NCBI GenBank assembly: GCA_021324885.1
Contig: JAJPIF010000025.1
Coordinates: forward strand, 296,713-360,712
Source of the DNA: Pseudomonadota bacterium
GTDB lineage: Bacteria; Desulfobacterota; Binatia; Binatales; Binataceae
DNA length: 64,000 nucleotides
Direction: 5' to 3'
Below the pieces are notes generated by a model that was not told the DNA's origin, searched no databases, and was given only the letters and a program-made list of their open reading frames with translations. Below, in pieces: positions 1-64,000 of this stretch. The translations under genes were made by a program, and so were the position numbers. The first letter of the stretch is position 1. Each line of letters starts with the position of its first letter.

Positions 1-305
1 ATCCCCTTGTGATAGCCGCCGGCGTTGTTGACCAGGATGTCGATGCGGCCGAATTCTTTGACTGCCGCCGCCGCCATCGCATTGACCTGATCGGAACGGG
101 TCACGTCGGTTTGCGCGATCAGGCATTTGCGCCCGGCCGCCTTGACCTGCGCGGCCGTCTGCTCCAGTTCCGAAAGCGTGCGCGCGGCGGCCACGACGTC
201 GGCGCCGGCCTGCGCAAACCGCACCGCCATCGCGCGGCCCAACCCGCGTCCCGCGCCAGTGATGATCGCAACCTTGCCGTCGAGCTTGAAGCTATCGAGG
301 ATCAT
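1..305 (-). CDS. SDR family oxidoreductase (C-terminus outside window)
   Basis: Short-chain dehydrogenase/reductase using NAD(P). The first 101 codons are visible and the gene runs off the left edge. The cofactor glycine motif TGAGRGLG lies at residues 16-23 and the structural NNAG motif near residue 92; the catalytic Tyr-Lys pair lies beyond the window. The ATG at 303-305 is preceded by GGGAGGA with 5 bases of spacing, so the start is secure. It is transcribed divergently from the DsbA-like gene at 425. The substrate cannot be predicted because the C-terminal substrate-binding half is missing. Confidence 0.9.
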   Translation of the reverse strand, partial: MILDSFKLDGKVAIITGAGRGLGRAMAVRFAQAGADVVAAARTLSELEQTAAQVKAAGRKCLIAQTDVTRSDQVNAMAAAAVKEFGRIDILVNNAGGYHKG

Positions 306-344
306 GCTTCCTCCCTTGTGATCGATCCTTTGCAAGCACCGGCC

Positions 345-357
345 ATGCTAGTAGCAT
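345..357. promoter_or_regulatory. Short inverted repeat in divergent intergenic region
   Basis: ATGCTA and TAGCAT flank a single G, midway between the divergent SDR and DsbA-like genes. The position would suit an operator, but six-base arms occur often by chance. Confidence 0.25.
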
Positions 358-424
358 AGCGCACAGGAGCGGAAGAAGAGCTGGTTGGATTGCGCAGCGC
401 GATTGCAAAAAGGACGGTCGGCCC

Positions 425-1039
425 ATGGCAACTCGGATCACGGTGTTCAGCGATTTCATCTGTCCCTTCTGTTATATCGGCATCCATAATTTGCGGCGGC
501 TTGCGCCTGAATTCGACCTGGAAATCCAGTGGCGCGGCTTTCAGATCCATCCGGAATGGCCCGCCGAAGGAATTGCGGCCGAGCAATTCTACCGCGCGAT
601 GGGTGAGCAGCGGCGCAAGGGCGCGTGGCAGATGATCGAATCGATGGCGGCGGAAGCGGGAATTGAGATGCGCCCGCCATCAGTGCTGGCCAATTCCTAC
701 CAGGCGCTGGCGGCGCAGGAGTTCGCGATCGAACAGGGCCGCGCCGACGCTTTTGAAGAGCGGGTGTTCCGCGCCTATTTCCACGATCAGCAGAACATCG
801 GTGATCGCGCCGTGCTACTGAGGTTGGCGCAGGAAGCGGGGCTTGATCCCGCGCTGCTCGACGAGGCGCTGGCGCAGGACCGCTATGCGATGCGCCTGAA
901 GAACACGGCGATGGTCGCGCATCAGCGCGGAATCAGCGGCGTGCCCACGTTCATGATTGGCGATTATCCGCTGGTCGGCGCGCAAAGCACCGATGTTTTC
1001 CGCCAGGTACTCGAGCGCGCAACGCAAGCGGGCGTGTAA
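425..1039 (+). CDS. DsbA family oxidoreductase (FrnE-like)
   Basis: A 204-residue thioredoxin-fold protein of the cytoplasmic FrnE/DsbA group. The redox motif CPFC lies at residues 13-16, in the context FICPFCYIG, and a GVPTF loop with the expected cis-proline is at residue 174. The long helical insert between them is typical of this family. No signal peptide is visible, so it probably acts in the cytoplasm on disulfides or glutathione-type substrates. 2-hydroxychromene-2-carboxylate isomerases share the fold but lack the CxxC pair. AAGGA lies about 11 bases before the ATG. A TusA-like gene follows 35 bases downstream. Confidence 0.9.
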   Translation: MATRITVFSDFICPFCYIGIHNLRRLAPEFDLEIQWRGFQIHPEWPAEGIAAEQFYRAMGEQRRKGAWQMIESMAAEAGIEMRPPSVLANSYQALAAQEFAIEQGRADAFEERVFRAYFHDQQNIGDRAVLLRLAQEAGLDPALLDEALAQDRYAMRLKNTAMVAHQRGISGVPTFMIGDYPLVGAQSTDVFRQVLERATQAGV

Positions 1040-1074
1040 GCCGGGAGCATCCAAGCGCCGCCGGTGCTATCCTC

Positions 1075-1320
1075 ATGAATGAAGTGGCCGCCGACTCCGC
1101 AGACACCGTTCGCCTCGATTTACGAGGCGTGAAATGCCCGCTCAACTGGGCGCGGGCCAAGGTGCGGCTGGAGCAGATGCAGCGCCATCAGGTGCTGGAA
1201 TTGATGCTTGACGATCCGCGCGGAGTGCGCGACATTCCGCGGGCGGCCGAGGCCGAGGGCTATGCGGTGATCGAATGCGCCGAGATCGGCGGCGCATGGC
1301 GGATGCGCATCGAGCGATGA
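1075..1320 (+). CDS. TusA/SirA-like sulfurtransferase family protein
   Basis: An 81-residue protein with the TusA fold pattern: strand VRLDLRGVKCP, helix, strand, helix and a final strand. TusA proteins carry sulfur as a cysteine persulfide for tRNA thiolation, molybdenum cofactor synthesis or dissimilatory sulfur metabolism. The active-site cysteine is Cys21, but the usual CPxP motif reads CPLN here, so the second proline is lost. It follows the thiol-disulfide gene at 425 with a 35-base gap, which fits a shared redox or sulfur role. No DsrE-type partner or rhodanese is nearby, so the role is not pinned down. Confidence 0.75.
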   Translation: MNEVAADSADTVRLDLRGVKCPLNWARAKVRLEQMQRHQVLELMLDDPRGVRDIPRAAEAEGYAVIECAEIGGAWRMRIER

Positions 1321-1347
1321 GCCCTGGCGCAGGCGGAGAGTAATCAA

Positions 1348-1530
1348 GTGGCTGACGCAACACCTTCCGAGAAATCCCCTGGCGGGGGCAAAGTCGTTCC
1401 CTTTCGCCGGCGCGCTCGCTCCAATCCCCGTCCCAGGCGGCGCGGCCGCCGCGGCGCCAGCCCCCCCACTGAATTGATCTCAAGCGTGCAGATGATCCTG
1501 AGCCGCCTCGGCCTGTGCGGCGCCGACTAG
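1348..1530 (+). CDS. Small basic hypothetical protein
   Basis: A 60-residue ORF with a GTG start and GGAG about 9 bases upstream. The middle is very arginine-rich (FRRRAR, PRRRGRRG) and the end is hydrophobic (SSVQMILSRLGLCGAD). It lies 27 bases after the TusA-like gene on the same strand. I recognise no family. The arginine run could suggest nucleic acid binding, but GC-rich chance ORFs also look like this, so existence is uncertain. Confidence 0.35.
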   Translation: MADATPSEKSPGGGKVVPFRRRARSNPRPRRRGRRGASPPTELISSVQMILSRLGLCGAD

Positions 1531-1610
1531 AGTGGCAGATGGCGGTATTTCCGTAGCCTGGCTACAGCCACAGAGGGAGTGCCGTTGCGTCATTGCGAGC
1601 CTGGCAGTTT

Positions 1611-1749
1611 GCGGAAAAAGGATTTTCCGCACCCTGCTCCCCTCACTCCAGTCCGTCCCAGAGGGAGAGAGGTAACGCAAAGCAGCCATCTTTTATCCAG
1701 AATGCGGAACGCAGCATCCTGATAAAAGGCGCAGCTCGGCTTTTTGCCG
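1611..1749. repeat. Cluster of intergenic hairpins downstream of the P450 gene
   Basis: Three inverted repeats lie in the gap between convergent genes: GCGGAAAA/TTTTCCGC around AGGA (1611-1630), CTTTTATC/GATAAAAG (1690-1728) and CGGC/GCCG around five T (about 1737-1749). The last two lie just past the P450 stop codon and could end its transcript. The whole block looks like a non-coding dispersed element. Confidence 0.4.
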
Positions 1750-1756
1750 CACCGTG

Positions 1757-2992
1757 TTAGGCGGCGGCGCGGGTGGGATTGAATCTTACCGGCATGTGTT
1801 TGATGCCGGCTACGAAATTGGAGTAAAGGCGCTGGACCGGGCCGGATTGCTCGAGGCCGGGCATCCGGGTCAGCACCTCGTCGAACATCACCGTCAGTTC
1901 CAGCCGCGCCAGATTCGCGCCCAGGCAGAAGTGCTCGCCATGACCGAACGCCAGATGCTCGTTGGGCGTGCGCATGATGTCGAACCGGTCGGGGTCGGGA
2001 AATTGCGCGGCGTCGCGGTTGGCGGACGCGTTCCAAATCACCACCCGATCCCCCTTCCTGATTTGCCTGCCGTGCAATACCACGTCGCGCGTGGCGGTGC
2101 GCATCATATGCGTTACCGGCGACGTCCAGCGCAGGATCTCCTCGACGGCGGTCGCCAGCAGCGAGCGGTCGCGGGTCAGCCCTTCGCGCTGATCGGGATT
2201 TTCCATCAGCGCCAGCATTCCGCCCGAGGTGGCGTTGCGGGTGGTCTCCTGGCCGCCGATTATCAGCAGAAAACAATTGAAAAGGACCTCCATGTCGGTC
2301 AGCTTCTGGCCTTCGATCTCGCCGTGCACCAGCGCGCTGACCAGGTCGGGGCCGGGATTTTTGCGCCGTTCGCCGATAAGGTTGACGAAGTAATTGAAGC
2401 AATTCATCTGCGCCTGCCGACCGGTCGCGTAGGCGTCGCCGTTGATCTGGTACTCGGGGTCATGCGTCCCGATCGACATGTTGGCGACGGTGAACATCAT
2501 GTCCCAGTCGGCCCGCGCAATCCCCAGCATCTCGCAGATGACGGCGGTGGGCAGTTTGGCCGCCACGTCAACCACAAAGTCGCATTCCCCGCGCTCCGCC
2601 ACTGAATCGATGATCTCCCGCGCAATCGCCCTGATATGGGACTCCTGCGGCGCGAGCGCGGCCCGAGTGAAACGTTTGTTGATTATCTGGCGCATCCGGG
2701 TGTGGCGCGGAGGGTCGGTCACGATCAGCATCTGGCCGAACCCCGCCTGCTGCGCCATCGTCTCCTCGTCGGTCAGACCGTAGTTCAACGCGATCCCATG
2801 TTCGGAGCTGAAGATCTGCGGATTGCGGTAGACGAAAAGGGCGTCCTGGTAGGCTGTCACCGACCAGTAACCGCTGTCGTTCTGGGGACTCCAATGCACG
2901 GGATCGTGCTCCCGCAACACCTTCCATGCGGCATGCGGATCACCGTGAACGAAAAGGTCGAAATTGTTCAGGTCGATTTCACTTAATTGCAT
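1757..2992 (-). CDS. Cytochrome P450
   Basis: A 411-residue soluble bacterial P450, a full-length class I-type monooxygenase that needs separate ferredoxin and reductase partners. The I-helix oxygen-activation motif GGQETT is at residues 246-251, the K-helix ExxR (EILR) at 285-288, and the haem loop FGHGEHFCLG gives the axial thiolate Cys356. The ATG at 2990-2992 starts a normal N-terminus without membrane anchor. No ferredoxin or ferredoxin reductase gene is adjacent. The overall pattern resembles CYP groups acting on steroids, terpenes or fatty acids, but the substrate cannot be read from sequence. Hairpins downstream may terminate the transcript. Confidence 0.95.
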   Translation of the reverse strand: MQLSEIDLNNFDLFVHGDPHAAWKVLREHDPVHWSPQNDSGYWSVTAYQDALFVYRNPQIFSSEHGIALNYGLTDEETMAQQAGFGQMLIVTDPPRHTRMRQIINKRFTRAALAPQESHIRAIAREIIDSVAERGECDFVVDVAAKLPTAVICEMLGIARADWDMMFTVANMSIGTHDPEYQINGDAYATGRQAQMNCFNYFVNLIGERRKNPGPDLVSALVHGEIEGQKLTDMEVLFNCFLLIIGGQETTRNATSGGMLALMENPDQREGLTRDRSLLATAVEEILRWTSPVTHMMRTATRDVVLHGRQIRKGDRVVIWNASANRDAAQFPDPDRFDIMRTPNEHLAFGHGEHFCLGANLARLELTVMFDEVLTRMPGLEQSGPVQRLYSNFVAGIKHMPVRFNPTRAAA

Positions 2993-3090
2993 GGTCTGCC
3001 CCGACTTGATGCGATTGGGTCTGGGGACAGAGTTTGAACCAAATGGTTAATTTGGCGCAAGCTGACCGCGGATCCGGTGCCAGGCCAGGT

Positions 3091-3576
3091 TCAGTTCAAC
3101 TTTGCGGACAGGACGGCAATCTGACGCCGTATACGTTCGTCACCCGGCACCAGCCTGAGCGCTTGCGTGAACTCCTCGATTGCTTTGAGCAATTGACCGC
3201 GATGGGCGTAAATGTTGCCCAGATTGATATAGGGAAAATGGCGCGGTTGATAACGGGGGGCTCGCTTGGCGCGTTCCAGCCATGGGATTGCTTCGTCGAA
3301 CTGATTACGCTGCATCAGGTACACGCCGATGTCGTTGTAGGGGTTGCCGAAGTCGGGGTCGATTTCGATTGCGCGATGGCAATGCTCGATCGCCTCGTCG
3401 AGTTTGCCCTGGTAGCTCAGCGCCCAGCCGAGAAAGGTATGCCCCTCGGCAGTGGGCAAAACTTCGATCGAGTCGCGGTACAGTTCGATGGCGTGATCGA
3501 GATCGCCCGCTTCCTGGGCGCGCAAACCCTCGTTGAAGAGGGCGGTGGCTCGCTGCAGTCTTTCATCATCCACCAT
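3091..3576 (-). CDS. TPR repeat protein
   Basis: A 161-residue protein made almost entirely of tetratricopeptide repeats. At least four helical pairs are visible, with the small-residue and aromatic signature at sites such as GDLDHAIELY, GKLDEAIEHC, NQFDEAIPWL and GQLLKAIEEF. TPR proteins are protein-interaction scaffolds. No signal peptide or catalytic domain is present. An in-frame TTG at 3582 is an alternative start, but the ATG at 3574-3576 is more natural. A perfect 9-base-arm palindrome lies 18 bases upstream. The binding partner is unknown; the Mut7-C gene lies upstream on the same strand. Confidence 0.85.
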   Translation of the reverse strand: MVDDERLQRATALFNEGLRAQEAGDLDHAIELYRDSIEVLPTAEGHTFLGWALSYQGKLDEAIEHCHRAIEIDPDFGNPYNDIGVYLMQRNQFDEAIPWLERAKRAPRYQPRHFPYINLGNIYAHRGQLLKAIEEFTQALRLVPGDERIRRQIAVLSAKLN

Positions 3577-3593
3577 TGACAATACCCTCGCCG

Positions 3594-3613
3594 AGTTACG
3601 TGTCCACGTAACT
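3594..3613. promoter_or_regulatory. Perfect inverted repeat upstream of TPR gene
   Basis: AGTTACGTG and CACGTAACT are exact reverse complements separated by TC. No T-tract follows on either strand, so an intrinsic terminator is unlikely. The position, 18 bases before the TPR start codon, fits an operator or a transcript hairpin near the ribosome site. Confidence 0.45.
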
Positions 3614-3661
3614 TATTGTGGTCATCGCGGCGGCGCTTGCAATAGCGCGATCCAACCCGAA

Positions 3662-4138
3662 TCAAATCGTGGGCTGAGGCCGGGGGGCGAGCAAATCATC
3701 AATCTCAGCCAGCGCGCGGGAGACGTGGGTGGCGTTCCAGTAAATCCTGCCGCAACGCGGACAGCAGGCGAACCTTTCATGACTGGCGAACACGAACGGC
3801 GGAACGCGCCGCGCGACCAGGTTGCGATCAAGCCATTTCAGTGGCGTGTTGCACGCCGAGCATCGGGTGAAAGCCTGCGCGCGCGGATCGAAGGGGAATC
3901 GGTCCAGCACTTCACGCAACTGCTCGCGAAACAAATTGGCGGTCAGGAAGATCACGTCGGGCGCGGTACGCAGGCGCTTGTCGCGGGTCACCACGACACG
4001 TCCCTCCTCGCGCGCGCGGCGCAGCAGTTCGGCTCCGCCGGTGGCTGGATCGAACAGGACGTCCGCGCCCATCAGGCGCAGCCAGCGCGCCAGGCGGGCG
4101 AGCATCCGGTCAACCGCGAATCGGGGCGTTTCGTTCAT
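3662..4138 (-). CDS. Mut7-C RNase domain protein with zinc ribbon
   Basis: A 158-residue protein matching the Mut7-C family, a PIN-like nuclease fold followed by a zinc ribbon. The N-terminal FAVDRMLARLARWLRLMG block and VVTRDKRL carry the acidic residues expected of the PIN-like site. The C-terminal ribbon has two CxxC pairs, CSAC and CPRC, followed by YW. The open frame extends far upstream, but the conserved N-terminus begins at the ATG at 4136-4138. A TATACT hexamer at 4150-4155 on this strand may be its -10 box. Members are predicted RNases; no target is known here. Confidence 0.85.
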   Translation of the reverse strand: MNETPRFAVDRMLARLARWLRLMGADVLFDPATGGAELLRRAREEGRVVVTRDKRLRTAPDVIFLTANLFREQLREVLDRFPFDPRAQAFTRCSACNTPLKWLDRNLVARRVPPFVFASHERFACCPRCGRIYWNATHVSRALAEIDDLLAPRPQPTI

Positions 4139-4219
4139 CTGGCAGTCATAGTATAGCAGAAGGGCGAGGCGGCCGGGCGCACGAAAAACGCCGGCACCGG
4201 GACCTGGGTTATCGCAATT

Positions 4220-4849
4220 ATGAAAGAACAACAGGTGACGTTCCCATCGCAGAATCTGACGCTTGAGGGGCTGTACGCGCTGCCGCCCACGGGGGCCGCG
4301 GTCAAAGGCGCCGTGATCTGCCATCCCCATCCGCAATACGGCGGCTCGATGTACAACAACGTAGTCGACGCCGCGCTGGAAGCATTCTGGCACACGCGGT
4401 TCGCGACGCTGCGCTTCAATTTTCGCGGCGTCGGTGAGAGCGATGGCAGCTACGGCGGCGGCCACGGAGAGGCTCAGGACGCCGTCGCTGCGGTCAACTT
4501 CCTGCGCGCCAAACTCAATGCCCCGGCAGGGGTGGTGCTGGCGGGATATTCCTTTGGCGCCGCCGCCGCATGGCGTGGCGCGTCGGAGGCCGGCGAGCTC
4601 CAGGCGCTGGTGTTGATCGCCGCGCCCTTGCAGATGATGGACACGCAAGCAGTCCCGCCCGCGAGGAATATCCTGCTAATCGGCGGATCGCACGATTCAT
4701 TCTGTCCCGCCGCGGGGCTCAAGGAATTATGCGCGCGGCTGGGTAAGCGCGCGTCGTTGCGTCTAATCGACGGTGCCGATCACTTCTTTGGCGGCTACGA
4801 GGACGACGTCACTACCGCTTTGGCGGAGATGCTGGAAGCAATCGGTTAA
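4220..4849 (+). CDS. Alpha/beta hydrolase (COG2945-like)
   Basis: A 209-residue alpha/beta hydrolase. The HPHPQYGGSM segment and FNFRGVGESDG are typical of the small dienelactone-hydrolase-related group. The nucleophile elbow GYSFGA places Ser111; Asp159 (GSHDSFCP) and His188 (GADHFFGG) complete the triad. No signal peptide is present, so the enzyme is cytoplasmic. It is probably an esterase or thioesterase-like hydrolase of unknown substrate. It is transcribed divergently from the Mut7-C gene across 81 bases and convergently with dnaB. Confidence 0.9.
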   Translation: MKEQQVTFPSQNLTLEGLYALPPTGAAVKGAVICHPHPQYGGSMYNNVVDAALEAFWHTRFATLRFNFRGVGESDGSYGGGHGEAQDAVAAVNFLRAKLNAPAGVVLAGYSFGAAAAWRGASEAGELQALVLIAAPLQMMDTQAVPPARNILLIGGSHDSFCPAAGLKELCARLGKRASLRLIDGADHFFGGYEDDVTTALAEMLEAIG

Positions 4850-4876
4850 TCTGCTCACAATCTATCGGACGCCCTC

Positions 4877-4886
4877 ACCCTCACCC
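4877..4886 (-). repeat. Copy of GGGTGAGGGT intergenic motif
   Basis: The reverse complement of GGGTGAGGGT lies in the gap between the convergent hydrolase and dnaB. The same ten bases occur at 35776-35785 and 63800-63809, all outside genes. They may be remnants of a dispersed intergenic element. Confidence 0.35.
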
Positions 4887-4916
4887 GGGAAAACGTCAGA
4901 GCGGAGAGCAAAGAAA

Positions 4917-6293
4917 TCAGAACTCGCCTTCGACGTAGCCGGCTTCGGCGACGTAGTTCTCGAACCGGGTGTACTGGCTCAGGTAGGTGAGGATGGCCGT
5001 GTCGGTGGGGCCGTTGCGCTGCTTGGCGATGATCACTTCGGCGGTGCCCGCTGCCTTGGAGTCCTTGTGATACATTTCATCACGGTAAATGAACCCGATC
5101 ACGTCGGCGTCCTGCTCGATCGCGCCCGATTCGCGCAGATCGGCAAGGAGTGGACGGCGGTCGGGGCGCGTCTCGACCTGGCGATTGAGCTGGGACAGCG
5201 CGATCACCGGCACCTTGAGTTCCTTGGCCAGCGCCTTCAACGAACGCGAAATCTCGGAGATTTCCTTCTCGCGCGACTCGCCCGGCCGCGACGCGCGCAT
5301 CAGTTGCAGATAGTCCACGATGATCAGGCCGAGCCGATTGTTGCGCTCGCGCGCCAGCCGCCGGCATTTGGCCTTGAGCACGATCGGCGTGGTGTCGGAG
5401 CTGTCGTCGATAAAGATCTGGGCCTCGGACAGCCTGGCGGCAGCGCGCGCGAGTTTTGGGAAATCATCGGCTTTGAGGAAACCCGCCCGCGCTTTCGCCA
5501 TGTCCACCCGCGCTTCGGAGCACAACAGCCGCAACACCAGTTGCTCCTTGGACATTTCCAGCGAAAAGAATGCCACCCCGATTTTGGGCTCCGCGTCCAT
5601 CGCGGCGTAGGCCGCGATATTCAACGCCAGCGCCGTCTTGCCCATACTGGGGCGCGCCGCGAGAATAATCAGGTCGGAGGGCTGAAGGCCGGCGGTGATA
5701 CGGTCGAGGTCGGCAAATCCGGTGGGCACGCCGGTGACCAGCTCGCGATTTTCGTACAGCCGCTCGATCAGCTTGAGGGACTCGCGCGTCAATTCCGGCA
5801 TCGAATGGAACGAGGGCCGGATGCGCTTCTCGGATATCTGGAAAATCTTGTGTTCGGCCTGATCGACGAAGTCGTCGGCGTCGGTTTGCGCGTCGTAGGC
5901 TTCACTGGCGATCTCGGTGGCAACCGAAGCGAGGCTGCGTAAGACCGATTTTTCGCGCACGATGCGCGCGTAATAGGCAGCATTAGCGGCTGTAGGAACG
6001 CGCGCGGCCAGCTCCGCGATATACGCCGGACCGCCGATCTGTTCGAGTACGCCGCGCGCGCGCAGGCTCTCGGTCAGCGTGATGGCGTCCACCGGCTGAT
6101 TGCGATCGGCCAGGTCGACCATGGCCTGGAAGATCAGCCGATGCGACTCACGATAGAAATCATCGACCGCGACCACCTCGAGGACCGCATTGACTGCGTC
6201 GTTCTCGAGCAGGATCGCGCCGAGCACAGACTCTTCCGCTTCAATGTTTTGAGGGGGAACGCGCTTTAATATGTCACCGCCCGCTGCCGCCAC
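4917..6293 (-). CDS. dnaB: Replicative DNA helicase DnaB
   Basis: The hexameric helicase that unwinds DNA ahead of the replisome and recruits primase. With the chosen start it is 458 residues, normal for the family. The N-terminal domain begins at PPQNIEAEESVLGA. The RecA-like domain has Walker A ARPSMGKTA near residues 213-221, Walker B LIIVDYLQLM and the ALSQLNRQVE segment. No intein is present. The GTG at 6291-6293 is preferred because GGAGAGG lies 5-7 bases upstream and a TATAAT box at 6338-6343 would start the transcript after the alternative GTG at 6332. It stands alone, without the frequent ribosomal bL9 neighbour. Confidence 0.97.
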   Translation of the reverse strand: MAAAGGDILKRVPPQNIEAEESVLGAILLENDAVNAVLEVVAVDDFYRESHRLIFQAMVDLADRNQPVDAITLTESLRARGVLEQIGGPAYIAELAARVPTAANAAYYARIVREKSVLRSLASVATEIASEAYDAQTDADDFVDQAEHKIFQISEKRIRPSFHSMPELTRESLKLIERLYENRELVTGVPTGFADLDRITAGLQPSDLIILAARPSMGKTALALNIAAYAAMDAEPKIGVAFFSLEMSKEQLVLRLLCSEARVDMAKARAGFLKADDFPKLARAAARLSEAQIFIDDSSDTTPIVLKAKCRRLARERNNRLGLIIVDYLQLMRASRPGESREKEISEISRSLKALAKELKVPVIALSQLNRQVETRPDRRPLLADLRESGAIEQDADVIGFIYRDEMYHKDSKAAGTAEVIIAKQRNGPTDTAILTYLSQYTRFENYVAEAGYVEGEF

Positions 6294-6337
6294 TGACCCT
6301 CTCCGCCAACCTGGAACCAACCGCTGACCCACCAGGA

Positions 6338-6343
6338 ATTATA
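6338..6343 (-). promoter_or_regulatory. Candidate -10 box for dnaB
   Basis: A perfect TATAAT hexamer on the reverse strand, about 45 bases before the preferred dnaB GTG. No good -35 hexamer is visible at 16-18 bases, so only the -10 element is supported. Confidence 0.4.
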
Positions 6344-6717
6344 GCGACAGACGATAATGGCTCGCCACTACCGGCGGCAAGCGGGCAGGCTGATAACGCA
6401 TCCACAGCCGTTCGCATTTGTTCACAATGACTTGGATCCTTCATCATATTCCCAATTTTGTCGCGAGGCCCGGCAATACCATCCACCGTCGGCTTTGACC
6501 ACGGCCGCACCCCTATGCGCTACGCCGAGTCCTCAGCCGCGCCTTTGGAAGGATCGATTTTGCGCCCGTGCCCGCGACGGCACGCAGGCGTCTGCCAGGC
6601 TCGTTACGCGCGCCCGCGAGCCCAACGACAGGTTTCTGGCTGCGTTCGGGCGCTGACTTATGTACCAAAAACCGCGTTCTTGACAGCCAGCGTATCGGCG
6701 GTCATAGCTGAATCCCT
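6344..6717. other. Gene-free stretch between dnaB and lipoprotein gene
   Basis: About 370 bases separate the divergent dnaB and Ig-like lipoprotein genes. Short open frames here lack a ribosome site or recognisable protein features. A TTGACA hexamer at 6680-6685 could serve the lipoprotein gene, but the matching -10 region (CATAGC) is poor. I see no RNA gene. Confidence 0.5.
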
Positions 6718-7311
6718 ATGATGGAACGGGCACGGTGGATCCTACTCGGAGCGGCGATGGTACTGGTGGCGGTTGCATTTTCCTGGAGTTGCGGCGGCGG
6801 TGGCGGCTCACCCACGGCCTGTCCGACTTATCCCGGTGGCGTACCGATTACCGCCTGTGCGGCGGCGTCGCCGGCCGGACCATTCCTGCAGGCAATCTCC
6901 ATCTGCCCGGGACCGCCGCCGCCACCCACGCCAGTCTCCAGTTCGACCTCGACGGCAACGGCCGCTCCCACCGTGGTTGAAACTCCCTGCCCGGGCCCAA
7001 TCGTGACTTCCGTGCCGTCGGCCGGGGCCACCGCACAGTTTCATGCGGTAGGAAGCTACAGCGACGGTTCGACCCAGGACATTACCAACGGGGCGTCGAC
7101 CACCTGGACTACCAGTGATTCATCAGTGGTGGTGCCCAATACCACTCCGCCCGGCAGCTACTTTGCCAATGGTTCGGGCTGTGCAACCATCAACGCATCC
7201 TCGGGTGGAATTTCAGGGTCGCCGCCTGCGGTCGTGGACGTCGAGCCTATCCCCGCATCAACTATGTGTCCGTCTCCGGCGCCAACGACAGGTACGCTGT
7301 TCGGACGTTAG
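6718..7311 (+). CDS. Lipoprotein with bacterial Ig-like (BIG2-type) domain
   Basis: A 197-residue secreted protein. The N-terminus has a charged start (MMERAR), a hydrophobic stretch and Cys25 in the context FSWSC followed by glycines, consistent with lipidation. A proline/threonine-rich linker follows (about residues 35-95). The C-terminal half has features of a BIG2-type Ig-like domain: GATAQFHAVGSYSDGSTQDIT, then TTWTTSDSSVV. Such domains usually mediate surface adhesion or matrix contact. Cysteines near residues 39, 48 and 59 could form disulfides. The neighbouring genes on the reverse strand encode envelope proteins. Confidence 0.7.
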   Translation: MMERARWILLGAAMVLVAVAFSWSCGGGGGSPTACPTYPGGVPITACAAASPAGPFLQAISICPGPPPPPTPVSSSTSTATAAPTVVETPCPGPIVTSVPSAGATAQFHAVGSYSDGSTQDITNGASTTWTTSDSSVVVPNTTPPGSYFANGSGCATINASSGGISGSPPAVVDVEPIPASTMCPSPAPTTGTLFGR

Positions 7312-7422
7312 CCGTCGCGATAGTTCGACTTTTGGGAAGCCGGGCGCCCGGCAATATACCGATACGAATCGCGCGCCCTGAAGCGAACGAGTTCGGCACA
7401 GCTCCGCCAGGCGCCCAACCGT

Positions 7423-9276
7423 TTAGAGCAGATCGAAATTGTACTCAAATTGACCGATCAACATGTTCTTGCCTTTGAAGAGGCCGCCGTCCAGGTTGTA
7501 ACGGTCGGTGCCAAGAATCTGTATCCATTGCAGCTTGACAAAGTATTTGTTCGTCCATGGAGGAACCAATTGCAAGGTGGGAAAGAATAGCCAGGTTTCC
7601 CCCTGCGGAGCATAGATCATGGTCCACGTCGGGCTGACGGCGCCCCACCACCAGGACGTGCCGACGTTCAGCAGCATGTTGACGTCATTGTGGTACAGGG
7701 GAGTGAAATAACTGGCGGCTTCCTGGACGAATTTGCTCGGACTCAAGGTGGTCAGATCGGTGAACTCGTAGTTCACCGTCAGATTGCCTGTGCTGGTCAG
7801 CCACGGGACGTAAGCCTGGTCGAGGTCGAGTGCGACCATCCATTTGAGCGTATCGGAGTAATACAAAGCGTCCGGCGTGCCCACGGCCGGATTAAAATCC
7901 GTGTAAACAGTGCCTGGGATGAAGTCGGTATTGAAGGTCTGATGGTTTGTATAGAACGCTTCGCCCCGCAAAACAAACGGGAGTTGGGCCAGAGGTCCGG
8001 GCAGATACAATGGCCTGTTCGCGGTAAAGCCCAGGCTCTGATATTGCGGATAATACTCGATCAGCCGCCGTTCAAAGAACGACGGGGCGACCTCCAGCGC
8101 TGGCGTCTGCGCTATCTTCAACACCGGATTGTATTCATGACTCCACAGATAAAATGCGGTTAATTCGGCGTTCTCGAACAGCGTATGGAACCGAACGCCG
8201 ACTTGTGAATTGCCCCAGGTGGCGTTGGGCAGCCTGGGATCCGGCAAACCGAAGTATTCGCCGGGGCCCTGCCCCGGGATTCCCGTTCCCGTTTGAAACA
8301 GCGCGACCGGGGCCGCGGTCCCGCAAAAACCTGGAAAACCGGCGGCCGGAATCACTTTACCCCCCAGCGGAGTGAACAATACCCGGCAGTCCAGTTGACC
8401 CGCGAAGCGGCCTCCTGGATTTGCGGCGGCGATGTTCACTCGTCCCGCGATGTTATCCAGCCCGTTGAGGTGATCGTCGCTGTAGTCAACGTGGTTGTAC
8501 AAGAAATCAAATCCCGGGACATAGACCAGTTCGAGATAGTTCGAACTGAGCGGCCCCAGCGAAGGCAGGTTCAGGATCGGATGGACCATCCAAAGCGGCA
8601 TGCGCGACTGCTCCAGATTGGCGAAACCGAAATTCCAGCTGAGGTTCTGAGGATTTATCTGATCACCCACGCGAAAGGCCAGCGACTCACCCCAGGTCAC
8701 GATCTGCCGGCCGATGAACAAATCCAGCGGCCCCTGGCGATGCTTGAACCATAATTCCCGGATTCCATAGGTGTTGTAGAAATCGGAGTTGCAGTGCATC
8801 GCGGTGAACGATTGTCCGCGCAGCGCTCCCAGCCAGGTCGCTCCTGGTCCCAGACACGCAACCTCCCAAGGATAGGAAGGTTCGTAGACGAACCAGTCGC
8901 GCATGAACATGCTGTCGTTCTCGGTGAAATCGTCATTGACGTCGATTTGAACCATGTTGCGCTCGACCGCCAGCGAGTTTGTGCTTCTCTGACCGAATCG
9001 ATCGACGTTGCCCGCGGGCGTGAATCCGAACCCTTTGGCGGCGTTGTGCGAATTGATCCAGGTTCCGCTCGTGTTCAGAAAGAACCCGGTTATCTGCAGG
9101 TTCTTCAGAAAATAAGGCTCGGAGTTTTTCGTCGTCGATGACGACGTGGTGGCGCTTTGGTTCTGAGCCAGAACATTGCCAGCCAGCGCCATGGTTATCG
9201 AAAGCACAACCGCGCCACAGGTGAAGGCGGTTGGCCCAGACCATAATGCCGTTTTATAAACCCTTGATCTGCTCAT
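7423..9276 (-). CDS. DUF1302-type outer membrane protein
   Basis: A 617-residue exported protein with a clear signal peptide (charged N-terminus, hydrophobic core to about residue 35, ending NVLAQ). The segment LFIGRQIVTWGES followed by a VGDQINPQN loop matches the hallmark of DUF1302 proteins, predicted outer-membrane beta-barrels often found with hydrophobic-substrate or esterase genes. Alternating aromatic strands through the C-terminus fit a barrel. AGGG lies 8 bases before the ATG. The physiological cargo is unknown; uptake of hydrophobic compounds is a reasonable guess from the family context. Confidence 0.75.
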   Translation of the reverse strand: MSRSRVYKTALWSGPTAFTCGAVVLSITMALAGNVLAQNQSATTSSSTTKNSEPYFLKNLQITGFFLNTSGTWINSHNAAKGFGFTPAGNVDRFGQRSTNSLAVERNMVQIDVNDDFTENDSMFMRDWFVYEPSYPWEVACLGPGATWLGALRGQSFTAMHCNSDFYNTYGIRELWFKHRQGPLDLFIGRQIVTWGESLAFRVGDQINPQNLSWNFGFANLEQSRMPLWMVHPILNLPSLGPLSSNYLELVYVPGFDFLYNHVDYSDDHLNGLDNIAGRVNIAAANPGGRFAGQLDCRVLFTPLGGKVIPAAGFPGFCGTAAPVALFQTGTGIPGQGPGEYFGLPDPRLPNATWGNSQVGVRFHTLFENAELTAFYLWSHEYNPVLKIAQTPALEVAPSFFERRLIEYYPQYQSLGFTANRPLYLPGPLAQLPFVLRGEAFYTNHQTFNTDFIPGTVYTDFNPAVGTPDALYYSDTLKWMVALDLDQAYVPWLTSTGNLTVNYEFTDLTTLSPSKFVQEAASYFTPLYHNDVNMLLNVGTSWWWGAVSPTWTMIYAPQGETWLFFPTLQLVPPWTNKYFVKLQWIQILGTDRYNLDGGLFKGKNMLIGQFEYNFDLL

Positions 9277-9322
9277 AATTTTTCCCTGATGGTCCAGGCG
9301 GCGTCATTTCGCCATGACCAAC

Positions 9323-9346
9323 TTGATCGTTCGTGTTCACAATCAA
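9323..9346. promoter_or_regulatory. Imperfect inverted repeat upstream of DUF1302 gene
   Basis: TTGATCGT and ACAATCAA, with 7 of 8 arm bases pairing across 8 bases, lie about 47-70 bases before the DUF1302 start codon. This position fits an operator. No regulator can be assigned. Confidence 0.25.
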
Positions 9347-9485
9347 CGGGGCAGCAATGGATACGGCACTGCCGTACGCCGGTCGAATTCACCGGCCGCA
9401 AAAATGCTCCATGGCTTACTGCTCCCACCCGGATGCCGGGATCATGATGCCCCGGCAAAGCATCCAGCCAGGATAGGCGGGCGCT

Positions 9486-9851
9486 CTATGGCAGGTCTGG
9501 GTCGTCCGCGGACGGCGCCGGGATTCGTTGCCGGCCAATCTTTATGGACGGAGGCCGGTTATCCATCGGCACGGCGGTAAGGAATGAGAGAGCTTCGGGT
9601 TGTTCGATACTGATGGAAAAATCCGCAGAGGGCGCAGGCAGTGAGGAGGGTTCAGGCAAATCGCGGCCGACTTCCTCCACGGTATGGCGGACTACCCCCG
9701 AATGGGAGTTTGAAAGAGCGCAGATGGGCAGCCCCGACAGCGAATGCAGAGCTCTAGTATACTGGGCCGAACCTAAAGCCATCAGGCACGGCACAATGAC
9801 CAGTGCGGCGGCATTGAAAACCTTACGCGCTTTTCGCATTGAGCCATTCAT
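9486..9851 (-). CDS. Possible small secreted hypothetical protein
   Basis: A 121-residue ORF beginning with what looks like a signal peptide: MRKARK followed by a hydrophobic core (VFNAAALVIVPCLMALGSA). The rest is proline- and serine-rich without a recognisable domain. It lies on the same strand as, and upstream of, the DUF1302 gene. No convincing Shine-Dalgarno site precedes the ATG at 9849-9851, and another ATG is four codons on. Because the surrounding 930 bases hold no other gene, this is the best coding candidate there, but it is unproven. Confidence 0.4.
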   Translation of the reverse strand: MNGSMRKARKVFNAAALVIVPCLMALGSAQYTRALHSLSGLPICALSNSHSGVVRHTVEEVGRDLPEPSSLPAPSADFSISIEQPEALSFLTAVPMDNRPPSIKIGRQRIPAPSADDPDLP

Positions 9852-10100
9852 GTCCGGCTATGACCAAAGTAGCTGGCTTGAAAGTTCAGATAACACCGCA
9901 AAGATTGAATGGCAATATTTTAGCCGGATGAATTTGGATTGCTCGATCGGCTGCCGCTCTGATGAGCAGCGCGCAAAGGCGGCCTGTTTTTGTATCCGTA
10001 CCCGGTTTGCGTTGCCGTAAACGCCTGCTCCGTGTTCCGGGCCGACTCGGCGGATCAAGTCCGGCATTTTGAGCTGAGCCCCCGGGAGAGCGAGCCGAAA
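9852..10100. other. Intergenic stretch before TetR operators
   Basis: Nothing is recognisable here. Short frames on both strands lack ribosome sites and protein-like composition. The region is visibly more AT-rich around 9880-9940 than the flanking genes. Confidence 0.4.
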
Positions 10101-10118
10101 CCTGACACCAATGTCAGG
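10101..10118. promoter_or_regulatory. Operator-like inverted repeat 1 (TetR locus)
   Basis: CCTGACA and TGTCAGG are exact inverted 7-base arms around CCAA. The same TGACA-N4-TGTCA core recurs 23 bases downstream, about two helical turns away. This is the pattern expected for paired dimer sites of the adjacent TetR regulator. Confidence 0.65.
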
Positions 10119-10123
10119 GCGAA

Positions 10124-10141
10124 ACTGACACGAATGTCATG
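10124..10141. promoter_or_regulatory. Operator-like inverted repeat 2 (TetR locus)
   Basis: CTGACA-CGAA-TGTCAT repeats the TGACA-N4-TGTCA core of the site at 10101. Centre-to-centre spacing is 23 bases. Both sites lie upstream of the candidate TetR promoter rather than over it. Confidence 0.6.
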
Positions 10142-10163
10142 TTGATTTTCGCGCGCCAACGGT

Positions 10164-10190
10164 TTGACTACGCCACTTATCGCTTATAGG
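10164..10190 (+). promoter_or_regulatory. Candidate promoter of the TetR gene
   Basis: TTGACT at 10164-10169 matches five of six -35 bases, and TATAGG at 10185-10190 matches four of six -10 bases with a short 15-base spacer. The predicted start would lie about 15-20 bases before the ATG. Confidence 0.35.
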
Positions 10191-10213
10191 TTTTTTGATG
10201 CTCGGATTTGCAC

Positions 10214-10831
10214 ATGGAAAAGCAAGCACGGCGGGCCCAGGTGCTGCGGCACGCCAAAAGGATTTTCGCCCGCAAGGGATATCATCGGACCAACGTCGCG
10301 GATATCATCAGCCGAGCCCGGATCGCACGGGGTACCTTTTATCTTTACTTCGAAAACAAAAAAGATCTTTTTGAGGAACTCCTTGAGCAGGTGTTGCGCG
10401 AACTGGCGGTCCGGATTCATCGCATCCGGATCGGACCCGGCGAGCCTGAACCCGCCGACCAGTTGCGCGCCAATCTGCGTCGGGTGATGTCTTTCGTGCT
10501 TAGCGAGCGGGACTTGACTAATATTCTGCTCAGCCACGCTTTGGGCTTTGATCCGGAACTGGATGAACGGATTCAGACCTTTTACGACCGTATCGCGGCG
10601 CAGATCCAGCGCTCGCTGGACCTGGGAATTACGATGGGACTGGTGCGCCGATGCGATACGCGGACCGCGGCCTACTGTATTCTGGGCGGAGTCAAGGAAA
10701 CGATCGCGCAACTCTCGCGCCAGGCGCCGCCGGACATCGACGGGCTGGTCGAGGAAATCCTGCGCTTCGGTCTAAGCGGGGTGGCGCGTCCGGAATTGCT
10801 CGAAACTCTCCGTAACATTGGCGAACCCTGA
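10214..10831 (+). CDS. TetR/AcrR family transcriptional regulator
   Basis: A 205-residue TetR regulator. The N-terminal helix-turn-helix spans roughly residues 8-52, with the family signature ARKGYHRTNVADIISRA followed by RGTFYLYFENKKDLF. The C-terminal helical domain should bind a ligand, commonly an acyl-CoA or hydrophobic compound. An upstream in-frame TTG (10208) is possible, but the ATG is preferred. The gene is flanked by TGACA/TGTCA palindromes, two upstream and one over the start codon of the next gene, so it probably regulates itself and the lipid-enzyme operon that follows. Confidence 0.93.
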   Translation: MEKQARRAQVLRHAKRIFARKGYHRTNVADIISRARIARGTFYLYFENKKDLFEELLEQVLRELAVRIHRIRIGPGEPEPADQLRANLRRVMSFVLSERDLTNILLSHALGFDPELDERIQTFYDRIAAQIQRSLDLGITMGLVRRCDTRTAAYCILGGVKETIAQLSRQAPPDIDGLVEEILRFGLSGVARPELLETLRNIGEP

Positions 10832-10859
10832 GGAGGACGCTTTTATTTTCGCGCTACTA

Positions 10860-10875
10860 GACTGACATGTCAGTC
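10860..10875. promoter_or_regulatory. 16-base palindrome overlapping the HAD start codon
   Basis: GACTGACATGTCAGTC is perfectly palindromic and contains the ATG of the HAD gene at 10867-10869. It shares the TGACA and TGTCA half-sites with the repeats at 10101 and 10124, but without the four-base spacer. Binding here would block transcription or translation of the operon. Confidence 0.6.
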
Positions 10876-11595
10876 CAAAAAAACCGTTTTCGTGCCGCCG
10901 CCTTCTACGACCTCGACGGCACCCTGGTGGACGTCAATCTCCTGCATGTCACCGCGTACATGCTGGCCAATGTCGCGGAATGGAAGGGACGTCTGGCCAA
11001 TGTGGCGGCGCTGGCGTTGCGTCTGCCGCGCATATACGCGGCCGAACGGCATGATCGCCGGCTGCTCAACGTAACCATCTTCGGCATTTTCAGAGGCATC
11101 TCGCGCGACCGCTTGTTCCTACTGGGCGAGGAATACTGCGAACGGGTCCTGATGCAGCACTTTTACGCGCAGGCGGTCGATTTGATGGCCGGCAATCGCG
11201 AGGCGGGACTGGAGCCAATCCTGGTCACGGGATCGCCCGATTTCGTGGTCGCGGCGCTGGCGCGCCGGATCGGAGTCGAGACTTTCGCCGCCAACCGCCT
11301 CGCCTACAGCCGCAATCTGGCCAGTGGGCGGCTGCGCGAACCGATCATCGCGGGCGAGGAAAAGGCCCGCTGGTGCGAGGAGTATGCGGCGCGCAGGGGA
11401 CTGCGCCTGAGTGATTGCTGGGGCTATGCCGACTCCTACTACGACCTGCCCTTTCTGACCGCGCTGGGCCATCCGGTGGCCGTCAATCCGGATCGGCGGC
11501 TGCTGGCCACCGCGCGCGATCGCCAATGGCCGATCATCCGCTTCGCCAAAACCCGGGCGCCCGCGCCGGCATGGCCATATAACGGAGAATCCTGA
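10867..11595 (+). CDS. HAD-IB family hydrolase (phosphoserine-phosphatase-like)
   Basis: A 242-residue haloacid dehalogenase phosphatase of subfamily IB. Motif [10 protein letters not shown] supplies the nucleophile Asp15 and acid/base Asp17; motif II is VTGS, motif III includes the lysine in [11 protein letters not shown], and motif IV is [17 protein letters not shown] enzymes of this type are often next to or fused with PlsC acyltransferases, so a lipid phosphate is a likelier substrate than phosphoserine. The ATG sits inside a palindrome without a nearby Shine-Dalgarno site; an in-frame stop at 10858 excludes an upstream start. Its TGA overlaps the next ATG by one base. Confidence 0.9.
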
Positions 11596-13235
11596 TGGCG
11601 CAAGCCGAACGCAAACTCAAGGAGCTCAAGGCGGCCCAGCTCAAACACGAAGTCGGAGCGCGCCGCGAGTTGGTGGTTACGCTTAACAGCCGCTCGGAAC
11701 CACGGCTGATCTCCTATGGCGATGACTTCCTGGTGGCGAAACTTCCACCCGGCACCCGCGTGATCTATCCGCCGCCGCCGCTGGAACCGCTCCCCGATCC
11801 CGATGTGGCGATTCGCTACGCTCTGTTGCATCCGGAAAACGCCGATCCGCTGTTCGCGCAGCTCAGCCCAAACATGCGCGTAACCATCGCGATCGACGAT
11901 ATCAGCCTGCCGCTGCCGCCCATGCAGCGGCCTGACTTGCGCGAGCGGATGCTTAACATCGTGCTCCAGATGCTGGCGGATTACGGCGTCGATGACGTGC
12001 ACCTCATTATCGCCACCTCGCTCCATCGCCGGATGACTGAAGACGAAGTCCGCCGGATGGTCGGCGAGCGCGTCTTCAAGGCGTACTGGCCCGATCGGCT
12101 TTACAACTTCGATGCCGAAAACCGCGCCGAACTCACGATGCTGGGCAAGACCGATCACGGCGAGGAAGTATGGCTCAGCAAGCGCGCCGCCGAATCCGAC
12201 CTCCTGATCTACCTCAACATCAACCTGGTCCCGATGGACGGCGGACATAAATCGGTCGCGGTCGGCTTGGCGCCGTATCGAAGCCTCAGGCATCACCACA
12301 ATCCGGCCACGCTGCGCGACAGTCATTCATACATGGATCCGACCCGCTCGGGCCTGCATCGGAGCGCTGATCGGATGGGCAGGATCGTCAACCGCAACGT
12401 CAACGTGTTCACGATCGAGACCGCGATCAACAACCGCATGTACGGCGGTCTGCTGGATTTTCTGCACAAGAACGAAGATCGCTTCAGCGACTGGGATCGG
12501 GCGCGCCTGGGCACCTTCAAATGGACGCTGCGCAATGTTTCCGACGGGCTGCGGCGCGAGATGCTGCGCCGCTACGCCGCGCCGTACGGGATGACCGGGG
12601 TGTGGGCGGGGGAAACCGAAGCGGTGCACGACAAGGCGCTGGCCCGTGTGTTTCAGCAGTACGCGGTTCCGGTGAAGGGCCAGAGCGACATTTTGATTGT
12701 GGGCGTGCCCTACATCTGTCCGTATAACGTCAACTCGATCATGAATCCCGTGCTGGTGCAGTGCACCGGCCTTGGCTACCTGTTCAACATGTATCGCAAC
12801 AAGCCGTTGGTCCGCGCCGGCGGCACACTCATCATCTGCCATCCGCTGCGCGACGAGTTCCATCCCGAGCACCATCCGAGCTACATCGAGTTCTTCCATC
12901 GATGTCTGGCCGAGACCAACGACTCGGTCGAGCTCGAGCGCAATTTCGAGGCGGAGTTCGCGCGCAATCCGACCTACGTCCACATGTACCGTTATGGGCA
13001 CGCCTATCACGGCGTGCATCCTTTCTACATGTGGTACTGGGGCGAGCCTGGACGCCAGCACCTCGGCCGCATCATCGCGGCCGGCTGCGAGGATCCCGAG
13101 GTCGCTGCGCGGATGGGATGGGAGGCGGCCGACACGCTCGATCAGGCGATCGCGATGGCCACCTCGGAGTTGGGTCGCTCGGCTTCGGTTACGTACCTGC
13201 ATCTGCCGCCCCTGGTAATTGCCGATGTCGAATAG
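11595..13235 (+). CDS. LarA-like (DUF2088, lactate racemase N-terminal) protein
   Basis: A 546-residue protein with a LarA-type N-terminal domain. The segment [10 protein letters not shown], then [23 protein letters not shown], matches the D-T/S-R/L-P and AtGtHrp-type signatures of DUF2088. Further on, GGHKSVAVG followed by LRHHHN fits the lysine and histidine that hold the nickel-pincer cofactor in lactate racemase. The C-terminal half is rich in His, Tyr and Trp and is less familiar. It is translationally coupled to the HAD gene (TGATG overlap) and overlaps the fusion gene downstream by 11 bases. A role in hydroxy-acid or hydroxyacyl chemistry of the lipid pathway is plausible but unproven. 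Confidence 0.8.
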
Positions 13236-16200
13236 CGCCAAACCCCAAACCGCCGTCCGCGGCAAAGGCATGCCCACGCTGGAGCGCGTGCTCACCGGGC
13301 GGCGCATCCTGCTGACCGGTGGCACCGGATTTCTGGGCAAAACCTTCCTCTACCTGCTTTTGCGCGACCATCCGGAGATCGCGCGCATCTACCTGCTGAT
13401 TCGCGGCGACCGCCGCAGCGCGCTGACCCGCTATCAGCGCGAGGTGGTGGATTCGCCCCCGATGGATCGCCTGCGCGAGCAATTGGGAGAGCGCTTTCAA
13501 GGCTATCTGGAAGATCGCATCGTCGTCCTGCCCGGCGACATCTCCAACGAAGGCTTGCTCGCCGCGGGAGTCGAACCGCTCAAGCGCGGGCAGATCGATG
13601 CGATCGTGCATTGCGCCGGTCTGGTCAATTTCGAAGCCTCGCTGGAAAAGGCGCTGGTGGTCAATACTCTGGGCGTCGCCAACGTGATCGAATTCTGCCG
13701 CAGGCTCGACGCCAAGCTGCTGCACGTATCGACCTGCTATGTCGCGGGCAGCGCCGACGGCCATCGCTACGAAGAGGACATCCCGGTGGATTGGTGCCCT
13801 GACGAGCGGCAGGAACATTTCAATGTGCGCCGCGAAATCCGCGACGCCCGCGCCGCCATCGATCGGATCGAGGCCGCCTCGCACGAGGCCGCCAATTGCG
13901 AATTCAGCGAAGGCGATGGCGAGCATATGAGCGAAAGCCACCGCAAGCGCTGGGTCGAGGAGAAGCTCAAAGCGGAGGGACTCGCGCGGGCCCAGCGATG
14001 GGGCTGGCCCAACACTTACAGCTATACCAAGAGCCTCGGCGAGCAACTGGTGCTGGCCGCGCGCGGCGAACTCGACGTGACGGTGGTGCGGCCGGCCGTT
14101 ATCGAAAGTGCTCTTGCCGATCCGATGCCCGGATGGAACCAGGGGGTCAACACCAGCGCGCCGCTCACTTACTTGTCGGGCGAAGGTTTCCGCTTTTATC
14201 CGGCGCGCCCCGATTTGGTGCTTGACGTGATCCCGGTTGATCTTGTCGCGCATGCGATGGTGCCGGTACTTGCCGCCCTGCTGGTGCGCCGTCAGGACCC
14301 GATTTATCAGCTCGGCACGTCGGACTGTAATCCGCTGCCGATGCGGCGCCTGGTCGAACTGACGGGCCTCGCCAACCGCGAATACCAGCGCGACGGGCGG
14401 GGGACGATGGGCAAGCTGGCGCCGCATCTGGAGTCGGTGATCGTTTCCAGGGAAGCCTATGAGTTCGTCAGCCGCACGGGGCCCCGTTTCATCAGGCAGG
14501 CGGTCGATTTTGTCAAGAGCGCGGCGAAACTGGACAATTCGCGCACGCGCCGGTTCGACCAGCGGCTGGACCAGTTCCTGGATCAGATCGACGTCGCCCG
14601 CTCCCTAATCTCGGTCTACCTGCCCTATATCCAGGACCTGGTTTACACCTTTCACTGCCGCAACATTCGCGCGCTGTACGCGCGCCTGACGCCGGCCGAC
14701 GCGCGGCGCCATCCTTTCGCCCCCGAAAAAATCGATTGGCGCCATTACTGGATCAACATCCATCTGCCCGGGTTGCGGCGCTACATCTTCGGGCAGCTGG
14801 ATTTGCACACCAGGGGGCGCGCACGCGCCGCGCGCCGCCATCGAGATCTGATCGAGCTGCTGGAAAGTGCGGCGTCCAAATTCGGCTCCGGCCCCGCGCT
14901 CGTTGCCCACAATCAGTCTGGCGGGCAGACCACGCTGACTTACCGCGAAACCCGCGAGCGCGCGGTTCGCGCGGGCCTGATGCTGGGCGGCCGGGGCGTG
15001 CAGCCGGGCGACCGCGTCCTGCTGATGGGCGAGAATTCCCCGGATTGGGTGGTCGCCTTCTTCGCTATCCTGTATGCGGGCGCGATCGCGGTACCGCTCG
15101 ATCATTTGATTTCGGCCGAGGAACTTTCCGCGATTTGCCGGATTGCGGAGCCGCGCGCCGCCCTGCTGTCGGAAAGCGTCCAGCGGCGGCTGAGCAAACC
15201 GATCGCGGAGATGCCCGGCGAAATTTTGCAGTTCCAATTCGACGAACTTGCCCGGCCCTTTCTTTTGCGCGGCGGCGCGCCGGCCAGACCCGAAATCGAC
15301 CGCAAATCTTTGGCCGCGATCTTTTTCACTTCCGGCAGCACCGGAACGCCCAAGGGCGTGATGCTCACGCATGGCAATCTGACCGCGGAGGTATCGATGC
15401 TGTCGCGGGTGTTCGCGCTCAACGAGGACGAAACGCTGCTTTCGCTGCTCCCGCTGCATCACACCTTCGAGTTCACCTGCGGGATGCTGCTGCCCATATC
15501 GAGCGGCGCACGGATTGTCTATCCGCTGGGAGTGGACGCCGCCACGCTGTCGAGCACGCTGGCGCAGATTCGGCCGACGGCGATGATCGGCGTGCCCGCG
15601 CTGTGGCAGGCGATTCATCGGCGGATTCTGGATGAAGTCGAATCACGCGGCGCCGTAGTCCATTCGCTGTTCGAAGGCCTGCGCGATCTCAATCGGCGTC
15701 TGAGCGCCGACTTCGGACTGAACTTCGGACGCGTGCTGTTCCATGCCGCCCATCAGGCTTTGGGCGGACGCCTGCGCCTGGCGGTCAGCGGCGGTGCCGC
15801 GCTGCCTAATCGCGTGGCCGAGTTCTTCAACGACATCGGCTTGCGCCTGCTCGAAGGCTACGGTCTGACTGAAGCGGCGCCGGTGCTGAGCGTCGCGCAT
15901 CCTGACGAACAACTCGTTCCGGGCTCGGTCGGCAAACCGCTGGCCGGCGTGCAGATCAAGCTCAGCACCGAAAACGGCGATGAAGTCGGAGAGATCCTCG
16001 CGCGCGGACCCAATGTGATGGCGGGGTATTACCGCGATCAGGCCGCCACCGACGCCGCGCTCAAGGACGGATGGCTCCATACGGGTGACCTGGGACGCTT
16101 CGATGAGCATGGCCGCCTCTACATAGTGGGGCGCGCCAAGGACGTCATCGTCGATGCGGGCGGCAACAATGTTTACATCGACGAGGTCGAGGAAGCCTAC

Positions 16201-17523
16201 AGCCATTCGCCATACATGAAGGAAATGGCCGTGGTCGGGCTCAAGACGCCGGGCGGCGAGCAGGTCGCGGCGTTGGTGGTGCCGGCTTATGCCCGGGGCC
16301 AGAGCCGGCGCGCGGTCCACGATCAGCTTCAGGCCCATTTCGCCAGGGTCAGCGCCACCCTGAATCCGCATAAGCGAATCAGAATTTTGCGCTTCACCGA
16401 CGCCGACCTGCCGCGCACTCGGACGCGCAAGGTCAAACGCGCCGAAGTCGTGGATCTGCTCAACCGCCTGATCGCGCAAAACGGTGAGCAACGGCACGCC
16501 GCGGTGGACGTTGAACCATGGCTGGTCGAAACGCTTTCGCAGGTAACGGCAAATGGCGCGAAGATCTCGTCCGCCACACGCCTGATCGAGGATTTGGGCC
16601 TTGACTCGCTGGCGCTGGCCGAACTGGGCGAGCACGTCGCGGCACGCACGGGCCGCGAACTGACGCCCGAGGAACTCGGCAACCTGCGCACGGTCGAGGA
16701 TCTTCAGCAGGCGATCGCGCAGAGTTCGCGGCGTCCGCGCCTGCCCTCGTACGCACATCTGGCTGAGCCTTATACTCCCCAGTTGCCCAAACCGCTGCGG
16801 CTCGTGGGCGAAGCGGCAACGCGGGGCATGCAACGTCTTTTCCTTTCCGGATGGCTGAAACCGCGGGTCATCGGGCGCGGCAACGTGCCGGCCAATCGCA
16901 ACGTCATCGTGGTCGCCAATCATGCCAGTCATGTGGACTTCGCCGTCGTGCGCGACGCGCTGGGTCCGATGGGCGAACAGTTGGTGGTGCTGGCAGCGCG
17001 CGATTATTTCTTCAGCACGCCGGCACGCCGCTTTGTGGCGCATAACTTCAGCCCGCTGATCCCCTTCGATCGCGAACGCGCGCAACTGGAATCGCTCGAT
17101 CAGGCGCTGGCCCAGCTTGCCGCCGGACGCAGCCTGCTGATGTTCCCCGAGGGCACACGTTCCACCGATGGATCGCTCCAGGAGTTCAAGAGCGGCGCCG
17201 GCTACCTCGTGCTGCGCAGCGGATGCGACGTGCTGCCGGTCCACATCAGCGGCACCCATCAGGTCCTCGGCAAGGGCAGCGTCGTGCCGCGCCGCCATCC
17301 GGTGGAGGTGCGGATTGGCGGCGTAATCAGCAATCGCCTGCTGCGCGAAATCGCGGAAAGCAGCGAGGGCGCCGGCGCCTACCGCTCAGTTTCGGATTAT
17401 CTGCGCCGCATCGTCGCGGGCCTTGCGCTGGGTCACAGCCCCGCACGCGAGCGCCCCGCACCCAAGCGGCAGGAACCCGTCCGCCATCGCCATCGAGAGC
17501 AAGCCCACGCCCGCCAGACCTGA
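13225..17523 (+). CDS. Fatty acyl reductase / AMP-ligase / ACP / PlsC acyltransferase fusion
   Basis: A 1432-residue four-part enzyme. Residues about 25-400 form a Male-sterility-type reductase with TGGTGFLG near residue 30 and a YSYTK catalytic pair. Residues about 545-1090 are an acyl-CoA/ACP synthetase with [12 protein letters not shown] near residue 700, GYGLTEAAP and GWLHTGDLG. An acyl carrier domain follows, with the phosphopantetheine serine at 1128 (LGLDSL). The C-terminus is a PlsC acyltransferase with HASHVD at 1233 and [10 protein letters not shown] at 1307. The set suggests loading of a fatty acid, transfer to glycerolipid and reduction to aldehyde or alcohol. The domain order recalls, from memory, the myxobacterial ether-lipid enzyme ElbD. 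The ATG at 13225 overlaps the LarA-like gene. Confidence 0.92.
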
Positions 17524-17603
17524 ACACATTGATCGGACGCTTTGGGCAGACTGGAAAGCGCGGGCCCACCAGCCAGGGATGTTAAAAGGAAGACCCCCTC
17601 AGC

Positions 17604-18983
17604 TTATTCTTGGCCTTCGTCGGGATTGCGTGGGGGTTGCGGCTTGGCGCGCGCGCGGATTTGCCTTGCCGCTTCGACCCATTGGCGGATACGCGCTTCG
17701 TAACCCCGCTCCGAAGGCTGGTAGTAGCGTCGATTCAGAAGTTCCTCGGGTAAATAGTCCTGTTCTGTTAGCGCACCTTCGTAATCGTGCGGATAGCGGT
17801 AGCCCTCGCCGTAGCCCAGCTCCTTCATCAGCGGCGTCGGCGCGTTGCGGATATGCATCGGAACCGGCAACGCGCCCAGCTTGCGTACGTCTTCGCGCGC
17901 GGCGAGCATCGCGCGGTACGACGCGTTGGATTTCGGCGCGCTGGCCAGATAGGTCACACCCTGCGCCAGCGGAATCACGCCCTCGGGCAAACCCACGAAC
18001 TCGACCGCATCCTTGACCGACGTCGCGACCATCAGCGCACGCGGGTCCGCATTGCCAACGTCCTCGGCGGCAAAGATCACCATCCGGCGCGCGACAAACA
18101 TCGGGTCCTCGCCCGCCTCGATCATCCGCATCATCCAATACAAGGCCGCATCGGGGTCGCTGCCGCGCATGCTTTTGATGAAAGCGGAGATTACGTTGTA
18201 ATGCTCCTCGCCGGCACGATCGTAGATCAGCGCCTTGTGCTGCGTGGCCTCGCGCACATGATCTGCCGTGATACTCTGTGAGCCCGCCTGCCGCGCCAGT
18301 TCGGCCGCGATTTCAAGCGCATTGAGCGCCTTGCGCGCGTCGCCGCCGGCCTGCCCGATCAGTTCGGCCATCGCGCGATCATCAAGAGCCAGCTTGAAGT
18401 TGCCCAGACCGCGTTCCGAATCGCCCAGCGCGCGCTTAATCAGTACCGCGAGGTCGGCCTCAGCCAGCGGATGGAGCACCAGCACCTTGGTGCGCGAGAG
18501 CAGCGGTCCGATTACTTCGAAGGACGGATTTTCGGTGGTCGCGCCGATCAGCGTGATAAGCCCGCTTTCCACGTGCGGCAGGAAGGCGTCCTGCTGCGCG
18601 CGGTTCCATCGATGGATCTCGTCGACGAACAGCACCGTGCGCTGGCCATCGGCCGCGAGCTGGCGGCGCGCAAGCTCGATTATCTGGCGCAAATCGGCGA
18701 CGCCCGAAAGCACCGCCGAGATTGATTTGAAGACCGCCCCCGAACTGTCAGCGACCAGGCGGGCCAGCGTGGTTTTGCCGCTGCCCGGCGGACCCCACAG
18801 AATGATCGAATGAAGCACGCCCGACGCCGCCATCTGGGTCAGCAGCCGGCCGGGGCCGAGCAGGTGCTCCTGGCCGACCAGCTCATCCAGCGAGCGCGGA
18901 CGCATCCGCTCCGCCAGCGGTTGTCCGCGCGGCGGCTTGGTGGGAAAAAGACTGGCCTGCTGCTGCGCTCTACGCGACGTCAT
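17604..18983 (-). CDS. rarA: Replication-associated recombination ATPase RarA (MgsA)
   Basis: A 459-residue AAA+ ATPase related to clamp loaders and RuvB, acting at stalled replication forks. The N-terminus carries LAERMRPRSLDELVGQEHLL, Walker A GPPGSGKTT, Walker B VLFVDEIHRW and sensor 1 LIGATTENPSFE. The C-terminal tetramerisation region includes KSMRGSDPDAALYWMMRM and the ending DYLPEELLNRRYYQP, all standard. Length and motifs are complete. It is convergent with the lipid fusion gene and stands as a single gene. The ATG at 18981-18983 is the natural start. Confidence 0.97.
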   Translation of the reverse strand: MTSRRAQQQASLFPTKPPRGQPLAERMRPRSLDELVGQEHLLGPGRLLTQMAASGVLHSIILWGPPGSGKTTLARLVADSSGAVFKSISAVLSGVADLRQIIELARRQLAADGQRTVLFVDEIHRWNRAQQDAFLPHVESGLITLIGATTENPSFEVIGPLLSRTKVLVLHPLAEADLAVLIKRALGDSERGLGNFKLALDDRAMAELIGQAGGDARKALNALEIAAELARQAGSQSITADHVREATQHKALIYDRAGEEHYNVISAFIKSMRGSDPDAALYWMMRMIEAGEDPMFVARRMVIFAAEDVGNADPRALMVATSVKDAVEFVGLPEGVIPLAQGVTYLASAPKSNASYRAMLAAREDVRKLGALPVPMHIRNAPTPLMKELGYGEGYRYPHDYEGALTEQDYLPEELLNRRYYQPSERGYEARIRQWVEAARQIRARAKPQPPRNPDEGQE

Positions 18984-19125
18984 AACAATCAGGTTAGCAC
19001 AGCAAGGCTGCAGTTCAGATCTGCGGCCGCACGCATGAAATCATGAAACTCCTATTCCCTTTCCTGGTGGAGTAACCTTGCGGCAGGAATCGAAGAGCCA
19101 ATTTTACGGTCGCATGGAGAATGAA

Positions 19126-19542
19126 ATGACGCAACTAAACGATTTTAACCAGCGCGTAATCGATGAATTCTGCAGGAACGGGGGCAAGGTCGGCGGCCAG
19201 TTCGCCAACGCGCCGCTTTTGCTCTTGACCACCACCGGCGCGAAGACCGGACGTTCACTGACCAAACCGCTCGCCTACACCATAGACGGCGACAAAATCG
19301 TGATAATCGCCTCTTATGCCGGGGCGCCAAAAAATCCCGCATGGTTCAACAACATCGTTGCCAACCCCGTGGTCACGGTCGAGCTGGGCGTGGAGCGTTT
19401 TCAGGCTCACGCCAGGGTGGTAACCGGAGCGGAGCGCCAGCGGCTTTACGACAACCAGGCCAGCCAGATGGCGATATTTGCCGACTATCAAAAGAAAACC
19501 ACGCGCGAGATCCCGGTCGTGGTGCTGGAACGGATCTCCTGA
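19126..19542 (+). CDS. Deazaflavin (F420)-dependent nitroreductase family protein
   Basis: A 138-residue protein of the DDN/Rv3547-like family (DUF385), a split-barrel fold that uses reduced F420. The conserved block APLLLLTTTGAKTGRS and the segment NPAWFNNIVANPVVTVELG are diagnostic. Members reduce quinones, nitroimidazoles or fatty-acid double bonds; some bind FMN or haem instead. Two upstream starts exist (TTG 19078 and ATG 19114), but GGAGA at 19116-19120 sits 5 bases before the ATG at 19126, where family similarity begins. It is followed by an aldo/keto reductase. Confidence 0.88.
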   Translation: MTQLNDFNQRVIDEFCRNGGKVGGQFANAPLLLLTTTGAKTGRSLTKPLAYTIDGDKIVIIASYAGAPKNPAWFNNIVANPVVTVELGVERFQAHARVVTGAERQRLYDNQASQMAIFADYQKKTTREIPVVVLERIS

Positions 19543-19620
19543 ACGCATTTCGAGACGCCATGCGATCGCTGGAGCGTTCGCGCCGTTTGACATTTTTGAC
19601 GCCGTGGGTAGGTTGCCCCC

Positions 19621-20649
19621 ATGAAATACACGAAATTGGGCAGAACCGGTCTGACCGTATCGCGGCTGTGTCTGGGATGCGGCAGTTATGGAATCAAGTC
19701 GTGGCAGCCGTGGGTGTTGGAGGAGCAGGACGCGCGCGAGCACTACCAACATGCGCTGGAGAACGGGATCAATTTTTTCGATACCGCCGATATGTATTCC
19801 AACGGCGTCAGCGAGCAGATCACGGGCCGCTGCCTGCGCGAGATGGGACGGCGCGACGAACTGGTGATCGCGACCAAGGTCGGCGGCGCCATGAGCACGG
19901 GACCCAACGGCTCGGGGCTTGGCCGCAAACATATCATTGCCGCCTGCGACGCCTCGCTGCGACGGCTGGGAATGGATTACATCGACCTGTATCAAATTCA
20001 TGGCTGGGATTTGTCAACGCCGCTGGAGGAAACCCTGGAAGCGCTCGACTCCGTGGTGCGCGCCGGCAAGGTCCGCTATCTGGGCGTCAGCAATACCAGC
20101 GCATGGATGCTGGCCAAGTCGCTGTTTGTCGCCCGCGAGCACGGATGGCATCGATTCGTGTCCGTGCAGAATCACTACAATTTGATCTATCGCGAGGACG
20201 AGCGCGAGGTTATTCCGCTGTGCATCGATCAGGGTGTCGGGCTGATTCCATGGCGTCCGCTGGCGCGCGGATTTCTGACCCGCAATCGCGACCGCAGCGG
20301 CAAGGCGCTGCGCCTGCGCGCGCAGAGCGATCCGCTGGCGGAATGCTATCGTCCAGACGATTACGATATGGTGGACGCGATCGCCAGTATCGCTGAGAAG
20401 CGCGGCGTAGCGCCCGCCGTGGTCGCGCTCGCCTGGCTGCTCCAAACTCCGGGAATGACGGCGCCCATTATCGGGGCCACCAAAAAAAGCCACATCGACG
20501 ACGCCCTCAAGGCGCTCGACTTCCAATTGACGCCAGAAGAAGTAGCCAGCCTCGAGGAGCCGTATCAGCCTCATCCCGACGCCATGGAACTGATCCATCG
20601 CAACGCCATGCGCCATCTGAATCAGGGCGCTGGCGCCGCCCCGCGCTGA
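19621..20649 (+). CDS. Aldo/keto reductase
   Basis: A 342-residue NADPH-dependent (beta/alpha)8-barrel oxidoreductase. The N-terminus MKYTKLGRTGLTVSRLCLG and the catalytic set are complete: Asp and Tyr in FFDTADMYSNG, Lys in VIATKVGG and His in YQIHGWD. The cofactor-binding C-terminus includes the IIGATKKSHIDDALKAL segment. It resembles the YajO/Tas-like, potassium-channel-beta group of AKRs, which act on a broad range of aldehydes and ketones. It starts 78 bases after the nitroreductase-like gene on the same strand, so co-transcription is possible. It converges with the ThDP enzyme. Confidence 0.95.
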   Translation: MKYTKLGRTGLTVSRLCLGCGSYGIKSWQPWVLEEQDAREHYQHALENGINFFDTADMYSNGVSEQITGRCLREMGRRDELVIATKVGGAMSTGPNGSGLGRKHIIAACDASLRRLGMDYIDLYQIHGWDLSTPLEETLEALDSVVRAGKVRYLGVSNTSAWMLAKSLFVAREHGWHRFVSVQNHYNLIYREDEREVIPLCIDQGVGLIPWRPLARGFLTRNRDRSGKALRLRAQSDPLAECYRPDDYDMVDAIASIAEKRGVAPAVVALAWLLQTPGMTAPIIGATKKSHIDDALKALDFQLTPEEVASLEEPYQPHPDAMELIHRNAMRHLNQGAGAAPR

Positions 20650-20671
20650 AGGAGGAGGGGAAGAGAAGTAA

Positions 20672-20716
20672 GTCAGAGAAAGACAGAAGACTGTATAGAT
20701 TTTTCCGCTCTCTGAC
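20672..20716. terminator. Candidate bidirectional terminator
   Basis: GTCAGAGA and TCTCTGAC form exact 8-base arms 29 bases apart between convergent genes, and purine-rich and pyrimidine-rich flanks extend the pairing imperfectly. A TTTTT run lies inside the loop side rather than after the stem, so this is only a candidate. Confidence 0.35.
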
Positions 20717-20751
20717 TCCCCTTCCCTCTCACTCCTTTTCCTGATGTTCCA

Positions 20752-22407
20752 TCAGTAGCCGGCAAAGCCCATGTTGGTGGTGGCTTGCGCGTCGGGATCG
20801 GTGCAGACGTTGACTACCGCGGGCTTGCCGCTGTTGATCGCGCGCTCGATCGCCGGCCGGATCTGATCCGGCTTTTCGACGAATTCGCCGTAGCCGCCGA
20901 ACGCTTCCATCATCTTGTCGTAACGCAGCCATCCGAGATCGCGTCCGACGTTGCCGCTCTTGACACCCGCCGCCGCCCATCCGGTCTGATGCGAGGTGAA
21001 TCCGCCGTTATTCGAGATTACCACGACTATCGGCAGGTTATGCCGGACGGCGGTCTCCACCTCCATCCCGTTCCAGCCGAAAGCGCCGTCGCCCGAAAGC
21101 ACCACCACCAAACGATCGGGAGCAGCCGCTTTGGCCCCGACGCCGAACGGGATGCCGACGCCCATGCATCCGTGAGGCCCCGCGTTGATGCTGGTGCCGG
21201 GCGCGTAGATTGGAATCGATTGCCGCGCGAAGTTCAGGATCTCGTGTCCGTCGACCACCAGGATCGTGTCGCGCGTGATGAGGTCGCGCACTTCCTTGCA
21301 CAGGCGCAGCGGATGGATCGGGACCTTGTCAGAATGCAGCAAGGGCGTGTCGCGCTCCTGATTCGATCGCTGCTTGGCGGACAGGCGCGAGATCCACGGC
21401 GTTTCTTCGCGCGGACGGAATTTGCCGGCGGCGGCTTCGGTCAGTTGCCGGAGCACCAGTTTGGCGTCGCCGATTATACCAACATCGACACCGCGATTAT
21501 GCCCGAGTTCCTTGCCGTCGATATTGACATTGATGAACTTGGCGTCGGCATTGAAACGCGGCGGGCGCAAAAACGTGAGCATCGAGTTGGCCCGCGCGCC
21601 GATCACCAGGACCACGTCGGCTTCGCGAAACGCCGTCGAGCGCGCCGCCGGGAACGATCGCGGATGGTCCTCCGGCACCACGCCGCGGCCCTGCGGTGTG
21701 GTCCAGAACGGAATTCCGGTGGCGTCAACGAAACGGCGCATCTCCTCGCCTGCGCCTGACCACAGCACTCCACTGCCGCTGACGATGATCGGCCGCTCGG
21801 CCTGCTGCAAAATTTCGATGGCCTTGTCAATCAAATCCGGATCGCCCGCCGGCCGCGAATCGACGCGGTACTTGGTCGGCCAGTACAGTCGTTCGGTGTC
21901 TACCGGAGTGGCCAGGATATCTCCGGGCAGATCGAGGTAAATCGGTCCCTTCTTACCGTCCATCGCTTCGCGAAAGGCCAGGCTGATGTATTCCGGAATG
22001 CGCGACGCGATATCGACCCGGTAAGCCGCCTTGACCACCGGCCGCATCATCGAAACCTGATCCATCTCCTGGAACGTTTCCATGGTGGTGCCGCGCATCG
22101 GCGCCGACCCGCCGATCGCGATAATCGGGCTGGCATCGCCCCATGCGTTGGCCAGGCCGGTCACGGCGTTGGCAGTGCCCGGACCCGAAGGGGTAATGCA
22201 AATGCCGGGTTTGCCGGTGACGCGCGAGTAAGCATGGGCCATCATCGCGGCCGCCTGCTCATGGCGCACATAGATTCCCTTCATGCCCAATTCCAGGCAG
22301 GCCCCGGCCGTACCGCTGGTCGGTCCGCCCATCATGAAAAAGAAGGTGTCAACGCCTTCATTTTTGAAGCATTGCGCGATTATCTGTTCGCCGCGTATTT
22401 TTGCCAT
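20752..22407 (-). CDS. Thiamine diphosphate-dependent enzyme (acetolactate synthase-like)
   Basis: A 551-residue ThDP enzyme with the three-domain POX/ALS layout. The N-terminal pyrimidine-binding domain has the cofactor-activating glutamate in VRHEQAAAMMAHAYSR. The middle domain resembles acetolactate synthase, and the C-terminal domain has the ThDP/Mg motif from GDGAFGWNG to NNGG. A TPSGPGTANAVTGLANAW segment is typical. No small regulatory subunit gene or other branched-chain genes are nearby, so oxalyl-CoA decarboxylase, 2-hydroxyacyl-CoA lyase or another decarboxylase activity is as likely as acetolactate synthesis. The ATG at 22405-22407 with GAGG upstream is preferred over the longer frame. 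Confidence 0.9.
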   Translation of the reverse strand: MAKIRGEQIIAQCFKNEGVDTFFFMMGGPTSGTAGACLELGMKGIYVRHEQAAAMMAHAYSRVTGKPGICITPSGPGTANAVTGLANAWGDASPIIAIGGSAPMRGTTMETFQEMDQVSMMRPVVKAAYRVDIASRIPEYISLAFREAMDGKKGPIYLDLPGDILATPVDTERLYWPTKYRVDSRPAGDPDLIDKAIEILQQAERPIIVSGSGVLWSGAGEEMRRFVDATGIPFWTTPQGRGVVPEDHPRSFPAARSTAFREADVVLVIGARANSMLTFLRPPRFNADAKFINVNIDGKELGHNRGVDVGIIGDAKLVLRQLTEAAAGKFRPREETPWISRLSAKQRSNQERDTPLLHSDKVPIHPLRLCKEVRDLITRDTILVVDGHEILNFARQSIPIYAPGTSINAGPHGCMGVGIPFGVGAKAAAPDRLVVVLSGDGAFGWNGMEVETAVRHNLPIVVVISNNGGFTSHQTGWAAAGVKSGNVGRDLGWLRYDKMMEAFGGYGEFVEKPDQIRPAIERAINSGKPAVVNVCTDPDAQATTNMGFAGY

Positions 22408-22560
22408 CGCTGTTTCGCCTCTTTCAAAAAACTTTCCACTGAAATGACGCCGGGACGCCATTGTTTCCGCGCTGCTGCAATAGCACGGAATGCCTGCAAA
22501 AGGGAAAGCAGGCTTTGCCTCGCGCCCTTAACGGAGCGAGTCTTTGGTCGCCCTGCCCCG

Positions 22561-23841
22561 CTATCGCCGGAACAGTCCCGCGCCCAGCGGCAGACCGAGC
22601 AGATAGCGCCGGATCCAGTCCAACGCCACCTGCGAGGCCAGGGTCTTGATCCAGTCGCGCGTCCCGCCCATCCGGTAGCTGCGCGCGAATTGGACGCCGT
22701 CAGCCACGAGGGCAATATTGACCGTGCCGACCGGCTTTTCGGGCGTGCCGCCGCCGGGACCAGCGATTCCCGAAGTGGCCAGGCCGATATCGGCGCCAAT
22801 TGCTTTGCGTACGCCGGCAGCCATCTCCAGCACGCATTGCTCGCTCACGGCGCCATGGTTCTTGAGCGTCTGCTCGCTGACACCCAACAGCTTCATCTTC
22901 GATTCGTTGGAATACGTCACCAAATCGGCCAGCAAATAATTGGAGGCTCCGGCGACATTGGTGATGCGATGGCCGATCTGGCCGCCGGTGCAGGATTCCG
23001 CAATCGCCAGCGTCAGGTGCCGCTCGGTGAGCAGGCGTCCGACCACCTGCTCCATCGTAACGTCGCCTTCGCCATAGACGAATTCGGAAATTTTCTCGCG
23101 CACGCGCTGAACCAGTTCATCCAGCCGCGCCTGCGCTTCCCCGGGAAGACCCTCAACCGATACCCGCAACGAGATTTGCGGAAAGCTGGCACGAAATGAA
23201 ACGCGCGCTTCCTCAGGCTTGATCAAACCTGCAACCGCTTCGTCGAGCCCCGATTCGCTGATTCCATAGGTTTGGAAGGTGTGGCTCAGATGGACTTTGT
23301 CATGGCCGCGGCTGGCGACCAGCCAGGGCATGACCGTTTCCTCCATCATCGGTTTCATCTCGCGCGGAACCCCGGGCAGCACGACCAGATGAGTGGTATG
23401 GTCCTTCTGTTCCACGGCCATGCGGAACCCCGGCGCCGTGCCCAGCGCGTTGGGAATAATGACCGCGGTCTCAGGGAACATCGCCTGCTTGAGATTATTC
23501 TCCGGCATCCTGCGCCCGCCGGAGGCGAACAGCCGGCGCATCTTGTCCGCCGTCTCATTGTCGAACCACAATTTTTTCCCGGTCAGGCGCGCGACGGTTT
23601 CGGTTGTCAGGTCGTCGGCGGTCGGTCCGATTCCGCCGGTCGAGATCACGACGTCCGCGCGTTCCATCGCGGTCTTCCATGCCCATTCCAGCCGCTCCGG
23701 ATCGTCGCCGACGGTGATGATGCCGGCCAGGTCCAATCCGATTTCCTGCAGCTTGTCGGCGAGGTAGTTGGAGTTGGTGTCGACGACCTTGCCAGTGGTC
23801 AATTCGTCGCCGGTGGAAAGGATGAACGCGCGTTGAATCAT
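22561..23841 (-). CDS. cinA: CinA family protein (MoCF-like domain plus NMN deamidase domain)
   Basis: A 426-residue two-domain CinA. The N-terminal COG1058 domain begins RAFILSTGDELTTGKVVDTN and includes STGGIGPTADDLT. The C-terminal nicotinamide-mononucleotide deamidase domain has IAESCTGGQIGHRIT and SGIAGPGGGTPEKPVGTV. The protein salvages the NMN released by DNA ligase and may hydrolyse ADP-ribose. It is 10 bases downstream of pgpA on the same strand, a common gene pair, so the two are almost certainly co-transcribed. Length and motifs are complete. Confidence 0.95.
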   Translation of the reverse strand: MIQRAFILSTGDELTTGKVVDTNSNYLADKLQEIGLDLAGIITVGDDPERLEWAWKTAMERADVVISTGGIGPTADDLTTETVARLTGKKLWFDNETADKMRRLFASGGRRMPENNLKQAMFPETAVIIPNALGTAPGFRMAVEQKDHTTHLVVLPGVPREMKPMMEETVMPWLVASRGHDKVHLSHTFQTYGISESGLDEAVAGLIKPEEARVSFRASFPQISLRVSVEGLPGEAQARLDELVQRVREKISEFVYGEGDVTMEQVVGRLLTERHLTLAIAESCTGGQIGHRITNVAGASNYLLADLVTYSNESKMKLLGVSEQTLKNHGAVSEQCVLEMAAGVRKAIGADIGLATSGIAGPGGGTPEKPVGTVNIALVADGVQFARSYRMGGTRDWIKTLASQVALDWIRRYLLGLPLGAGLFRR

Positions 23842-23851
23842 AGCTTCTCCG

Positions 23852-24364
23852 TCACAGTATCAGGTGCGCCACCAGGCGCAGCACGATATTGGCATAGACC
23901 GCCGCGGCCAAATCGTCCAGCATCACACCCGGCCCGCCGCGCACTTGTTGGTCGAAAAAGTTGGCCGGCGGTAGTTTAGCAATATCAAACACCCTGAACA
24001 GTCCGAACCCAATCAGCAGATGGATCCAGTCGAGGGGATTGAAAAACATCGTGGCCACCATCCCCAGGATTTCGTCCAGGACTATATGCGGACTGTCGTG
24101 CTCGCCCAAAACCTCCTGGGCGCGCTGGGCAATCCAGCAGGCGAGGATAAAGGCGGCGGCGAAAATTATCATCGCCAGCGCCGCATGACCGCGCGCATAG
24201 CGCAGCAGGCTGCACGCTGCCGCCATCCCGACTACCGAACCGGCGGTGCCAGGAGCGATGGGCACGAATCCCGCGCCTGCTCCGGTGGCAATAAAGATAA
24301 TCACAGCACGCCACACACAGCGGCTCAAACGGCGAGTTTCAACTGGCGCGGCGGCGCAGGTCAA
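23852..24364 (-). CDS. pgpA: Phosphatidylglycerophosphatase A
   Basis: A membrane phosphatase that removes phosphate from phosphatidylglycerol phosphate, the last step to phosphatidylglycerol. The 170-residue frame has GAGFVPIAPGTAGS near the N-terminus, three to four hydrophobic segments, IVLDEILGM carrying the conserved acidic residues and the FRVFDIAKLPP block. The frame opens with TTG at 24364; a GTG 17 codons later (VWRAVIIF) is an alternative start and would shorten the N-terminal tail to the family norm. It precedes cinA by 10 bases. Start position is the only doubtful point. Confidence 0.9.
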   Translation of the reverse strand: MTCAAAPVETRRLSRCVWRAVIIFIATGAGAGFVPIAPGTAGSVVGMAAACSLLRYARGHAALAMIIFAAAFILACWIAQRAQEVLGEHDSPHIVLDEILGMVATMFFNPLDWIHLLIGFGLFRVFDIAKLPPANFFDQQVRGGPGVMLDDLAAAVYANIVLRLVAHLIL

Positions 24365-24398
24365 TCAGCCAAACCCTCGCGTGGTCCGAGCGGGCGCA

Positions 24399-25223
24399 TT
24401 ACTCCGCCCGTAGCGGCATCGGCGGCTCCTCGACCTGCAATTCGACGCGCACTACTCCCGGCACGCGGCGCACGATCGATCCGGCCAGCTCGTCCCATGG
24501 CGGAACCAGCGCCGAACTCTTCAGCATCACGATTCCGCTGCGCGCCTCGACGTCGATCGGGGCGTGACCCATCTTGGGATGGGCGAGCAGAGCGGCCCGG
24601 ACCTGGGCCGCCAGCGACGCGTCCTTCAGCGCCTGCGCAGAGCGTTGATCGGCCTCGCGATCGATCGCCGAGGCGAGATCGGCAATCATCGCGGCCAGCA
24701 ACGGCAGCGGGCGCGCCGACGTGTTAACGATCAGGTCGTAATGACTGGCCTCTTCCAGATCCACCCCGAGCGAGCGCTGCACGCGGGCGCGGACTTCCTG
24801 GTCGTAATGGCGCACCCGGCGTTCGGCTGCCGACGCGTCGAGTCCCTCCGCTTTCATCACTTCCTGGACGCGAACATTGAGCGGGCTGACGGTTCTGATC
24901 CGCAAACCATGGCGGGTTTCGGGGGGAATCAGAAAAGGCACCGAGCGCCCCACCACCACGATATTGCAGCGGCTCATGTGTTTGAGGATGACGGCGCGAA
25001 AATAGCCGGCCAGCCGCACATTGTCGGTGGTCAGCCGTTCCCACCATCCGGGCTGGCGCTCGTCGAAGAGGCTGAAAACTTCCGGGGTGATGTTGTATTC
25101 GCGCGAGGCCTCGGCGGCAATCTCGTCCGGCCCCAGCAGGGGATAATGCAGCCTGGACGCCGTCAAGGCGCCAAGTTCCAGGCCACGCGAGCCTATTTTC
25201 TGGGCAATTGCGACTACCGCCAT
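24399..25223 (-). CDS. Cytidylate-kinase-like protein fused to a BON domain
   Basis: A 274-residue two-domain protein. Residues 1 to about 200 match the cytidylate-kinase-like family (Cytidylate_kin2), although the usual GxxGxGK P-loop is replaced by AQKIGSRGLELG. The region NIVVVGRSVPFLI followed by RIRTVSPLNVRVQEVM and the ending SHYDLIVNTS fit that family. Residues about 207-270 form a BON-type module: LAAQVRAALLAHP, then IDVEARSGIVMLKSS and VRRVPGVVRVELQ. BON domains usually bind phospholipid or occur in envelope and stress proteins. No signal peptide is present. The gene lies upstream of pgpA on the same strand, separated by 34 bases. Confidence 0.8.
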   Translation of the reverse strand: MAVVAIAQKIGSRGLELGALTASRLHYPLLGPDEIAAEASREYNITPEVFSLFDERQPGWWERLTTDNVRLAGYFRAVILKHMSRCNIVVVGRSVPFLIPPETRHGLRIRTVSPLNVRVQEVMKAEGLDASAAERRVRHYDQEVRARVQRSLGVDLEEASHYDLIVNTSARPLPLLAAMIADLASAIDREADQRSAQALKDASLAAQVRAALLAHPKMGHAPIDVEARSGIVMLKSSALVPPWDELAGSIVRRVPGVVRVELQVEEPPMPLRAE

Positions 25224-25482
25224 AGCGCATAGTCCCCCTGCTTGAATTCATCCCCGCGCTATCTTAGGACCATCCGGCCCCGATCCGCAAATCGCGCAAA
25301 TCCGATCATAATTTAAATCTTTAATTTCCAGCCGCAGCGCAAAAAATCGCAGCTTGAATTGGCGCGCGGATTCTGTTTGCGTGGCAGCACCAGTTTCGAA
25401 GCGGGCTTGCCAATGTGCCGGGGACCAGAAACATCCCCCAGGCCACGGGCAAGCGCCACCGGCTTTTGGAAAGAACACGGAG

Positions 25483-26607
25483 ATGGCTCAGAAAAAGAAT
25501 TCGAAGATGCTGACCGGGGCACCGATAAATCCCCAACCGGTGCGTGGCGACATGACCGCCGCCGACCTGATTGACAACGCCTTCCTCGCCTATAACGGCC
25601 GCCGCCTCAGGGAGGCATGCCGCCTGTTTGCCGAAAAGATGCTGGCCGACGACACCGTCGTGGGGATGAGCGTCACCGGCGCGCTCACCCCCGCCGGACT
25701 TGGCATGTCGTGCCTGATCCCGCTGATCGAGCACGGGTTTGTGGACTGGATGGTCTCGACCGGCGCCAACCTCTACCACGATACCCACTTCGGCCTGGGC
25801 CTCAAGATGTTCCAAGGCCGGGCCGAAGCCGACGATGTCGCGCTGCGCGAGGCTGGTGTCGTGCGTATTTATGACATTTTCTTTGACTATCACGTGCTGC
25901 TCTCCACCGACGCTTTCTTCCGCGAAATTGCGCGCCAGGAGGAATTCCAGCATTCGATGAGCAGCGCCGAGTTCCATTACCGCGCCGGCCGCTATGTCGC
26001 GGAACGCGAGCGCGTACTGAAGCTGTCGCGCCGATCGCTGCTGGCAGCGGCATATGAACACGCCCTGCCCATCTACACGTCGTCGCCCGGGGATTCGTCG
26101 ATCGGGATGAATCTGGCGCTGCTCGAACTGGAAGGCCATGCACTGCGGTTGGATCCGCTGACCGACGTCAACGAGACTGCAGCCATCGTGTACGGCGCCA
26201 AAAGCAAAGGGATGAAGAGCGCGGTTTTCATCCTGGGCGGCGGGTCACCCAAGAACTTCGTGCTGCAAACCGAGCCGCAAATCCAGGAAGTGATGGGGGT
26301 GGAAGAAAGCGGCCACGACTACTTCCTCCAGGTCACCGACGCCCGTCCCGACACGGGTGGATTATCCGGCGCTACGCCGTCAGAAGCGGTCAGTTGGGGG
26401 AAAATCGACCCCGCCAGACTGCCCGATTCCGTGGTCTGCTACGTCGATTCAACAGTCGCGCTGCCGCTGATCACGGCCTATGCGATGGCCAGGCGCAAAG
26501 CCCGCAGGCCCCGCCGCCTGTACGAGCAACGCGAGCGCCTGATGAACGAAATCGCTGCGGCATACGAGCTGGTACGCAAAAAGCGCCAAAAGAAAGGCCA
26601 ATCGTGA
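25483..26607 (+). CDS. Deoxyhypusine synthase-like protein
   Basis: A 374-residue member of the bacterial deoxyhypusine-synthase-like family. Conserved blocks include [38 protein letters not shown] and [10 protein letters not shown], whose lysine corresponds to the catalytic lysine that carries the aminobutyl group in true DHS. Bacteria lack eIF5A, so relatives make homospermidine-like or guanidino polyamines; the exact product here is unknown. The frame is open 43 codons further upstream, but the family N-terminus [16 protein letters not shown] follows the ATG at 25483, with GGAG just before it. The second ligase/acyltransferase gene follows 46 bases downstream. Confidence 0.9.
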
Positions 26608-26653
26608 TGAAGCCGTTCTCTCTCCCACATTCAGCCGTGAGACAAGGAACACA

Positions 26654-29200
26654 GTGAGATGGCCGACAGGACTCAAGCAAGCGACTCGGCTTCGCAGTAG
26701 CCCGGAAATTTCTCAGATTTGCAAGGCCGTGCCTGCAACCAACCGTACTTTGGCGGACTTTTTCGAGTCTTTTGCCCGCCTTCCCGAGCAGTTCATCATT
26801 TATGACGACGGCTATCGGCGATGGACTTACACCTACGCACAGATCGCCAATGCGGCGCGCGCTTTTGCCCTGAGACTGGACAAACAATCGATCGCTCCGG
26901 GTGACAGGATCCTGTTCTGGTCCGAGAATCGGCCGGAATGGCTGGCAGCGTTCTGGGGTTGTCTGCTGCAAAAAGCCGTGGTCGTTCCGATTGATTATCA
27001 TGCTTCAGCGCAGGTAGTGCTGACGCTGCAACGGACTGTTGGGGCGAAAGCAATTCTGGTTGGCGACGCAGTCGAGGCGGAAAACCTCGGCCACAACATC
27101 GCGGTCTGGCTGATGCGCGAAATCGATCTCTCCGGCAAACCGCCGCCCGCCATGCGCAGCCTTCCAATTGATCCGGGCGATACCGCGGAAATTGTCTTCA
27201 CCTCCGGTTCGACCGCGACTCCCAAGGGTGTGGTCATCACCCATCGCAACATCATGGCCGACCTCGCGCCGATCGAACGGGAGGTTGCCACGTACCGCAC
27301 GGTGATCCGCCTGCTTTCGCCGATTCGGCTTGTGCTGCTGCTCCCACTAAGCCACATGTTCGGGCAGGCGCTCGCAACGTTCTTCCCGCCGATGCTGCCC
27401 GGCCAGGTCATCTTGATGCGCACTTACGCGGCGCCCGAGGTGATCCGCCAAATCCGGGGGCGGCGTGCAGCGTTACTGGTCGCCGTGCCGAGAACGCTCG
27501 AGACGCTGCGGCGCCACCTCATAAGAAAATGCCCCGACCTCGCATCGGACAGGCCCGATCATTCGCATTGGATTATCCGGCGATGGCGTTATCGCCACGC
27601 TCATCGGCCATTCGGCGTCAAATTTCTGGGCTTCGTGGTCGGCGGCGCAGCGCTGGAAGCGGAGCTCGAAGCTTTCTGGCGCAGGCTTGGATTCATCGTC
27701 GTGCAGGGCTACGGACTGACCGAAACTGCGCCGATTGTCGCCTTCAACCATCCCTTCCATCCCAAGCCAGGCACGGTGGGCAAGCCCCTTGCTGGAGTCG
27801 AAGTTCGAACCGCTGCCGACGGCGAAATTATGGTGCGCGGAGACATCGTCACTCCCGGCTACTACAATGCCCCGGCCGATGCTTGCGCGGCTTTCGAGGA
27901 CGGATGGTTCCATACCGGTGATATCGGCGCGATCGATCAGGACGGCTATATCACGGTGCGCGGACGAAAAAAGGAAATGATCGTCACGCCCGAGGGACTC
28001 AAGGTTTTTCCCGAAGATGTCGAGCTTGTCCTGAACAGGATCCCCGGCGTCCGCGACAGCGCCGTGGTCGGAGCGGACCGCGTCCATGCGGTGCTGGTGA
28101 TTGAGCAGGACGCCGACGTCGACGAAATCGTGCGGCGCGCCAATGAGCAGCTCGAAAGCCATCAGAAGATTCGCGCCGTGTCGGTCTGGACGGCGGGCAA
28201 GCTGCCGCGGACTGAAGGCACTGGTAAGCTTAAACGTGCCGCGATTCAGAAATGGGTCGACGCGGGCACGACACAGACCTCGGCGCAGCCGCACGACGGC
28301 CTGATGGAGCTGATTCGCCGCTATGCGCCCGATCGGCATATCACTCCCGATAGCACACTGGATGAGCTTGGTCTGAGTTCACTCGACAAGGTCGAACTGG
28401 TTGTCGAGTTGGAGGATCGTTTCGATCTCGAAATCGATGAAGCCAGGCTTGATAGTCACGTGCGGATTGCCGATCTGCTCCAACAAATCGCGCAGCCCGG
28501 GGGCGAACGGGAAAGCATGGGGCTGCCGGATTGGAACCTTGGGCTGGCCGCGCGGCTGCTTCGTCGTATTCTGATCCCGGCGCTGGTCCTGCCGATCACG
28601 CGAGCTTGCGCCCATATCAAAGTGCGCGGCCTGCAGGCGTTGGACGGCGTGGCGGGACCGGTAATTTTTGCGTCAAACCATCAAAGCCACTTCGATACCC
28701 CGGTAATCATGGCCGCCTTGCCGAGGCGGCTGCGCTACACTATCGCACCGGCGATGTGGAAGGAGTTCTTCGACGCCTACTTTCATCCGCAGCGCTATTC
28801 GTTGTTCTCCCGCCTGACCAGCGCGATCTACTTTTACGGCGCCACCCTGGTTTTCAACGGCTTTACTGTCCCGCAGCAGGAAGCCGGCATCCGCCAGAGC
28901 ATCCGTCATATGGGCAATCTGGTCAGCGACGGCTGGTCCCTGCTGATTTTTCCCGAGGGCGAGCGCACCAGGACCGGAGCAATCCAGCCGTTCCAACCCG
29001 GAGTAGGGATGATCGCCTCGCGCTTGCGATTGCCGCTCATTCCGATACGCCTGCGCGGAGTCGATCGCGTGCTGCCGCGAGGCTCCCGCGTGGTTCACCC
29101 GGGCCCGGTCGAAGTGAGTTTCGGGCCGCCGATGGAGCTTGCCGGCGACGACTTTGCCGCTCTCGCGGACAAGGTGCGGGCCCAGGTGAGTGCGCTGTGA
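26654..29200 (+). CDS. AMP-ligase / ACP / PlsC acyltransferase fusion
   Basis: An 848-residue three-part lipid enzyme. The N-terminal acyl-CoA/ACP synthetase has FTSGSTATPKG near residues 181-191, GYGLTETAP and GWFHTGDIG. A carrier domain follows with the pantetheine serine at about 576 (LGLSSL). The PlsC acyltransferase has HQSHFD at 676 and FPEGERTRTG near 766. It should activate a fatty acid, hold it on the carrier and transfer it to a lysophospholipid, like bacterial Aas. It lacks the reductase domain of the paralogue at 13225. The GTG start has AAGGAA 4-5 bases upstream. Its TGA overlaps the GTG of the MFS gene. Confidence 0.9.
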   Translation: MRWPTGLKQATRLRSSPEISQICKAVPATNRTLADFFESFARLPEQFIIYDDGYRRWTYTYAQIANAARAFALRLDKQSIAPGDRILFWSENRPEWLAAFWGCLLQKAVVVPIDYHASAQVVLTLQRTVGAKAILVGDAVEAENLGHNIAVWLMREIDLSGKPPPAMRSLPIDPGDTAEIVFTSGSTATPKGVVITHRNIMADLAPIEREVATYRTVIRLLSPIRLVLLLPLSHMFGQALATFFPPMLPGQVILMRTYAAPEVIRQIRGRRAALLVAVPRTLETLRRHLIRKCPDLASDRPDHSHWIIRRWRYRHAHRPFGVKFLGFVVGGAALEAELEAFWRRLGFIVVQGYGLTETAPIVAFNHPFHPKPGTVGKPLAGVEVRTAADGEIMVRGDIVTPGYYNAPADACAAFEDGWFHTGDIGAIDQDGYITVRGRKKEMIVTPEGLKVFPEDVELVLNRIPGVRDSAVVGADRVHAVLVIEQDADVDEIVRRANEQLESHQKIRAVSVWTAGKLPRTEGTGKLKRAAIQKWVDAGTTQTSAQPHDGLMELIRRYAPDRHITPDSTLDELGLSSLDKVELVVELEDRFDLEIDEARLDSHVRIADLLQQIAQPGGERESMGLPDWNLGLAARLLRRILIPALVLPITRACAHIKVRGLQALDGVAGPVIFASNHQSHFDTPVIMAALPRRLRYTIAPAMWKEFFDAYFHPQRYSLFSRLTSAIYFYGATLVFNGFTVPQQEAGIRQSIRHMGNLVSDGWSLLIFPEGERTRTGAIQPFQPGVGMIASRLRLPLIPIRLRGVDRVLPRGSRVVHPGPVEVSFGPPMELAGDDFAALADKVRAQVSAL

Positions 29201-30423
29201 GCAGACGCGAGCGCCACGGATGGTTGATTGTCGCCACCCTGTTTATCGCTCTGTTTGTGGTCTTCGGCGGCGGCTACAACACCGCGGGCGTATTTTTCGA
29301 TCCGATGCGCCGGTCGTTCGGCTGGAATAGCGCGCGTCAGTCGTCCTTGCAAACCATCCTCGCGCTGACGGCAGGAGTGACGGTGCCGCTCTTCGGCTGG
29401 CTCCTAGATCGATTCGAAGCCCGCATCATAATGACCGGCGGAACCATCCTGGCGGGTTGCTCGATGGTGCTGGCCAGCCGCGCCAACTCTTTCCGCATCC
29501 TCGCCGTGGCTTACATGGGGCTGGGCGCGGCAATCGCTGCGTCGACTCTGCTGCCTGCCGGACTGGTAATCGCCAACTGGTTCAAGGAGCGGCGCGGAAC
29601 CGCCCTGGGAATTGCGACGGCCGGGACCTCGCTCGGCGGGATGGCGATGACGCTGATCGCGGCGCGCACAATCGAGGCCGCCGGATGGCGCGCGGGCTAC
29701 ATCGCGCTCGCCGTGCCAACGTTCCTAATCGCAGCGCCGCTGACGGCCATAATCATCAGGACCCGCCCACCGGACCAGCAAGGCGAGGCCGCTTCAGCCA
29801 ATCCGCTTGCCGCCGGCCTCGATCTTGGACCCGCGCTGCGTTCGCGCTCGTTCTGGATGATCGCCGCTGCGCAGTTTTGCTTTTCGCTGGCGGGCGCCGG
29901 CGGCACCGTTCACACGGTTCCCTACCTTATTCGCGACGGGTTTCGCCTGGACTACGCGGCACAGGTTTTCAGCATCACCTTCGCCATGGCGTCCGTGGGC
30001 AAATTCCTGATGGGCTACGGCGCTGACCTTCTAAGCGGCAGGGTGGCGCTGGCGCTGACGCTGGCGATGGCGGCGGTCGGCCAACTCATGCTGCTCGGCG
30101 CGCGCCACGATGCGCTGCTGGGCGGCTACGTACTGCTGTACGGGACGATGAGCGGAGCACCGCTGGCGCTGATTCCAATGGTGATCGCCGAATCGTTCGG
30201 CCTCAAAAGATTCGGCTCGGTCAGCGGCCTGACGGGAATTTGCATCACCTTGGGCGGCGCCGCGGGTCCCATCCTGGGCGGAGTGATCGTCGATAGCGGG
30301 GCCGGCTACGGCGCCGCCTTCCTGCTGTTCGCCGCCGTACTCGCCGCCGGCGCCGTCGCGGCGCTAGGATGCTCACCGTTGAAAATCGCTCCCGCCGAGT
30401 ATCAATCCCCTGCCACAGACTGA
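29197..30423 (+). CDS. MFS transporter
   Basis: A 408-residue major facilitator protein with about twelve hydrophobic segments. The N-terminus (VFGGGYNTAGVFFDPMRRSFGW) and the loop WLLDRFEARIIM between helices 2 and 3 resemble the monocarboxylate/oxalate-formate antiporter group. The GTG start overlaps the stop of the ligase/acyltransferase gene (GTGA), showing translational coupling. The frame extends further upstream but that part only shadows the preceding gene. The coupling suggests movement of an organic acid, or of a lipid precursor as in the LplT-Aas pair, but the cargo is unproven. Confidence 0.9.
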   Translation: MSRRERHGWLIVATLFIALFVVFGGGYNTAGVFFDPMRRSFGWNSARQSSLQTILALTAGVTVPLFGWLLDRFEARIIMTGGTILAGCSMVLASRANSFRILAVAYMGLGAAIAASTLLPAGLVIANWFKERRGTALGIATAGTSLGGMAMTLIAARTIEAAGWRAGYIALAVPTFLIAAPLTAIIIRTRPPDQQGEAASANPLAAGLDLGPALRSRSFWMIAAAQFCFSLAGAGGTVHTVPYLIRDGFRLDYAAQVFSITFAMASVGKFLMGYGADLLSGRVALALTLAMAAVGQLMLLGARHDALLGGYVLLYGTMSGAPLALIPMVIAESFGLKRFGSVSGLTGICITLGGAAGPILGGVIVDSGAGYGAAFLLFAAVLAAGAVAALGCSPLKIAPAEYQSPATD

Positions 30424-30609
30424 TTGCGTGGCATGGACTGAACTGAACAACGTGACAACTCCTTAGATTGCGGAGAGCAGATTGCGAAGAGCGCGATGCC
30501 CACACCCGCTGGTAACGACCCAGCGCAACCCGGCCCTTCCTCAAGCAGGGCTCTTTTCACCATGGATTGCCGATGCAACGCGAGCGGGCGGATCCGGGCG
30601 AGGATGCGG

Positions 30610-31401
30610 TTAGACGTCGAACTGTTCCAGCAGGGCAGCGCGGAGTTTGGCGTAATGGAGCATGCCGGCGAGGTATTGCAGATTCTGGCGTGGCGACAGC
30701 GAGGCGGAGAAATCAAAACCGTAAGAACTGGCGATGTGCTGGCGAATCCGCTCGATCAGACTGTAATCGAGTCCGCGTTTGAAGGCCCTTTTTTTTCCCT
30801 GGGGTTTGGCAAAGATCACTTCGGCGGCAGGCTTGGGATAACCGGCGAGCGAGACCACCATGTCGGCGAAAAGCTCGCCCTCGTCGCGCAGATGGGCGTT
30901 GTAAGCCGCGTCGAAATAAAAGCTGATGCCGTTGGGTTTGTGATGTTTTCCCACTTCGGTGGCGAAATGATGGCCAACTTCGTGGCAAAAAGCCGTTCCG
31001 ATCGCTAGCGCATGATGGGAACTGTTGATGAAAATCAAGGGCTTGCTCAGCTGGGTGTTGGCGCGGTCCACGTAAAATCCGTACAGCGCCAGGCTGCTGT
31101 AACGGGCGGCCTTGAAATGGAGCTGGAGGGCATCGGCAGCCCGTGAAAAAAATCCCGGCGAAGGCGGTCCCAACACTTTACGGTTGAAATGGGGCCAGAC
31201 GTCCCTGGCCCGGCGTACCAGTTCCTTGATTTGCCCGCTGTCCAGATGGCGCCGCACGCTGGCCGGATAATCGCGCTGGCACAAGCGGCGAATATCATCC
31301 TTGGGACGTTTCCAGGCGGCGAGTTCTCTGGCTCCGATGACGCCAGATTTGGCCAGCACCGCCCGGACCAGTCTATCGATCGCGATGGAGCTTTTTTCCA
31401 T
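30610..31401 (-). CDS. Putative zinc metalloprotease-like protein (HEVGHH)
   Basis: A 263-residue protein with no family I can name with confidence. The centre holds HEVGHH, a zincin HExxH site, within FCHEVGHHFATEVG. About 35 residues on, EGELFADMVVSLAG could supply the third ligand, which resembles the ImmA/IrrE (DUF955) layout. The N-terminal 90 residues are charged and helical. There is no signal peptide, so it is likely cytoplasmic. No helix-turn-helix or repressor gene is adjacent, unlike ImmA-ImmR pairs. It is convergent with the MFS gene and upstream of nothing on its strand. Confidence 0.7.
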   Translation of the reverse strand: MEKSSIAIDRLVRAVLAKSGVIGARELAAWKRPKDDIRRLCQRDYPASVRRHLDSGQIKELVRRARDVWPHFNRKVLGPPSPGFFSRAADALQLHFKAARYSSLALYGFYVDRANTQLSKPLIFINSSHHALAIGTAFCHEVGHHFATEVGKHHKPNGISFYFDAAYNAHLRDEGELFADMVVSLAGYPKPAAEVIFAKPQGKKRAFKRGLDYSLIERIRQHIASSYGFDFSASLSPRQNLQYLAGMLHYAKLRAALLEQFDV

Positions 31402-31699
31402 TTCAACAGCCTCATCGGCTAAATCGAGTTATTTCCGTCCAGTTCAGGCAGATTATTTCATACAAAGTTACATCATTGCCGGCGAAAATGATATAGCGGG
31501 AGCTGGGATTTCAGCGTCCTTTCACTTAGACCCTCTACAAAGCGCAACTCAGGATGGCCTCGGGTTGAGAAAGCGGCGTGAAGTGCTGCAATCCCTGCGA
31601 ACCCGCCTGAGAGAGCATTCGCTGCGGCCGGCGAAAATCCGCCAGCTCCCGCCCTCGCTCATCCGGCGGGCGCGGCGCCGACGCGAAAAAGGCCGTCGG
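31402..31699. other. Gene-free stretch upstream of the metalloprotease-like gene
   Basis: About 300 bases between the metalloprotease-like start and the end of the alcohol dehydrogenase gene. The part near 31440-31500 is AT-richer and probably holds the metalloprotease promoter, but I see no clear hexamer pair. A short arginine-rich frame at 31564-31700 lacks a ribosome site. Confidence 0.4.
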
Positions 31700-32704
31700 T
31701 TAAGGCCTGAGCACCGAACGGAAGCGAACCTTGCCGGAGATCATCTGGTTATAGCCGTCGGCCGCCCGCTCGAGCGCAAACGTTTCGATCATCGGACGAA
31801 CCCCGGTCGCCGCCGCGAAATTGAGCGTGTCCTCGATATCCTTGGAGGTCCCCGAAGGCCAGCCCATAATCGATTTGCGGCCTCCGATCAGTTGAAACGA
31901 CGATACTCCGAATGGTTCAGGGCTGGCCCCGACAACCACGACCCTGCCACCGACCGCAAGACCGTCGACCAGCGCGCCCATCCCTTTGGTGTCGGGCGCG
32001 GTGGCAACAATCGCGCCGGCGCCGCCCAGCGCGAGCAGTTCTCTGGCCACGTCCTGCCTGCTGCTATCGATGTAAGCTCGCGCGCCCAATTTCACAGCCA
32101 GATCTTTCTTGTCACCGCCTCTACCGATCGCGACGGTCTGGTAACCGAACCTGTTGGCGAACTGGATTCCAAGATGCCCCAGGCCACCGATTCCCTGGAT
32201 AGCGACGACGTCGCCGGGCTGAGCGCCGCTATGGCGCAGCGCGTTGAATGTGGTGACACCTGCGCACATCAGCGGCGCGGCTTCTTCCGGCCTCAGGTCG
32301 GCGGGAATCCGGGCCAGTGCCTCGACCGGCACAGTCACATACTCGGCATAGCCGCCGTCGTAGCTGATACCGGGAATCTGAAGCTTGACGCAGCTGATGA
32401 AATCGCCACACCGGCATGGGTCGCAGCGGCCGCAACTTCCGCCATACCATCCGACCCCGGCGCGGTCGCCAACCTTCCACGGATCGCAGTCCTGCCCCAC
32501 GGCGTCGATCACACCGGCAATCTCGTGCCCGGGCGCGCGCGGATAGGCGATTGCGGCAAAGCTGCCATCCTTGGTGAAACTGTCGCTATGGCAAACCCCG
32601 CAGGCCTGCACCCTGATCCTGACTGCTCGAGGCTCCGGGTCGCGAACCGGCTCATCGACCGTCTCGAACGGTCCCCCGGCAAAGTTCACGCGAACTTTTT
32701 TCAT
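31700..32704 (-). CDS. Zinc-dependent alcohol dehydrogenase
   Basis: A 334-residue medium-chain dehydrogenase. The catalytic zinc site is visible in CGVCHSD and GHEIAGV; the structural zinc cysteines lie in CGRCDPCRCGDFISC. The Rossmann motif GIGGLGHLGIQFA binds NAD(P). The closest resemblance is to AdhP/YahK-like enzymes for primary alcohols and aldehydes. AGGGG lies about 9 bases before the ATG at 32702-32704; an ATG two codons earlier is possible. No co-transcribed partner is evident: the ABC ATPase gene ends 185 bases upstream on the same strand. Confidence 0.95.
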   Translation of the reverse strand: MKKVRVNFAGGPFETVDEPVRDPEPRAVRIRVQACGVCHSDSFTKDGSFAAIAYPRAPGHEIAGVIDAVGQDCDPWKVGDRAGVGWYGGSCGRCDPCRCGDFISCVKLQIPGISYDGGYAEYVTVPVEALARIPADLRPEEAAPLMCAGVTTFNALRHSGAQPGDVVAIQGIGGLGHLGIQFANRFGYQTVAIGRGGDKKDLAVKLGARAYIDSSRQDVARELLALGGAGAIVATAPDTKGMGALVDGLAVGGRVVVVGASPEPFGVSSFQLIGGRKSIMGWPSGTSKDIEDTLNFAAATGVRPMIETFALERAADGYNQMISGKVRFRSVLRP

Positions 32705-32889
32705 GATCATCCCCTGAAGTCTAAAAATTATACGGCAAGGGGCAGCCACCGCGGAGTAATTGGGCGGCCGCGATGGAATTTAATCTCCGTCTGTCTCTGT
32801 CACAACCTAAACCTATCGGTATTCTTGATGGTTCCGGCTGGCGCGCTGATCCGCAAGCCGCAGTTTACTCTGGGATCAGGCGACTCGTC

Positions 32890-33963
32890 TTACCCGATGC
32901 GGCGATTAGATACGGGATCGAAGAAATGCAGGGCGCGGCGCGGTGCGTAAAGCCATCGCGTGCGCCCGGGTTCGATCGGCTGGTCGAGCAGCGCGGTCAG
33001 CTCCTGTCCGGCCACCGTCGCATAGGCGAGGTATCCGGGGCCGACGAATTCGACGCGAGTGAAGGTGGCCTCGAAGGCCGCACAATCGCTGCTCGATTTG
33101 TAAGTGAGATCCTCGGGGCGGATGCCGAGCAGGACTTCGCCGCTCAGCCCGAAGGGCATCGCCATGGCCAGTTTGCCGCCGATCTCAAGCGCCGGTTCGG
33201 AGGATCGCGCCGGGGCCGACACTGAAGCATTGGGCAGCCGGCAGCGCACAATGTTCATCAGCGGATTGCCCATGAAAGTGGCCACGAAGACATTGGCTGG
33301 CCGTTGATATACGTCATCGGGAGCTCCGACCTGTTCGACCGTGCCCGCCCGCATCACCGCGAGGTCGTCGGCCAAAGTCAAGGCTTCAAACTGATCGTGA
33401 GTCACGTATATAACGGTGCGCCCGGTGCGCCGCTGAAATTCTTTCAGCTCGATTCGCAGATGGCTGCGAAGCGGGGCATCAAGGCTGGACAACGGCTCGT
33501 CCATCAGGATCACGCGCGGACGGCGGACCAGCGCGCGTGCCAGCGCCACGCGCTGGCGCTCGCCGCCGGATAATTCAGCGGGACGGCGCGACAGATCGAT
33601 ATGCAGGGCGGCCAGTTCGGCGGCCTCGGCTACGCGGCGCCGGATCTCCGGCCTGGATAAGTGACGCAGCCGCAGCGCAAACGCGATATTGTCAAACGCG
33701 CTCATATGCGGATAGAGCGCGTAATTCTGAAACACCATCGCGATCAGGTCGCGGCGGTCGGCGTTGCCGGCTTCGCCGAATCGAATTTCACCGCTGTCGG
33801 GTGATTCAAGGCCGGCAATCAGGCGCAACAACGTGCTTTTGCCGCATCCTGAGGGTCCCACCAGCACGAAAAGCCGGCCTGGCTCAATGGTCAGGGAAAC
33901 ATCGCTGACTCCGCCGCCGGATTTGAAACGACGGCTCAGCTTATAAATTTCCAGTTCGGCCAT
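32890..33963 (-). CDS. ABC transporter ATP-binding protein (CUT1/UgpC-MalK-like)
   Basis: A 357-residue ATPase subunit of an importer. Walker A GPSGCGKST, the Q-loop FQNYALYPH, signature LSGGERQR and Walker B ILMDEPLSSLDA are complete. The C-terminal TOBE region (LLGIRPEDLTY) is of the MalK/UgpC regulatory type, which usually serves carbohydrate, glycerol-phosphate or polyamine uptake. It ends the three-gene cluster with two permeases, 27 bases after the first. No periplasmic binding protein gene lies in this cluster. Confidence 0.94.
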   Translation of the reverse strand: MAELEIYKLSRRFKSGGGVSDVSLTIEPGRLFVLVGPSGCGKSTLLRLIAGLESPDSGEIRFGEAGNADRRDLIAMVFQNYALYPHMSAFDNIAFALRLRHLSRPEIRRRVAEAAELAALHIDLSRRPAELSGGERQRVALARALVRRPRVILMDEPLSSLDAPLRSHLRIELKEFQRRTGRTVIYVTHDQFEALTLADDLAVMRAGTVEQVGAPDDVYQRPANVFVATFMGNPLMNIVRCRLPNASVSAPARSSEPALEIGGKLAMAMPFGLSGEVLLGIRPEDLTYKSSSDCAAFEATFTRVEFVGPGYLAYATVAGQELTALLDQPIEPGRTRWLYAPRRALHFFDPVSNRRIG

Positions 33964-33990
33964 GAGATTCAGTTTCAGCAGCTCACGCCG

Positions 33991-34842
33991 TCAGTGCCGG
34001 GGAGCGGCGATAAAGCCGGACTTCAACATCGGCCGCAACGCGATGATCACGGCCACCGCCGGCGCGAGCATCACCAACGCCAGCGCGCTGGCCGGTCCCA
34101 CATCGCCAAATACCGTGTAGTAATATAGCAGCGGCGGCATCGTCCGGTTGGTCACCTGAATTAGCAGCGCGAAGCCGAATTCGTCCCAACTCAGGATAAA
34201 ACTGAGGACCAGTGAAGCGGCGATGGCCATTCTGGCTTGCGGGACATCGATCGCCAGAAAAACGCGCAGCGGTGAAGCGCCGTCGAGCCACGCCGCTTCC
34301 TCCTGTTCGGCTGGGATGGCGACGAACGCGCCGTAGGTGGTAAGGGCAGTGGTCGGAATCGCGAGCGCGGCATGAATCAACGCCAGGCCCATCCCGGTCG
34401 GACTGTCATACAGGCCGGCCCGGATCAGCACCGTGGTTAGCGGCAATGCTACCGCGATCATGGGCAGCAGGCGCGCGATTGTAACTCCCGCCATGCCGGT
34501 CTGCCGCAGGCGCTCTCTCCGCGCCATCGCATAGGCCAGCATTGTTCCCAACACGGTTGAAATCGCCGCCGCGGCCACCGCGACGATCACGCTCAGGAGC
34601 AGTGCCGAGCGAAGCTCGGCCAGTTCGAACACGCTCTTGAGGTTGGAGGCGGTAAGATGATGTGGAAGCCAGAAAGGCGGCCAGGCGAAGCTTTCAAGGT
34701 CAGGCGTGATGGCCTGCTTGATCAGGAGATAAATCGGAACTGCAGCGCCGATCACAGCAAGGCAGTCGATCGCAAATCTAAGCGGCGCAGCCCGAGCGCC
34801 GCCGCCAGGCATCGGAGCGGCTTTTACCGGAGGATTATTCAT
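33991..34842 (-). CDS. ABC transporter permease (MalG-like)
   Basis: A 283-residue inner-membrane permease with about six transmembrane segments. The EAA coupling loop reads EEAAWLDGASPLRVFLAIDVP, as in the MalG/UgpE half of carbohydrate importers. The frame is open 19 codons upstream, but the ATG at 34840-34842 gives a normal N-terminus and overlaps the partner permease by 8 bases, a sign of coupled translation. It works as a heterodimer with the permease at 34835 and the ATPase at 32890. The transported compound is unknown. Confidence 0.92.
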   Translation of the reverse strand: MNNPPVKAAPMPGGGARAAPLRFAIDCLAVIGAAVPIYLLIKQAITPDLESFAWPPFWLPHHLTASNLKSVFELAELRSALLLSVIVAVAAAAISTVLGTMLAYAMARRERLRQTGMAGVTIARLLPMIAVALPLTTVLIRAGLYDSPTGMGLALIHAALAIPTTALTTYGAFVAIPAEQEEAAWLDGASPLRVFLAIDVPQARMAIAASLVLSFILSWDEFGFALLIQVTNRTMPPLLYYYTVFGDVGPASALALVMLAPAVAVIIALRPMLKSGFIAAPRH

Positions 34843-35689
34843 ACAGGGCAAACAGAGCGCCGCGGCGCATCGCGATAAGGCCGACCAGCGCGACAACAAC
34901 GATCATCACGGCCAGAATCACCGAAGCCGCCATCGCGACCCGCGGCTCCTGGGCGTCGGTCCACAGATGGTACGCGTAGGTCGAGATCACCGGTACGCCC
35001 TCGACTCCGGTCAGCACCAGGGTGGTCGAGAAGATCCGCAGCGCGTCAATCCCGCGCAAGACCAACGCCGCCAGCATCGCAGGTGCGAGCATCGGCAAAG
35101 TAATGTAGCGAAAGGTGGCGATGGTGCCGGCGCCATCGAGACGTGCCGCTTCATAAAGTTCGGGTGGGATGGTCTGGAGTCCGGCCAGGATGATGAGCAT
35201 CACCACCGGCGTCACGTGCCAGGCATCGACCACGATTACGGTGAAGTAGGACCATGGGGAACCGGGCACCAGCCACGGCAGCGGGCCGAGACCGGCGGCG
35301 TCAAGTGCGGCGTTAAGGTAGCCGCGCGGCATAAAGATGTAGCGGGCGACCGTCAGCAGTACGATTTCCGGGATCGCGAAAGGCAAAATCGCCGCAATAT
35401 CGGCAACCGCGGCCAGTCGCCCGCGGCGTCCGCTGAGGTTCAGGGCGAGCGCCAATCCGATTACGAATTCGACAGCAAGGCTGCCTGCGGGCACGATCAG
35501 GTTCCCTTCCACCGCCCGCCAAAAGAAGCGATCGCGCAAAACCGCGGTATAATTGGCGATCGACGGCCCACCGCGCCGCAATGACAGCACTACGCCCTGG
35601 ACCGCGGGTGCGAAGAGAATCAAAACCACGAACAGGGTCGGGACGACGGCGAAAGTCCACAGAGCAAGATTAGCGCGCCGCGTGTTCAT
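34835..35689 (-). CDS. ABC transporter permease (MalF-like)
   Basis: A 284-residue inner-membrane permease. The first transmembrane helix is AVVPTLFVVLILFAPAV and the EAA loop is YEAARLDGAGTIATFRYITLP, typical of the MalF/UgpA partner. It is the first gene of the cluster; nothing on the same strand upstream encodes a solute-binding protein, and the next gene is a universal stress protein. The substrate class is probably sugar, polyol or glycerol-phosphate-like by family, but this is uncertain. Confidence 0.93.
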   Translation of the reverse strand: MNTRRANLALWTFAVVPTLFVVLILFAPAVQGVVLSLRRGGPSIANYTAVLRDRFFWRAVEGNLIVPAGSLAVEFVIGLALALNLSGRRGRLAAVADIAAILPFAIPEIVLLTVARYIFMPRGYLNAALDAAGLGPLPWLVPGSPWSYFTVIVVDAWHVTPVVMLIILAGLQTIPPELYEAARLDGAGTIATFRYITLPMLAPAMLAALVLRGIDALRIFSTTLVLTGVEGVPVISTYAYHLWTDAQEPRVAMAASVILAVMIVVVALVGLIAMRRGALFALYE

Positions 35690-35775
35690 GGGAATCAGAG
35701 CAGATGAGCATCGCGCGTTCTGATAAAAATGCGCGGGGCGTCCTCCCCTGCCCGCCCACTGGTCAGGAAGAGGGC

Positions 35776-35785
35776 GGGTGAGGGT
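35776..35785 (+). repeat. Copy of GGGTGAGGGT intergenic motif
   Basis: Lies in the gap between the MalF-like permease and the universal stress protein, just past the latter's stop codon. Two further copies are at 4877-4886 and 63800-63809. Confidence 0.35.
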
Positions 35786-35794
35786 GTTTTACTC

Positions 35795-36292
35795 TCACTT
35801 GTCCAGCGGATGCTTGAACTTGCGATCGGGATGGCGCACCGTCAGAACCGGGCAGGGGGCCTTGTGCACGACGCGATCCGCTACGCTGCCTAACAGGATG
35901 TGCGCCAGACCGGTGCGGCCATGAGTGCCGATTACGATCAGGTCCGCACCTTCCGCCTGCGCTGTGCCGATAATCTCCATAAAGGCGGCGCCTACGCGCA
36001 ACATGCCGCGCGCCTTCAAACCGCTTTCCCGCAGCCGATTCACCGTGCGATCCAGTTCACGTTGCGCGGCGAGGCGCTGTTCCTCCGCGATTCGCCCGAT
36101 GGTCTCCAGCGCGAGCGGATCGGGTGTAATGCCTGGTTCCAGCCCGAAGCTGACCGGAGCCAGAGCCTGAGCGACATGCAGCAGAATCAGCTCCGCTCCA
36201 AACTTGCGCGCGAGTTCCTCGGCATAGGTCAAAGCATGGCTGGAATCCTCGGAAAAATCGGTCGGGGCAAGAATTTTTGCTATGGTCGGCAT
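35795..36292 (-). CDS. Universal stress protein (UspA family)
   Basis: A 165-residue single-domain Usp. The N-terminus KILAPTDFSEDSSHAL and the ATP-binding pattern G-2x-G-9x-GS in IGTHGRTGLAHILLGSVADRV are both intact, so it should be an ATP-binding rather than UspA-like non-binding form. The open frame continues upstream, but the ATG at 36290-36292 gives the canonical start. It is divergent from hsp20 across 108 bases, and lon follows hsp20, so the three genes form a stress-related block that may share promoter control. Confidence 0.93.
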   Translation of the reverse strand: MPTIAKILAPTDFSEDSSHALTYAEELARKFGAELILLHVAQALAPVSFGLEPGITPDPLALETIGRIAEEQRLAAQRELDRTVNRLRESGLKARGMLRVGAAFMEIIGTAQAEGADLIVIGTHGRTGLAHILLGSVADRVVHKAPCPVLTVRHPDRKFKHPLDK

Positions 36293-36400
36293 CGTACCGG
36301 AAGATACGCCGCAGCGCCTGAATCGGCAAGTGCGCCGGCTGGCGATGCGGGGAAGAACTGGACGGAGCGGCGGCATATGTTCCACAATGGGTGAAATGAG

Positions 36401-36766
36401 GTGTTCGATGTGGCAAGGTCTTTTTCGTCCATAGTGGCCGATTTCGAACGCGACTTCGATGAACTTTTCGACCAGCTTCTCATCGGCCGATGGCGGGCGC
36501 CGGCGGCCGAGAGCGAGCTGGCGATGGTGCTGGAGCGTCAGGACGTTTACGAGGTGCGGGTGTGTACGGGCAACTTCAAACCGTCCGATCTCGAAGTGGT
36601 GGCGAGCGAAAAACGCCTGACAGTGAGGGCCAGACACGGACAAAATTCCTGGGAGCGAACGCTCGATTTTGCCGAGGCGGTCGATATCGAGAAGGTTAAT
36701 GCACGCTGGGCCGATCGAGTCCTGACTATTATCCTACCGAAAAAAGAGAAGCAGCCCTCAAAATAA
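36401..36766 (+). CDS. Hsp20/alpha-crystallin family small heat shock protein
   Basis: A 121-residue ATP-independent chaperone. The alpha-crystallin domain spans about residues 40-115, with the strands ELAMVLERQDVYEVRV, then SEKRLTVRARH and ADRVLTIILPKK. It is shorter than most Hsp20 proteins, with a reduced N-terminal arm and no clear IxI tail motif, so large oligomers may not form. The start is GTG with GAGG directly before it; a later in-frame GTG is possible. It is 39 bases upstream of the Lon-like gene on the same strand. Confidence 0.85.
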   Translation: MFDVARSFSSIVADFERDFDELFDQLLIGRWRAPAAESELAMVLERQDVYEVRVCTGNFKPSDLEVVASEKRLTVRARHGQNSWERTLDFAEAVDIEKVNARWADRVLTIILPKKEKQPSK

Positions 36767-36805
36767 CGCGACTAGCGGCTGCCAACCCAATGACAGGTAA
36801 AATCG

Positions 36806-39337
36806 ATGGCTCCACAAACCGAGGCTAACTCCGATTCCGCTCCTAACCTCCAGCCGGGCACGGATGCGCAAGAACTCAACGCCAGCGAACTCAGAGGTCT
36901 GCCGCCGCTTGGACCCGATGAACTGGAGGCGGCGGCTGCGTCGGGTTTCGACGAAGAACTGCTTGGACAGCAGCGGGTGCTTGACGCAATCCGGCTCGCG
37001 ATCGGGATCCAGGCGCCCGGCTACAACGTATTTGCGACCGGAGTGCGCGGCTCGGCGGAGCGCGAAGCCATTTTGCGATTGCTGCGCGAGAAGGCGGCGA
37101 CGATGCCGACGCCGGGCGATTGGGTTTACGTCAACAACTTTCAAAGTCCCGAAGCACCCATCGCCATCTATCTCAAACCGGGACAGGGCCGCGACTTACG
37201 CGACCGGATGAACGAACTGGTCAGTTACGTCAGGGAGCAACTGCCCAAGGCGTTTCGCCAGGAGGACTTCGACCAGGAACGCAACTCGTTGCGCGACAAG
37301 TACAACAAAATCGCCCAGGAGCTGTTCGGCCGACTGGAGCAGCGGGCCAGGGACAAGGGCTTTGCCATTAACGCCGCCCCCAACGGCCAGCTCATCTTTA
37401 TCCCGATGTTCAATGGCAAGGTGCCGGAATCGCCCGAGGAGCTGCAGCGTGAAATGGGCCAGCTTACCGATGAACAGCGCGCCGATTTGGCCAAACGTCA
37501 GGGTGAATTGCAGGAAGAATTTCTCAACGTGGTGCGCCGCCAGCAGGAAATCATGCAGGAACTGGTCAAGGATATTCGCGCGATCGAACGATCCTTTGCC
37601 GCCCGCGTCATTACTCCGGCCATCGAGGGACTGGAGCGGCGTTTCGACAATCCCGCCATCACTCGATATCTGCAGCAACTGGCCGAGCATATGCTGAGCC
37701 ATCTCGACCGCTTCCGAGAAGCACAGGAAGGACGCCTCGGTCCCGACAATCCGATGCCGATGATGATGCCCGATCACGGGACGCCTCAATTTCCCGAATA
37801 CCAGATCAACCTGCTGGTCGATAACGCCGATCGCAAGGGCGCTCCGGTGATCAACGAAACCGCGCCCACTTATCGCAACCTGTTCGGAACCATCGAGCGC
37901 TGGATCGATCCGATGGGCCGGGCGATGACGAATTTCACCCGCATCATCGCCGGCTCCTTCCAAAAAGCCCATCATGGCTTCCTGGTCATCGACCTGGAGG
38001 ACGCCATCGTCGAGCCGGGGGTGTGGAAAGCGCTCAAGCGCAGCCTCAAGACCGGCTACATGACGATCGAAACCTTCGAGCCCTACCAGTTTTTCTTCAG
38101 CAGCGGGCTGAAGCCCGAGCCGATCGAGATCCGCAACAAGGTGATCGTGCTGGGCACGCGCTATCTGTACAATCTGCTCTATTTCTACGACAGCGACTTC
38201 TCCGAGCTGTTCAAGATCAAGGCCGAGATCAGGCCGGTGATCGACGCCAAAGAGGACGCGGTACGCCATTATGCGGCGCGAATCGCCTGGCTCACGCGCC
38301 AGGAGAATCTGCCGCCGTTTGACGGTGCCGCGATGGCCCGGATCGTCGAATATGGCATGCGGATGGCCGGTGAGCGCGGTCGGGTCGTCACCTTGATGGA
38401 ACCGGTCGACGACCTGGCCCGCGAGGCCGCCTATTTCGCGGGCGGCGAGCAGGCCGGCGCGGTCACCGCCCAGCACGTCGAACGCGCGTTGAGAGAGCGC
38501 GTCCTGCGGCTTAACTACATCGAGGAGGAGCTGCGCAGGCTGATTGCGCAGCGCGTCATTATTGTCGACCTGAAGGGCTCCAGAGTCGGCCAAATCAACG
38601 GTCTGGCGGTCATTGACGTGGGCGGTTACGCCTTCGGTCGCCCCTCGCGGGTGACCGCGACGGTCGCTTTGGGGCAGGCCGGAATCATCAATATCGAACG
38701 CGAAGCGCGGCTGTCGGGGTCCACGCATGACAAAGGAATCATGATTCTGGCCGGATTCCTGCGCGATCGTTTCGGCCAGGAATTTCCCCTCGCCATGAGC
38801 GCCAGCATCTGCTTCGAACAGTCCTATTCCGGAATCGACGGCGATAGCGCCAGCTCGACCGAGCTGTATGCGCTGTTATCGGCGTTGAGCGGCGTCCCCA
38901 TCCGGCAGGATCTGGCGGTTACCGGATCGGTCGATCAACATGGCACGGTTCAGGCAATCGGCGGCGCGAACGAGAAAATCGAGAGCTTCTATCGCGTATG
39001 CAAGGTCGTGGGCCTAACGGGCAGCCAGGGCGTGCTGGTGCCGCGCTCCAACGTCAACAACCTGATGCTCGAGCCGGAAGTGGTCGATGCGGTCAGGCGG
39101 CGCGAATTTCATATTTATCCGATCGACAACATAGACATGGGCATCGAGCTGCTGACCGGGGTCAAAGCCGGGACGATCAAGGAACCGGGGACGATCAACT
39201 ATCTGGTCCATCAGCGGCTCAAGCGGATGGCGGAGCACAGCCGCGGTCCCGCGGGCGGCGAGGTCCGGGTCATTGCGGAAGCGGCACCGCCACCGCCACC
39301 TCCGGGCCCGCCCGAACCTCCAACTCCGCCGCGGTAA
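36806..39337 (+). CDS. Lon family ATP-dependent protease (AAA_32 type)
   Basis: An 843-residue Lon-related protease. The N-terminal region has LLGQQRVLDAIRLAIG and GYNVFATGVRGSAERE, in the place of Walker A but without the GK[ST] signature, as is usual in this AAA_32 subfamily. A long charged helical insert follows (about residues 150-340). The C-terminal proteolytic domain is intact: Ser681 in GDSASS and Lys724 in NEKIES, 43 residues apart as in classical Lon. The tail is proline-rich (APPPPPPGPPEPP). It follows hsp20, which fits disposal of damaged proteins under stress. Confidence 0.92.
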   Translation: MAPQTEANSDSAPNLQPGTDAQELNASELRGLPPLGPDELEAAAASGFDEELLGQQRVLDAIRLAIGIQAPGYNVFATGVRGSAEREAILRLLREKAATMPTPGDWVYVNNFQSPEAPIAIYLKPGQGRDLRDRMNELVSYVREQLPKAFRQEDFDQERNSLRDKYNKIAQELFGRLEQRARDKGFAINAAPNGQLIFIPMFNGKVPESPEELQREMGQLTDEQRADLAKRQGELQEEFLNVVRRQQEIMQELVKDIRAIERSFAARVITPAIEGLERRFDNPAITRYLQQLAEHMLSHLDRFREAQEGRLGPDNPMPMMMPDHGTPQFPEYQINLLVDNADRKGAPVINETAPTYRNLFGTIERWIDPMGRAMTNFTRIIAGSFQKAHHGFLVIDLEDAIVEPGVWKALKRSLKTGYMTIETFEPYQFFFSSGLKPEPIEIRNKVIVLGTRYLYNLLYFYDSDFSELFKIKAEIRPVIDAKEDAVRHYAARIAWLTRQENLPPFDGAAMARIVEYGMRMAGERGRVVTLMEPVDDLAREAAYFAGGEQAGAVTAQHVERALRERVLRLNYIEEELRRLIAQRVIIVDLKGSRVGQINGLAVIDVGGYAFGRPSRVTATVALGQAGIINIEREARLSGSTHDKGIMILAGFLRDRFGQEFPLAMSASICFEQSYSGIDGDSASSTELYALLSALSGVPIRQDLAVTGSVDQHGTVQAIGGANEKIESFYRVCKVVGLTGSQGVLVPRSNVNNLMLEPEVVDAVRRREFHIYPIDNIDMGIELLTGVKAGTIKEPGTINYLVHQRLKRMAEHSRGPAGGEVRVIAEAAPPPPPPGPPEPPTPPR

Positions 39338-39365
39338 CTTTTCTCAATCGCCGAATTGCGGCAGT

Positions 39366-39385
39366 CGGACAGGCGTGTCTGTCCG
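39366..39385. repeat. Perfect hairpin CGGACAG/CTGTCCG
   Basis: Seven-base arms around GCGTGT between the convergent Lon-like and argG genes. No T-tract follows on either strand, so it may be a short palindromic element rather than a terminator. Confidence 0.3.
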
Positions 39386-39489
39386 CCACCGACGCGCGGG
39401 ACTCGTTCTCTGGCTGCACCTGATTTAAATTCGAACGCAGCGCGAGTGGAAAATCCTCGCGCATCATGACGGGCGGCGACGCCGCCGCG

Positions 39490-40713
<1,224 letters not shown>

Positions 40714-40749
40714 TGGAAGCACGCTTTCGATAACTCGGAGCGCCGCGAA

Positions 40750-41697
40750 CTATTTGCGCGGCGCGGCGCGGTCGGTCCATCGCTCCAGCACCTCGGGTTT
40801 GAGCAGCCAGAGCATGATTGCTTTCTGCACGTGCAGGCGGTTCTCGGCCTCGTCAAGCACGACCGAGTTGGGGCCGTCGAGCACCTCATCGGTAATTTCC
40901 TCGCCCCGATGGGCGGGCAGGCAGTGCATCACCAGCGCATTGGGCTTGGCATGTTTGAGCAGCTCGCGATTGACCTGGAAAGCCCTGAAATCGCGCCGCC
41001 GCCGCGCCGCCTCGCGCTCCTGACCCATCGAGGTCCAGGTGTCGGTGTAAACCGCGTCGGCGCCGCTCACCGCTTCTTTCGGATCATTGGTGATCAGGAC
41101 CCCGGCCCGCTTGACGCGCGGGGCGAAGCTCTTGTCCGGCTCGTAGCCGGCGGGACATCCAAGGCGCAACTCCAGCCCGAACAGGTCGGCGGCTTCGATC
41201 CAGCTATGGGCCAGGTTGAAACCGTCGCCTACGAACGCGACGCGCAGACGGTCCAAATCGCCGCGATGTTCCTTCAGCGTAAGCAGGTCGGCCATGAGTT
41301 GGCACGGATGGAGCAGGTCGGTCAGGCCGTTGATTACCGGAACGCTGGCCTCGCGCGCCAGTTCGAGGCAGGTCTCGTGCGCGAAGGTGCGGATCATAAT
41401 CAGGTCGACCCAGCGGGACAGATTGCGGGCGACATCCTTGATCGATTCCCGTTCGCCAATCCCGACTTCGGTTGGACCCAGGTACATTGCATGACCGCCC
41501 AGTTGCGCCATTCCGGCCTCGAAAGTGATGCGCGTGCGCAGCGAAGGCTTCTGAAAAAGCATCGCCAGCGTTCTGCCGCGCAGATAGGGATGCTCGAGTT
41601 GGTTTTTGACGTCGCTCTTCAGCCAGCTTGCGAGATTGAGCAGCGCATGCCCTTCTGCGATCGAAATCGATGAGAGATCGACAAAGTCTCGTTTCAT
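40750..41697 (-). CDS. argF: Ornithine carbamoyltransferase
   Basis: A 315-residue enzyme that makes citrulline from ornithine and carbamoyl phosphate. The carbamoyl-phosphate loop reads SLRTR in place of the usual STRTR, followed by ITFEAGMAQLGGHAMYLGP. The HPCQ motif appears in LLHPCQLMADLLT, and the ornithine-side HCLPAHRGEEI motif is complete. Length is normal. It lies 42 bases downstream of argD and 36 upstream of argG in the arginine operon. Confidence 0.96.
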   Translation of the reverse strand: MKRDFVDLSSISIAEGHALLNLASWLKSDVKNQLEHPYLRGRTLAMLFQKPSLRTRITFEAGMAQLGGHAMYLGPTEVGIGERESIKDVARNLSRWVDLIMIRTFAHETCLELAREASVPVINGLTDLLHPCQLMADLLTLKEHRGDLDRLRVAFVGDGFNLAHSWIEAADLFGLELRLGCPAGYEPDKSFAPRVKRAGVLITNDPKEAVSGADAVYTDTWTSMGQEREAARRRRDFRAFQVNRELLKHAKPNALVMHCLPAHRGEEITDEVLDGPNSVVLDEAENRLHVQKAIMLWLLKPEVLERWTDRAAPRK

Positions 41698-41739
41698 GTT
41701 GGAGGAGCAGTCAGTCCATATTATAGCGGCAGCGCGCGT

Positions 41740-42924
41740 TCAGTCGGAAAGCGCGCGGCGGATGATGGTGATCCCTTCCTGCGCCTGCTCCAAAGTCAGA
41801 TTAAGCGGCGGCAGCAGACGCAGGACATTGCCGGCGGTCGCGTTGAGGATCAGGCGCTGTTTGAGGCAGGCATCGACTATCGGGCGCGCTTCGCCCTTCA
41901 TCACCACCCCGATAATCATGCCGCGGCCTCTGACCTCGACGATCTGATCGGACTGCTCCGCAATCGTGCGCAGCTCCTGCATCAGGTAATTGCCGATGGC
42001 CGTGGCGTTCGCGAGCAGGCGGTCTTTTTCGATCGTATCCAGCACCGCGAGCGCGGCCGCGCAGGCCACCGGATTGCCGCCGAACGTGGTGCCATGGGTG
42101 CCGGGAGTCAGAGTGGCGGCGACCTCGGGCCGCGCCAGCATCGCGCCGATCGGCAATCCGCCGCCCAGCGCCTTGGCCAGCGTCATCACGTCGGGCACGA
42201 CGCCGAAATGCTCATGGGCGAACAGCTTGCCGGTGCGTCCCATTCCGACCTGCACTTCGTCGAACATCAGCAGCAGATTGTTGCGGTCGCAGATTTTACG
42301 CAGGCGCGCCAGGTACTCGGGTGTCTTCGGCACCACAACGCCGCCCTCGCCCTGGATCGGTTCAACGAGGACCGCGGCAGTTTTGGGCGTTACCGCCGCC
42401 TCGACCGCCTCGACGTCGTCGAAGTTGACCAATGTGATCCCCGGCAGCATCGGCTCGAATCCGTGATGGTACTTTTCCTGGCCGGTGGCGCTGAGCGTGG
42501 CCATCGTGCGGCCATGAAAGGAGTTGTGCATCGCGATGATTTCGAAGCGCCCGCCGTTTTCCGCGCCCCAATGCCGGGCCAGCTTGATCGCGGCCTCGTT
42601 GACTTCGGCGCCGGAGTTGGCGAAGAAAACTTTCGCACCGTGAAAAAGGCCTGACAAACGCTGCGCCAGCCGCGCCATCGGCTCGGTGTGGAACACGTTG
42701 GAGACATGAATCAGCTTTTCCGCCTGCGACCTGATCGCGTTTACCACCGCTGGATGACCATGGCCGAGGCTGGTCACGGCGAGTCCGCAAAAAAAGTCCA
42801 GGTAACGATTCCCGTCGGCGTCAATCAGATAGGGACCGCGTCCTTCCACAAAGGCCAGCGGCAGACAGCCGTATACGTTGACCAGGTGTTGATGCGTCAG
42901 TTCGACGATTTCGGCGTTAGTCAT
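41740..42924 (-). CDS. argD: Acetylornithine aminotransferase
   Basis: A 394-residue class III PLP aminotransferase that converts N-acetylglutamate semialdehyde to N-acetylornithine. Evidence includes FCGLAVTSLGHGHPAV, FFANSGAEVNEAAIKLAR, FDEVQVGMGRTG and the PLP lysine in TLAKALGGGLPIGAM. The upstream frame extends to 42996, but the family N-terminus begins at the ATG at 42922-42924 (TNAEIVELT). It follows argB after a 168-base gap, the longest in this operon, which contains purine/pyrimidine-rich inverted segments. Its place in the arg cluster supports ArgD over GABA or ornithine aminotransferase. Confidence 0.95.
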   Translation of the reverse strand: MTNAEIVELTHQHLVNVYGCLPLAFVEGRGPYLIDADGNRYLDFFCGLAVTSLGHGHPAVVNAIRSQAEKLIHVSNVFHTEPMARLAQRLSGLFHGAKVFFANSGAEVNEAAIKLARHWGAENGGRFEIIAMHNSFHGRTMATLSATGQEKYHHGFEPMLPGITLVNFDDVEAVEAAVTPKTAAVLVEPIQGEGGVVVPKTPEYLARLRKICDRNNLLLMFDEVQVGMGRTGKLFAHEHFGVVPDVMTLAKALGGGLPIGAMLARPEVAATLTPGTHGTTFGGNPVACAAALAVLDTIEKDRLLANATAIGNYLMQELRTIAEQSDQIVEVRGRGMIIGVVMKGEARPIVDACLKQRLILNATAGNVLRLLPPLNLTLEQAQEGITIIRRALSD

Positions 42925-43092
42925 TATGTCTCCCGCGTGCCTTGTGGCTGCAGTGAAGGGTGTGTCGATGGCCCGGGCGCGCCACCTCCCGCTCAACTTC
43001 TCCCAGGATCAGAAGAAAGAACAGAAGTACCTTCCCAAAAATCGAGTATTCGATGGATAACTGCCCTGTCTTTTCTCACTTCTCTTTTCTCG

Positions 43093-44025
43093 CTACTTGC
43101 CGGAACGGCCGCGCCGCGCTGGACGTTTCAGTTCCCGTACGCTGCCCGGACCCTGTACCACTTCGGTGCCGATTCCCGAGCGGGTGAAGGTTTCGAGCAG
43201 CAGGGAATGCGGCACGCGGCCGTCGATGATATGGGTTTTCGCCACGCCTTCATCAAGCGCGTCGATACAGCATTCCGTTTTGGGGATCATTCCCTCCGAA
43301 ATCGTGCCGCGTTCGATCATCCTGCGCGCGCGGGCGACGTCAAGGGTGGACACCAATTTCCCGCTTTGGTCGCGAATTCCGGAAACGTCGGTCATTAAAA
43401 TCAGCTTCTCGGCTTTGACCGCCGCCGCGATTTTGCCGGCTGCGAGATCGGCGTTGATATTGTAGGTCTGGCCCTCGTGATCGTAGCCCACCGGCGCGAT
43501 TACCGGGATATAGGTGGCTTCATCGAGGGCCTTGAGTATGCCGGGATTGATTTGCACCACTTCGCCGACCAGCCCGATATCGACCTCGCTGGGCCGCCCT
43601 TCGCTGTCCGGCATCACCATCCGCATCTTGCGCGAGAGCATCAGACCGCCGTCCTTGCCGGACAAACCCACCGCGCGGCCGCCGTGGCGCGCGATCAGCA
43701 TCACGATTTCCTTGTTGATCCGCTGCAGCGCCATCTCGACCAGTTCCATCGTGGCTTCGTCGGTCACGCGCATCCCGCGCACGAAAGTGGATTTCAGCCC
43801 GACCCGTTCGATCAGTTCGGAGATTTGCGGGCCGCCGCCGTGAACGACCACCGGATTGATGCCCACCAGATCCATCAGCACGACGTCCTGGGCAAAGCTC
43901 TGCTTGAGTTCCTCGGACAGCATCGCGTGGCCGCCGTACTTGATGACGAAGGTCTTCCCGCGAAAACGCTGGATGAAGGGCAGCGCCTCGACCAGGATCT
44001 GCGCTCTTTGAATGAGTTGTTCCAC
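43093..44025 (-). CDS. argB: Acetylglutamate kinase
   Basis: A 310-residue amino-acid kinase that phosphorylates N-acetylglutamate, often the arginine-inhibited step. VIKYGGHAM, VVHGGGPQI and the C-terminal TDVSGIRDQSGKLVSTL and GGRVPHSLLLE-type blocks are present (here DGRVPHSLLLE). The N-terminal helix EQLIQRAQILVEALPFIQRF is the hexamer-forming kind linked to arginine feedback. The longer frame begins at 44094, but the GTG at 44023-44025 preceded by AGGTAGG matches the family start. It follows hslU by about 80 bases. The tail is arginine-rich (KRPARRGRSGK). Confidence 0.95.
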   Translation of the reverse strand: MEQLIQRAQILVEALPFIQRFRGKTFVIKYGGHAMLSEELKQSFAQDVVLMDLVGINPVVVHGGGPQISELIERVGLKSTFVRGMRVTDEATMELVEMALQRINKEIVMLIARHGGRAVGLSGKDGGLMLSRKMRMVMPDSEGRPSEVDIGLVGEVVQINPGILKALDEATYIPVIAPVGYDHEGQTYNINADLAAGKIAAAVKAEKLILMTDVSGIRDQSGKLVSTLDVARARRMIERGTISEGMIPKTECCIDALDEGVAKTHIIDGRVPHSLLLETFTRSGIGTEVVQGPGSVRELKRPARRGRSGK

Positions 44026-44105
44026 CTGCCTACCTGCCGATTTTCGAGATCGACGCCTGAATATAGCAACACAGGCTGCCAGCCTGTAGCACAATCGCGT
44101 GAATT

Positions 44106-45485
44106 CTACAGGATATAGCGCGACAAGTCTTCGTCCTTGACGATCGAATCCAGCCGCTCATGAACATAGGCGGCGTCGATCGATACATGCCGATTGGTCA
44201 ACTCCGGCGCGGTGAACGACAGTTCGTCCAGCACCCGTTCCAACACCGTATGGAGTCGGCGCGCGCCGATGTTTTCCGAGCGCGCGTTGACGCTGGCGGC
44301 GATCTCGGCCAGCGCGATGATCGCATCATCGCTGAATCGCAGGTCGACCTGCTCGGTCTTGAGCAGCGCAATGTATTGCTTGATCAGCGCGTTTTCGGGC
44401 TCGGTCAGGATCCGCACGAAATCATCGCGGGTCAGCGCCTTGAGTTCCACGCGGATCGGAAAGCGGCCTTGGAACTCGGGAATGAGGTCCGAGGGTTTGG
44501 AGATATGAAAAGCGCCGGAGGCGACGAACAGGATATGGTCGGTGCGCACCGAGCCATACTTGGTATTGACGGTTGTGCCTTCGACGATCGGCAGCAAATC
44601 GCGCTGGACGCCCTCGCGCGAGACGTCGGGGCCGCCGCGTCCGGCCTCGCGGCCGGCGATTTTGTCGATCTCGTCGATAAATACGATCCCCGACTGTTCG
44701 GCGCGCGCGATTGCTTCATGCGCCACCTGGTCCATGTCAACCAGGCGCGCCGCCTCTTCCTGGGTGAGGATTTCCATCGCCTCGGGAATTTTGACGGTCC
44801 GCCGCTTGGTTTTCTTGGGCATGATCTGGCTGAACAGATCCTTCATGTTGACGCCCATCTCTTCCATTCCCTGGGGCGTGAACACTTCGACCATCGGCGT
44901 GGCCTGCGCCGTCACTTCCAGTTCGACCTCGCGGTCATCAAGATGGCCGGCGCGCAGGAGCTTGCGCAGCTTCTCGCGGGTATCGCGATGGGAGTCGTCG
45001 GCGCTGGAGACCTGGAGATTGCCCTCGGCGGTGATTCCAACCGGGCGGCGGGCCTTGGCTGGCGGCGGAAACAGGATATCGAGCAGGCGCTCCTCGGCCG
45101 ATTCGCGCGCCTTGAGGGCGACGCGCTGGCGCTCTTCCTCGCGTACCATCTTGACCGTCACTTCGACCAGATCGCGGATGATCGACTCCACATCGCGCCC
45201 GACATATCCAACCTCGGTGTACTTGGAAGCCTCGACCTTGAGGAACGGGGCCTGGGCCAGGCGGGCGAGGCGGCGCGAGATTTCGGTTTTGCCGACGCCG
45301 GTGGGTCCGATCATGAGGATGTTCTTGGGGGCGATTTCGTCGCGCAGTTCGGGCGGGACGTTCTGACGTCGCCAGCGGTTGCGCAAGGCGATCGCCACCG
45401 CGCGTTTGGCCTCGTTCTGGCCGACGATATAGCGATCGAGTTCGGAAACGATTTCACGCGGCGTCATTACCTGCGCGGATGCCAT
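44106..45485 (-). CDS. hslU: ATP-dependent protease ATPase subunit HslU
   Basis: The AAA+ unfoldase that feeds substrates to HslV. The 459-residue protein has [23 protein letters not shown] at the N-terminus, Walker [10 protein letters not shown], the pore-loop region [14 protein letters not shown], Walker [13 protein letters not shown] and the C-terminal tail LSRYIL that docks into HslV. The I-domain lies between about residues 110 and 240. It is 17 bases downstream of hslV on the same strand. Confidence 0.97.
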
Positions 45486-45502
45486 GACTGACTACTCCCG
45501 GC

Positions 45503-46063
45503 TTACAGCTCTTCAAAAACGAATTGATCGTTGGTGTAAACGCAAATTTCCGCGGCCGTCTGCATCGCCGCCTCCGCGATCCGGCGCGCGCTCAGGCCAG
45601 GCGCGTTGCGCAGCAGGGCGCGCGCCGCAGCCAGCGCGTAATTGCCGCCCGAGCCGATCGCAAGGACCCCATCGTCGGGTTCGATTACATCGCCGGAGCC
45701 CGAAATCAGGAGCGAATTTTCCTGGTCCGCCACCACCAGCATCGCCTCCAGCCGGCGCAGCATCCGATCCGTGCGCCAATCCTTGGCCAGTTCGACGGCG
45801 GCACGCCGCAGACTGCCATTGAATTCCTGAAGCTTGGCCTCGAACTTGTCAAATAGCGTCAGGGCGTCGGCGGTGGAACCGGCAAATCCCGACAGCACGC
45901 GATCATTATATAACCGGCGGACCTTGCGGGCTCCGCGCTTGAGCACCGTTTGTCCGAGGCTGACCTGTCCGTCACCCGCCATCACCACCGCGCCGCCATG
46001 GCGGACGGTCAGGATGGTCGTGCTGATTATCCTGTTCTCCTGTTCAGGCGCGTGGATGGGCAC
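45503..46063 (-). CDS. hslV: ATP-dependent protease peptidase subunit HslV
   Basis: The proteasome-like peptidase of the HslUV complex. The mature N-terminus should be [10 protein letters not shown], with [11 protein letters not shown], then the [20 protein letters not shown] block. In this frame the catalytic threonine is residue 15, behind a [14 protein letters not shown] propeptide, longer than the usual one to five residues. The start is GTG with GAGG upstream, and the first 20 bases overlap xerC. A non-canonical start nearer the threonine, after the internal GGAG, cannot be excluded. hslU follows by 17 bases. Confidence 0.95.
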
Positions 46064-46943
46064 GGGAATAAACCTCTTTGAGCCGTTTAACGCTGACGTG
46101 CGTGTAACGTTGCGTCGTGGTCAGACTGGCGTGACCGAGCATCTCCTGGATCGACCTCAGATCGGCGCCATGGTCCAGCAGATGCGTGGCAAATGAATGG
46201 CGCAAGCCGTGCGGCGTGATTCGGTTGGCGATCCCGGAGCGCGCCAGCAGGCGGGCGACGATCGACTCAACGCTGCGAGTGCTGATCCGGCGGCCCCGCA
46301 GATTGGTGAAGATCGGCCCGCCATCCCCGCCGTTGGGCATGTTTTTTCGCCACTCCTGCAGCGCTTGGATCGCGGGTTCGCCAATCGGAACAATGCGCTC
46401 CTTGTTGCCCTTGCCGTGGCGCACCCGCAGCAGCCCCATTTCGAGGTCCAGGTCGCTCCAATCAAGGGCCACCAGTTCGCTGACGCGCAGGCCCGAGGAG
46501 TAGAGCGTCTCGGCCATGGCGCGGTCGCGGTAACCGGCGCGATCGCCTTCCTGCGGCGCATCGCCAATCAGGTCAGCGACTTCTTTTTCGGCCAGGATCG
46601 ACGGCAGATGCTTCTCGCGCCGGGGCGACCGCAGGCCGCGGGCGGGATTGGGCGCGCCGGTGCTGACCTCGCGATTGCGCAAAAACGACTTGATCGCGGC
46701 CAGATGGCGCTGGGCGGTCGCCCGGCTGGCGCGCTTCATCAGGTGGGCGAGGTAAGAGCGGATATGATCAGGGTCGATCGCGTCCACGGACACCTCGGTG
46801 CCTTGCGGGTTGACGGCCGCCCCGCGCTCGATGAGAAAGGCGCGAAAGCTTAGCAAATCCCGCCGATAAGCTTTTGACGTGTTGACCGACGCGCGCAATA
46901 TCTTACTCAAACTGCCAATGAACGCTTCGATTTCCTTCAGCAT
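46044..46943 (-). CDS. xerC: Tyrosine recombinase XerC
   Basis: A 299-residue site-specific recombinase that resolves chromosome dimers at dif with XerD. The N-terminal SAM-like DNA-binding domain is [21 protein letters not shown]. Catalytic residues are visible: Arg in [12 protein letters not shown], Lys in RHGKGNKER, His-Leu-Arg in [11 protein letters not shown], His in [10 protein letters not shown] and the nucleophile Tyr in RYTHV. The longer frame starts at 47003, but the ATG at 46941-46943 fits the family. It heads the operon with hslVU and the arg genes. Its linkage to hslV identifies the gene as xerC rather than an integrase. Confidence 0.95.
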
Positions 46944-47008
46944 CTCGCCCCCGCCGCTCCCGAAGGTTATGCTATCAAGGGTACCAGGGCGGCAAAAGCG
47001 CAAGGGTT

Positions 47009-47293
47009 ATGAAGTGCTGGAAATGCGCAACCGAGATCGATACTCGCGAACGGGTCGAGTTTCGCGCCGTGTGTCCCTCATGCGGTTGGGCGCTGCATGT
47101 TTGCCGCAACTGCCGGCACTATGATCCTTCCTATTACAACCAATGCCGCGAGACGGCAGCCGAGCGCGTGGTCGACAAGGAACGCGCCAACTTTTGCGAT
47201 TATTTTGCGCCCGCAACGGCGTCCGCCAGCCCGCAGACGTCAGCATCGGCCCGCGCCCAACTGGAAGCGTTGTTTAAGAAACAGCCAGGTTAA
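47009..47293 (+). CDS. Conserved zinc-ribbon protein of unknown function
   Basis: A 94-residue protein with three cysteine pairs: CWKC at residues 3-6, CPSC and CRNC, then single cysteines in YNQC and NFCDYF. The pattern CRNCRHYDP with DKERANFCDYF recurs in small deltaproteobacterial proteins, as I recall, without assigned function. It probably binds one or two zinc ions. The C-terminal 30 residues are low-complexity (Ala/Ser/Gln). It is divergent from xerC and followed 19 bases later by a lipoprotein gene. It could take part in protein or nucleic-acid binding. Confidence 0.7.
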   Translation: MKCWKCATEIDTRERVEFRAVCPSCGWALHVCRNCRHYDPSYYNQCRETAAERVVDKERANFCDYFAPATASASPQTSASARAQLEALFKKQPG

Positions 47294-47312
47294 GGAAGAG
47301 AGGCAGGCATTC

Positions 47313-47744
47313 TTGAGACGAAAATCGGCCTGTTTTCCGCCAGTTCGCTCCCAACCGCTTTTTGCTTTGACCGCGGTCATAACTGTTCTTGCCGCGCTTT
47401 TGTGCGGATGCCAGCCCTCCGATAGTCCTCGCGCGGTCGTGGAGCACTTCATCCAGGCGCGTTATCTGGCGAACGATTTCAAGGGCAGCGAGCGATGGTG
47501 CACCGGGCCGGCGCTCGCCAAACTCCATAAGGAGGAAGCCGCGCCGCTTCGAGAAACCGCGACCGGCAAGACCGCGATTCATTACCGGCTGGATCAGGAA
47601 CGGGACAGCGGCAGCCGGGTGATCTACGTGTTCGTGGCCACCATCGACGCGCCTGACGGCTCCTCGTTTGATCGGAAGTGGATGATCACCGCACGCCGGG
47701 AAGGCGATAGCTGGAAGGTGTCGAATTACAGTGAGTACGACTGA
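47313..47744 (+). CDS. Small lipoprotein (NTF2-like candidate)
   Basis: A 143-residue exported protein beginning with TTG, with AGGCAGG upstream. The N-terminus is basic, then a hydrophobic stretch (LFALTAVITVLAALLCGC) ends in a lipobox-like Cys. The remainder, starting PRAVVEHFIQARYLANDF, fits the helix-then-sheet pattern of NTF2-like or DUF4878-type small lipoproteins, with WMITARREGDSWKVSNY as the last strands. Function is unknown. Its TGA is 26 bases before the glmU ATG, so it may be co-transcribed with glmU-glmS. Confidence 0.7.
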   Translation: MRRKSACFPPVRSQPLFALTAVITVLAALLCGCQPSDSPRAVVEHFIQARYLANDFKGSERWCTGPALAKLHKEEAAPLRETATGKTAIHYRLDQERDSGSRVIYVFVATIDAPDGSSFDRKWMITARREGDSWKVSNYSEYD

Positions 47745-47769
47745 ACCGATCGAGCGCCGCGGAGAATCG

Positions 47770-49194
47770 ATGCCGTTGGCTGCGATCACCCTGGCGGCGG
47801 GGCTGGGGACCCGGATGCGCTCGGGGCGCGCCAAGGTGCTGCATGAACTGGCCGGCGAGCCCATGATCTTCCATTCATTACGGCCGCTGCTCGCCGTCCG
47901 CGCCAATCCGGTGATCGTGGTTGTGGGGCATCAGGCGGAGCAGGTCCAAGCCGTCGTGCGCGGGGCGTTTGACTCCGCCGGAATCAGGTTCGCGCACCAG
48001 GACGTACAGCGCGGCACCGGACATGCCGCGATGTGCGCGATGGACTGTCTGCCGCGGTCATTCGAGGGCCAGGTCTTGATCACCTACGGCGATATGCCGC
48101 GACTGCAACCAGGCACCATTTCCAGCTTTATGAGGGCGCATGGTGAAAGCGGCGCCGCGCTTTCGTTTATTTCGGTCAAATTGGACGATGGGGGCGCGTA
48201 CGGACGCGTGGTGCGCGACGACGACGGCCAGGTTGCGGCAATCGTGGAGGCCCGCGACGCGACGCCGGACCAGCGCGCGATTGGCGAGATCAACACCGGC
48301 GTCTATGCCGCGTCTGCGGCGTTTTTGCGCAGCGCGCTTGGCGCGATCGGATCCGGCAATGCGCAAGGCGAGTATTATCTGACCGACCTGGTTGCGATCG
48401 CGCGCGGCCGCGGACTGATGGTCAACGCTTTTGTAGCCGCGGATTTCTCGGAGTTCGCCGGAATCAATTCACGGGAGGAACTGGCAGCCGTGAACGCTGA
48501 CTTGCGCGCAGCCATCAACGCCAGGCTGATGGCTTCAGGCGTTACCCTGATCGATCCTGCCACCGCTTATATCGGCGAGCAGGTCGAGATCGGAATCGAC
48601 ACCATCATCGGACCCAACGTGCAGATCCTCGGCCGCAGTCGGATCGGCTGCGGCGTCCGCATCGACGGCACCGCATGGCTTAGCGACGTGGTGATCGGCG
48701 ATCGCAGCCATCTGAAGATCGGCATCCGCGCCGAACAGTGCCGGATCGGCCCGGATTGCGAAGTCGGCCCGTTTGCCCATCTGCGCGAGGGTACCGAGCT
48801 GGAGGGCCGCAACCGCATCGGCAATTTCGTTGAGACCAAAAAGGCGCGCATCGGTTGGGGCACCAAGGCCAGCCATCTGAGCTATCTCGGCGACGCCAGC
48901 GTGGGTCGCGAAACCAATGTGGGATGCGGGGTGATCACGGTGAATTACGACGGCTACGAGAAGCACCGCACCGAGATTGGCGACCGCTGCATGGTCGGAT
49001 GCGACACGCAACTGATTGCACCAGTCAAGGTCGGCAACGATGTGTATGTGGCCTCAGGCACCACGATCCTGCGCGACGTGCCCGACGGATGCCTGGTGAT
49101 GTCGCATCATCCGCAGCGCGAAAAGCCCGGATGGACCGCCAACTGGCATCAACGCCACAAGGCCAACCAGCCCGGCGGCGATTCGGAGTCCTGA
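47770..49194 (+). CDS. glmU: Bifunctional UDP-GlcNAc pyrophosphorylase / GlcN-1-P acetyltransferase
   Basis: A 474-residue enzyme that acetylates glucosamine-1-phosphate and then uridylates it to UDP-GlcNAc, the precursor of peptidoglycan and LPS. The N-terminal nucleotidyltransferase has LAAGLGTRMRS, QRGTGHA and YGDMP. The C-terminal left-handed beta-helix has many hexapeptide repeats (about residues 250-440) and the GVITVNYDGYEKHRTEIG block containing catalytic residues. GGAG is 5 bases before the ATG at 47770; the frame also opens at a GTG at 47731, which would overlap the lipoprotein gene. glmS follows after 19 bases. Confidence 0.97.
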   Translation: MPLAAITLAAGLGTRMRSGRAKVLHELAGEPMIFHSLRPLLAVRANPVIVVVGHQAEQVQAVVRGAFDSAGIRFAHQDVQRGTGHAAMCAMDCLPRSFEGQVLITYGDMPRLQPGTISSFMRAHGESGAALSFISVKLDDGGAYGRVVRDDDGQVAAIVEARDATPDQRAIGEINTGVYAASAAFLRSALGAIGSGNAQGEYYLTDLVAIARGRGLMVNAFVAADFSEFAGINSREELAAVNADLRAAINARLMASGVTLIDPATAYIGEQVEIGIDTIIGPNVQILGRSRIGCGVRIDGTAWLSDVVIGDRSHLKIGIRAEQCRIGPDCEVGPFAHLREGTELEGRNRIGNFVETKKARIGWGTKASHLSYLGDASVGRETNVGCGVITVNYDGYEKHRTEIGDRCMVGCDTQLIAPVKVGNDVYVASGTTILRDVPDGCLVMSHHPQREKPGWTANWHQRHKANQPGGDSES

Positions 49195-49213
49195 AGCACG
49201 GAGTACTGATCAG

Positions 49214-51046
49214 ATGTGCGGCATTGTCGGCTACGTCGGCCATCGCGAAGCGGTGCCGATCCTGATTGCGGGACTGAAGCGGTTGGAGTATCGCGGTTAC
49301 GATTCCGCAGGCGTCGCGACGCTGGGTGCGGACGGCAAACTGGACGTGCGCCGCGCAGTGGACAAACTGGTCAACCTGGAAAAGCTGCTCGAAGTCCGGC
49401 CGCTGTCAGGCAATGCGGGCATCGGCCACACCCGCTGGGCCACGCACGGACGCCCTTCGGAGGAAAATGCCCATCCGCATAAAGCCGGCCCCGTCGCGGT
49501 AATCCATAACGGAATTGTCGAAAACTATGTCGAGTTGCGCGACGCTCTGGTGCGCCGGGGCCATCGGATGGCCTCGCAGACCGACACCGAAGTGATCGCG
49601 CATCTGATCGAGGAAAAGGTCAAAGCCGACCGTCCGCTGACCGATGCCGTGCTGGAAACGGTGCGCGAGTTGCGCGGATCATTTTCGATCGTGGTGCTGT
49701 CCGAAACCGCGCCGGGAAAGCTGGTCGCGGCCAAAACCGCCACACCACTGGTCATCGGGCTGGGCGAGGGCGAGAACCTGGTCGCATCGGACATACCAGC
49801 ACTGCTCGAGCATACCCGGCGCACGATCGTGCTGGAGGACGGCGAGGTCGCCGAACTCAGCGCCGATGAACTGCGCCTGATGACATTTAACGGCGCGCCG
49901 ATCAAACGATCCCCCCGCTACATCGAATGGGACGCGGTGGCGGCGACCAAGGCCGGATTCCGCCACTACCTGCGCAAGGAGATCGCGGAGCAGCCGCAGG
50001 CGTGGATCGACACCCTGCGCGGGCGCGTCCACGCCGATTCGCGCAGCGTCGGGCTGGACGAGGAAATCTTCCCGGGCGGCAATCCGCGTGCGATCAACCG
50101 GATTGTGATGGTCAGCGCGGGCGCGTCCTGGATTTCCTCGTGCATCGGCAAGTTCATGTTCGAGGAGCTGTGCGGGATTCCGGCGGAAGTCGATTACTCG
50201 GCCGAATTCCGCTACCGGCGCCCCGCAATCGACGAACGCACGATGGTGGTCGCGGTGTCACAGTCCGGCGAGACCGCCGACACGCTGGCCGCAATCGAGG
50301 AGGCGCGCAATCGCGGCTCGCACGTGCTGGCGCTGACCAACACCGTGGATTCGTCGATCGCGCGCAAGGCCCACGCGCAGTTCTATACGCGATGCGGGCC
50401 GGAGATCAGCGTCACCACCACCAAATGCTTCCTGACGCAGATCGAGGCGTTTTACCTGATCGCGATCCACATGGCGCAGCGGCTGGGCCGGATCGGCGAA
50501 GCGGAGGTCAAGCAACTGATCGAGCCGGCGCTGGCGATTGCGGCGCAGATCGAAGCGGTAATCGGCAAGGAGCGGCAGATCGAGAAGATTGCGCGCAAGT
50601 ACGGCAAGGCGCATGACTTTCTCTATCTCGGCCGCGGCATCAACTATCCCGTGGCTCTGGAAGGCGCGCTCAAGCTGAAGGAAATCTCCTACATCCATGC
50701 CGAAGGCTACTCGGCGGGGGAGATGAAGCACGGGCCGATCGCGCTAATCGACGAGAACATGCCAGTGGTGGTGCTGATTCCCAACGACAACGTGTTCGAA
50801 AAGACGCTGTCCAACCTCAAGGAAGTTGAATCGCGCAACGGCCGCATCATCGCGGTGACCGACCACCACAACGCGGAACTCGAAGAAGTGGCGTGGGAGA
50901 TAATCACGGTCCCGCAAACCCATCGCCTGCTGACCCCGGTCCTGCTGACCGTCCCGCTGCAACTGCTGGCCTATCATATCGCAGTCTATCGCGGGACCGA
51001 CGTGGACCAGCCCAGGAATCTGGCCAAGTCGGTGACAGTGGAGTAA
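49214..51046 (+). CDS. glmS: Glutamine-fructose-6-phosphate aminotransferase
   Basis: A 610-residue enzyme making glucosamine-6-phosphate from fructose-6-phosphate and glutamine, the committed step of amino-sugar synthesis. The N-terminal class II amidotransferase has the nucleophile Cys2 (MCGIVGYVG) and GIGHTRWATHG. Two SIS domains follow, with VAVSQSGETADTLAAI and the C-terminal DQPRNLAKSVTVE. It is 19 bases downstream of glmU, so the pair forms an operon supplying UDP-GlcNAc. No glmS ribozyme leader is possible in the short gap. Confidence 0.98.
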   Translation: MCGIVGYVGHREAVPILIAGLKRLEYRGYDSAGVATLGADGKLDVRRAVDKLVNLEKLLEVRPLSGNAGIGHTRWATHGRPSEENAHPHKAGPVAVIHNGIVENYVELRDALVRRGHRMASQTDTEVIAHLIEEKVKADRPLTDAVLETVRELRGSFSIVVLSETAPGKLVAAKTATPLVIGLGEGENLVASDIPALLEHTRRTIVLEDGEVAELSADELRLMTFNGAPIKRSPRYIEWDAVAATKAGFRHYLRKEIAEQPQAWIDTLRGRVHADSRSVGLDEEIFPGGNPRAINRIVMVSAGASWISSCIGKFMFEELCGIPAEVDYSAEFRYRRPAIDERTMVVAVSQSGETADTLAAIEEARNRGSHVLALTNTVDSSIARKAHAQFYTRCGPEISVTTTKCFLTQIEAFYLIAIHMAQRLGRIGEAEVKQLIEPALAIAAQIEAVIGKERQIEKIARKYGKAHDFLYLGRGINYPVALEGALKLKEISYIHAEGYSAGEMKHGPIALIDENMPVVVLIPNDNVFEKTLSNLKEVESRNGRIIAVTDHHNAELEEVAWEIITVPQTHRLLTPVLLTVPLQLLAYHIAVYRGTDVDQPRNLAKSVTVE

Positions 51047-51129
51047 GGGCTTTGTGGGGCGGGCGAAGTCTACCGAGCCGGGGGAATATCACCGCTTACC
51101 TGGCGCCGCGCGTCGTCCACCCATGCCTA

Positions 51130-51158
51130 TTCACTGTGCAATTGTGCGGGTATAGGAT
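51130..51158 (+). promoter_or_regulatory. Candidate promoter of the RibBA gene
   Basis: TTCACT at 51130-51135 and TAGGAT at 51153-51158, with 17 bases between, each match four of six consensus bases. No FMN riboswitch core is recognisable in the 154-base gap after glmS. Confidence 0.3.
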
Positions 51159-51200
51159 AAAAAATATCTCCGATAAGAGGCGCCGGGTCCCGAGCGAGCG

Positions 51201-52391
51201 ATGTTCAACGAGCTGATTTTACGCGAATCACAGGCTGAAGCTCCCTTTGTCAGCGTCGAGGAGGCTCTGGAAGAGATCCGTCGCGGCCGCATGATCATCC
51301 TCATGGATGATGAACAGCGGGAGAACGAAGGCGATCTGTGTATGGCGGCCGAGAAGGTTACGCCTGAGGCGATCAACTTCATGGCGAAGTACGGCCGCGG
51401 GCTGATCTGCCTGGCGATGGCGCCGGAGCGAATCGAGCGGCTGGGCCTCGGCATGATGGTGGGCGACAATCAGGCGCCGCTGGGCACCGCGTTTACGGTA
51501 TCGATCAATGCGCGCCGGGTTTCCGGCTCCGGGGTCTCCGCTCACGATCGCGCCACCACCATTCTCCAGGCCGTGCGCGAGGACGCCACCGGCGCGGAGT
51601 TCGTTACCCCCGGCCATATCTATCCCTTGCGCGCGCGCGAGGGCGGAGTGCTGGTGCGGACCGGCCAGACCGAGGGCGGCGTTGATCTCTCCAGTTTGGC
51701 GGGATTGAAGCCCGCCGCGGTGATTTGCGAAATTCTCAAAAACGACGGCACGATGGCGCGGCGCGACGACCTGGTCGATTTCGCCCGCGAGCACAATCTG
51801 AAGATTCTCACCGTTGCCGACATTATCGAATCGCGCCTGCGCAATGAAACCCTGATCCAGCGCGTCGCCGATGCCCGGTTGCCGACCGAATTCGGTGAAT
51901 TCCGGGCCTGCGTGTATCGCGATCGGGTGGATATGACCGAGCATCTCGTTCTGATCATGGGCAAAGTCGATCCGGCGGTCCCAATCATGGTCCGGGCCCA
52001 TCGCGAATACCTGCCCGGCGATGTCTTTGGCTACCTGGAACGCAACACCCGCAATCTGCTGACGGCCTCAATGGCGCATATCGCCGCCGCACGCAACGGC
52101 GTGATTCTGTACCTCAAGCGCAACTTCAACGCGATCGCGTCCGAACTGAACGGCGCCTTGCAGGATCCGCGGCGGGTCACCACTCACACCAATGCGCTGG
52201 GCGGCGATTTCCGCGAATACGGGATTGGAGCACAGATCCTGCGCGACGTCGGTGTGCGCAAGATTATCGTGGTCTCGGACCGGGTCCCGCGGCTGGCGAA
52301 TCTGCCCGGCTACGGCTTGGAGATTGTGGACAGCGTCCCGCTTTCGATGAATGAACCGGCGCAGATAACTCATACCAACGGCCATCAGTAA
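51201..52391 (+). CDS. RibBA homologue: DHBP synthase with degenerate cyclohydrolase II domain
   Basis: A 396-residue riboflavin-pathway protein. Residues about 13-213 match 3,4-dihydroxy-2-butanone-4-phosphate synthase, with [20 protein letters not shown] and [14 protein letters not shown]. The metal-site HTEA motif reads QTEG. The C-terminal half has the fold landmarks of GTP cyclohydrolase II ([36 protein letters not shown]), but the zinc cysteines of HSECLTGD and RCDCG are lost ([17 protein letters not shown]) and the catalytic RQEGRGIGL stretch is replaced by KRNFNAIAS. It can hardly hydrolyse GTP. Butanone-phosphate synthesis is the likelier activity, if the QTEG variant is active. Confidence 0.9.
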
Positions 52392-52435
52392 ATGTCGGGC
52401 CGCGTGCCGCCCGGTTCGTATTATTTTTCGCGCCA

Positions 52436-54214
52436 GTGCCCGCTGCGAAACATTCAGCACAGTCCCGTCTCGCCTGGTGGTCCGGCGCGCTCACAATATC
52501 GATCTTGACGGCCGCGCTGGGCCGCGCGCCGGTTTGGGCGGCCTTGCCGAAACCAGATCGGGTTGTGCGGATAACCTCGGCGACGCTGGTCGAAAACACC
52601 GCCCATCAAACCGTCCTGCGCGTCGATGCCACGATCCTGCCCGGATGGCACATCAACTCGGACCGGCCCTCCAGTCCCGATTACATCGCGACCACGCTCT
52701 CGGTTAAGCCGCCGCCGTCAATCAGCCTCAGATCGATCCGATATCCGCCGGCCGAACTGATCGCGCCGGCCTTCTCGATGGGCGAGAAGCTGTCGGTTTT
52801 TACCGGCGCGGTTACGTTCGAAGCGGCATTGGCAAACCGTGGACAGATCAAAGCGGCCGAGCAGTTGCCGTTTGACTTGTCGCTCGACTACCAGGCCTGC
52901 AACGACCGCCAATGCCTGCGCCCGGTGACGATCACCAAAAACGTGACGCTGCAATGGCCCGGGAGGCCGGCCGGCGCCGGGCCGCCGCTCAAGGTCTATG
53001 CGCAGGCGCCGACGCCATCGACCGGCCAAAACCTGTTCGCCCGCTACGGGTTCCTCCTGGGTTTCCTGATGGTGTTTTTGGGCGGTTTGGCGCTGAACCT
53101 GACGCCCTGCGTCTATCCGCTGATCGGCGTAACAATCGCTTACTTCGGCAACCAGGGCGGGGGCGGAACGCGGCGGGTTTTGACTTTGGCCGCGCTTTAT
53201 GTCGTGGGAATTGCCTTGATGTTCTCCGCCCTGGGCACCATGGCCGCGCTTTCGGGCGGATTATTCGGCGCAGCCCTGGAAAATCGCTATGTGCTCGGGG
53301 CTATCGCCGCCCTGATGCTGGTGCTGGCGGCCTCCAGCTTCGGATGGTTCTCTTTGCAGGCCCCGGCCTGGATGCTGCAGCGCGCGGGTGCCGCTCGACC
53401 TGGCTACATGGGGTCGCTCTTGATGGGGCTGGGGATGGGCGTCGTTGCCGCGCCCTGCATCGGTCCGTTCGTGCTGGGCCTGCTGCTCCTGATCGAGCAC
53501 AGCCGCAGCGTTCTGCTCGGATTCGCGGCCTTCTTCGTCCTGGCGATGGGAATGGGCCTGCCCTATATTGTTTTGGCCCTCGCCGCCGGAAGCATCCGCA
53601 GTCTGCCGCGGTCGGGTGAATGGCTGGCCTGGGTCGAGCACCTGTTTGGCTTCGTTCTGATTGGCCTGGCGCTATATTTTATCGATCCCCTGATTCCGGG
53701 CCGCCTGGCGACGCGGCTGCTGCCCTACTACAGCGCGGCAGCCGGAATCTACCTGGGTTTCATATCGCCGCACGGACGACGGCCGCGCCCGTTCGCGCTA
53801 TTCAAGGGCGCCGTCGGAACGCTTTCGGCAGCGGTGCTGATCTATCTGCTCACACCTGCCGGCAAGGTGCCGGCGTTAGCCTTTCAACCTTATGACGCGG
53901 CGCGATTGTCGGCGGCCGCAGCAGAGCATAAACCAGTCCTGATCGATTTTGGCGCCGATTGGTGTATCCCGTGCCGCGAGATGGAGCACACGACCTTCAG
54001 GAATCCTGCGGTGATATCGGAGGCGCGCCGCTTCGTCGCGCTGCGGGCCGACCTGACCCATCTCGATCGCCGCAACGATGACCTCGTCAGTGAGTACCGT
54101 ATCCAGGGCGTGCCGACGCTGGTACTGTTGGACAGCTCCGGCAGTGTGCGCAAACGGATGGTGGGTTACGTCGGTCCGAGCGAGATGCTGAAATCGCTCA
54201 AAGCGGTGAATTAG
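52436..54214 (+). CDS. dsbD: Thiol:disulfide interchange protein DsbD
   Basis: A 592-residue inner-membrane reductase that carries electrons from cytoplasmic thioredoxin to periplasmic thiols. A signal segment precedes the N-terminal DsbD-alpha domain with Cys in DYQACNDRQC. The membrane core (about residues 200-450) has NLTPCVYPLIG and AAPCIGPFVLG, the two transmembrane cysteines. The C-terminal thioredoxin-like domain has DWCIPCREME. All six redox cysteines are present. The start is GTG. Its stop overlaps the convergent glycosyltransferase stop by four bases. Confidence 0.95.
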   Translation: MPAAKHSAQSRLAWWSGALTISILTAALGRAPVWAALPKPDRVVRITSATLVENTAHQTVLRVDATILPGWHINSDRPSSPDYIATTLSVKPPPSISLRSIRYPPAELIAPAFSMGEKLSVFTGAVTFEAALANRGQIKAAEQLPFDLSLDYQACNDRQCLRPVTITKNVTLQWPGRPAGAGPPLKVYAQAPTPSTGQNLFARYGFLLGFLMVFLGGLALNLTPCVYPLIGVTIAYFGNQGGGGTRRVLTLAALYVVGIALMFSALGTMAALSGGLFGAALENRYVLGAIAALMLVLAASSFGWFSLQAPAWMLQRAGAARPGYMGSLLMGLGMGVVAAPCIGPFVLGLLLLIEHSRSVLLGFAAFFVLAMGMGLPYIVLALAAGSIRSLPRSGEWLAWVEHLFGFVLIGLALYFIDPLIPGRLATRLLPYYSAAAGIYLGFISPHGRRPRPFALFKGAVGTLSAAVLIYLLTPAGKVPALAFQPYDAARLSAAAAEHKPVLIDFGADWCIPCREMEHTTFRNPAVISEARRFVALRADLTHLDRRNDDLVSEYRIQGVPTLVLLDSSGSVRKRMVGYVGPSEMLKSLKAVN

Positions 54215-54966
54215 TCCTCGCGCGGCGCGCGGCTGGCGCGCAAGTCGCCATAGAGCCGGAACAGTTCCATAAATGCCCTGATTATAACCTTGGGGCTGGC
54301 GCCTGACTGCTCGCCGGCCAGCCGCGGCAGATGGCCGACTTCGACTTCGGCGATGCGCGCCCCGCGAGCGGCAACTTTGACCATCAGTTCGGTGGAGATC
54401 ATCGCGCCGCGCGCACGCAGGTCCAGGTCGCGGATGAACTCCCGTTTGAACAGCTTAAAGCCGCAATCGATGTCGGTGATCCGGATTTTGAACAGCATAC
54501 GTACCAGCGCGGTCCAGGCTTTGCCGTTAAGCCGCCGGATCAGGCGATCCGCCCGCCGCACCCGCCTCCCGACGACGACATCGTATTGCGGCACCATCGG
54601 GACCAAGTGGTCGAGTTCGCCGGCGTCAAACTGGCCGTCGCCGTCGCACAGCAGCACGTAAGGCAAAGTCGCCGCCCGGATTCCCGAAATGACCGCGCCT
54701 CCGTAGCCGCGATTTACCGGATGATGCACGACTTTGATGCCGGGCACGGACGCCGCCAGTGCGTCGGCGAGCTGACCGGTACGATCACGACTGCCGTCGT
54801 TGACGATTATGATTTCGTGCTGGAGGGCGAAGCGATCCAGTTGACTGCGGAAATTGTCGACGACGCGAGTTACGTTTTCCTCCTCGTTGTGACACGGGAG
54901 AAAAACGCTGAGGCCGGGAAGCCGGCGCTGCGACGGTTCAGGGCGGGCTGATAGAGCTTCACTCAT
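54211..54966 (-). CDS. Family 2 glycosyltransferase (polyprenol-phosphate sugar type)
   Basis: A 251-residue GT-A fold transferase. The N-terminal LSVFLPCHNEEENV, IIIVNDGSRDRTGQL and the metal-binding LCDGDGQFD are typical of the DPM1/dolichol-phosphate-mannose-like group that loads sugar on polyprenyl phosphate. The usual C-terminal membrane helices of the longer members are absent, so it is likely peripheral. It could supply sugars for lipid or envelope modification. Sugar and acceptor are not predictable. It shares four bases with the end of dsbD. Confidence 0.92.
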   Translation of the reverse strand: MSEALSARPEPSQRRLPGLSVFLPCHNEEENVTRVVDNFRSQLDRFALQHEIIIVNDGSRDRTGQLADALAASVPGIKVVHHPVNRGYGGAVISGIRAATLPYVLLCDGDGQFDAGELDHLVPMVPQYDVVVGRRVRRADRLIRRLNGKAWTALVRMLFKIRITDIDCGFKLFKREFIRDLDLRARGAMISTELMVKVAARGARIAEVEVGHLPRLAGEQSGASPKVIIRAFMELFRLYGDLRASRAPRED

Positions 54967-55079
54967 GCTCCAACTACGGATGCGGGCGTGAATTTTCCGG
55001 GTGGGAAATAAAAGACCGCCTGCGCAACACCCGCAAAAATCGCCGTTGGCAAGGCTGAAGTTCCGCGTCTGTGGCCGTT

Positions 55080-55556
55080 TCAGTCGCCGATCGTGCGATA
55101 ACCGCCGCGATAAAACAGCAACGGTTTGGCATCGCGGGTTTCAGCCTCTTCGATCAGGCCCACGTAGATGGTATGGTCTCCGCCGTCGAAGGACGCGTAA
55201 ACCTTGCATTCCAGGTAAGCCAGGACGCCATGGAGGATCGGAGCGCCGTTGCCGCCGCGCCGGTAGGCCACACCTTCGAATTTTTCGCCGCCGCTCACCG
55301 CGAAGCGCCGCGAGATATCTTCCTGATCCTCGGCCAGGATGTTGACCGTAAATACTTTGCTCTCCTCGAAACACGGGTAACTTTCCGCCTTCTTGTCAAC
55401 GCAGATCACCAGCAGCGGCGGATCCAGCGAAAGCGAACTTACCGCATTGGCAGTCAGCCCGTGGAGTTTGCCTTCTTTGGAGAACGTGGTGATCACGGTA
55501 ACGCCAGTGGCATAGTGGCCCATAACCCGGCGCAATTCGCTTTTGTCTATCGGCAT
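55080..55556 (-). CDS. Flavin reductase family protein (1)
   Basis: A 158-residue split-barrel flavin reductase domain protein, reducing FMN or FAD with NAD(P)H for a partner monooxygenase. The N-terminus LRRVMGHYATGVTVIT and the segments GLTANAVSSLSLDPPLLVICV and FTVNILAEDQ are characteristic. It is the second of two adjacent family members on this strand, 49 bases after the first. The monooxygenase partner is not next to it; the nearest flavin monooxygenase in the window is the LLM enzyme at 62753. Confidence 0.93.
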   Translation of the reverse strand: MPIDKSELRRVMGHYATGVTVITTFSKEGKLHGLTANAVSSLSLDPPLLVICVDKKAESYPCFEESKVFTVNILAEDQEDISRRFAVSGGEKFEGVAYRRGGNGAPILHGVLAYLECKVYASFDGGDHTIYVGLIEEAETRDAKPLLFYRGGYRTIGD

Positions 55557-55605
55557 GGCATACGCTCCGCGACCGATGCTATCAAACCCAATCGAAATCG
55601 GTCAA

Positions 55606-56124
55606 TTACGCCTGCCATCCTGAACGATCACGCCTGATCACGGTTTTGCCGCCGAGATAAACGTAGTCCAAATCCAGCGAAGTGAGCGGCCGGTCCGCCT
55701 CATTGATCCGAGTCCCCACCGGCGACGCGATTAGCAGGTGATGGTCGCCAGCGGCCACGCAATCTACCACCCTCGCCTCGACGCTGGCCGCCGCTTCCTT
55801 CAACCAGGGGACGTTGAGCCGCGGCGACATCTCATATCGCATCTGTTGCAGGTTGTCGGGACGCCGCGACGCGGGGGAAAGGAAATAATCCTCGAGATGG
55901 CGGCTGCGATGGCCCACGAGATTGAGTCCGAAAACGCCGGTGCGGGCGATCACGTTCGCTGAGAAATGTTCCCGATCAACCGCCGCCATCAGCAACGGCG
56001 GCTCACCGGAGACCTGCGTCACCCAGGATGAGGACATTCCATGGTGATGCTGTCCGTCGGCAACCGTCAACACGTAAATGCCGGTAGTCAACAAGGCCAT
56101 AAAAGCCGCGAGGTCAGAATCCAT
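55606..56124 (-). CDS. Flavin reductase family protein (2)
   Basis: A 172-residue protein with the same fold as its downstream neighbour but divergent sequence: FMALLTTGIYVLTVADGQHHHGMSSS in place of the usual start, then SWVTQVSGEPPLLMAAVDREHF and GVFGLNLV. The chosen ATG at 56122-56124 has GGAGG about 9 bases upstream; an ATG at 56187 and the longer frame remain possible. Flavin may be bound for reduction or used as a sensor or electron carrier. The histidine triplet at the glycine turn is unusual. Confidence 0.85.
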   Translation of the reverse strand: MDSDLAAFMALLTTGIYVLTVADGQHHHGMSSSWVTQVSGEPPLLMAAVDREHFSANVIARTGVFGLNLVGHRSRHLEDYFLSPASRRPDNLQQMRYEMSPRLNVPWLKEAAASVEARVVDCVAAGDHHLLIASPVGTRINEADRPLTSLDLDYVYLGGKTVIRRDRSGWQA

Positions 56125-56260
56125 TTCGCAGTTGCCTCCCAGGCCGGCCCGCATACCGCCCTTGGACGGCATTTTGCTAAATCTCATCGAAATAAGTAAA
56201 TGCCTTTCTTGACCTGGAGCACCGTGGAAGCTTACATCAAAGACAGAAAAATTTTTTCCG

Positions 56261-57436
56261 ATGCATGGGCAGCACAGGTTGAAGCATCTTAGATTTGCGG
56301 CTGCGGCGTGGTTGTTTATCGGGTCTGCCCTGATTGGCTTGCAAGCGCAAGCGGGCGGCGGTTCGCCCTCATCCAGCGCTTTCGCAACGCCGTCGTTAAC
56401 GCTTTCGGCACCGACCGCTACTGCCACGGCACGGCCGGCGGCCAACCCGGGCGCTGCGCTCGGTCCCATCGATCATGCGGCTTGGGTCTCCATTCGGCCG
56501 CCGGATTTAAGGCCGGGCGATCATATACTGATAATTCGCCGAACCGGCAATCCGGCTCCGGTTACAAATTCTCTGCCGGCGGCCGGAGCCGTTCAGCAGC
56601 CGGCCTCAGTCCCTTTGGCTCGACATACGCCGACGGCAGCTTACCATGCCCCTGCGCTCTCAGCTCCCGCTCCCGCGGCGCAAGCACAGCCCGTTGCCGC
56701 GCGTACGCCGTCAGTTGGTGTGGCTGCGGCTGCCGCTCCTGTGGCAGCCGCTGCCGCGACTCCGAAAATATCTCCGATCGATCATGTTTTGGTCGTATCA
56801 CCCGGACCTGTTCTGCCCAACGCCCCCGCGCCATCAACCGACCATCAGTTCCATCTCGACCATCAATCGCCCGAGTTCTGGGGGCCTGGACGGCGCCTGC
56901 TGGCATCACTCGGGCTGCCGCCCAGCCATCTGACCGAGGGCGAGGCCCTGCTGGGACAAACCGAGGACCAGTCCTGCTATGACCCGATGAGCTGGACCGT
57001 CATCGTCCATAAATCAGCCTACCTGCTCGACGTTTATTATAAAGGCAAGCATTTCGACTCTTTCCCCGCAGTGTTTGGACGCAACCCCGACCATTCGGCC
57101 AAGAAATGGGAGGGCGATTTGCGTACGCCCGAGGGCAATTATCTTATCGTCGAGAAGTATTACAATCCGCGTTGGCGATGGTTTTTGCGGCTCAATTATC
57201 CCAATTATTCGGATCGCCAGCGTTATGAGACCATGATGGGCGAAGGATTAGTGCCGGTGGTCCATGGACACCGGCGGGCGCTGGGCGGCTCGATCGGTAT
57301 CCATGGCACCGACCGCCCGCGCTTTAACCGTCTGCGCATCAACTGGACCCTGGGTTGCATCTCGGTGCAGAACGACGCGATCGACGAACTCGAGCGCATC
57401 CTGCCGGTCGGAACGCTGGTGATCATCAAGCCCTAG
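56261..57436 (+). CDS. L,D-transpeptidase (YkuD domain) with long linker
   Basis: A 391-residue exported cross-linking enzyme of peptidoglycan. A signal peptide (AAAAWLFIGSALIGLQAQA) is followed by a low-complexity Ala/Pro linker to about residue 190. The C-terminal YkuD domain has its nucleophile in TLGCIS (Cys366) and the catalytic His348 in GIHGTDRP. The N-terminal YkuD strands include WTVIVHKSAYLLDVYYKG and FPAVFGRNPD. Without a visible LysM domain, it probably reaches peptidoglycan through the linker. It converges with the amino-acid permease gene. Confidence 0.92.
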   Translation: MHGQHRLKHLRFAAAAWLFIGSALIGLQAQAGGGSPSSSAFATPSLTLSAPTATATARPAANPGAALGPIDHAAWVSIRPPDLRPGDHILIIRRTGNPAPVTNSLPAAGAVQQPASVPLARHTPTAAYHAPALSAPAPAAQAQPVAARTPSVGVAAAAAPVAAAAATPKISPIDHVLVVSPGPVLPNAPAPSTDHQFHLDHQSPEFWGPGRRLLASLGLPPSHLTEGEALLGQTEDQSCYDPMSWTVIVHKSAYLLDVYYKGKHFDSFPAVFGRNPDHSAKKWEGDLRTPEGNYLIVEKYYNPRWRWFLRLNYPNYSDRQRYETMMGEGLVPVVHGHRRALGGSIGIHGTDRPRFNRLRINWTLGCISVQNDAIDELERILPVGTLVIIKP

Positions 57437-57546
57437 CAAATGATTCGCGCACGCGCGTCGCTGACGATTATTGCGGCGCACAGGGGAAACGGCGTCCCTT
57501 TGCAGCCTCGAAACAATCATGGCAAAAGGCAGGGCGTTTCTTGCCG

Positions 57547-59019
57547 TTACTGGCCGCCGACCGCCGTGCGCTTGGACGGCGACGGCTGGGCGATGCGTGA
57601 GCGCCGCTCCTGGATCATGAACACCGGGATTCCGGCCAGCACGATCAGCAGACCCGGCCAGGTGAAGCGCGGCTTTACAATCAGCAGGTCGATCATCAGG
57701 GCCGCTGCGCAAAGTATGTAGGCGGCGGGGACAATTGGATAACCCCACGCCTTGTAGGGTCGTGGCGCTTGAGGCCACTTGATCCGCAGCCAGAAGACCG
57801 CACCCACGGTCAGCACATAAAAGAGCAGCTGCGCGAAGATCACGTAATCCAGCAGATCGCTGTAGGTTCCGGTCAAGGTCAACATCGATGCCCACACGGC
57901 CTGGATGATCAGCGCTACGCTGGGGACCTGAGCAGTGTTAAGCAGTCCGGCGGGACGCCAGAAGACGCCGTCCTTCGCCATCGCGTACAACACCCATGCC
58001 CCAGTCATAATCAGGCCGTTGGCGCATCCGAAGGTCGAGATCATAACCAGCGCTGCGGTCAGAACCGCGCCCGTTCCGTTCCACACCATCTGCATCGCAG
58101 CAGCCGCCACGCGGTCGGACGGCGCTCCCGCGATTCCGTGGGCGAACAGGCTCGTGCCCCGCACCGGATGCATCGGCAGCTGTGCCAGGTAGCCGAGGTT
58201 GACCAGCACATAAAGGGTGATGACGACCAGCGTGCCGGAGGCCAGCGCAAACGGCACGTCCCGTTGGGGCCGGCGGGTTTCTGACGCCACGAACGTGACC
58301 GACGCCCACGCGTCGGCGGAGAACAATCCCCCGACCATCGCTGCGCCGAACGCCGCCAGCGCGCCGAGCGACAGCGCGCCGGAGCCGAAAAACGCCTTGA
58401 CGCCCCCGAAGTTGAGACGCAGCGCCTGCGCATTGGGGGCAACCATCAGCGCCACGAAAGCAATCAGAACCAGGGCGAGAATCTTGATGGTTGTGAACAG
58501 ATTCTGGACGATGCGGCCGGTATCCAGCCCGCGCAGATTGGCCGCGGTAAGTCCTGCGATTACCACAATCGCGCCCACGCGCTCGCGGGTAAAGCCGATT
58601 TGCCAACCCCCGCCCGTCACGACTGCGGAATTGAGCGCCGGAAAAAGGACGCCGGCAAACCGCGCGAACGCCACCGCCACGGCCGCGATGGTGCCGGTCT
58701 GGATCACCAAAAACAGCGTCCATCCGAATAGAAAACCCCACAACCGGCCGTACGCCTCGCGCAGATAGACATACTGACCGCCCGCCTGCGGCATCATCAC
58801 CGCCAGTTCACCGTAAGCGAGCGCCCCGGCGACCGTCATCAGGCCGCTGACGACCCAGACCGCCAGCAAGGCAAAGGGCGACCCGACGTGACGCGCAATA
58901 TCGGCTGAAACGATGAAGATCCCCGACCCGATCATCGAACCCGCCACAATCGTGGCGGCGTCGAAGCCGGATAATACCGAGCGCGACTCTCTCTCCGTAG
59001 AAACGGCCGCCTGCTCCAC
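57547..59019 (-). CDS. APC family amino acid permease
   Basis: A 490-residue inner-membrane transporter with about twelve transmembrane segments. The first helix carries AATIVAGSMIGSGIFIV, the unwound GSGIF motif of the APC fold, and the next AGALAYGELAVMMPQAGGQYVYLREAYG block is a strong family mark of the LAT/YfnA group. The start is GTG. It probably takes up or exchanges amino acids; the exact substrate is not clear. A small lipoprotein gene lies upstream on the same strand. Confidence 0.95.
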   Translation of the reverse strand: MEQAAVSTERESRSVLSGFDAATIVAGSMIGSGIFIVSADIARHVGSPFALLAVWVVSGLMTVAGALAYGELAVMMPQAGGQYVYLREAYGRLWGFLFGWTLFLVIQTGTIAAVAVAFARFAGVLFPALNSAVVTGGGWQIGFTRERVGAIVVIAGLTAANLRGLDTGRIVQNLFTTIKILALVLIAFVALMVAPNAQALRLNFGGVKAFFGSGALSLGALAAFGAAMVGGLFSADAWASVTFVASETRRPQRDVPFALASGTLVVITLYVLVNLGYLAQLPMHPVRGTSLFAHGIAGAPSDRVAAAAMQMVWNGTGAVLTAALVMISTFGCANGLIMTGAWVLYAMAKDGVFWRPAGLLNTAQVPSVALIIQAVWASMLTLTGTYSDLLDYVIFAQLLFYVLTVGAVFWLRIKWPQAPRPYKAWGYPIVPAAYILCAAALMIDLLIVKPRFTWPGLLIVLAGIPVFMIQERRSRIAQPSPSKRTAVGGQ

Positions 59020-59131
59020 TCCGGTTACCTCCCGCAGGCCGCCGGATTAACTGCTGTCTTTCCTGGGCGCGCGCGAGCCTGGCCGCTAAGGTTTGGCAGC
59101 CGCGCGCGAAAAGTCATTGTGCGAATTGATT

Positions 59132-59341
59132 TCAGGGCGCCGTTGACGCAGCCGACGACGGTGAAGCCATCGGACTGGCCTCGGCGGACGCGGCAGTGCT
59201 CGGTGCCGCTTCCGAGGACGCGGCAGCCGGAGCCGAAGCTTCTGGAGCGGCAGCCGGAGGCGTCGTTTCCTCCGATTTCTGACAGGCCGAAATGAAACCC
59301 AAAAGCATGGCCGCGGTGGCGATGACCAGGAACTTGCGCAT
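59132..59341 (-). CDS. Small alanine/serine-rich lipoprotein
   Basis: A 69-residue lipoprotein with a basic start (MRK), hydrophobic core LVIATAAMLLGF and lipobox ISAC with Cys20. The mature 49 residues are Ala/Ser/Pro-rich without domain. Such short proteins are common in the envelope of Gram-negative bacteria, with unknown role. The upstream AAGGAGGAAAAG segment is a strong ribosome site for the ATG at 59339-59341. It precedes the permease gene, 112 bases apart. Confidence 0.7.
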   Translation of the reverse strand: MRKFLVIATAAMLLGFISACQKSEETTPPAAAPEASAPAAASSEAAPSTAASAEASPMASPSSAASTAP

Positions 59342-59734
59342 CTTTTCCTCCTTGAAACAAGTCAGGAATAAGCTCAGGCGACAACCCCTCCCCTGCTCCG
59401 ATGGCGACTTCCAATCGCTGCGTAGATTTTCTTAGCCTCGACCGGAAAGCGCAAGCGTTTTTGACACGCCGCTTTACCGCGTTTACGATTCAGTCTGGAG
59501 CGTCTGGCAGAGGCGGCGATCATTTGCGCGAATATCATGATAGACGCCGCGGCGAACCGCAACCGTTAACGTCGCCGATCCGCAAACGGGCATGGGCCGC
59601 AGAACCCGGTTTTACGCCGGCAGGTTCGAACCTCTGCACGAGACGTTTCACAGCAGTTACGCGACCGGCGGAGAACTCTGACCCGAGGTTGCGCGCGTTT
59701 TGTGGCCCTTTTGATTCTCGGGCTGGCGCCCCGA
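59342..59734. other. Gene-free divergent region
   Basis: About 390 bases between the small lipoprotein and the cytochrome lipoprotein. Frames here lack ribosome sites and protein-like composition. It presumably holds the two divergent promoters, but no convincing hexamer pair or RNA gene is visible. Confidence 0.45.
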
Positions 59735-60133
59735 ATGCGCACGTTGGTAGTCGATTTGAAAAGCTCTGGACGCTGGGGGCTGGCGGCGCTGTTCCTTGCG
59801 ATGGCAACAGCCTGCTCCCCTTCCGAACCGCAAACCCCAGTGCAGCGCGGCCGCATCGTTTACCTGAACCACTGCATCGTCTGTCATAACATCAACCCCA
59901 ATCTTGCAGGCGCCGAGGGGCCCGCCATCGCCGGATCCTCCCGCATCCTGCTAAGGGACCGGGTGCTGCATCTCACCTATCCGCCCGGATATAAGCCCAA
60001 ACGCGTTACGCATCTGATGCGCGCCTTTCCGCAACTGGCGGGCGAAATCGATGACCTCGCGGCATACCTGCAAGCCGCCGCCAAGAAGTCCTCCAGCCAA
60101 TCACGCAACTCCGCTTCGCCTCCGCCAGGATAA
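59735..60133 (+). CDS. c-type cytochrome lipoprotein
   Basis: A 132-residue exported protein. The N-terminus ends in a lipobox-like ATAC with Cys27. A single haem-binding motif CIVCH follows in NHCIVCHNINPN, and MRAFPQL may hold the axial methionine near the end of the domain. The C-terminal helix (EIDDLAAYLQAA) is typical of small monohaem cytochromes c. It likely carries electrons at the outer face of the inner membrane. An open frame to 59702 has no better start. It precedes a catabolic gene group by 116 bases. Confidence 0.85.
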   Translation: MRTLVVDLKSSGRWGLAALFLAMATACSPSEPQTPVQRGRIVYLNHCIVCHNINPNLAGAEGPAIAGSSRILLRDRVLHLTYPPGYKPKRVTHLMRAFPQLAGEIDDLAAYLQAAAKKSSSQSRNSASPPPG

Positions 60134-60249
60134 AGGGCGTGTCACTGACACCGGCGCGTCGATTCCAGCTTCCTGCCTGAGGGCGCCCTTGTGCGCGTAT
60201 TACCCTGCCCGAACGCATTCGGATATAGTCGGAACTGGAGGGAAGCGCG

Positions 60250-61344
60250 ATGAAAGGAATGATCTCCGCCGATTCACACGTGACCGAAGCGCCGCAAACC
60301 TACGTCAATTACATCGAACGCAAATACAGGGACAAGGCGCCCCACATGGTGCGCGATTCCAAACTGGGCGACGTTTTCGTCGTGGACGGTTTCAGCCGTC
60401 CGCTCCAGATTGGGCTGGTCGCGGCCGCCGGCAAGAAGGCCGAAGAGTTGGCGGTGTGGGGCGCGCGATGGGACAACCTCCATCGGGGCGGATGGGACCC
60501 CGAAGCCAGGATAGCGGACCAGGACCGCGACGGCATCGCCGCCGAAGTGCTCTACCCCAGCATTGGGATGACCCTGTGCAACCATCGCGACATCGATTAC
60601 AAAAAGGCCTGCTTCGACGCCTACAACCGCTGGCTGGCCGAGTACTGCGCCTCGCATTCCGACCGTCTGATCGGCTTGGGCCAGACCGCGATGCGCAGCG
60701 TCGAGGAAGGCATCGCGGACCTGCGCAAAATGAAGGAGATGGGCTTTCGCGGCGTGATGCTTCCGGGCAATCCCGCCCTCTCTGACTACGACGATCCGAT
60801 TTACGATCCGTTTTACGAAGCCGCGGTCGATCTCAAGATGCCGCTGAGCTTCCATATCCTCACCAGCAAGGCCGATACGCTGAAGCAACGCGGCCCCAAA
60901 ATCAACGGTCTAATGGCGATCATCCGCGGATGCCAGGACATCCTCGGCGTGTTCGTCTTCGGCGGCGTTTTCGAGCGCCATCCCAAACTCAAGGTGGTGT
61001 GCGTCGAAGCCGACGCCGGCTGGGTGCCGCATTTCATGTACCGGATGGATCACGCCTACAAGCGCCATCGCTACTGGTTGCCGCCGTCGGGCCGCCTGCG
61101 CAAGATGCCCAGTGAGTATTTCAGGGAAAATGTCTATACGACGTTTCAGGACGACTGGGTCGCCTTCCAGATGAAGGATCTGTGCAACATCAGGCGGCTG
61201 CTGTGGGCCAATGACTTCCCGCACAGCGACTCAACCTGGCCAAACTCGCGGGAGCTGCTGAAGGAGCATCGCGCGGGCCTGACCGACGAGGAATTCAGGC
61301 TCATCGTGCATGACAATGTGGCCGAACTTTACGGACTCAGCTGA
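60250..61344 (+). CDS. Amidohydrolase family protein (PF04909-like)
   Basis: A 364-residue metal-dependent amidohydrolase 2 family protein. The N-terminus GMISADSHVTEAPQTY replaces the usual HxH start of other classes, as in PF04909 members that act as decarboxylases or hydrolases (ACMSD-like). Further metal or substrate residues occur in LSFHILTS, FERHPKLKVVCVEADAGW and the C-terminal LLWANDFPHSDSTWPNS. GGAGGG is well placed before the ATG. It heads a one-strand group with a PPOX-like protein, an SDR and an LLM oxidoreductase; together they suggest degradation of an aromatic or cyclic compound. Confidence 0.93.
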   Translation: MKGMISADSHVTEAPQTYVNYIERKYRDKAPHMVRDSKLGDVFVVDGFSRPLQIGLVAAAGKKAEELAVWGARWDNLHRGGWDPEARIADQDRDGIAAEVLYPSIGMTLCNHRDIDYKKACFDAYNRWLAEYCASHSDRLIGLGQTAMRSVEEGIADLRKMKEMGFRGVMLPGNPALSDYDDPIYDPFYEAAVDLKMPLSFHILTSKADTLKQRGPKINGLMAIIRGCQDILGVFVFGGVFERHPKLKVVCVEADAGWVPHFMYRMDHAYKRHRYWLPPSGRLRKMPSEYFRENVYTTFQDDWVAFQMKDLCNIRRLLWANDFPHSDSTWPNSRELLKEHRAGLTDEEFRLIVHDNVAELYGLS

Positions 61345-61398
61345 GTAGTTGATTCCCACACGGAGCAGACGCGTGATTGAATCGAAAGTGAGGTTTCG

Positions 61399-61860
61399 AT
61401 GCCCGGCAAGCGACCGTCGATCAAATTCACGCCCGAGGAACAGGAAGAATTCCTCAAGAAAAATCAGAAGGGCGCGCTCGCCACTGTCGACCAACATGGA
61501 TTTCCCCACGTGGTCGCGATGAATTACACCTACCGCGACGGCGCCTTCTACATGACCTCTTACGGCAAGGCGCAGAAGGTGGTCAACATCCGGCGCAATC
61601 CCAAGGTCGGGTTCATGGTCGATACCGGCCGCGTTTACAACGAGCTGAAGGGCGTGCTGGTGCGCGGCTATTGCGAGATCATCGAGGACCCCTCGCAGGT
61701 GGGCGTGACGTGGCGGCGGATGGGCGAAGCGCAGTCCGCGGCGGGTGGTGCGGGCGTGCCGCGCGAAGCCTCGGCCAGCATGTCCAAACGCGTCGTGCTG
61801 AAAATCGTCCCGGAAAAAATCACAAGCTGGGACCACTCCAAGCTTGGCGGGAAATATTGA
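61399..61860 (+). CDS. Pyridoxamine 5'-phosphate oxidase-like, probable F420-dependent protein
   Basis: A 153-residue split-barrel flavin/F420 protein. KNQKGALATVDQHGFPHVVAM and DGAFYMTSYGKAQKVVNIRRNP are typical of the PPOX class, including F420-dependent reductases. No PNPO-specific residues for vitamin B6 are obvious. It lies 54 bases after the amidohydrolase gene, with GAGG about 6 bases before the ATG. A role as an F420 or flavin oxidoreductase acting on the same pathway is plausible. Confidence 0.85.
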   Translation: MPGKRPSIKFTPEEQEEFLKKNQKGALATVDQHGFPHVVAMNYTYRDGAFYMTSYGKAQKVVNIRRNPKVGFMVDTGRVYNELKGVLVRGYCEIIEDPSQVGVTWRRMGEAQSAAGGAGVPREASASMSKRVVLKIVPEKITSWDHSKLGGKY

Positions 61861-61977
61861 TCGCTGCCAGAAATATGAGAAATATGAGGCGACAGGGACT
61901 TCATGTGCCTGCCATGACGCGCCAAGCGCCGCCAGCTTAATGTCTGAACGAGGCTGATGGAGGGTAGGGCCGCCTCA

Positions 61978-62736
61978 ATGAGTGCAATTAACAGGATCGC
62001 CTTGATCACCGGAGCCGGCAGCGGCATCGGACGCGCCGCAGCGCTTGCGCTGGCCGCCGACGGATGGTCGTTGGCGCTGACCGGCCGGCGTCCTCAGCCA
62101 ATCGAGGAAACCGCGCGCAAGATCCGCGAATCGGGCGGTCGCGCGATCGCCGTCCCCTGCGATGTTGGCGATCCGGACTCGGTCAGAAACCTGTTCGCCA
62201 AAGTTCGCGAGACCTTCGGTCGTCTCGACCTGCTGTTCAACAACGCCGGAACGGGCGGACCGCCCAAATTGCTCGAAGATCTCACCTACGAGCAGTGGAA
62301 GCGAGTAGTGGACACGAATCTGACCGGCGCTTTTCTATGCACCCAGGAAGCCTTCAGGATCATGAAGGAACAGGACCCGCGCGGCGGCCGCATCATCAAC
62401 AACGGATCGGTCTCCGCGCACGCGCCGCGCCCCAACTCCGCGCCCTATACCTCCACCAAGCACGCGCTGACCGGGCTCACCAAGTCCACTTCGCTCGACG
62501 GCCGCAAGTACGATATCGCCTGCGGTCAGATCGATATCGGCAACGCGGCCACCGAGATGACGGCGCGGATGGCCCAGGGCATACCCCAGGCCAACGGCGC
62601 GATCATGGCCGAACCCACGATGGACCTGAGCCACGTCGTCGAAGCGATTCGCTACATGGCCAACCTGCCGCTTGACGCCAACGTCCAGTTCATGACCGTG
62701 ATGGCCACCAAGATGCCGCTGGTCGGCCGCGGCTAA
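61978..62736 (+). CDS. SDR family oxidoreductase
   Basis: A 252-residue NAD(P)-dependent short-chain dehydrogenase. The cofactor motif TGAGSGIG is at residues 11-18, NNAG in [10 protein letters not shown], and the catalytic Tyr-x3-Lys in [10 protein letters not shown], with the serine in [10 protein letters not shown]. The frame extends to an ATG at 61957, but the ATG at 61978 gives the canonical start. It sits between the PPOX-like and LLM genes, with a short gap to the latter, and probably oxidises or reduces an intermediate of the same pathway. Confidence 0.93.
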
Positions 62737-62752
62737 CTCATCGGAGTTCACC

Positions 62753-63727
62753 ATGCGTCAGATAAAATTCGGCGCGCTCGCACCGGTCCCGGATTTCGCC
62801 AAGGCCCGTACGCTGGCTGAAAAAGCCGAAGCCCTGGGCTTCTATTCGGTCTCTGTGCCCGACCATCTGATCAACACTCACGGCAAGCTGATTCCAGAAC
62901 TGGAATGCTTCGCGGCGCTGACCGGCCTGGCAGTCGTCACCCGGCGCGTGCGGCTGCTGCCGTTGGTCACCGCGATGTCCTATCGCAACCCGGCGCTGCT
63001 GGGAAAGATCACCTCGTCGATCGATAACATCAGCGGCGGACGGTTCATCGCGGGGCTGGGCACCGGATGGCTCCGGCGCGAGTACGATGCTTACGGCTAT
63101 CCGTATCCGGCCAACGCGCAGCGCGCCGAGCAGCTCGCCGAAGGAATCGAGGTGCTCAAGGCGATGTGGACGCAGGAGGAGCCGTCCTTTCACGGCCGCT
63201 ACTTCTCGATCGACAAGGCTTACAACGTGCCCAAGCCGATTCAGAAACCGCATCCGCCGATCCTGGTGGGCGGCGCCGGCAGCGCGGTGCTGAAGGTCGC
63301 CGCGCGCTACGCCGACACGCTCAACCTGATCGCGCCGGTGACGCGCGGCTTCGTCGATTACAAGGAATCGGCGCGATTTGACAAGCCCGACCTGCGCCGC
63401 CGGCTGGGGCTGCTGCACAAGTACGCGCGCGAGGCCGGGCGCGATCCGCAGTCGATCGAGATCTCCTCGCTGTCCACCGTATTCATTTCAGGCAGCGAGA
63501 GCGAGGCCGACAGGATGGCGCGGCGGGCGGCGGAAAACATGGGCCTGCCCGACGCCGAGGGCGCGCGCAACTTCCCGATGCTGCTGGTCGGGACGCCCGA
63601 CCAGGTCCGCCGCGAAATCAGATCGCGTATCGAGGAGTTCAACATCACCTGGTTCATCGGGTCGTTCATGACCGACGAATCGCTCGACCTGTTCGCCAAA
63701 CAGGTGATTCCCGAATTTACCGCCTGA
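62753..63727 (+). CDS. LLM class oxidoreductase, probable F420-dependent
   Basis: A 324-residue bacterial-luciferase-like TIM-barrel enzyme. FGALAPVPDFAKARTLAEKAEALGFYSVSVPDH and RFIAGLGTGWLRREYDAYG with the ILVGGAGSAVLKVAARYAD block are hallmarks of the F420-dependent (TIGR03619-type) subgroup. These enzymes catalyse oxidations or reductions with F420 or FMN. GGAG lies 6 bases before the ATG. It closes the group of amidohydrolase, PPOX-like and SDR genes. The substrate cannot be read from sequence. Confidence 0.93.
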   Translation: MRQIKFGALAPVPDFAKARTLAEKAEALGFYSVSVPDHLINTHGKLIPELECFAALTGLAVVTRRVRLLPLVTAMSYRNPALLGKITSSIDNISGGRFIAGLGTGWLRREYDAYGYPYPANAQRAEQLAEGIEVLKAMWTQEEPSFHGRYFSIDKAYNVPKPIQKPHPPILVGGAGSAVLKVAARYADTLNLIAPVTRGFVDYKESARFDKPDLRRRLGLLHKYAREAGRDPQSIEISSLSTVFISGSESEADRMARRAAENMGLPDAEGARNFPMLLVGTPDQVRREIRSRIEEFNITWFIGSFMTDESLDLFAKQVIPEFTA

Positions 63728-63753
63728 GCTCAACATGACGAAGTCTGAGAAAC

Positions 63754-63809
63754 CCTCTCCCTGAAACGGGAGAGGTCGCCGGCAGGCGAAGCCGCCTGCG
63801 GGTGAGGGT
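63754..63809 (+). repeat. Double-hairpin intergenic element with GGGTGAGGGT
   Basis: CCTCTCCC/GGGAGAGG around TGAAAC (63754-63775), then GCAGGCG/CGCCTGC around AAGC (63782-63799), then GGGTGAGGGT (63800-63809). It lies just after the LLM gene. The ten-base end also occurs at 35776 and, inverted, at 4877. It may be a dispersed element and may also end the LLM transcript, though no T-tract follows. Confidence 0.45.
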
Positions 63810-64000
63810 CCTAGTGGAAAGAATTCTTTTCTGAGCCTTCGGTTCCAGTGATTTTTTTGCCGTGCGGCGTTTTTGTCCGTCATCCTGAACGAAGTGAAAG
63901 ATGACGAGAGAAGGCAAGCACGAGGAAATAAGAACCCCAAGCCTTGTCACGGCGGCCCCGCAATGCGATCTTCTGGCTGCAATTCGCGATGGAGCATTCA
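63810..64000. other. Right-end non-coding stretch
   Basis: No gene is supported from the LLM stop to the end of the window. The last 190 bases contain only short frames without ribosome sites. A real gene could begin beyond the edge. Confidence 0.4.

Follow-up and report, generated by a model that had tools for sequence, protein, structure and literature searches.

Locus organization

The window analysed here, a 64-kb stretch of DNA (64,000 nucleotides), comes from an uncultured, Binataceae-like bacterium with a 4.5 Mb genome that is 96% complete; the closest named relatives of this host are metagenome bins labelled Candidatus Binataceae, Deltaproteobacteria or Proteobacteria. Four genes on the forward strand form one operon: a TetR-family regulator (10208-10831; PF00440 and PF17932 over cut-off), an ElbB-like HAD-IB phosphatase (10867-11595; TIGR01490 over cut-off), an ElbC-like protein of the LarA family, group LarAH14/15/16 (11595-13235), and an ElbD-like fusion that begins with the ATG at 13225 and runs to 17523. 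The LarA-type protein is a probable nickel-pincer-nucleotide (NPN) enzyme with a single catalytic histidine, judging by its match to NF052592, its residues, and the model and its fold match. The HAD stop codon and the LarA-type start codon overlap in TGATG, and the LarA-type gene and the fusion overlap by 11 bases—an earlier reading, made from the letters of this DNA alone, had described a TetR gene followed by three overlapping genes, and all four lie in those positions, on that strand and with those overlaps.

Upstream of tetR, a gene on the reverse strand (7423-9276) encodes a DUF1302 protein, probably an outer-membrane protein, and 3' of the fusion, also on the reverse strand, lies an MgsA/RarA gene. 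In many Binatota relatives (L073-L083) the fusion is followed by a zinc-dependent phospholipase C-like gene, a dual-specificity phosphatase, and a gene for a DUF7064 protein.

The fusion is 1,432 residues long and contains four domain types according to Pfam, each with its expected motifs. A fatty acyl reductase region (residues 30-522; 13312-14790, forward strand as for the other three; PF07993 and PF03015) comes first, and residues 21-522 match the fatty acyl-CoA reductase 7eoz. It is followed by an AMP-binding ligase region (residues 547-1069; 14863-16431; PF00501 and PF13193), an acyl carrier, or phosphopantetheine, domain (residues 1099-1161; 16519-16707; PF00550, motif GLDSL), and a PlsC-type acyltransferase domain (residues 1214-1342; 16864-17250; PF01553, motifs NHASHVD and FPEGTRS). 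The sequence-only reading had likened the domain set to ElbD of the Myxococcus ether-lipid cluster, and alignment bears out the likeness: the fusion is 39-41% identical to ElbD-type fusions of Myxococcota and Acidobacteriota over about 1,430 columns, end to end. In assays of ElbD, ligase and carrier activity were confirmed; reductase and acyltransferase activity were not (PMC9131029). ElbD homologues are also present in some organisms in which ether lipids have not been detected, as reported for Pontiella (PMC11868695).

The TetR regulator and its candidate operators

Related palindromes had been noticed at three points of the locus, and all three are present with common TGACA/TGTCA half-sites; their spacing differs, at 4, 4, and 0 bases. 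Two have the form TGACA-N4-TGTCA and lie upstream of tetR as possible operators (TGACACCAATGTCA at 10103-10116 and TGACACGAATGTCA at 10126-10139), and the third is a perfect 16-base palindrome, GACTGACATGTCAGTC, that covers the HAD start codon (10860-10875) and is the probable TetR operator. These are the only occurrences of TGACA-N0-6-TGTCA in the 64-kb window, with 0.19 expected after shuffling. The two upstream palindromes are not conserved in relatives, which rules them out as conserved operators.

Twelve Binatota loci include the tetR-HAD junction, and 11 of them have the core of the palindrome at the HAD start, TGACATGTCA, in the same place; loci from other phyla, 1.13 Mb in total, contain no match. 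One Binatota relative has the core out of frame with the HAD gene—there it is kept as DNA and not as peptide. This conservation makes TetR control of the operon credible, and the TetR encoded here would be the protein that binds the palindrome. The hexamer TAGACT (10858-10863), just upstream, could serve as a -10 element, in which case the transcript would be leaderless. A TetR gene stands upstream at all 11 testable Binatota loci and at none of 53 loci from other phyla.

Conservation of the gene order

A LarA alignment, used to scan named bacterial genomes, picked out 80 loci in Binatota, Myxococcota, Acidobacteriota, and Planctomycetota. Their neighbourhoods were mapped by tblastn and by homology-weighted gene maps; the longest non-overlapping ORFs are misleading in this GC-rich DNA, where shadow ORFs occur. 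Within the family of the host, seven of the eight genomes searched (the host included) have a LarA-type gene over the family cut-off, and the order TetR, HAD, LarA-type, fusion repeats.

Absence of conserved co-occurrence had been named beforehand as a refutation of the sequence-only reading; what we find is strong co-occurrence. At 12 of 12 testable Binatota loci and at 47 of 61 from other phyla, the LarA-type gene has the HAD gene directly upstream of it; the fusion comes after the LarA-type gene at 13 of 13 and 27 of 57, respectively; about half of the loci outside Binatota have no fusion near the HAD-LarA pair. Of the proteins of the Binatota operon, the LarA-type one is the best conserved, with 79-85% identity to the window protein, compared with 55-66% for the HAD protein and 57-63% for the reductase domain. 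Some Acidobacteria have a split fusion, and there the genes run in the order FAR, ligase/ACP/PlsC, PlsY, HAD, LarA-type, and epimerase, with diacylglycerol kinase in some; PlsY and, where it occurs, the kinase tie these clusters to glycerolipids. Remoter LarAH14-like genes from other members of the phylum (35-40% identity) have no ElbD-like fusion next to them and branch separately, and the ElbC clade stands clearly apart from them.

Some loci show other arrangements. Two full-length ElbC-type genes occur in an Archangium bin (L101 on G398:C57 and L212 on G398:C35), neither adjoined by an ElbD-like fusion in the stretches read. In some Myxococcota (L099, L113, L121, and L122) the genes next to the HAD-LarA pair include ones without a Pfam family, and an ElbD-like fusion is not nearby; three of these four have a gene for a LonB-like protease near the pair.

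Relation to the elb operon

The elb operon of M. xanthus, which is tied genetically to ether lipids, consists of elbA (NAD-epimerase), elbB (HAD), elbC ("unknown function"), elbD (FAR, ligase, ACP, and acyltransferase), and elbE (NAD-epimerase) (PMC9131029). In the Myxococcaceae, 74 of 76 genomes have a LarA-type gene over the curated cut-off, and all 16 loci examined read HAD, LarA-type, fusion, NAD-epimerase, with a second epimerase upstream in most—an order that agrees with the published elbA-E. The LarA-type gene is thus very probably elbC, an identification drawn from order and homology in Myxococcaceae genomes rather than from the M. xanthus record itself. Its place at the elbC position means that the pairing of HAD, LarA-type, and fusion genes belongs to the known elb operon. 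The sequence-only reading had called the coupling to a LarA-fold protein functionally unexplained; the coupling is that of the elb operon.

In the window, the HAD gene (elbB) and elbC come directly before elbD, and the locus very likely represents elbBCD, the central part of the operon by which bacteria make ether lipids. As far as the M. xanthus operon (ElbD, Lorenzen et al. 2014) is described in PMC9131029, the two share the HAD gene, the LarA-type gene at the elbC position, and the four-domain fusion, in the same order. They differ in that the window cluster has its own TetR gene and palindrome, a fusion of only 39-41% identity, and no adjoining elbA or elbE; these NAD-epimerase genes are likewise missing beside the cluster in Binatota relatives. 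The cluster is therefore of a known kind, in a Binatota form that includes a TetR gene and has neither elbA nor elbE alongside. The earlier interpretation as an operon for an unusual glycerolipid was largely correct, supported as it is by the co-occurrence, the Myxococcaceae gene order, and the ElbD-like fusion.

ElbC as a probable nickel-pincer enzyme

The window ElbC matches NF052592 (NCBIfam LarAH14/15/16) over its full length with 837.5 bits against a cut-off of 740; what sets this member apart is that it sits in a lipid operon. Across 48 ElbC-type proteins from several phyla, H144, K219, H235, and D102 are invariant. They correspond to the first catalytic histidine, the lysine that links NPN, the nickel-ligand histidine, and the ribose-binding aspartate. 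The loop that carries the second catalytic histidine (H174 in LarA) is shortened and has no histidine, and the carboxylate-binding arginine (R75 in LarA, R73 in LarA_Ip) is replaced by L, V, or I. Lacking both this histidine and this arginine, ElbC falls outside the classical LarA 2-hydroxy acid racemases, but it has the NPN-binding residues and is encoded in a genome with NPN synthesis genes, as expected of an NPN-dependent enzyme. A published analysis of the LarA groups noted that the second histidine is missing from groups like LarAH14/15/16, which may move a hydride inside a single substrate (PMC7583248).

The predicted structure of ElbC (mean pLDDT 91) has significant matches to LarA-family structures only. 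The best is the single-histidine LarA of Streptococcus plurextorum (LarA_Sp, 9q3k; E 3e-33, TM 0.87 by target length), an enzyme that carries NPN (PMC12611868). By both sequence profile and fold, this protein and the LarA of Blautia wexlerae (9q3j; PMC12611868) are the closest solved structures. ElbC keeps equivalents of the NPN lysine, the nickel ligand, and His401, a residue that in LarA_Sp adjoins a bound, unidentified ligand and whose ElbC equivalent, H475, is invariant. Unlike ElbC, they have Asn for the second histidine in a longer loop, Lys for Arg73, and carbohydrate gene neighbours; identity is about 20%. Lactate racemase LarA (5huq) shares the fold and the NPN-binding residues; besides lacking the two catalytic-site residues described above, ElbC is about 120 residues longer and has lipid genes as neighbours.

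The genes for cofactor synthesis co-occur with ElbC. Among 36 genomes with ElbC, LarC is found in 35 and LarB in 35 (in one case in two pieces), compared with LarC in 6 of 14 control genomes; ElbC is the only LarA homologue in 12 of the 36, all of which have both LarB and LarC. The host encodes LarB, LarC, and LarE, and also has a second, ordinary LarA-family gene (L015/L067, G000:C19:8427-9038), so its LarB/C/E do not serve the window protein only. This second gene rules out the only-LarA argument for the host itself; the argument holds in the 12 other genomes. Taken together, the NPN-binding residues, the cofactor co-occurrence, and the LarA-family fold of the model make it probable that ElbC is an NPN enzyme, and we hold this view with good confidence.

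Searches of the literature for DUF2088 with ether lipid, and for Binatota with ether lipid, found no papers; a search for NPN with ether lipids gave one match, a review of Haloferax annotation, and otherwise no paper that links the two. As far as the searched papers show, the recognition of ElbC as very probably a nickel-pincer enzyme is new.

Proposed pathway and alternative explanations

The reading we favour, at a probability of roughly 0.72, is that of a TetR-repressed elbBCD cluster, the core operon for ether lipids, with ElbC as an NPN hydride-transfer enzyme. The ElbD-type fusion would convert a fatty acid to acyl-AMP, load it on its own carrier domain, reduce the loaded acyl group to a fatty alcohol (or aldehyde), and acylate a glycerol phosphate acceptor. 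ElbB, the HAD protein, would take a phosphate off a glycerolipid intermediate, and ElbC would perform an NPN hydride move on the glycerol backbone or a related carboxylate-free substrate; the glycerol backbone is proposed tentatively. The local TetR would act as the repressor, bound at the palindrome over the HAD start and released when a lipid ligand is abundant. The product would be an ether lipid.

The chemistry by which the ElbD pathway leads from a fatty acid to an ether lipid is an unsolved problem (PMC9131029). Discussion of the elb operon also extends to the branched tetraethers that serve as palaeothermometers (PMC10087280). The product of elbC, being a probable nickel-pincer enzyme, is a concrete candidate for a missing step, and the elb operon gives a lipid context to a LarA subgroup without known substrate. 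The placing of elbC in the lactate-racemase family of nickel-cofactor enzymes points to unsuspected nickel chemistry in bacterial ether-lipid synthesis. In the most specific form of this idea, an acyl- or alkyl-glycerol phosphate would undergo hidden hydride transfer at its C2, catalysed by ElbC, by which the ether (or vinyl-ether precursor) bond is made or enabled independently of alkyl-DHAP synthase—a version that we consider unlikely.

Alkyl-DHAP synthase (AGPS) is an ether-bond-forming FAD enzyme that lies outside the operon and is unrelated to ElbC. Its absence from the host can be ruled out: a homologue is encoded away from the window (L161, G000:C25:160599-161363, reverse strand), with alkyl-dihydroxyacetonephosphate synthases as its best solved relatives (2uuu, E 2.7e-76). 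A similar gene is found in one Binatota relative (L160). The ether bond could form at this unlinked homologue, and, with the other LarA of the host, its presence means that in the host the cofactor genes and ether formation could both be independent of the operon. The operon might then supply fatty alcohol and acylation only, with ElbC in a side reaction that inverts or recycles a hydroxylated intermediate. We regard this alternative as rather doubtful; in M. xanthus, disruption of alkyl-DHAP synthase had a minor effect and elbD was needed (PMC9131029), and ElbC, as the most conserved protein of the Binatota operon, does not look like a side activity.

Less likely still is an operon whose product is not an ether lipid but a wax ester, a free fatty alcohol, or some other acylated lipid, with ElbC preparing a 2-hydroxy acid building block. 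A fatty acyl reductase and an acyltransferase would suit waxes too, and LarA enzymes of known function use 2-hydroxy acids (PMC7583248, PMC11851776), but ElbC has L, V, or I in place of the carboxylate-binding arginine, the M. xanthus operon is genetically tied to ether lipids (PMC9131029), and the Acidobacterial versions adjoin PlsY and, in some, diacylglycerol kinase.

Least likely of all is that ElbC, though of LarA fold, has given up NPN and serves ElbB and ElbD as a binding or structural partner: its missing histidine and arginine, and the inactivity of a Frankia LarAH14 protein on the substrates tried (PMC7583248), would fit, but the first catalytic histidine and the three NPN- and nickel-binding residues are invariant in 48 proteins, NPN synthesis genes are present where ElbC is the only LarA, and the single-histidine enzyme of S. 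plurextorum carries NPN (PMC12611868).
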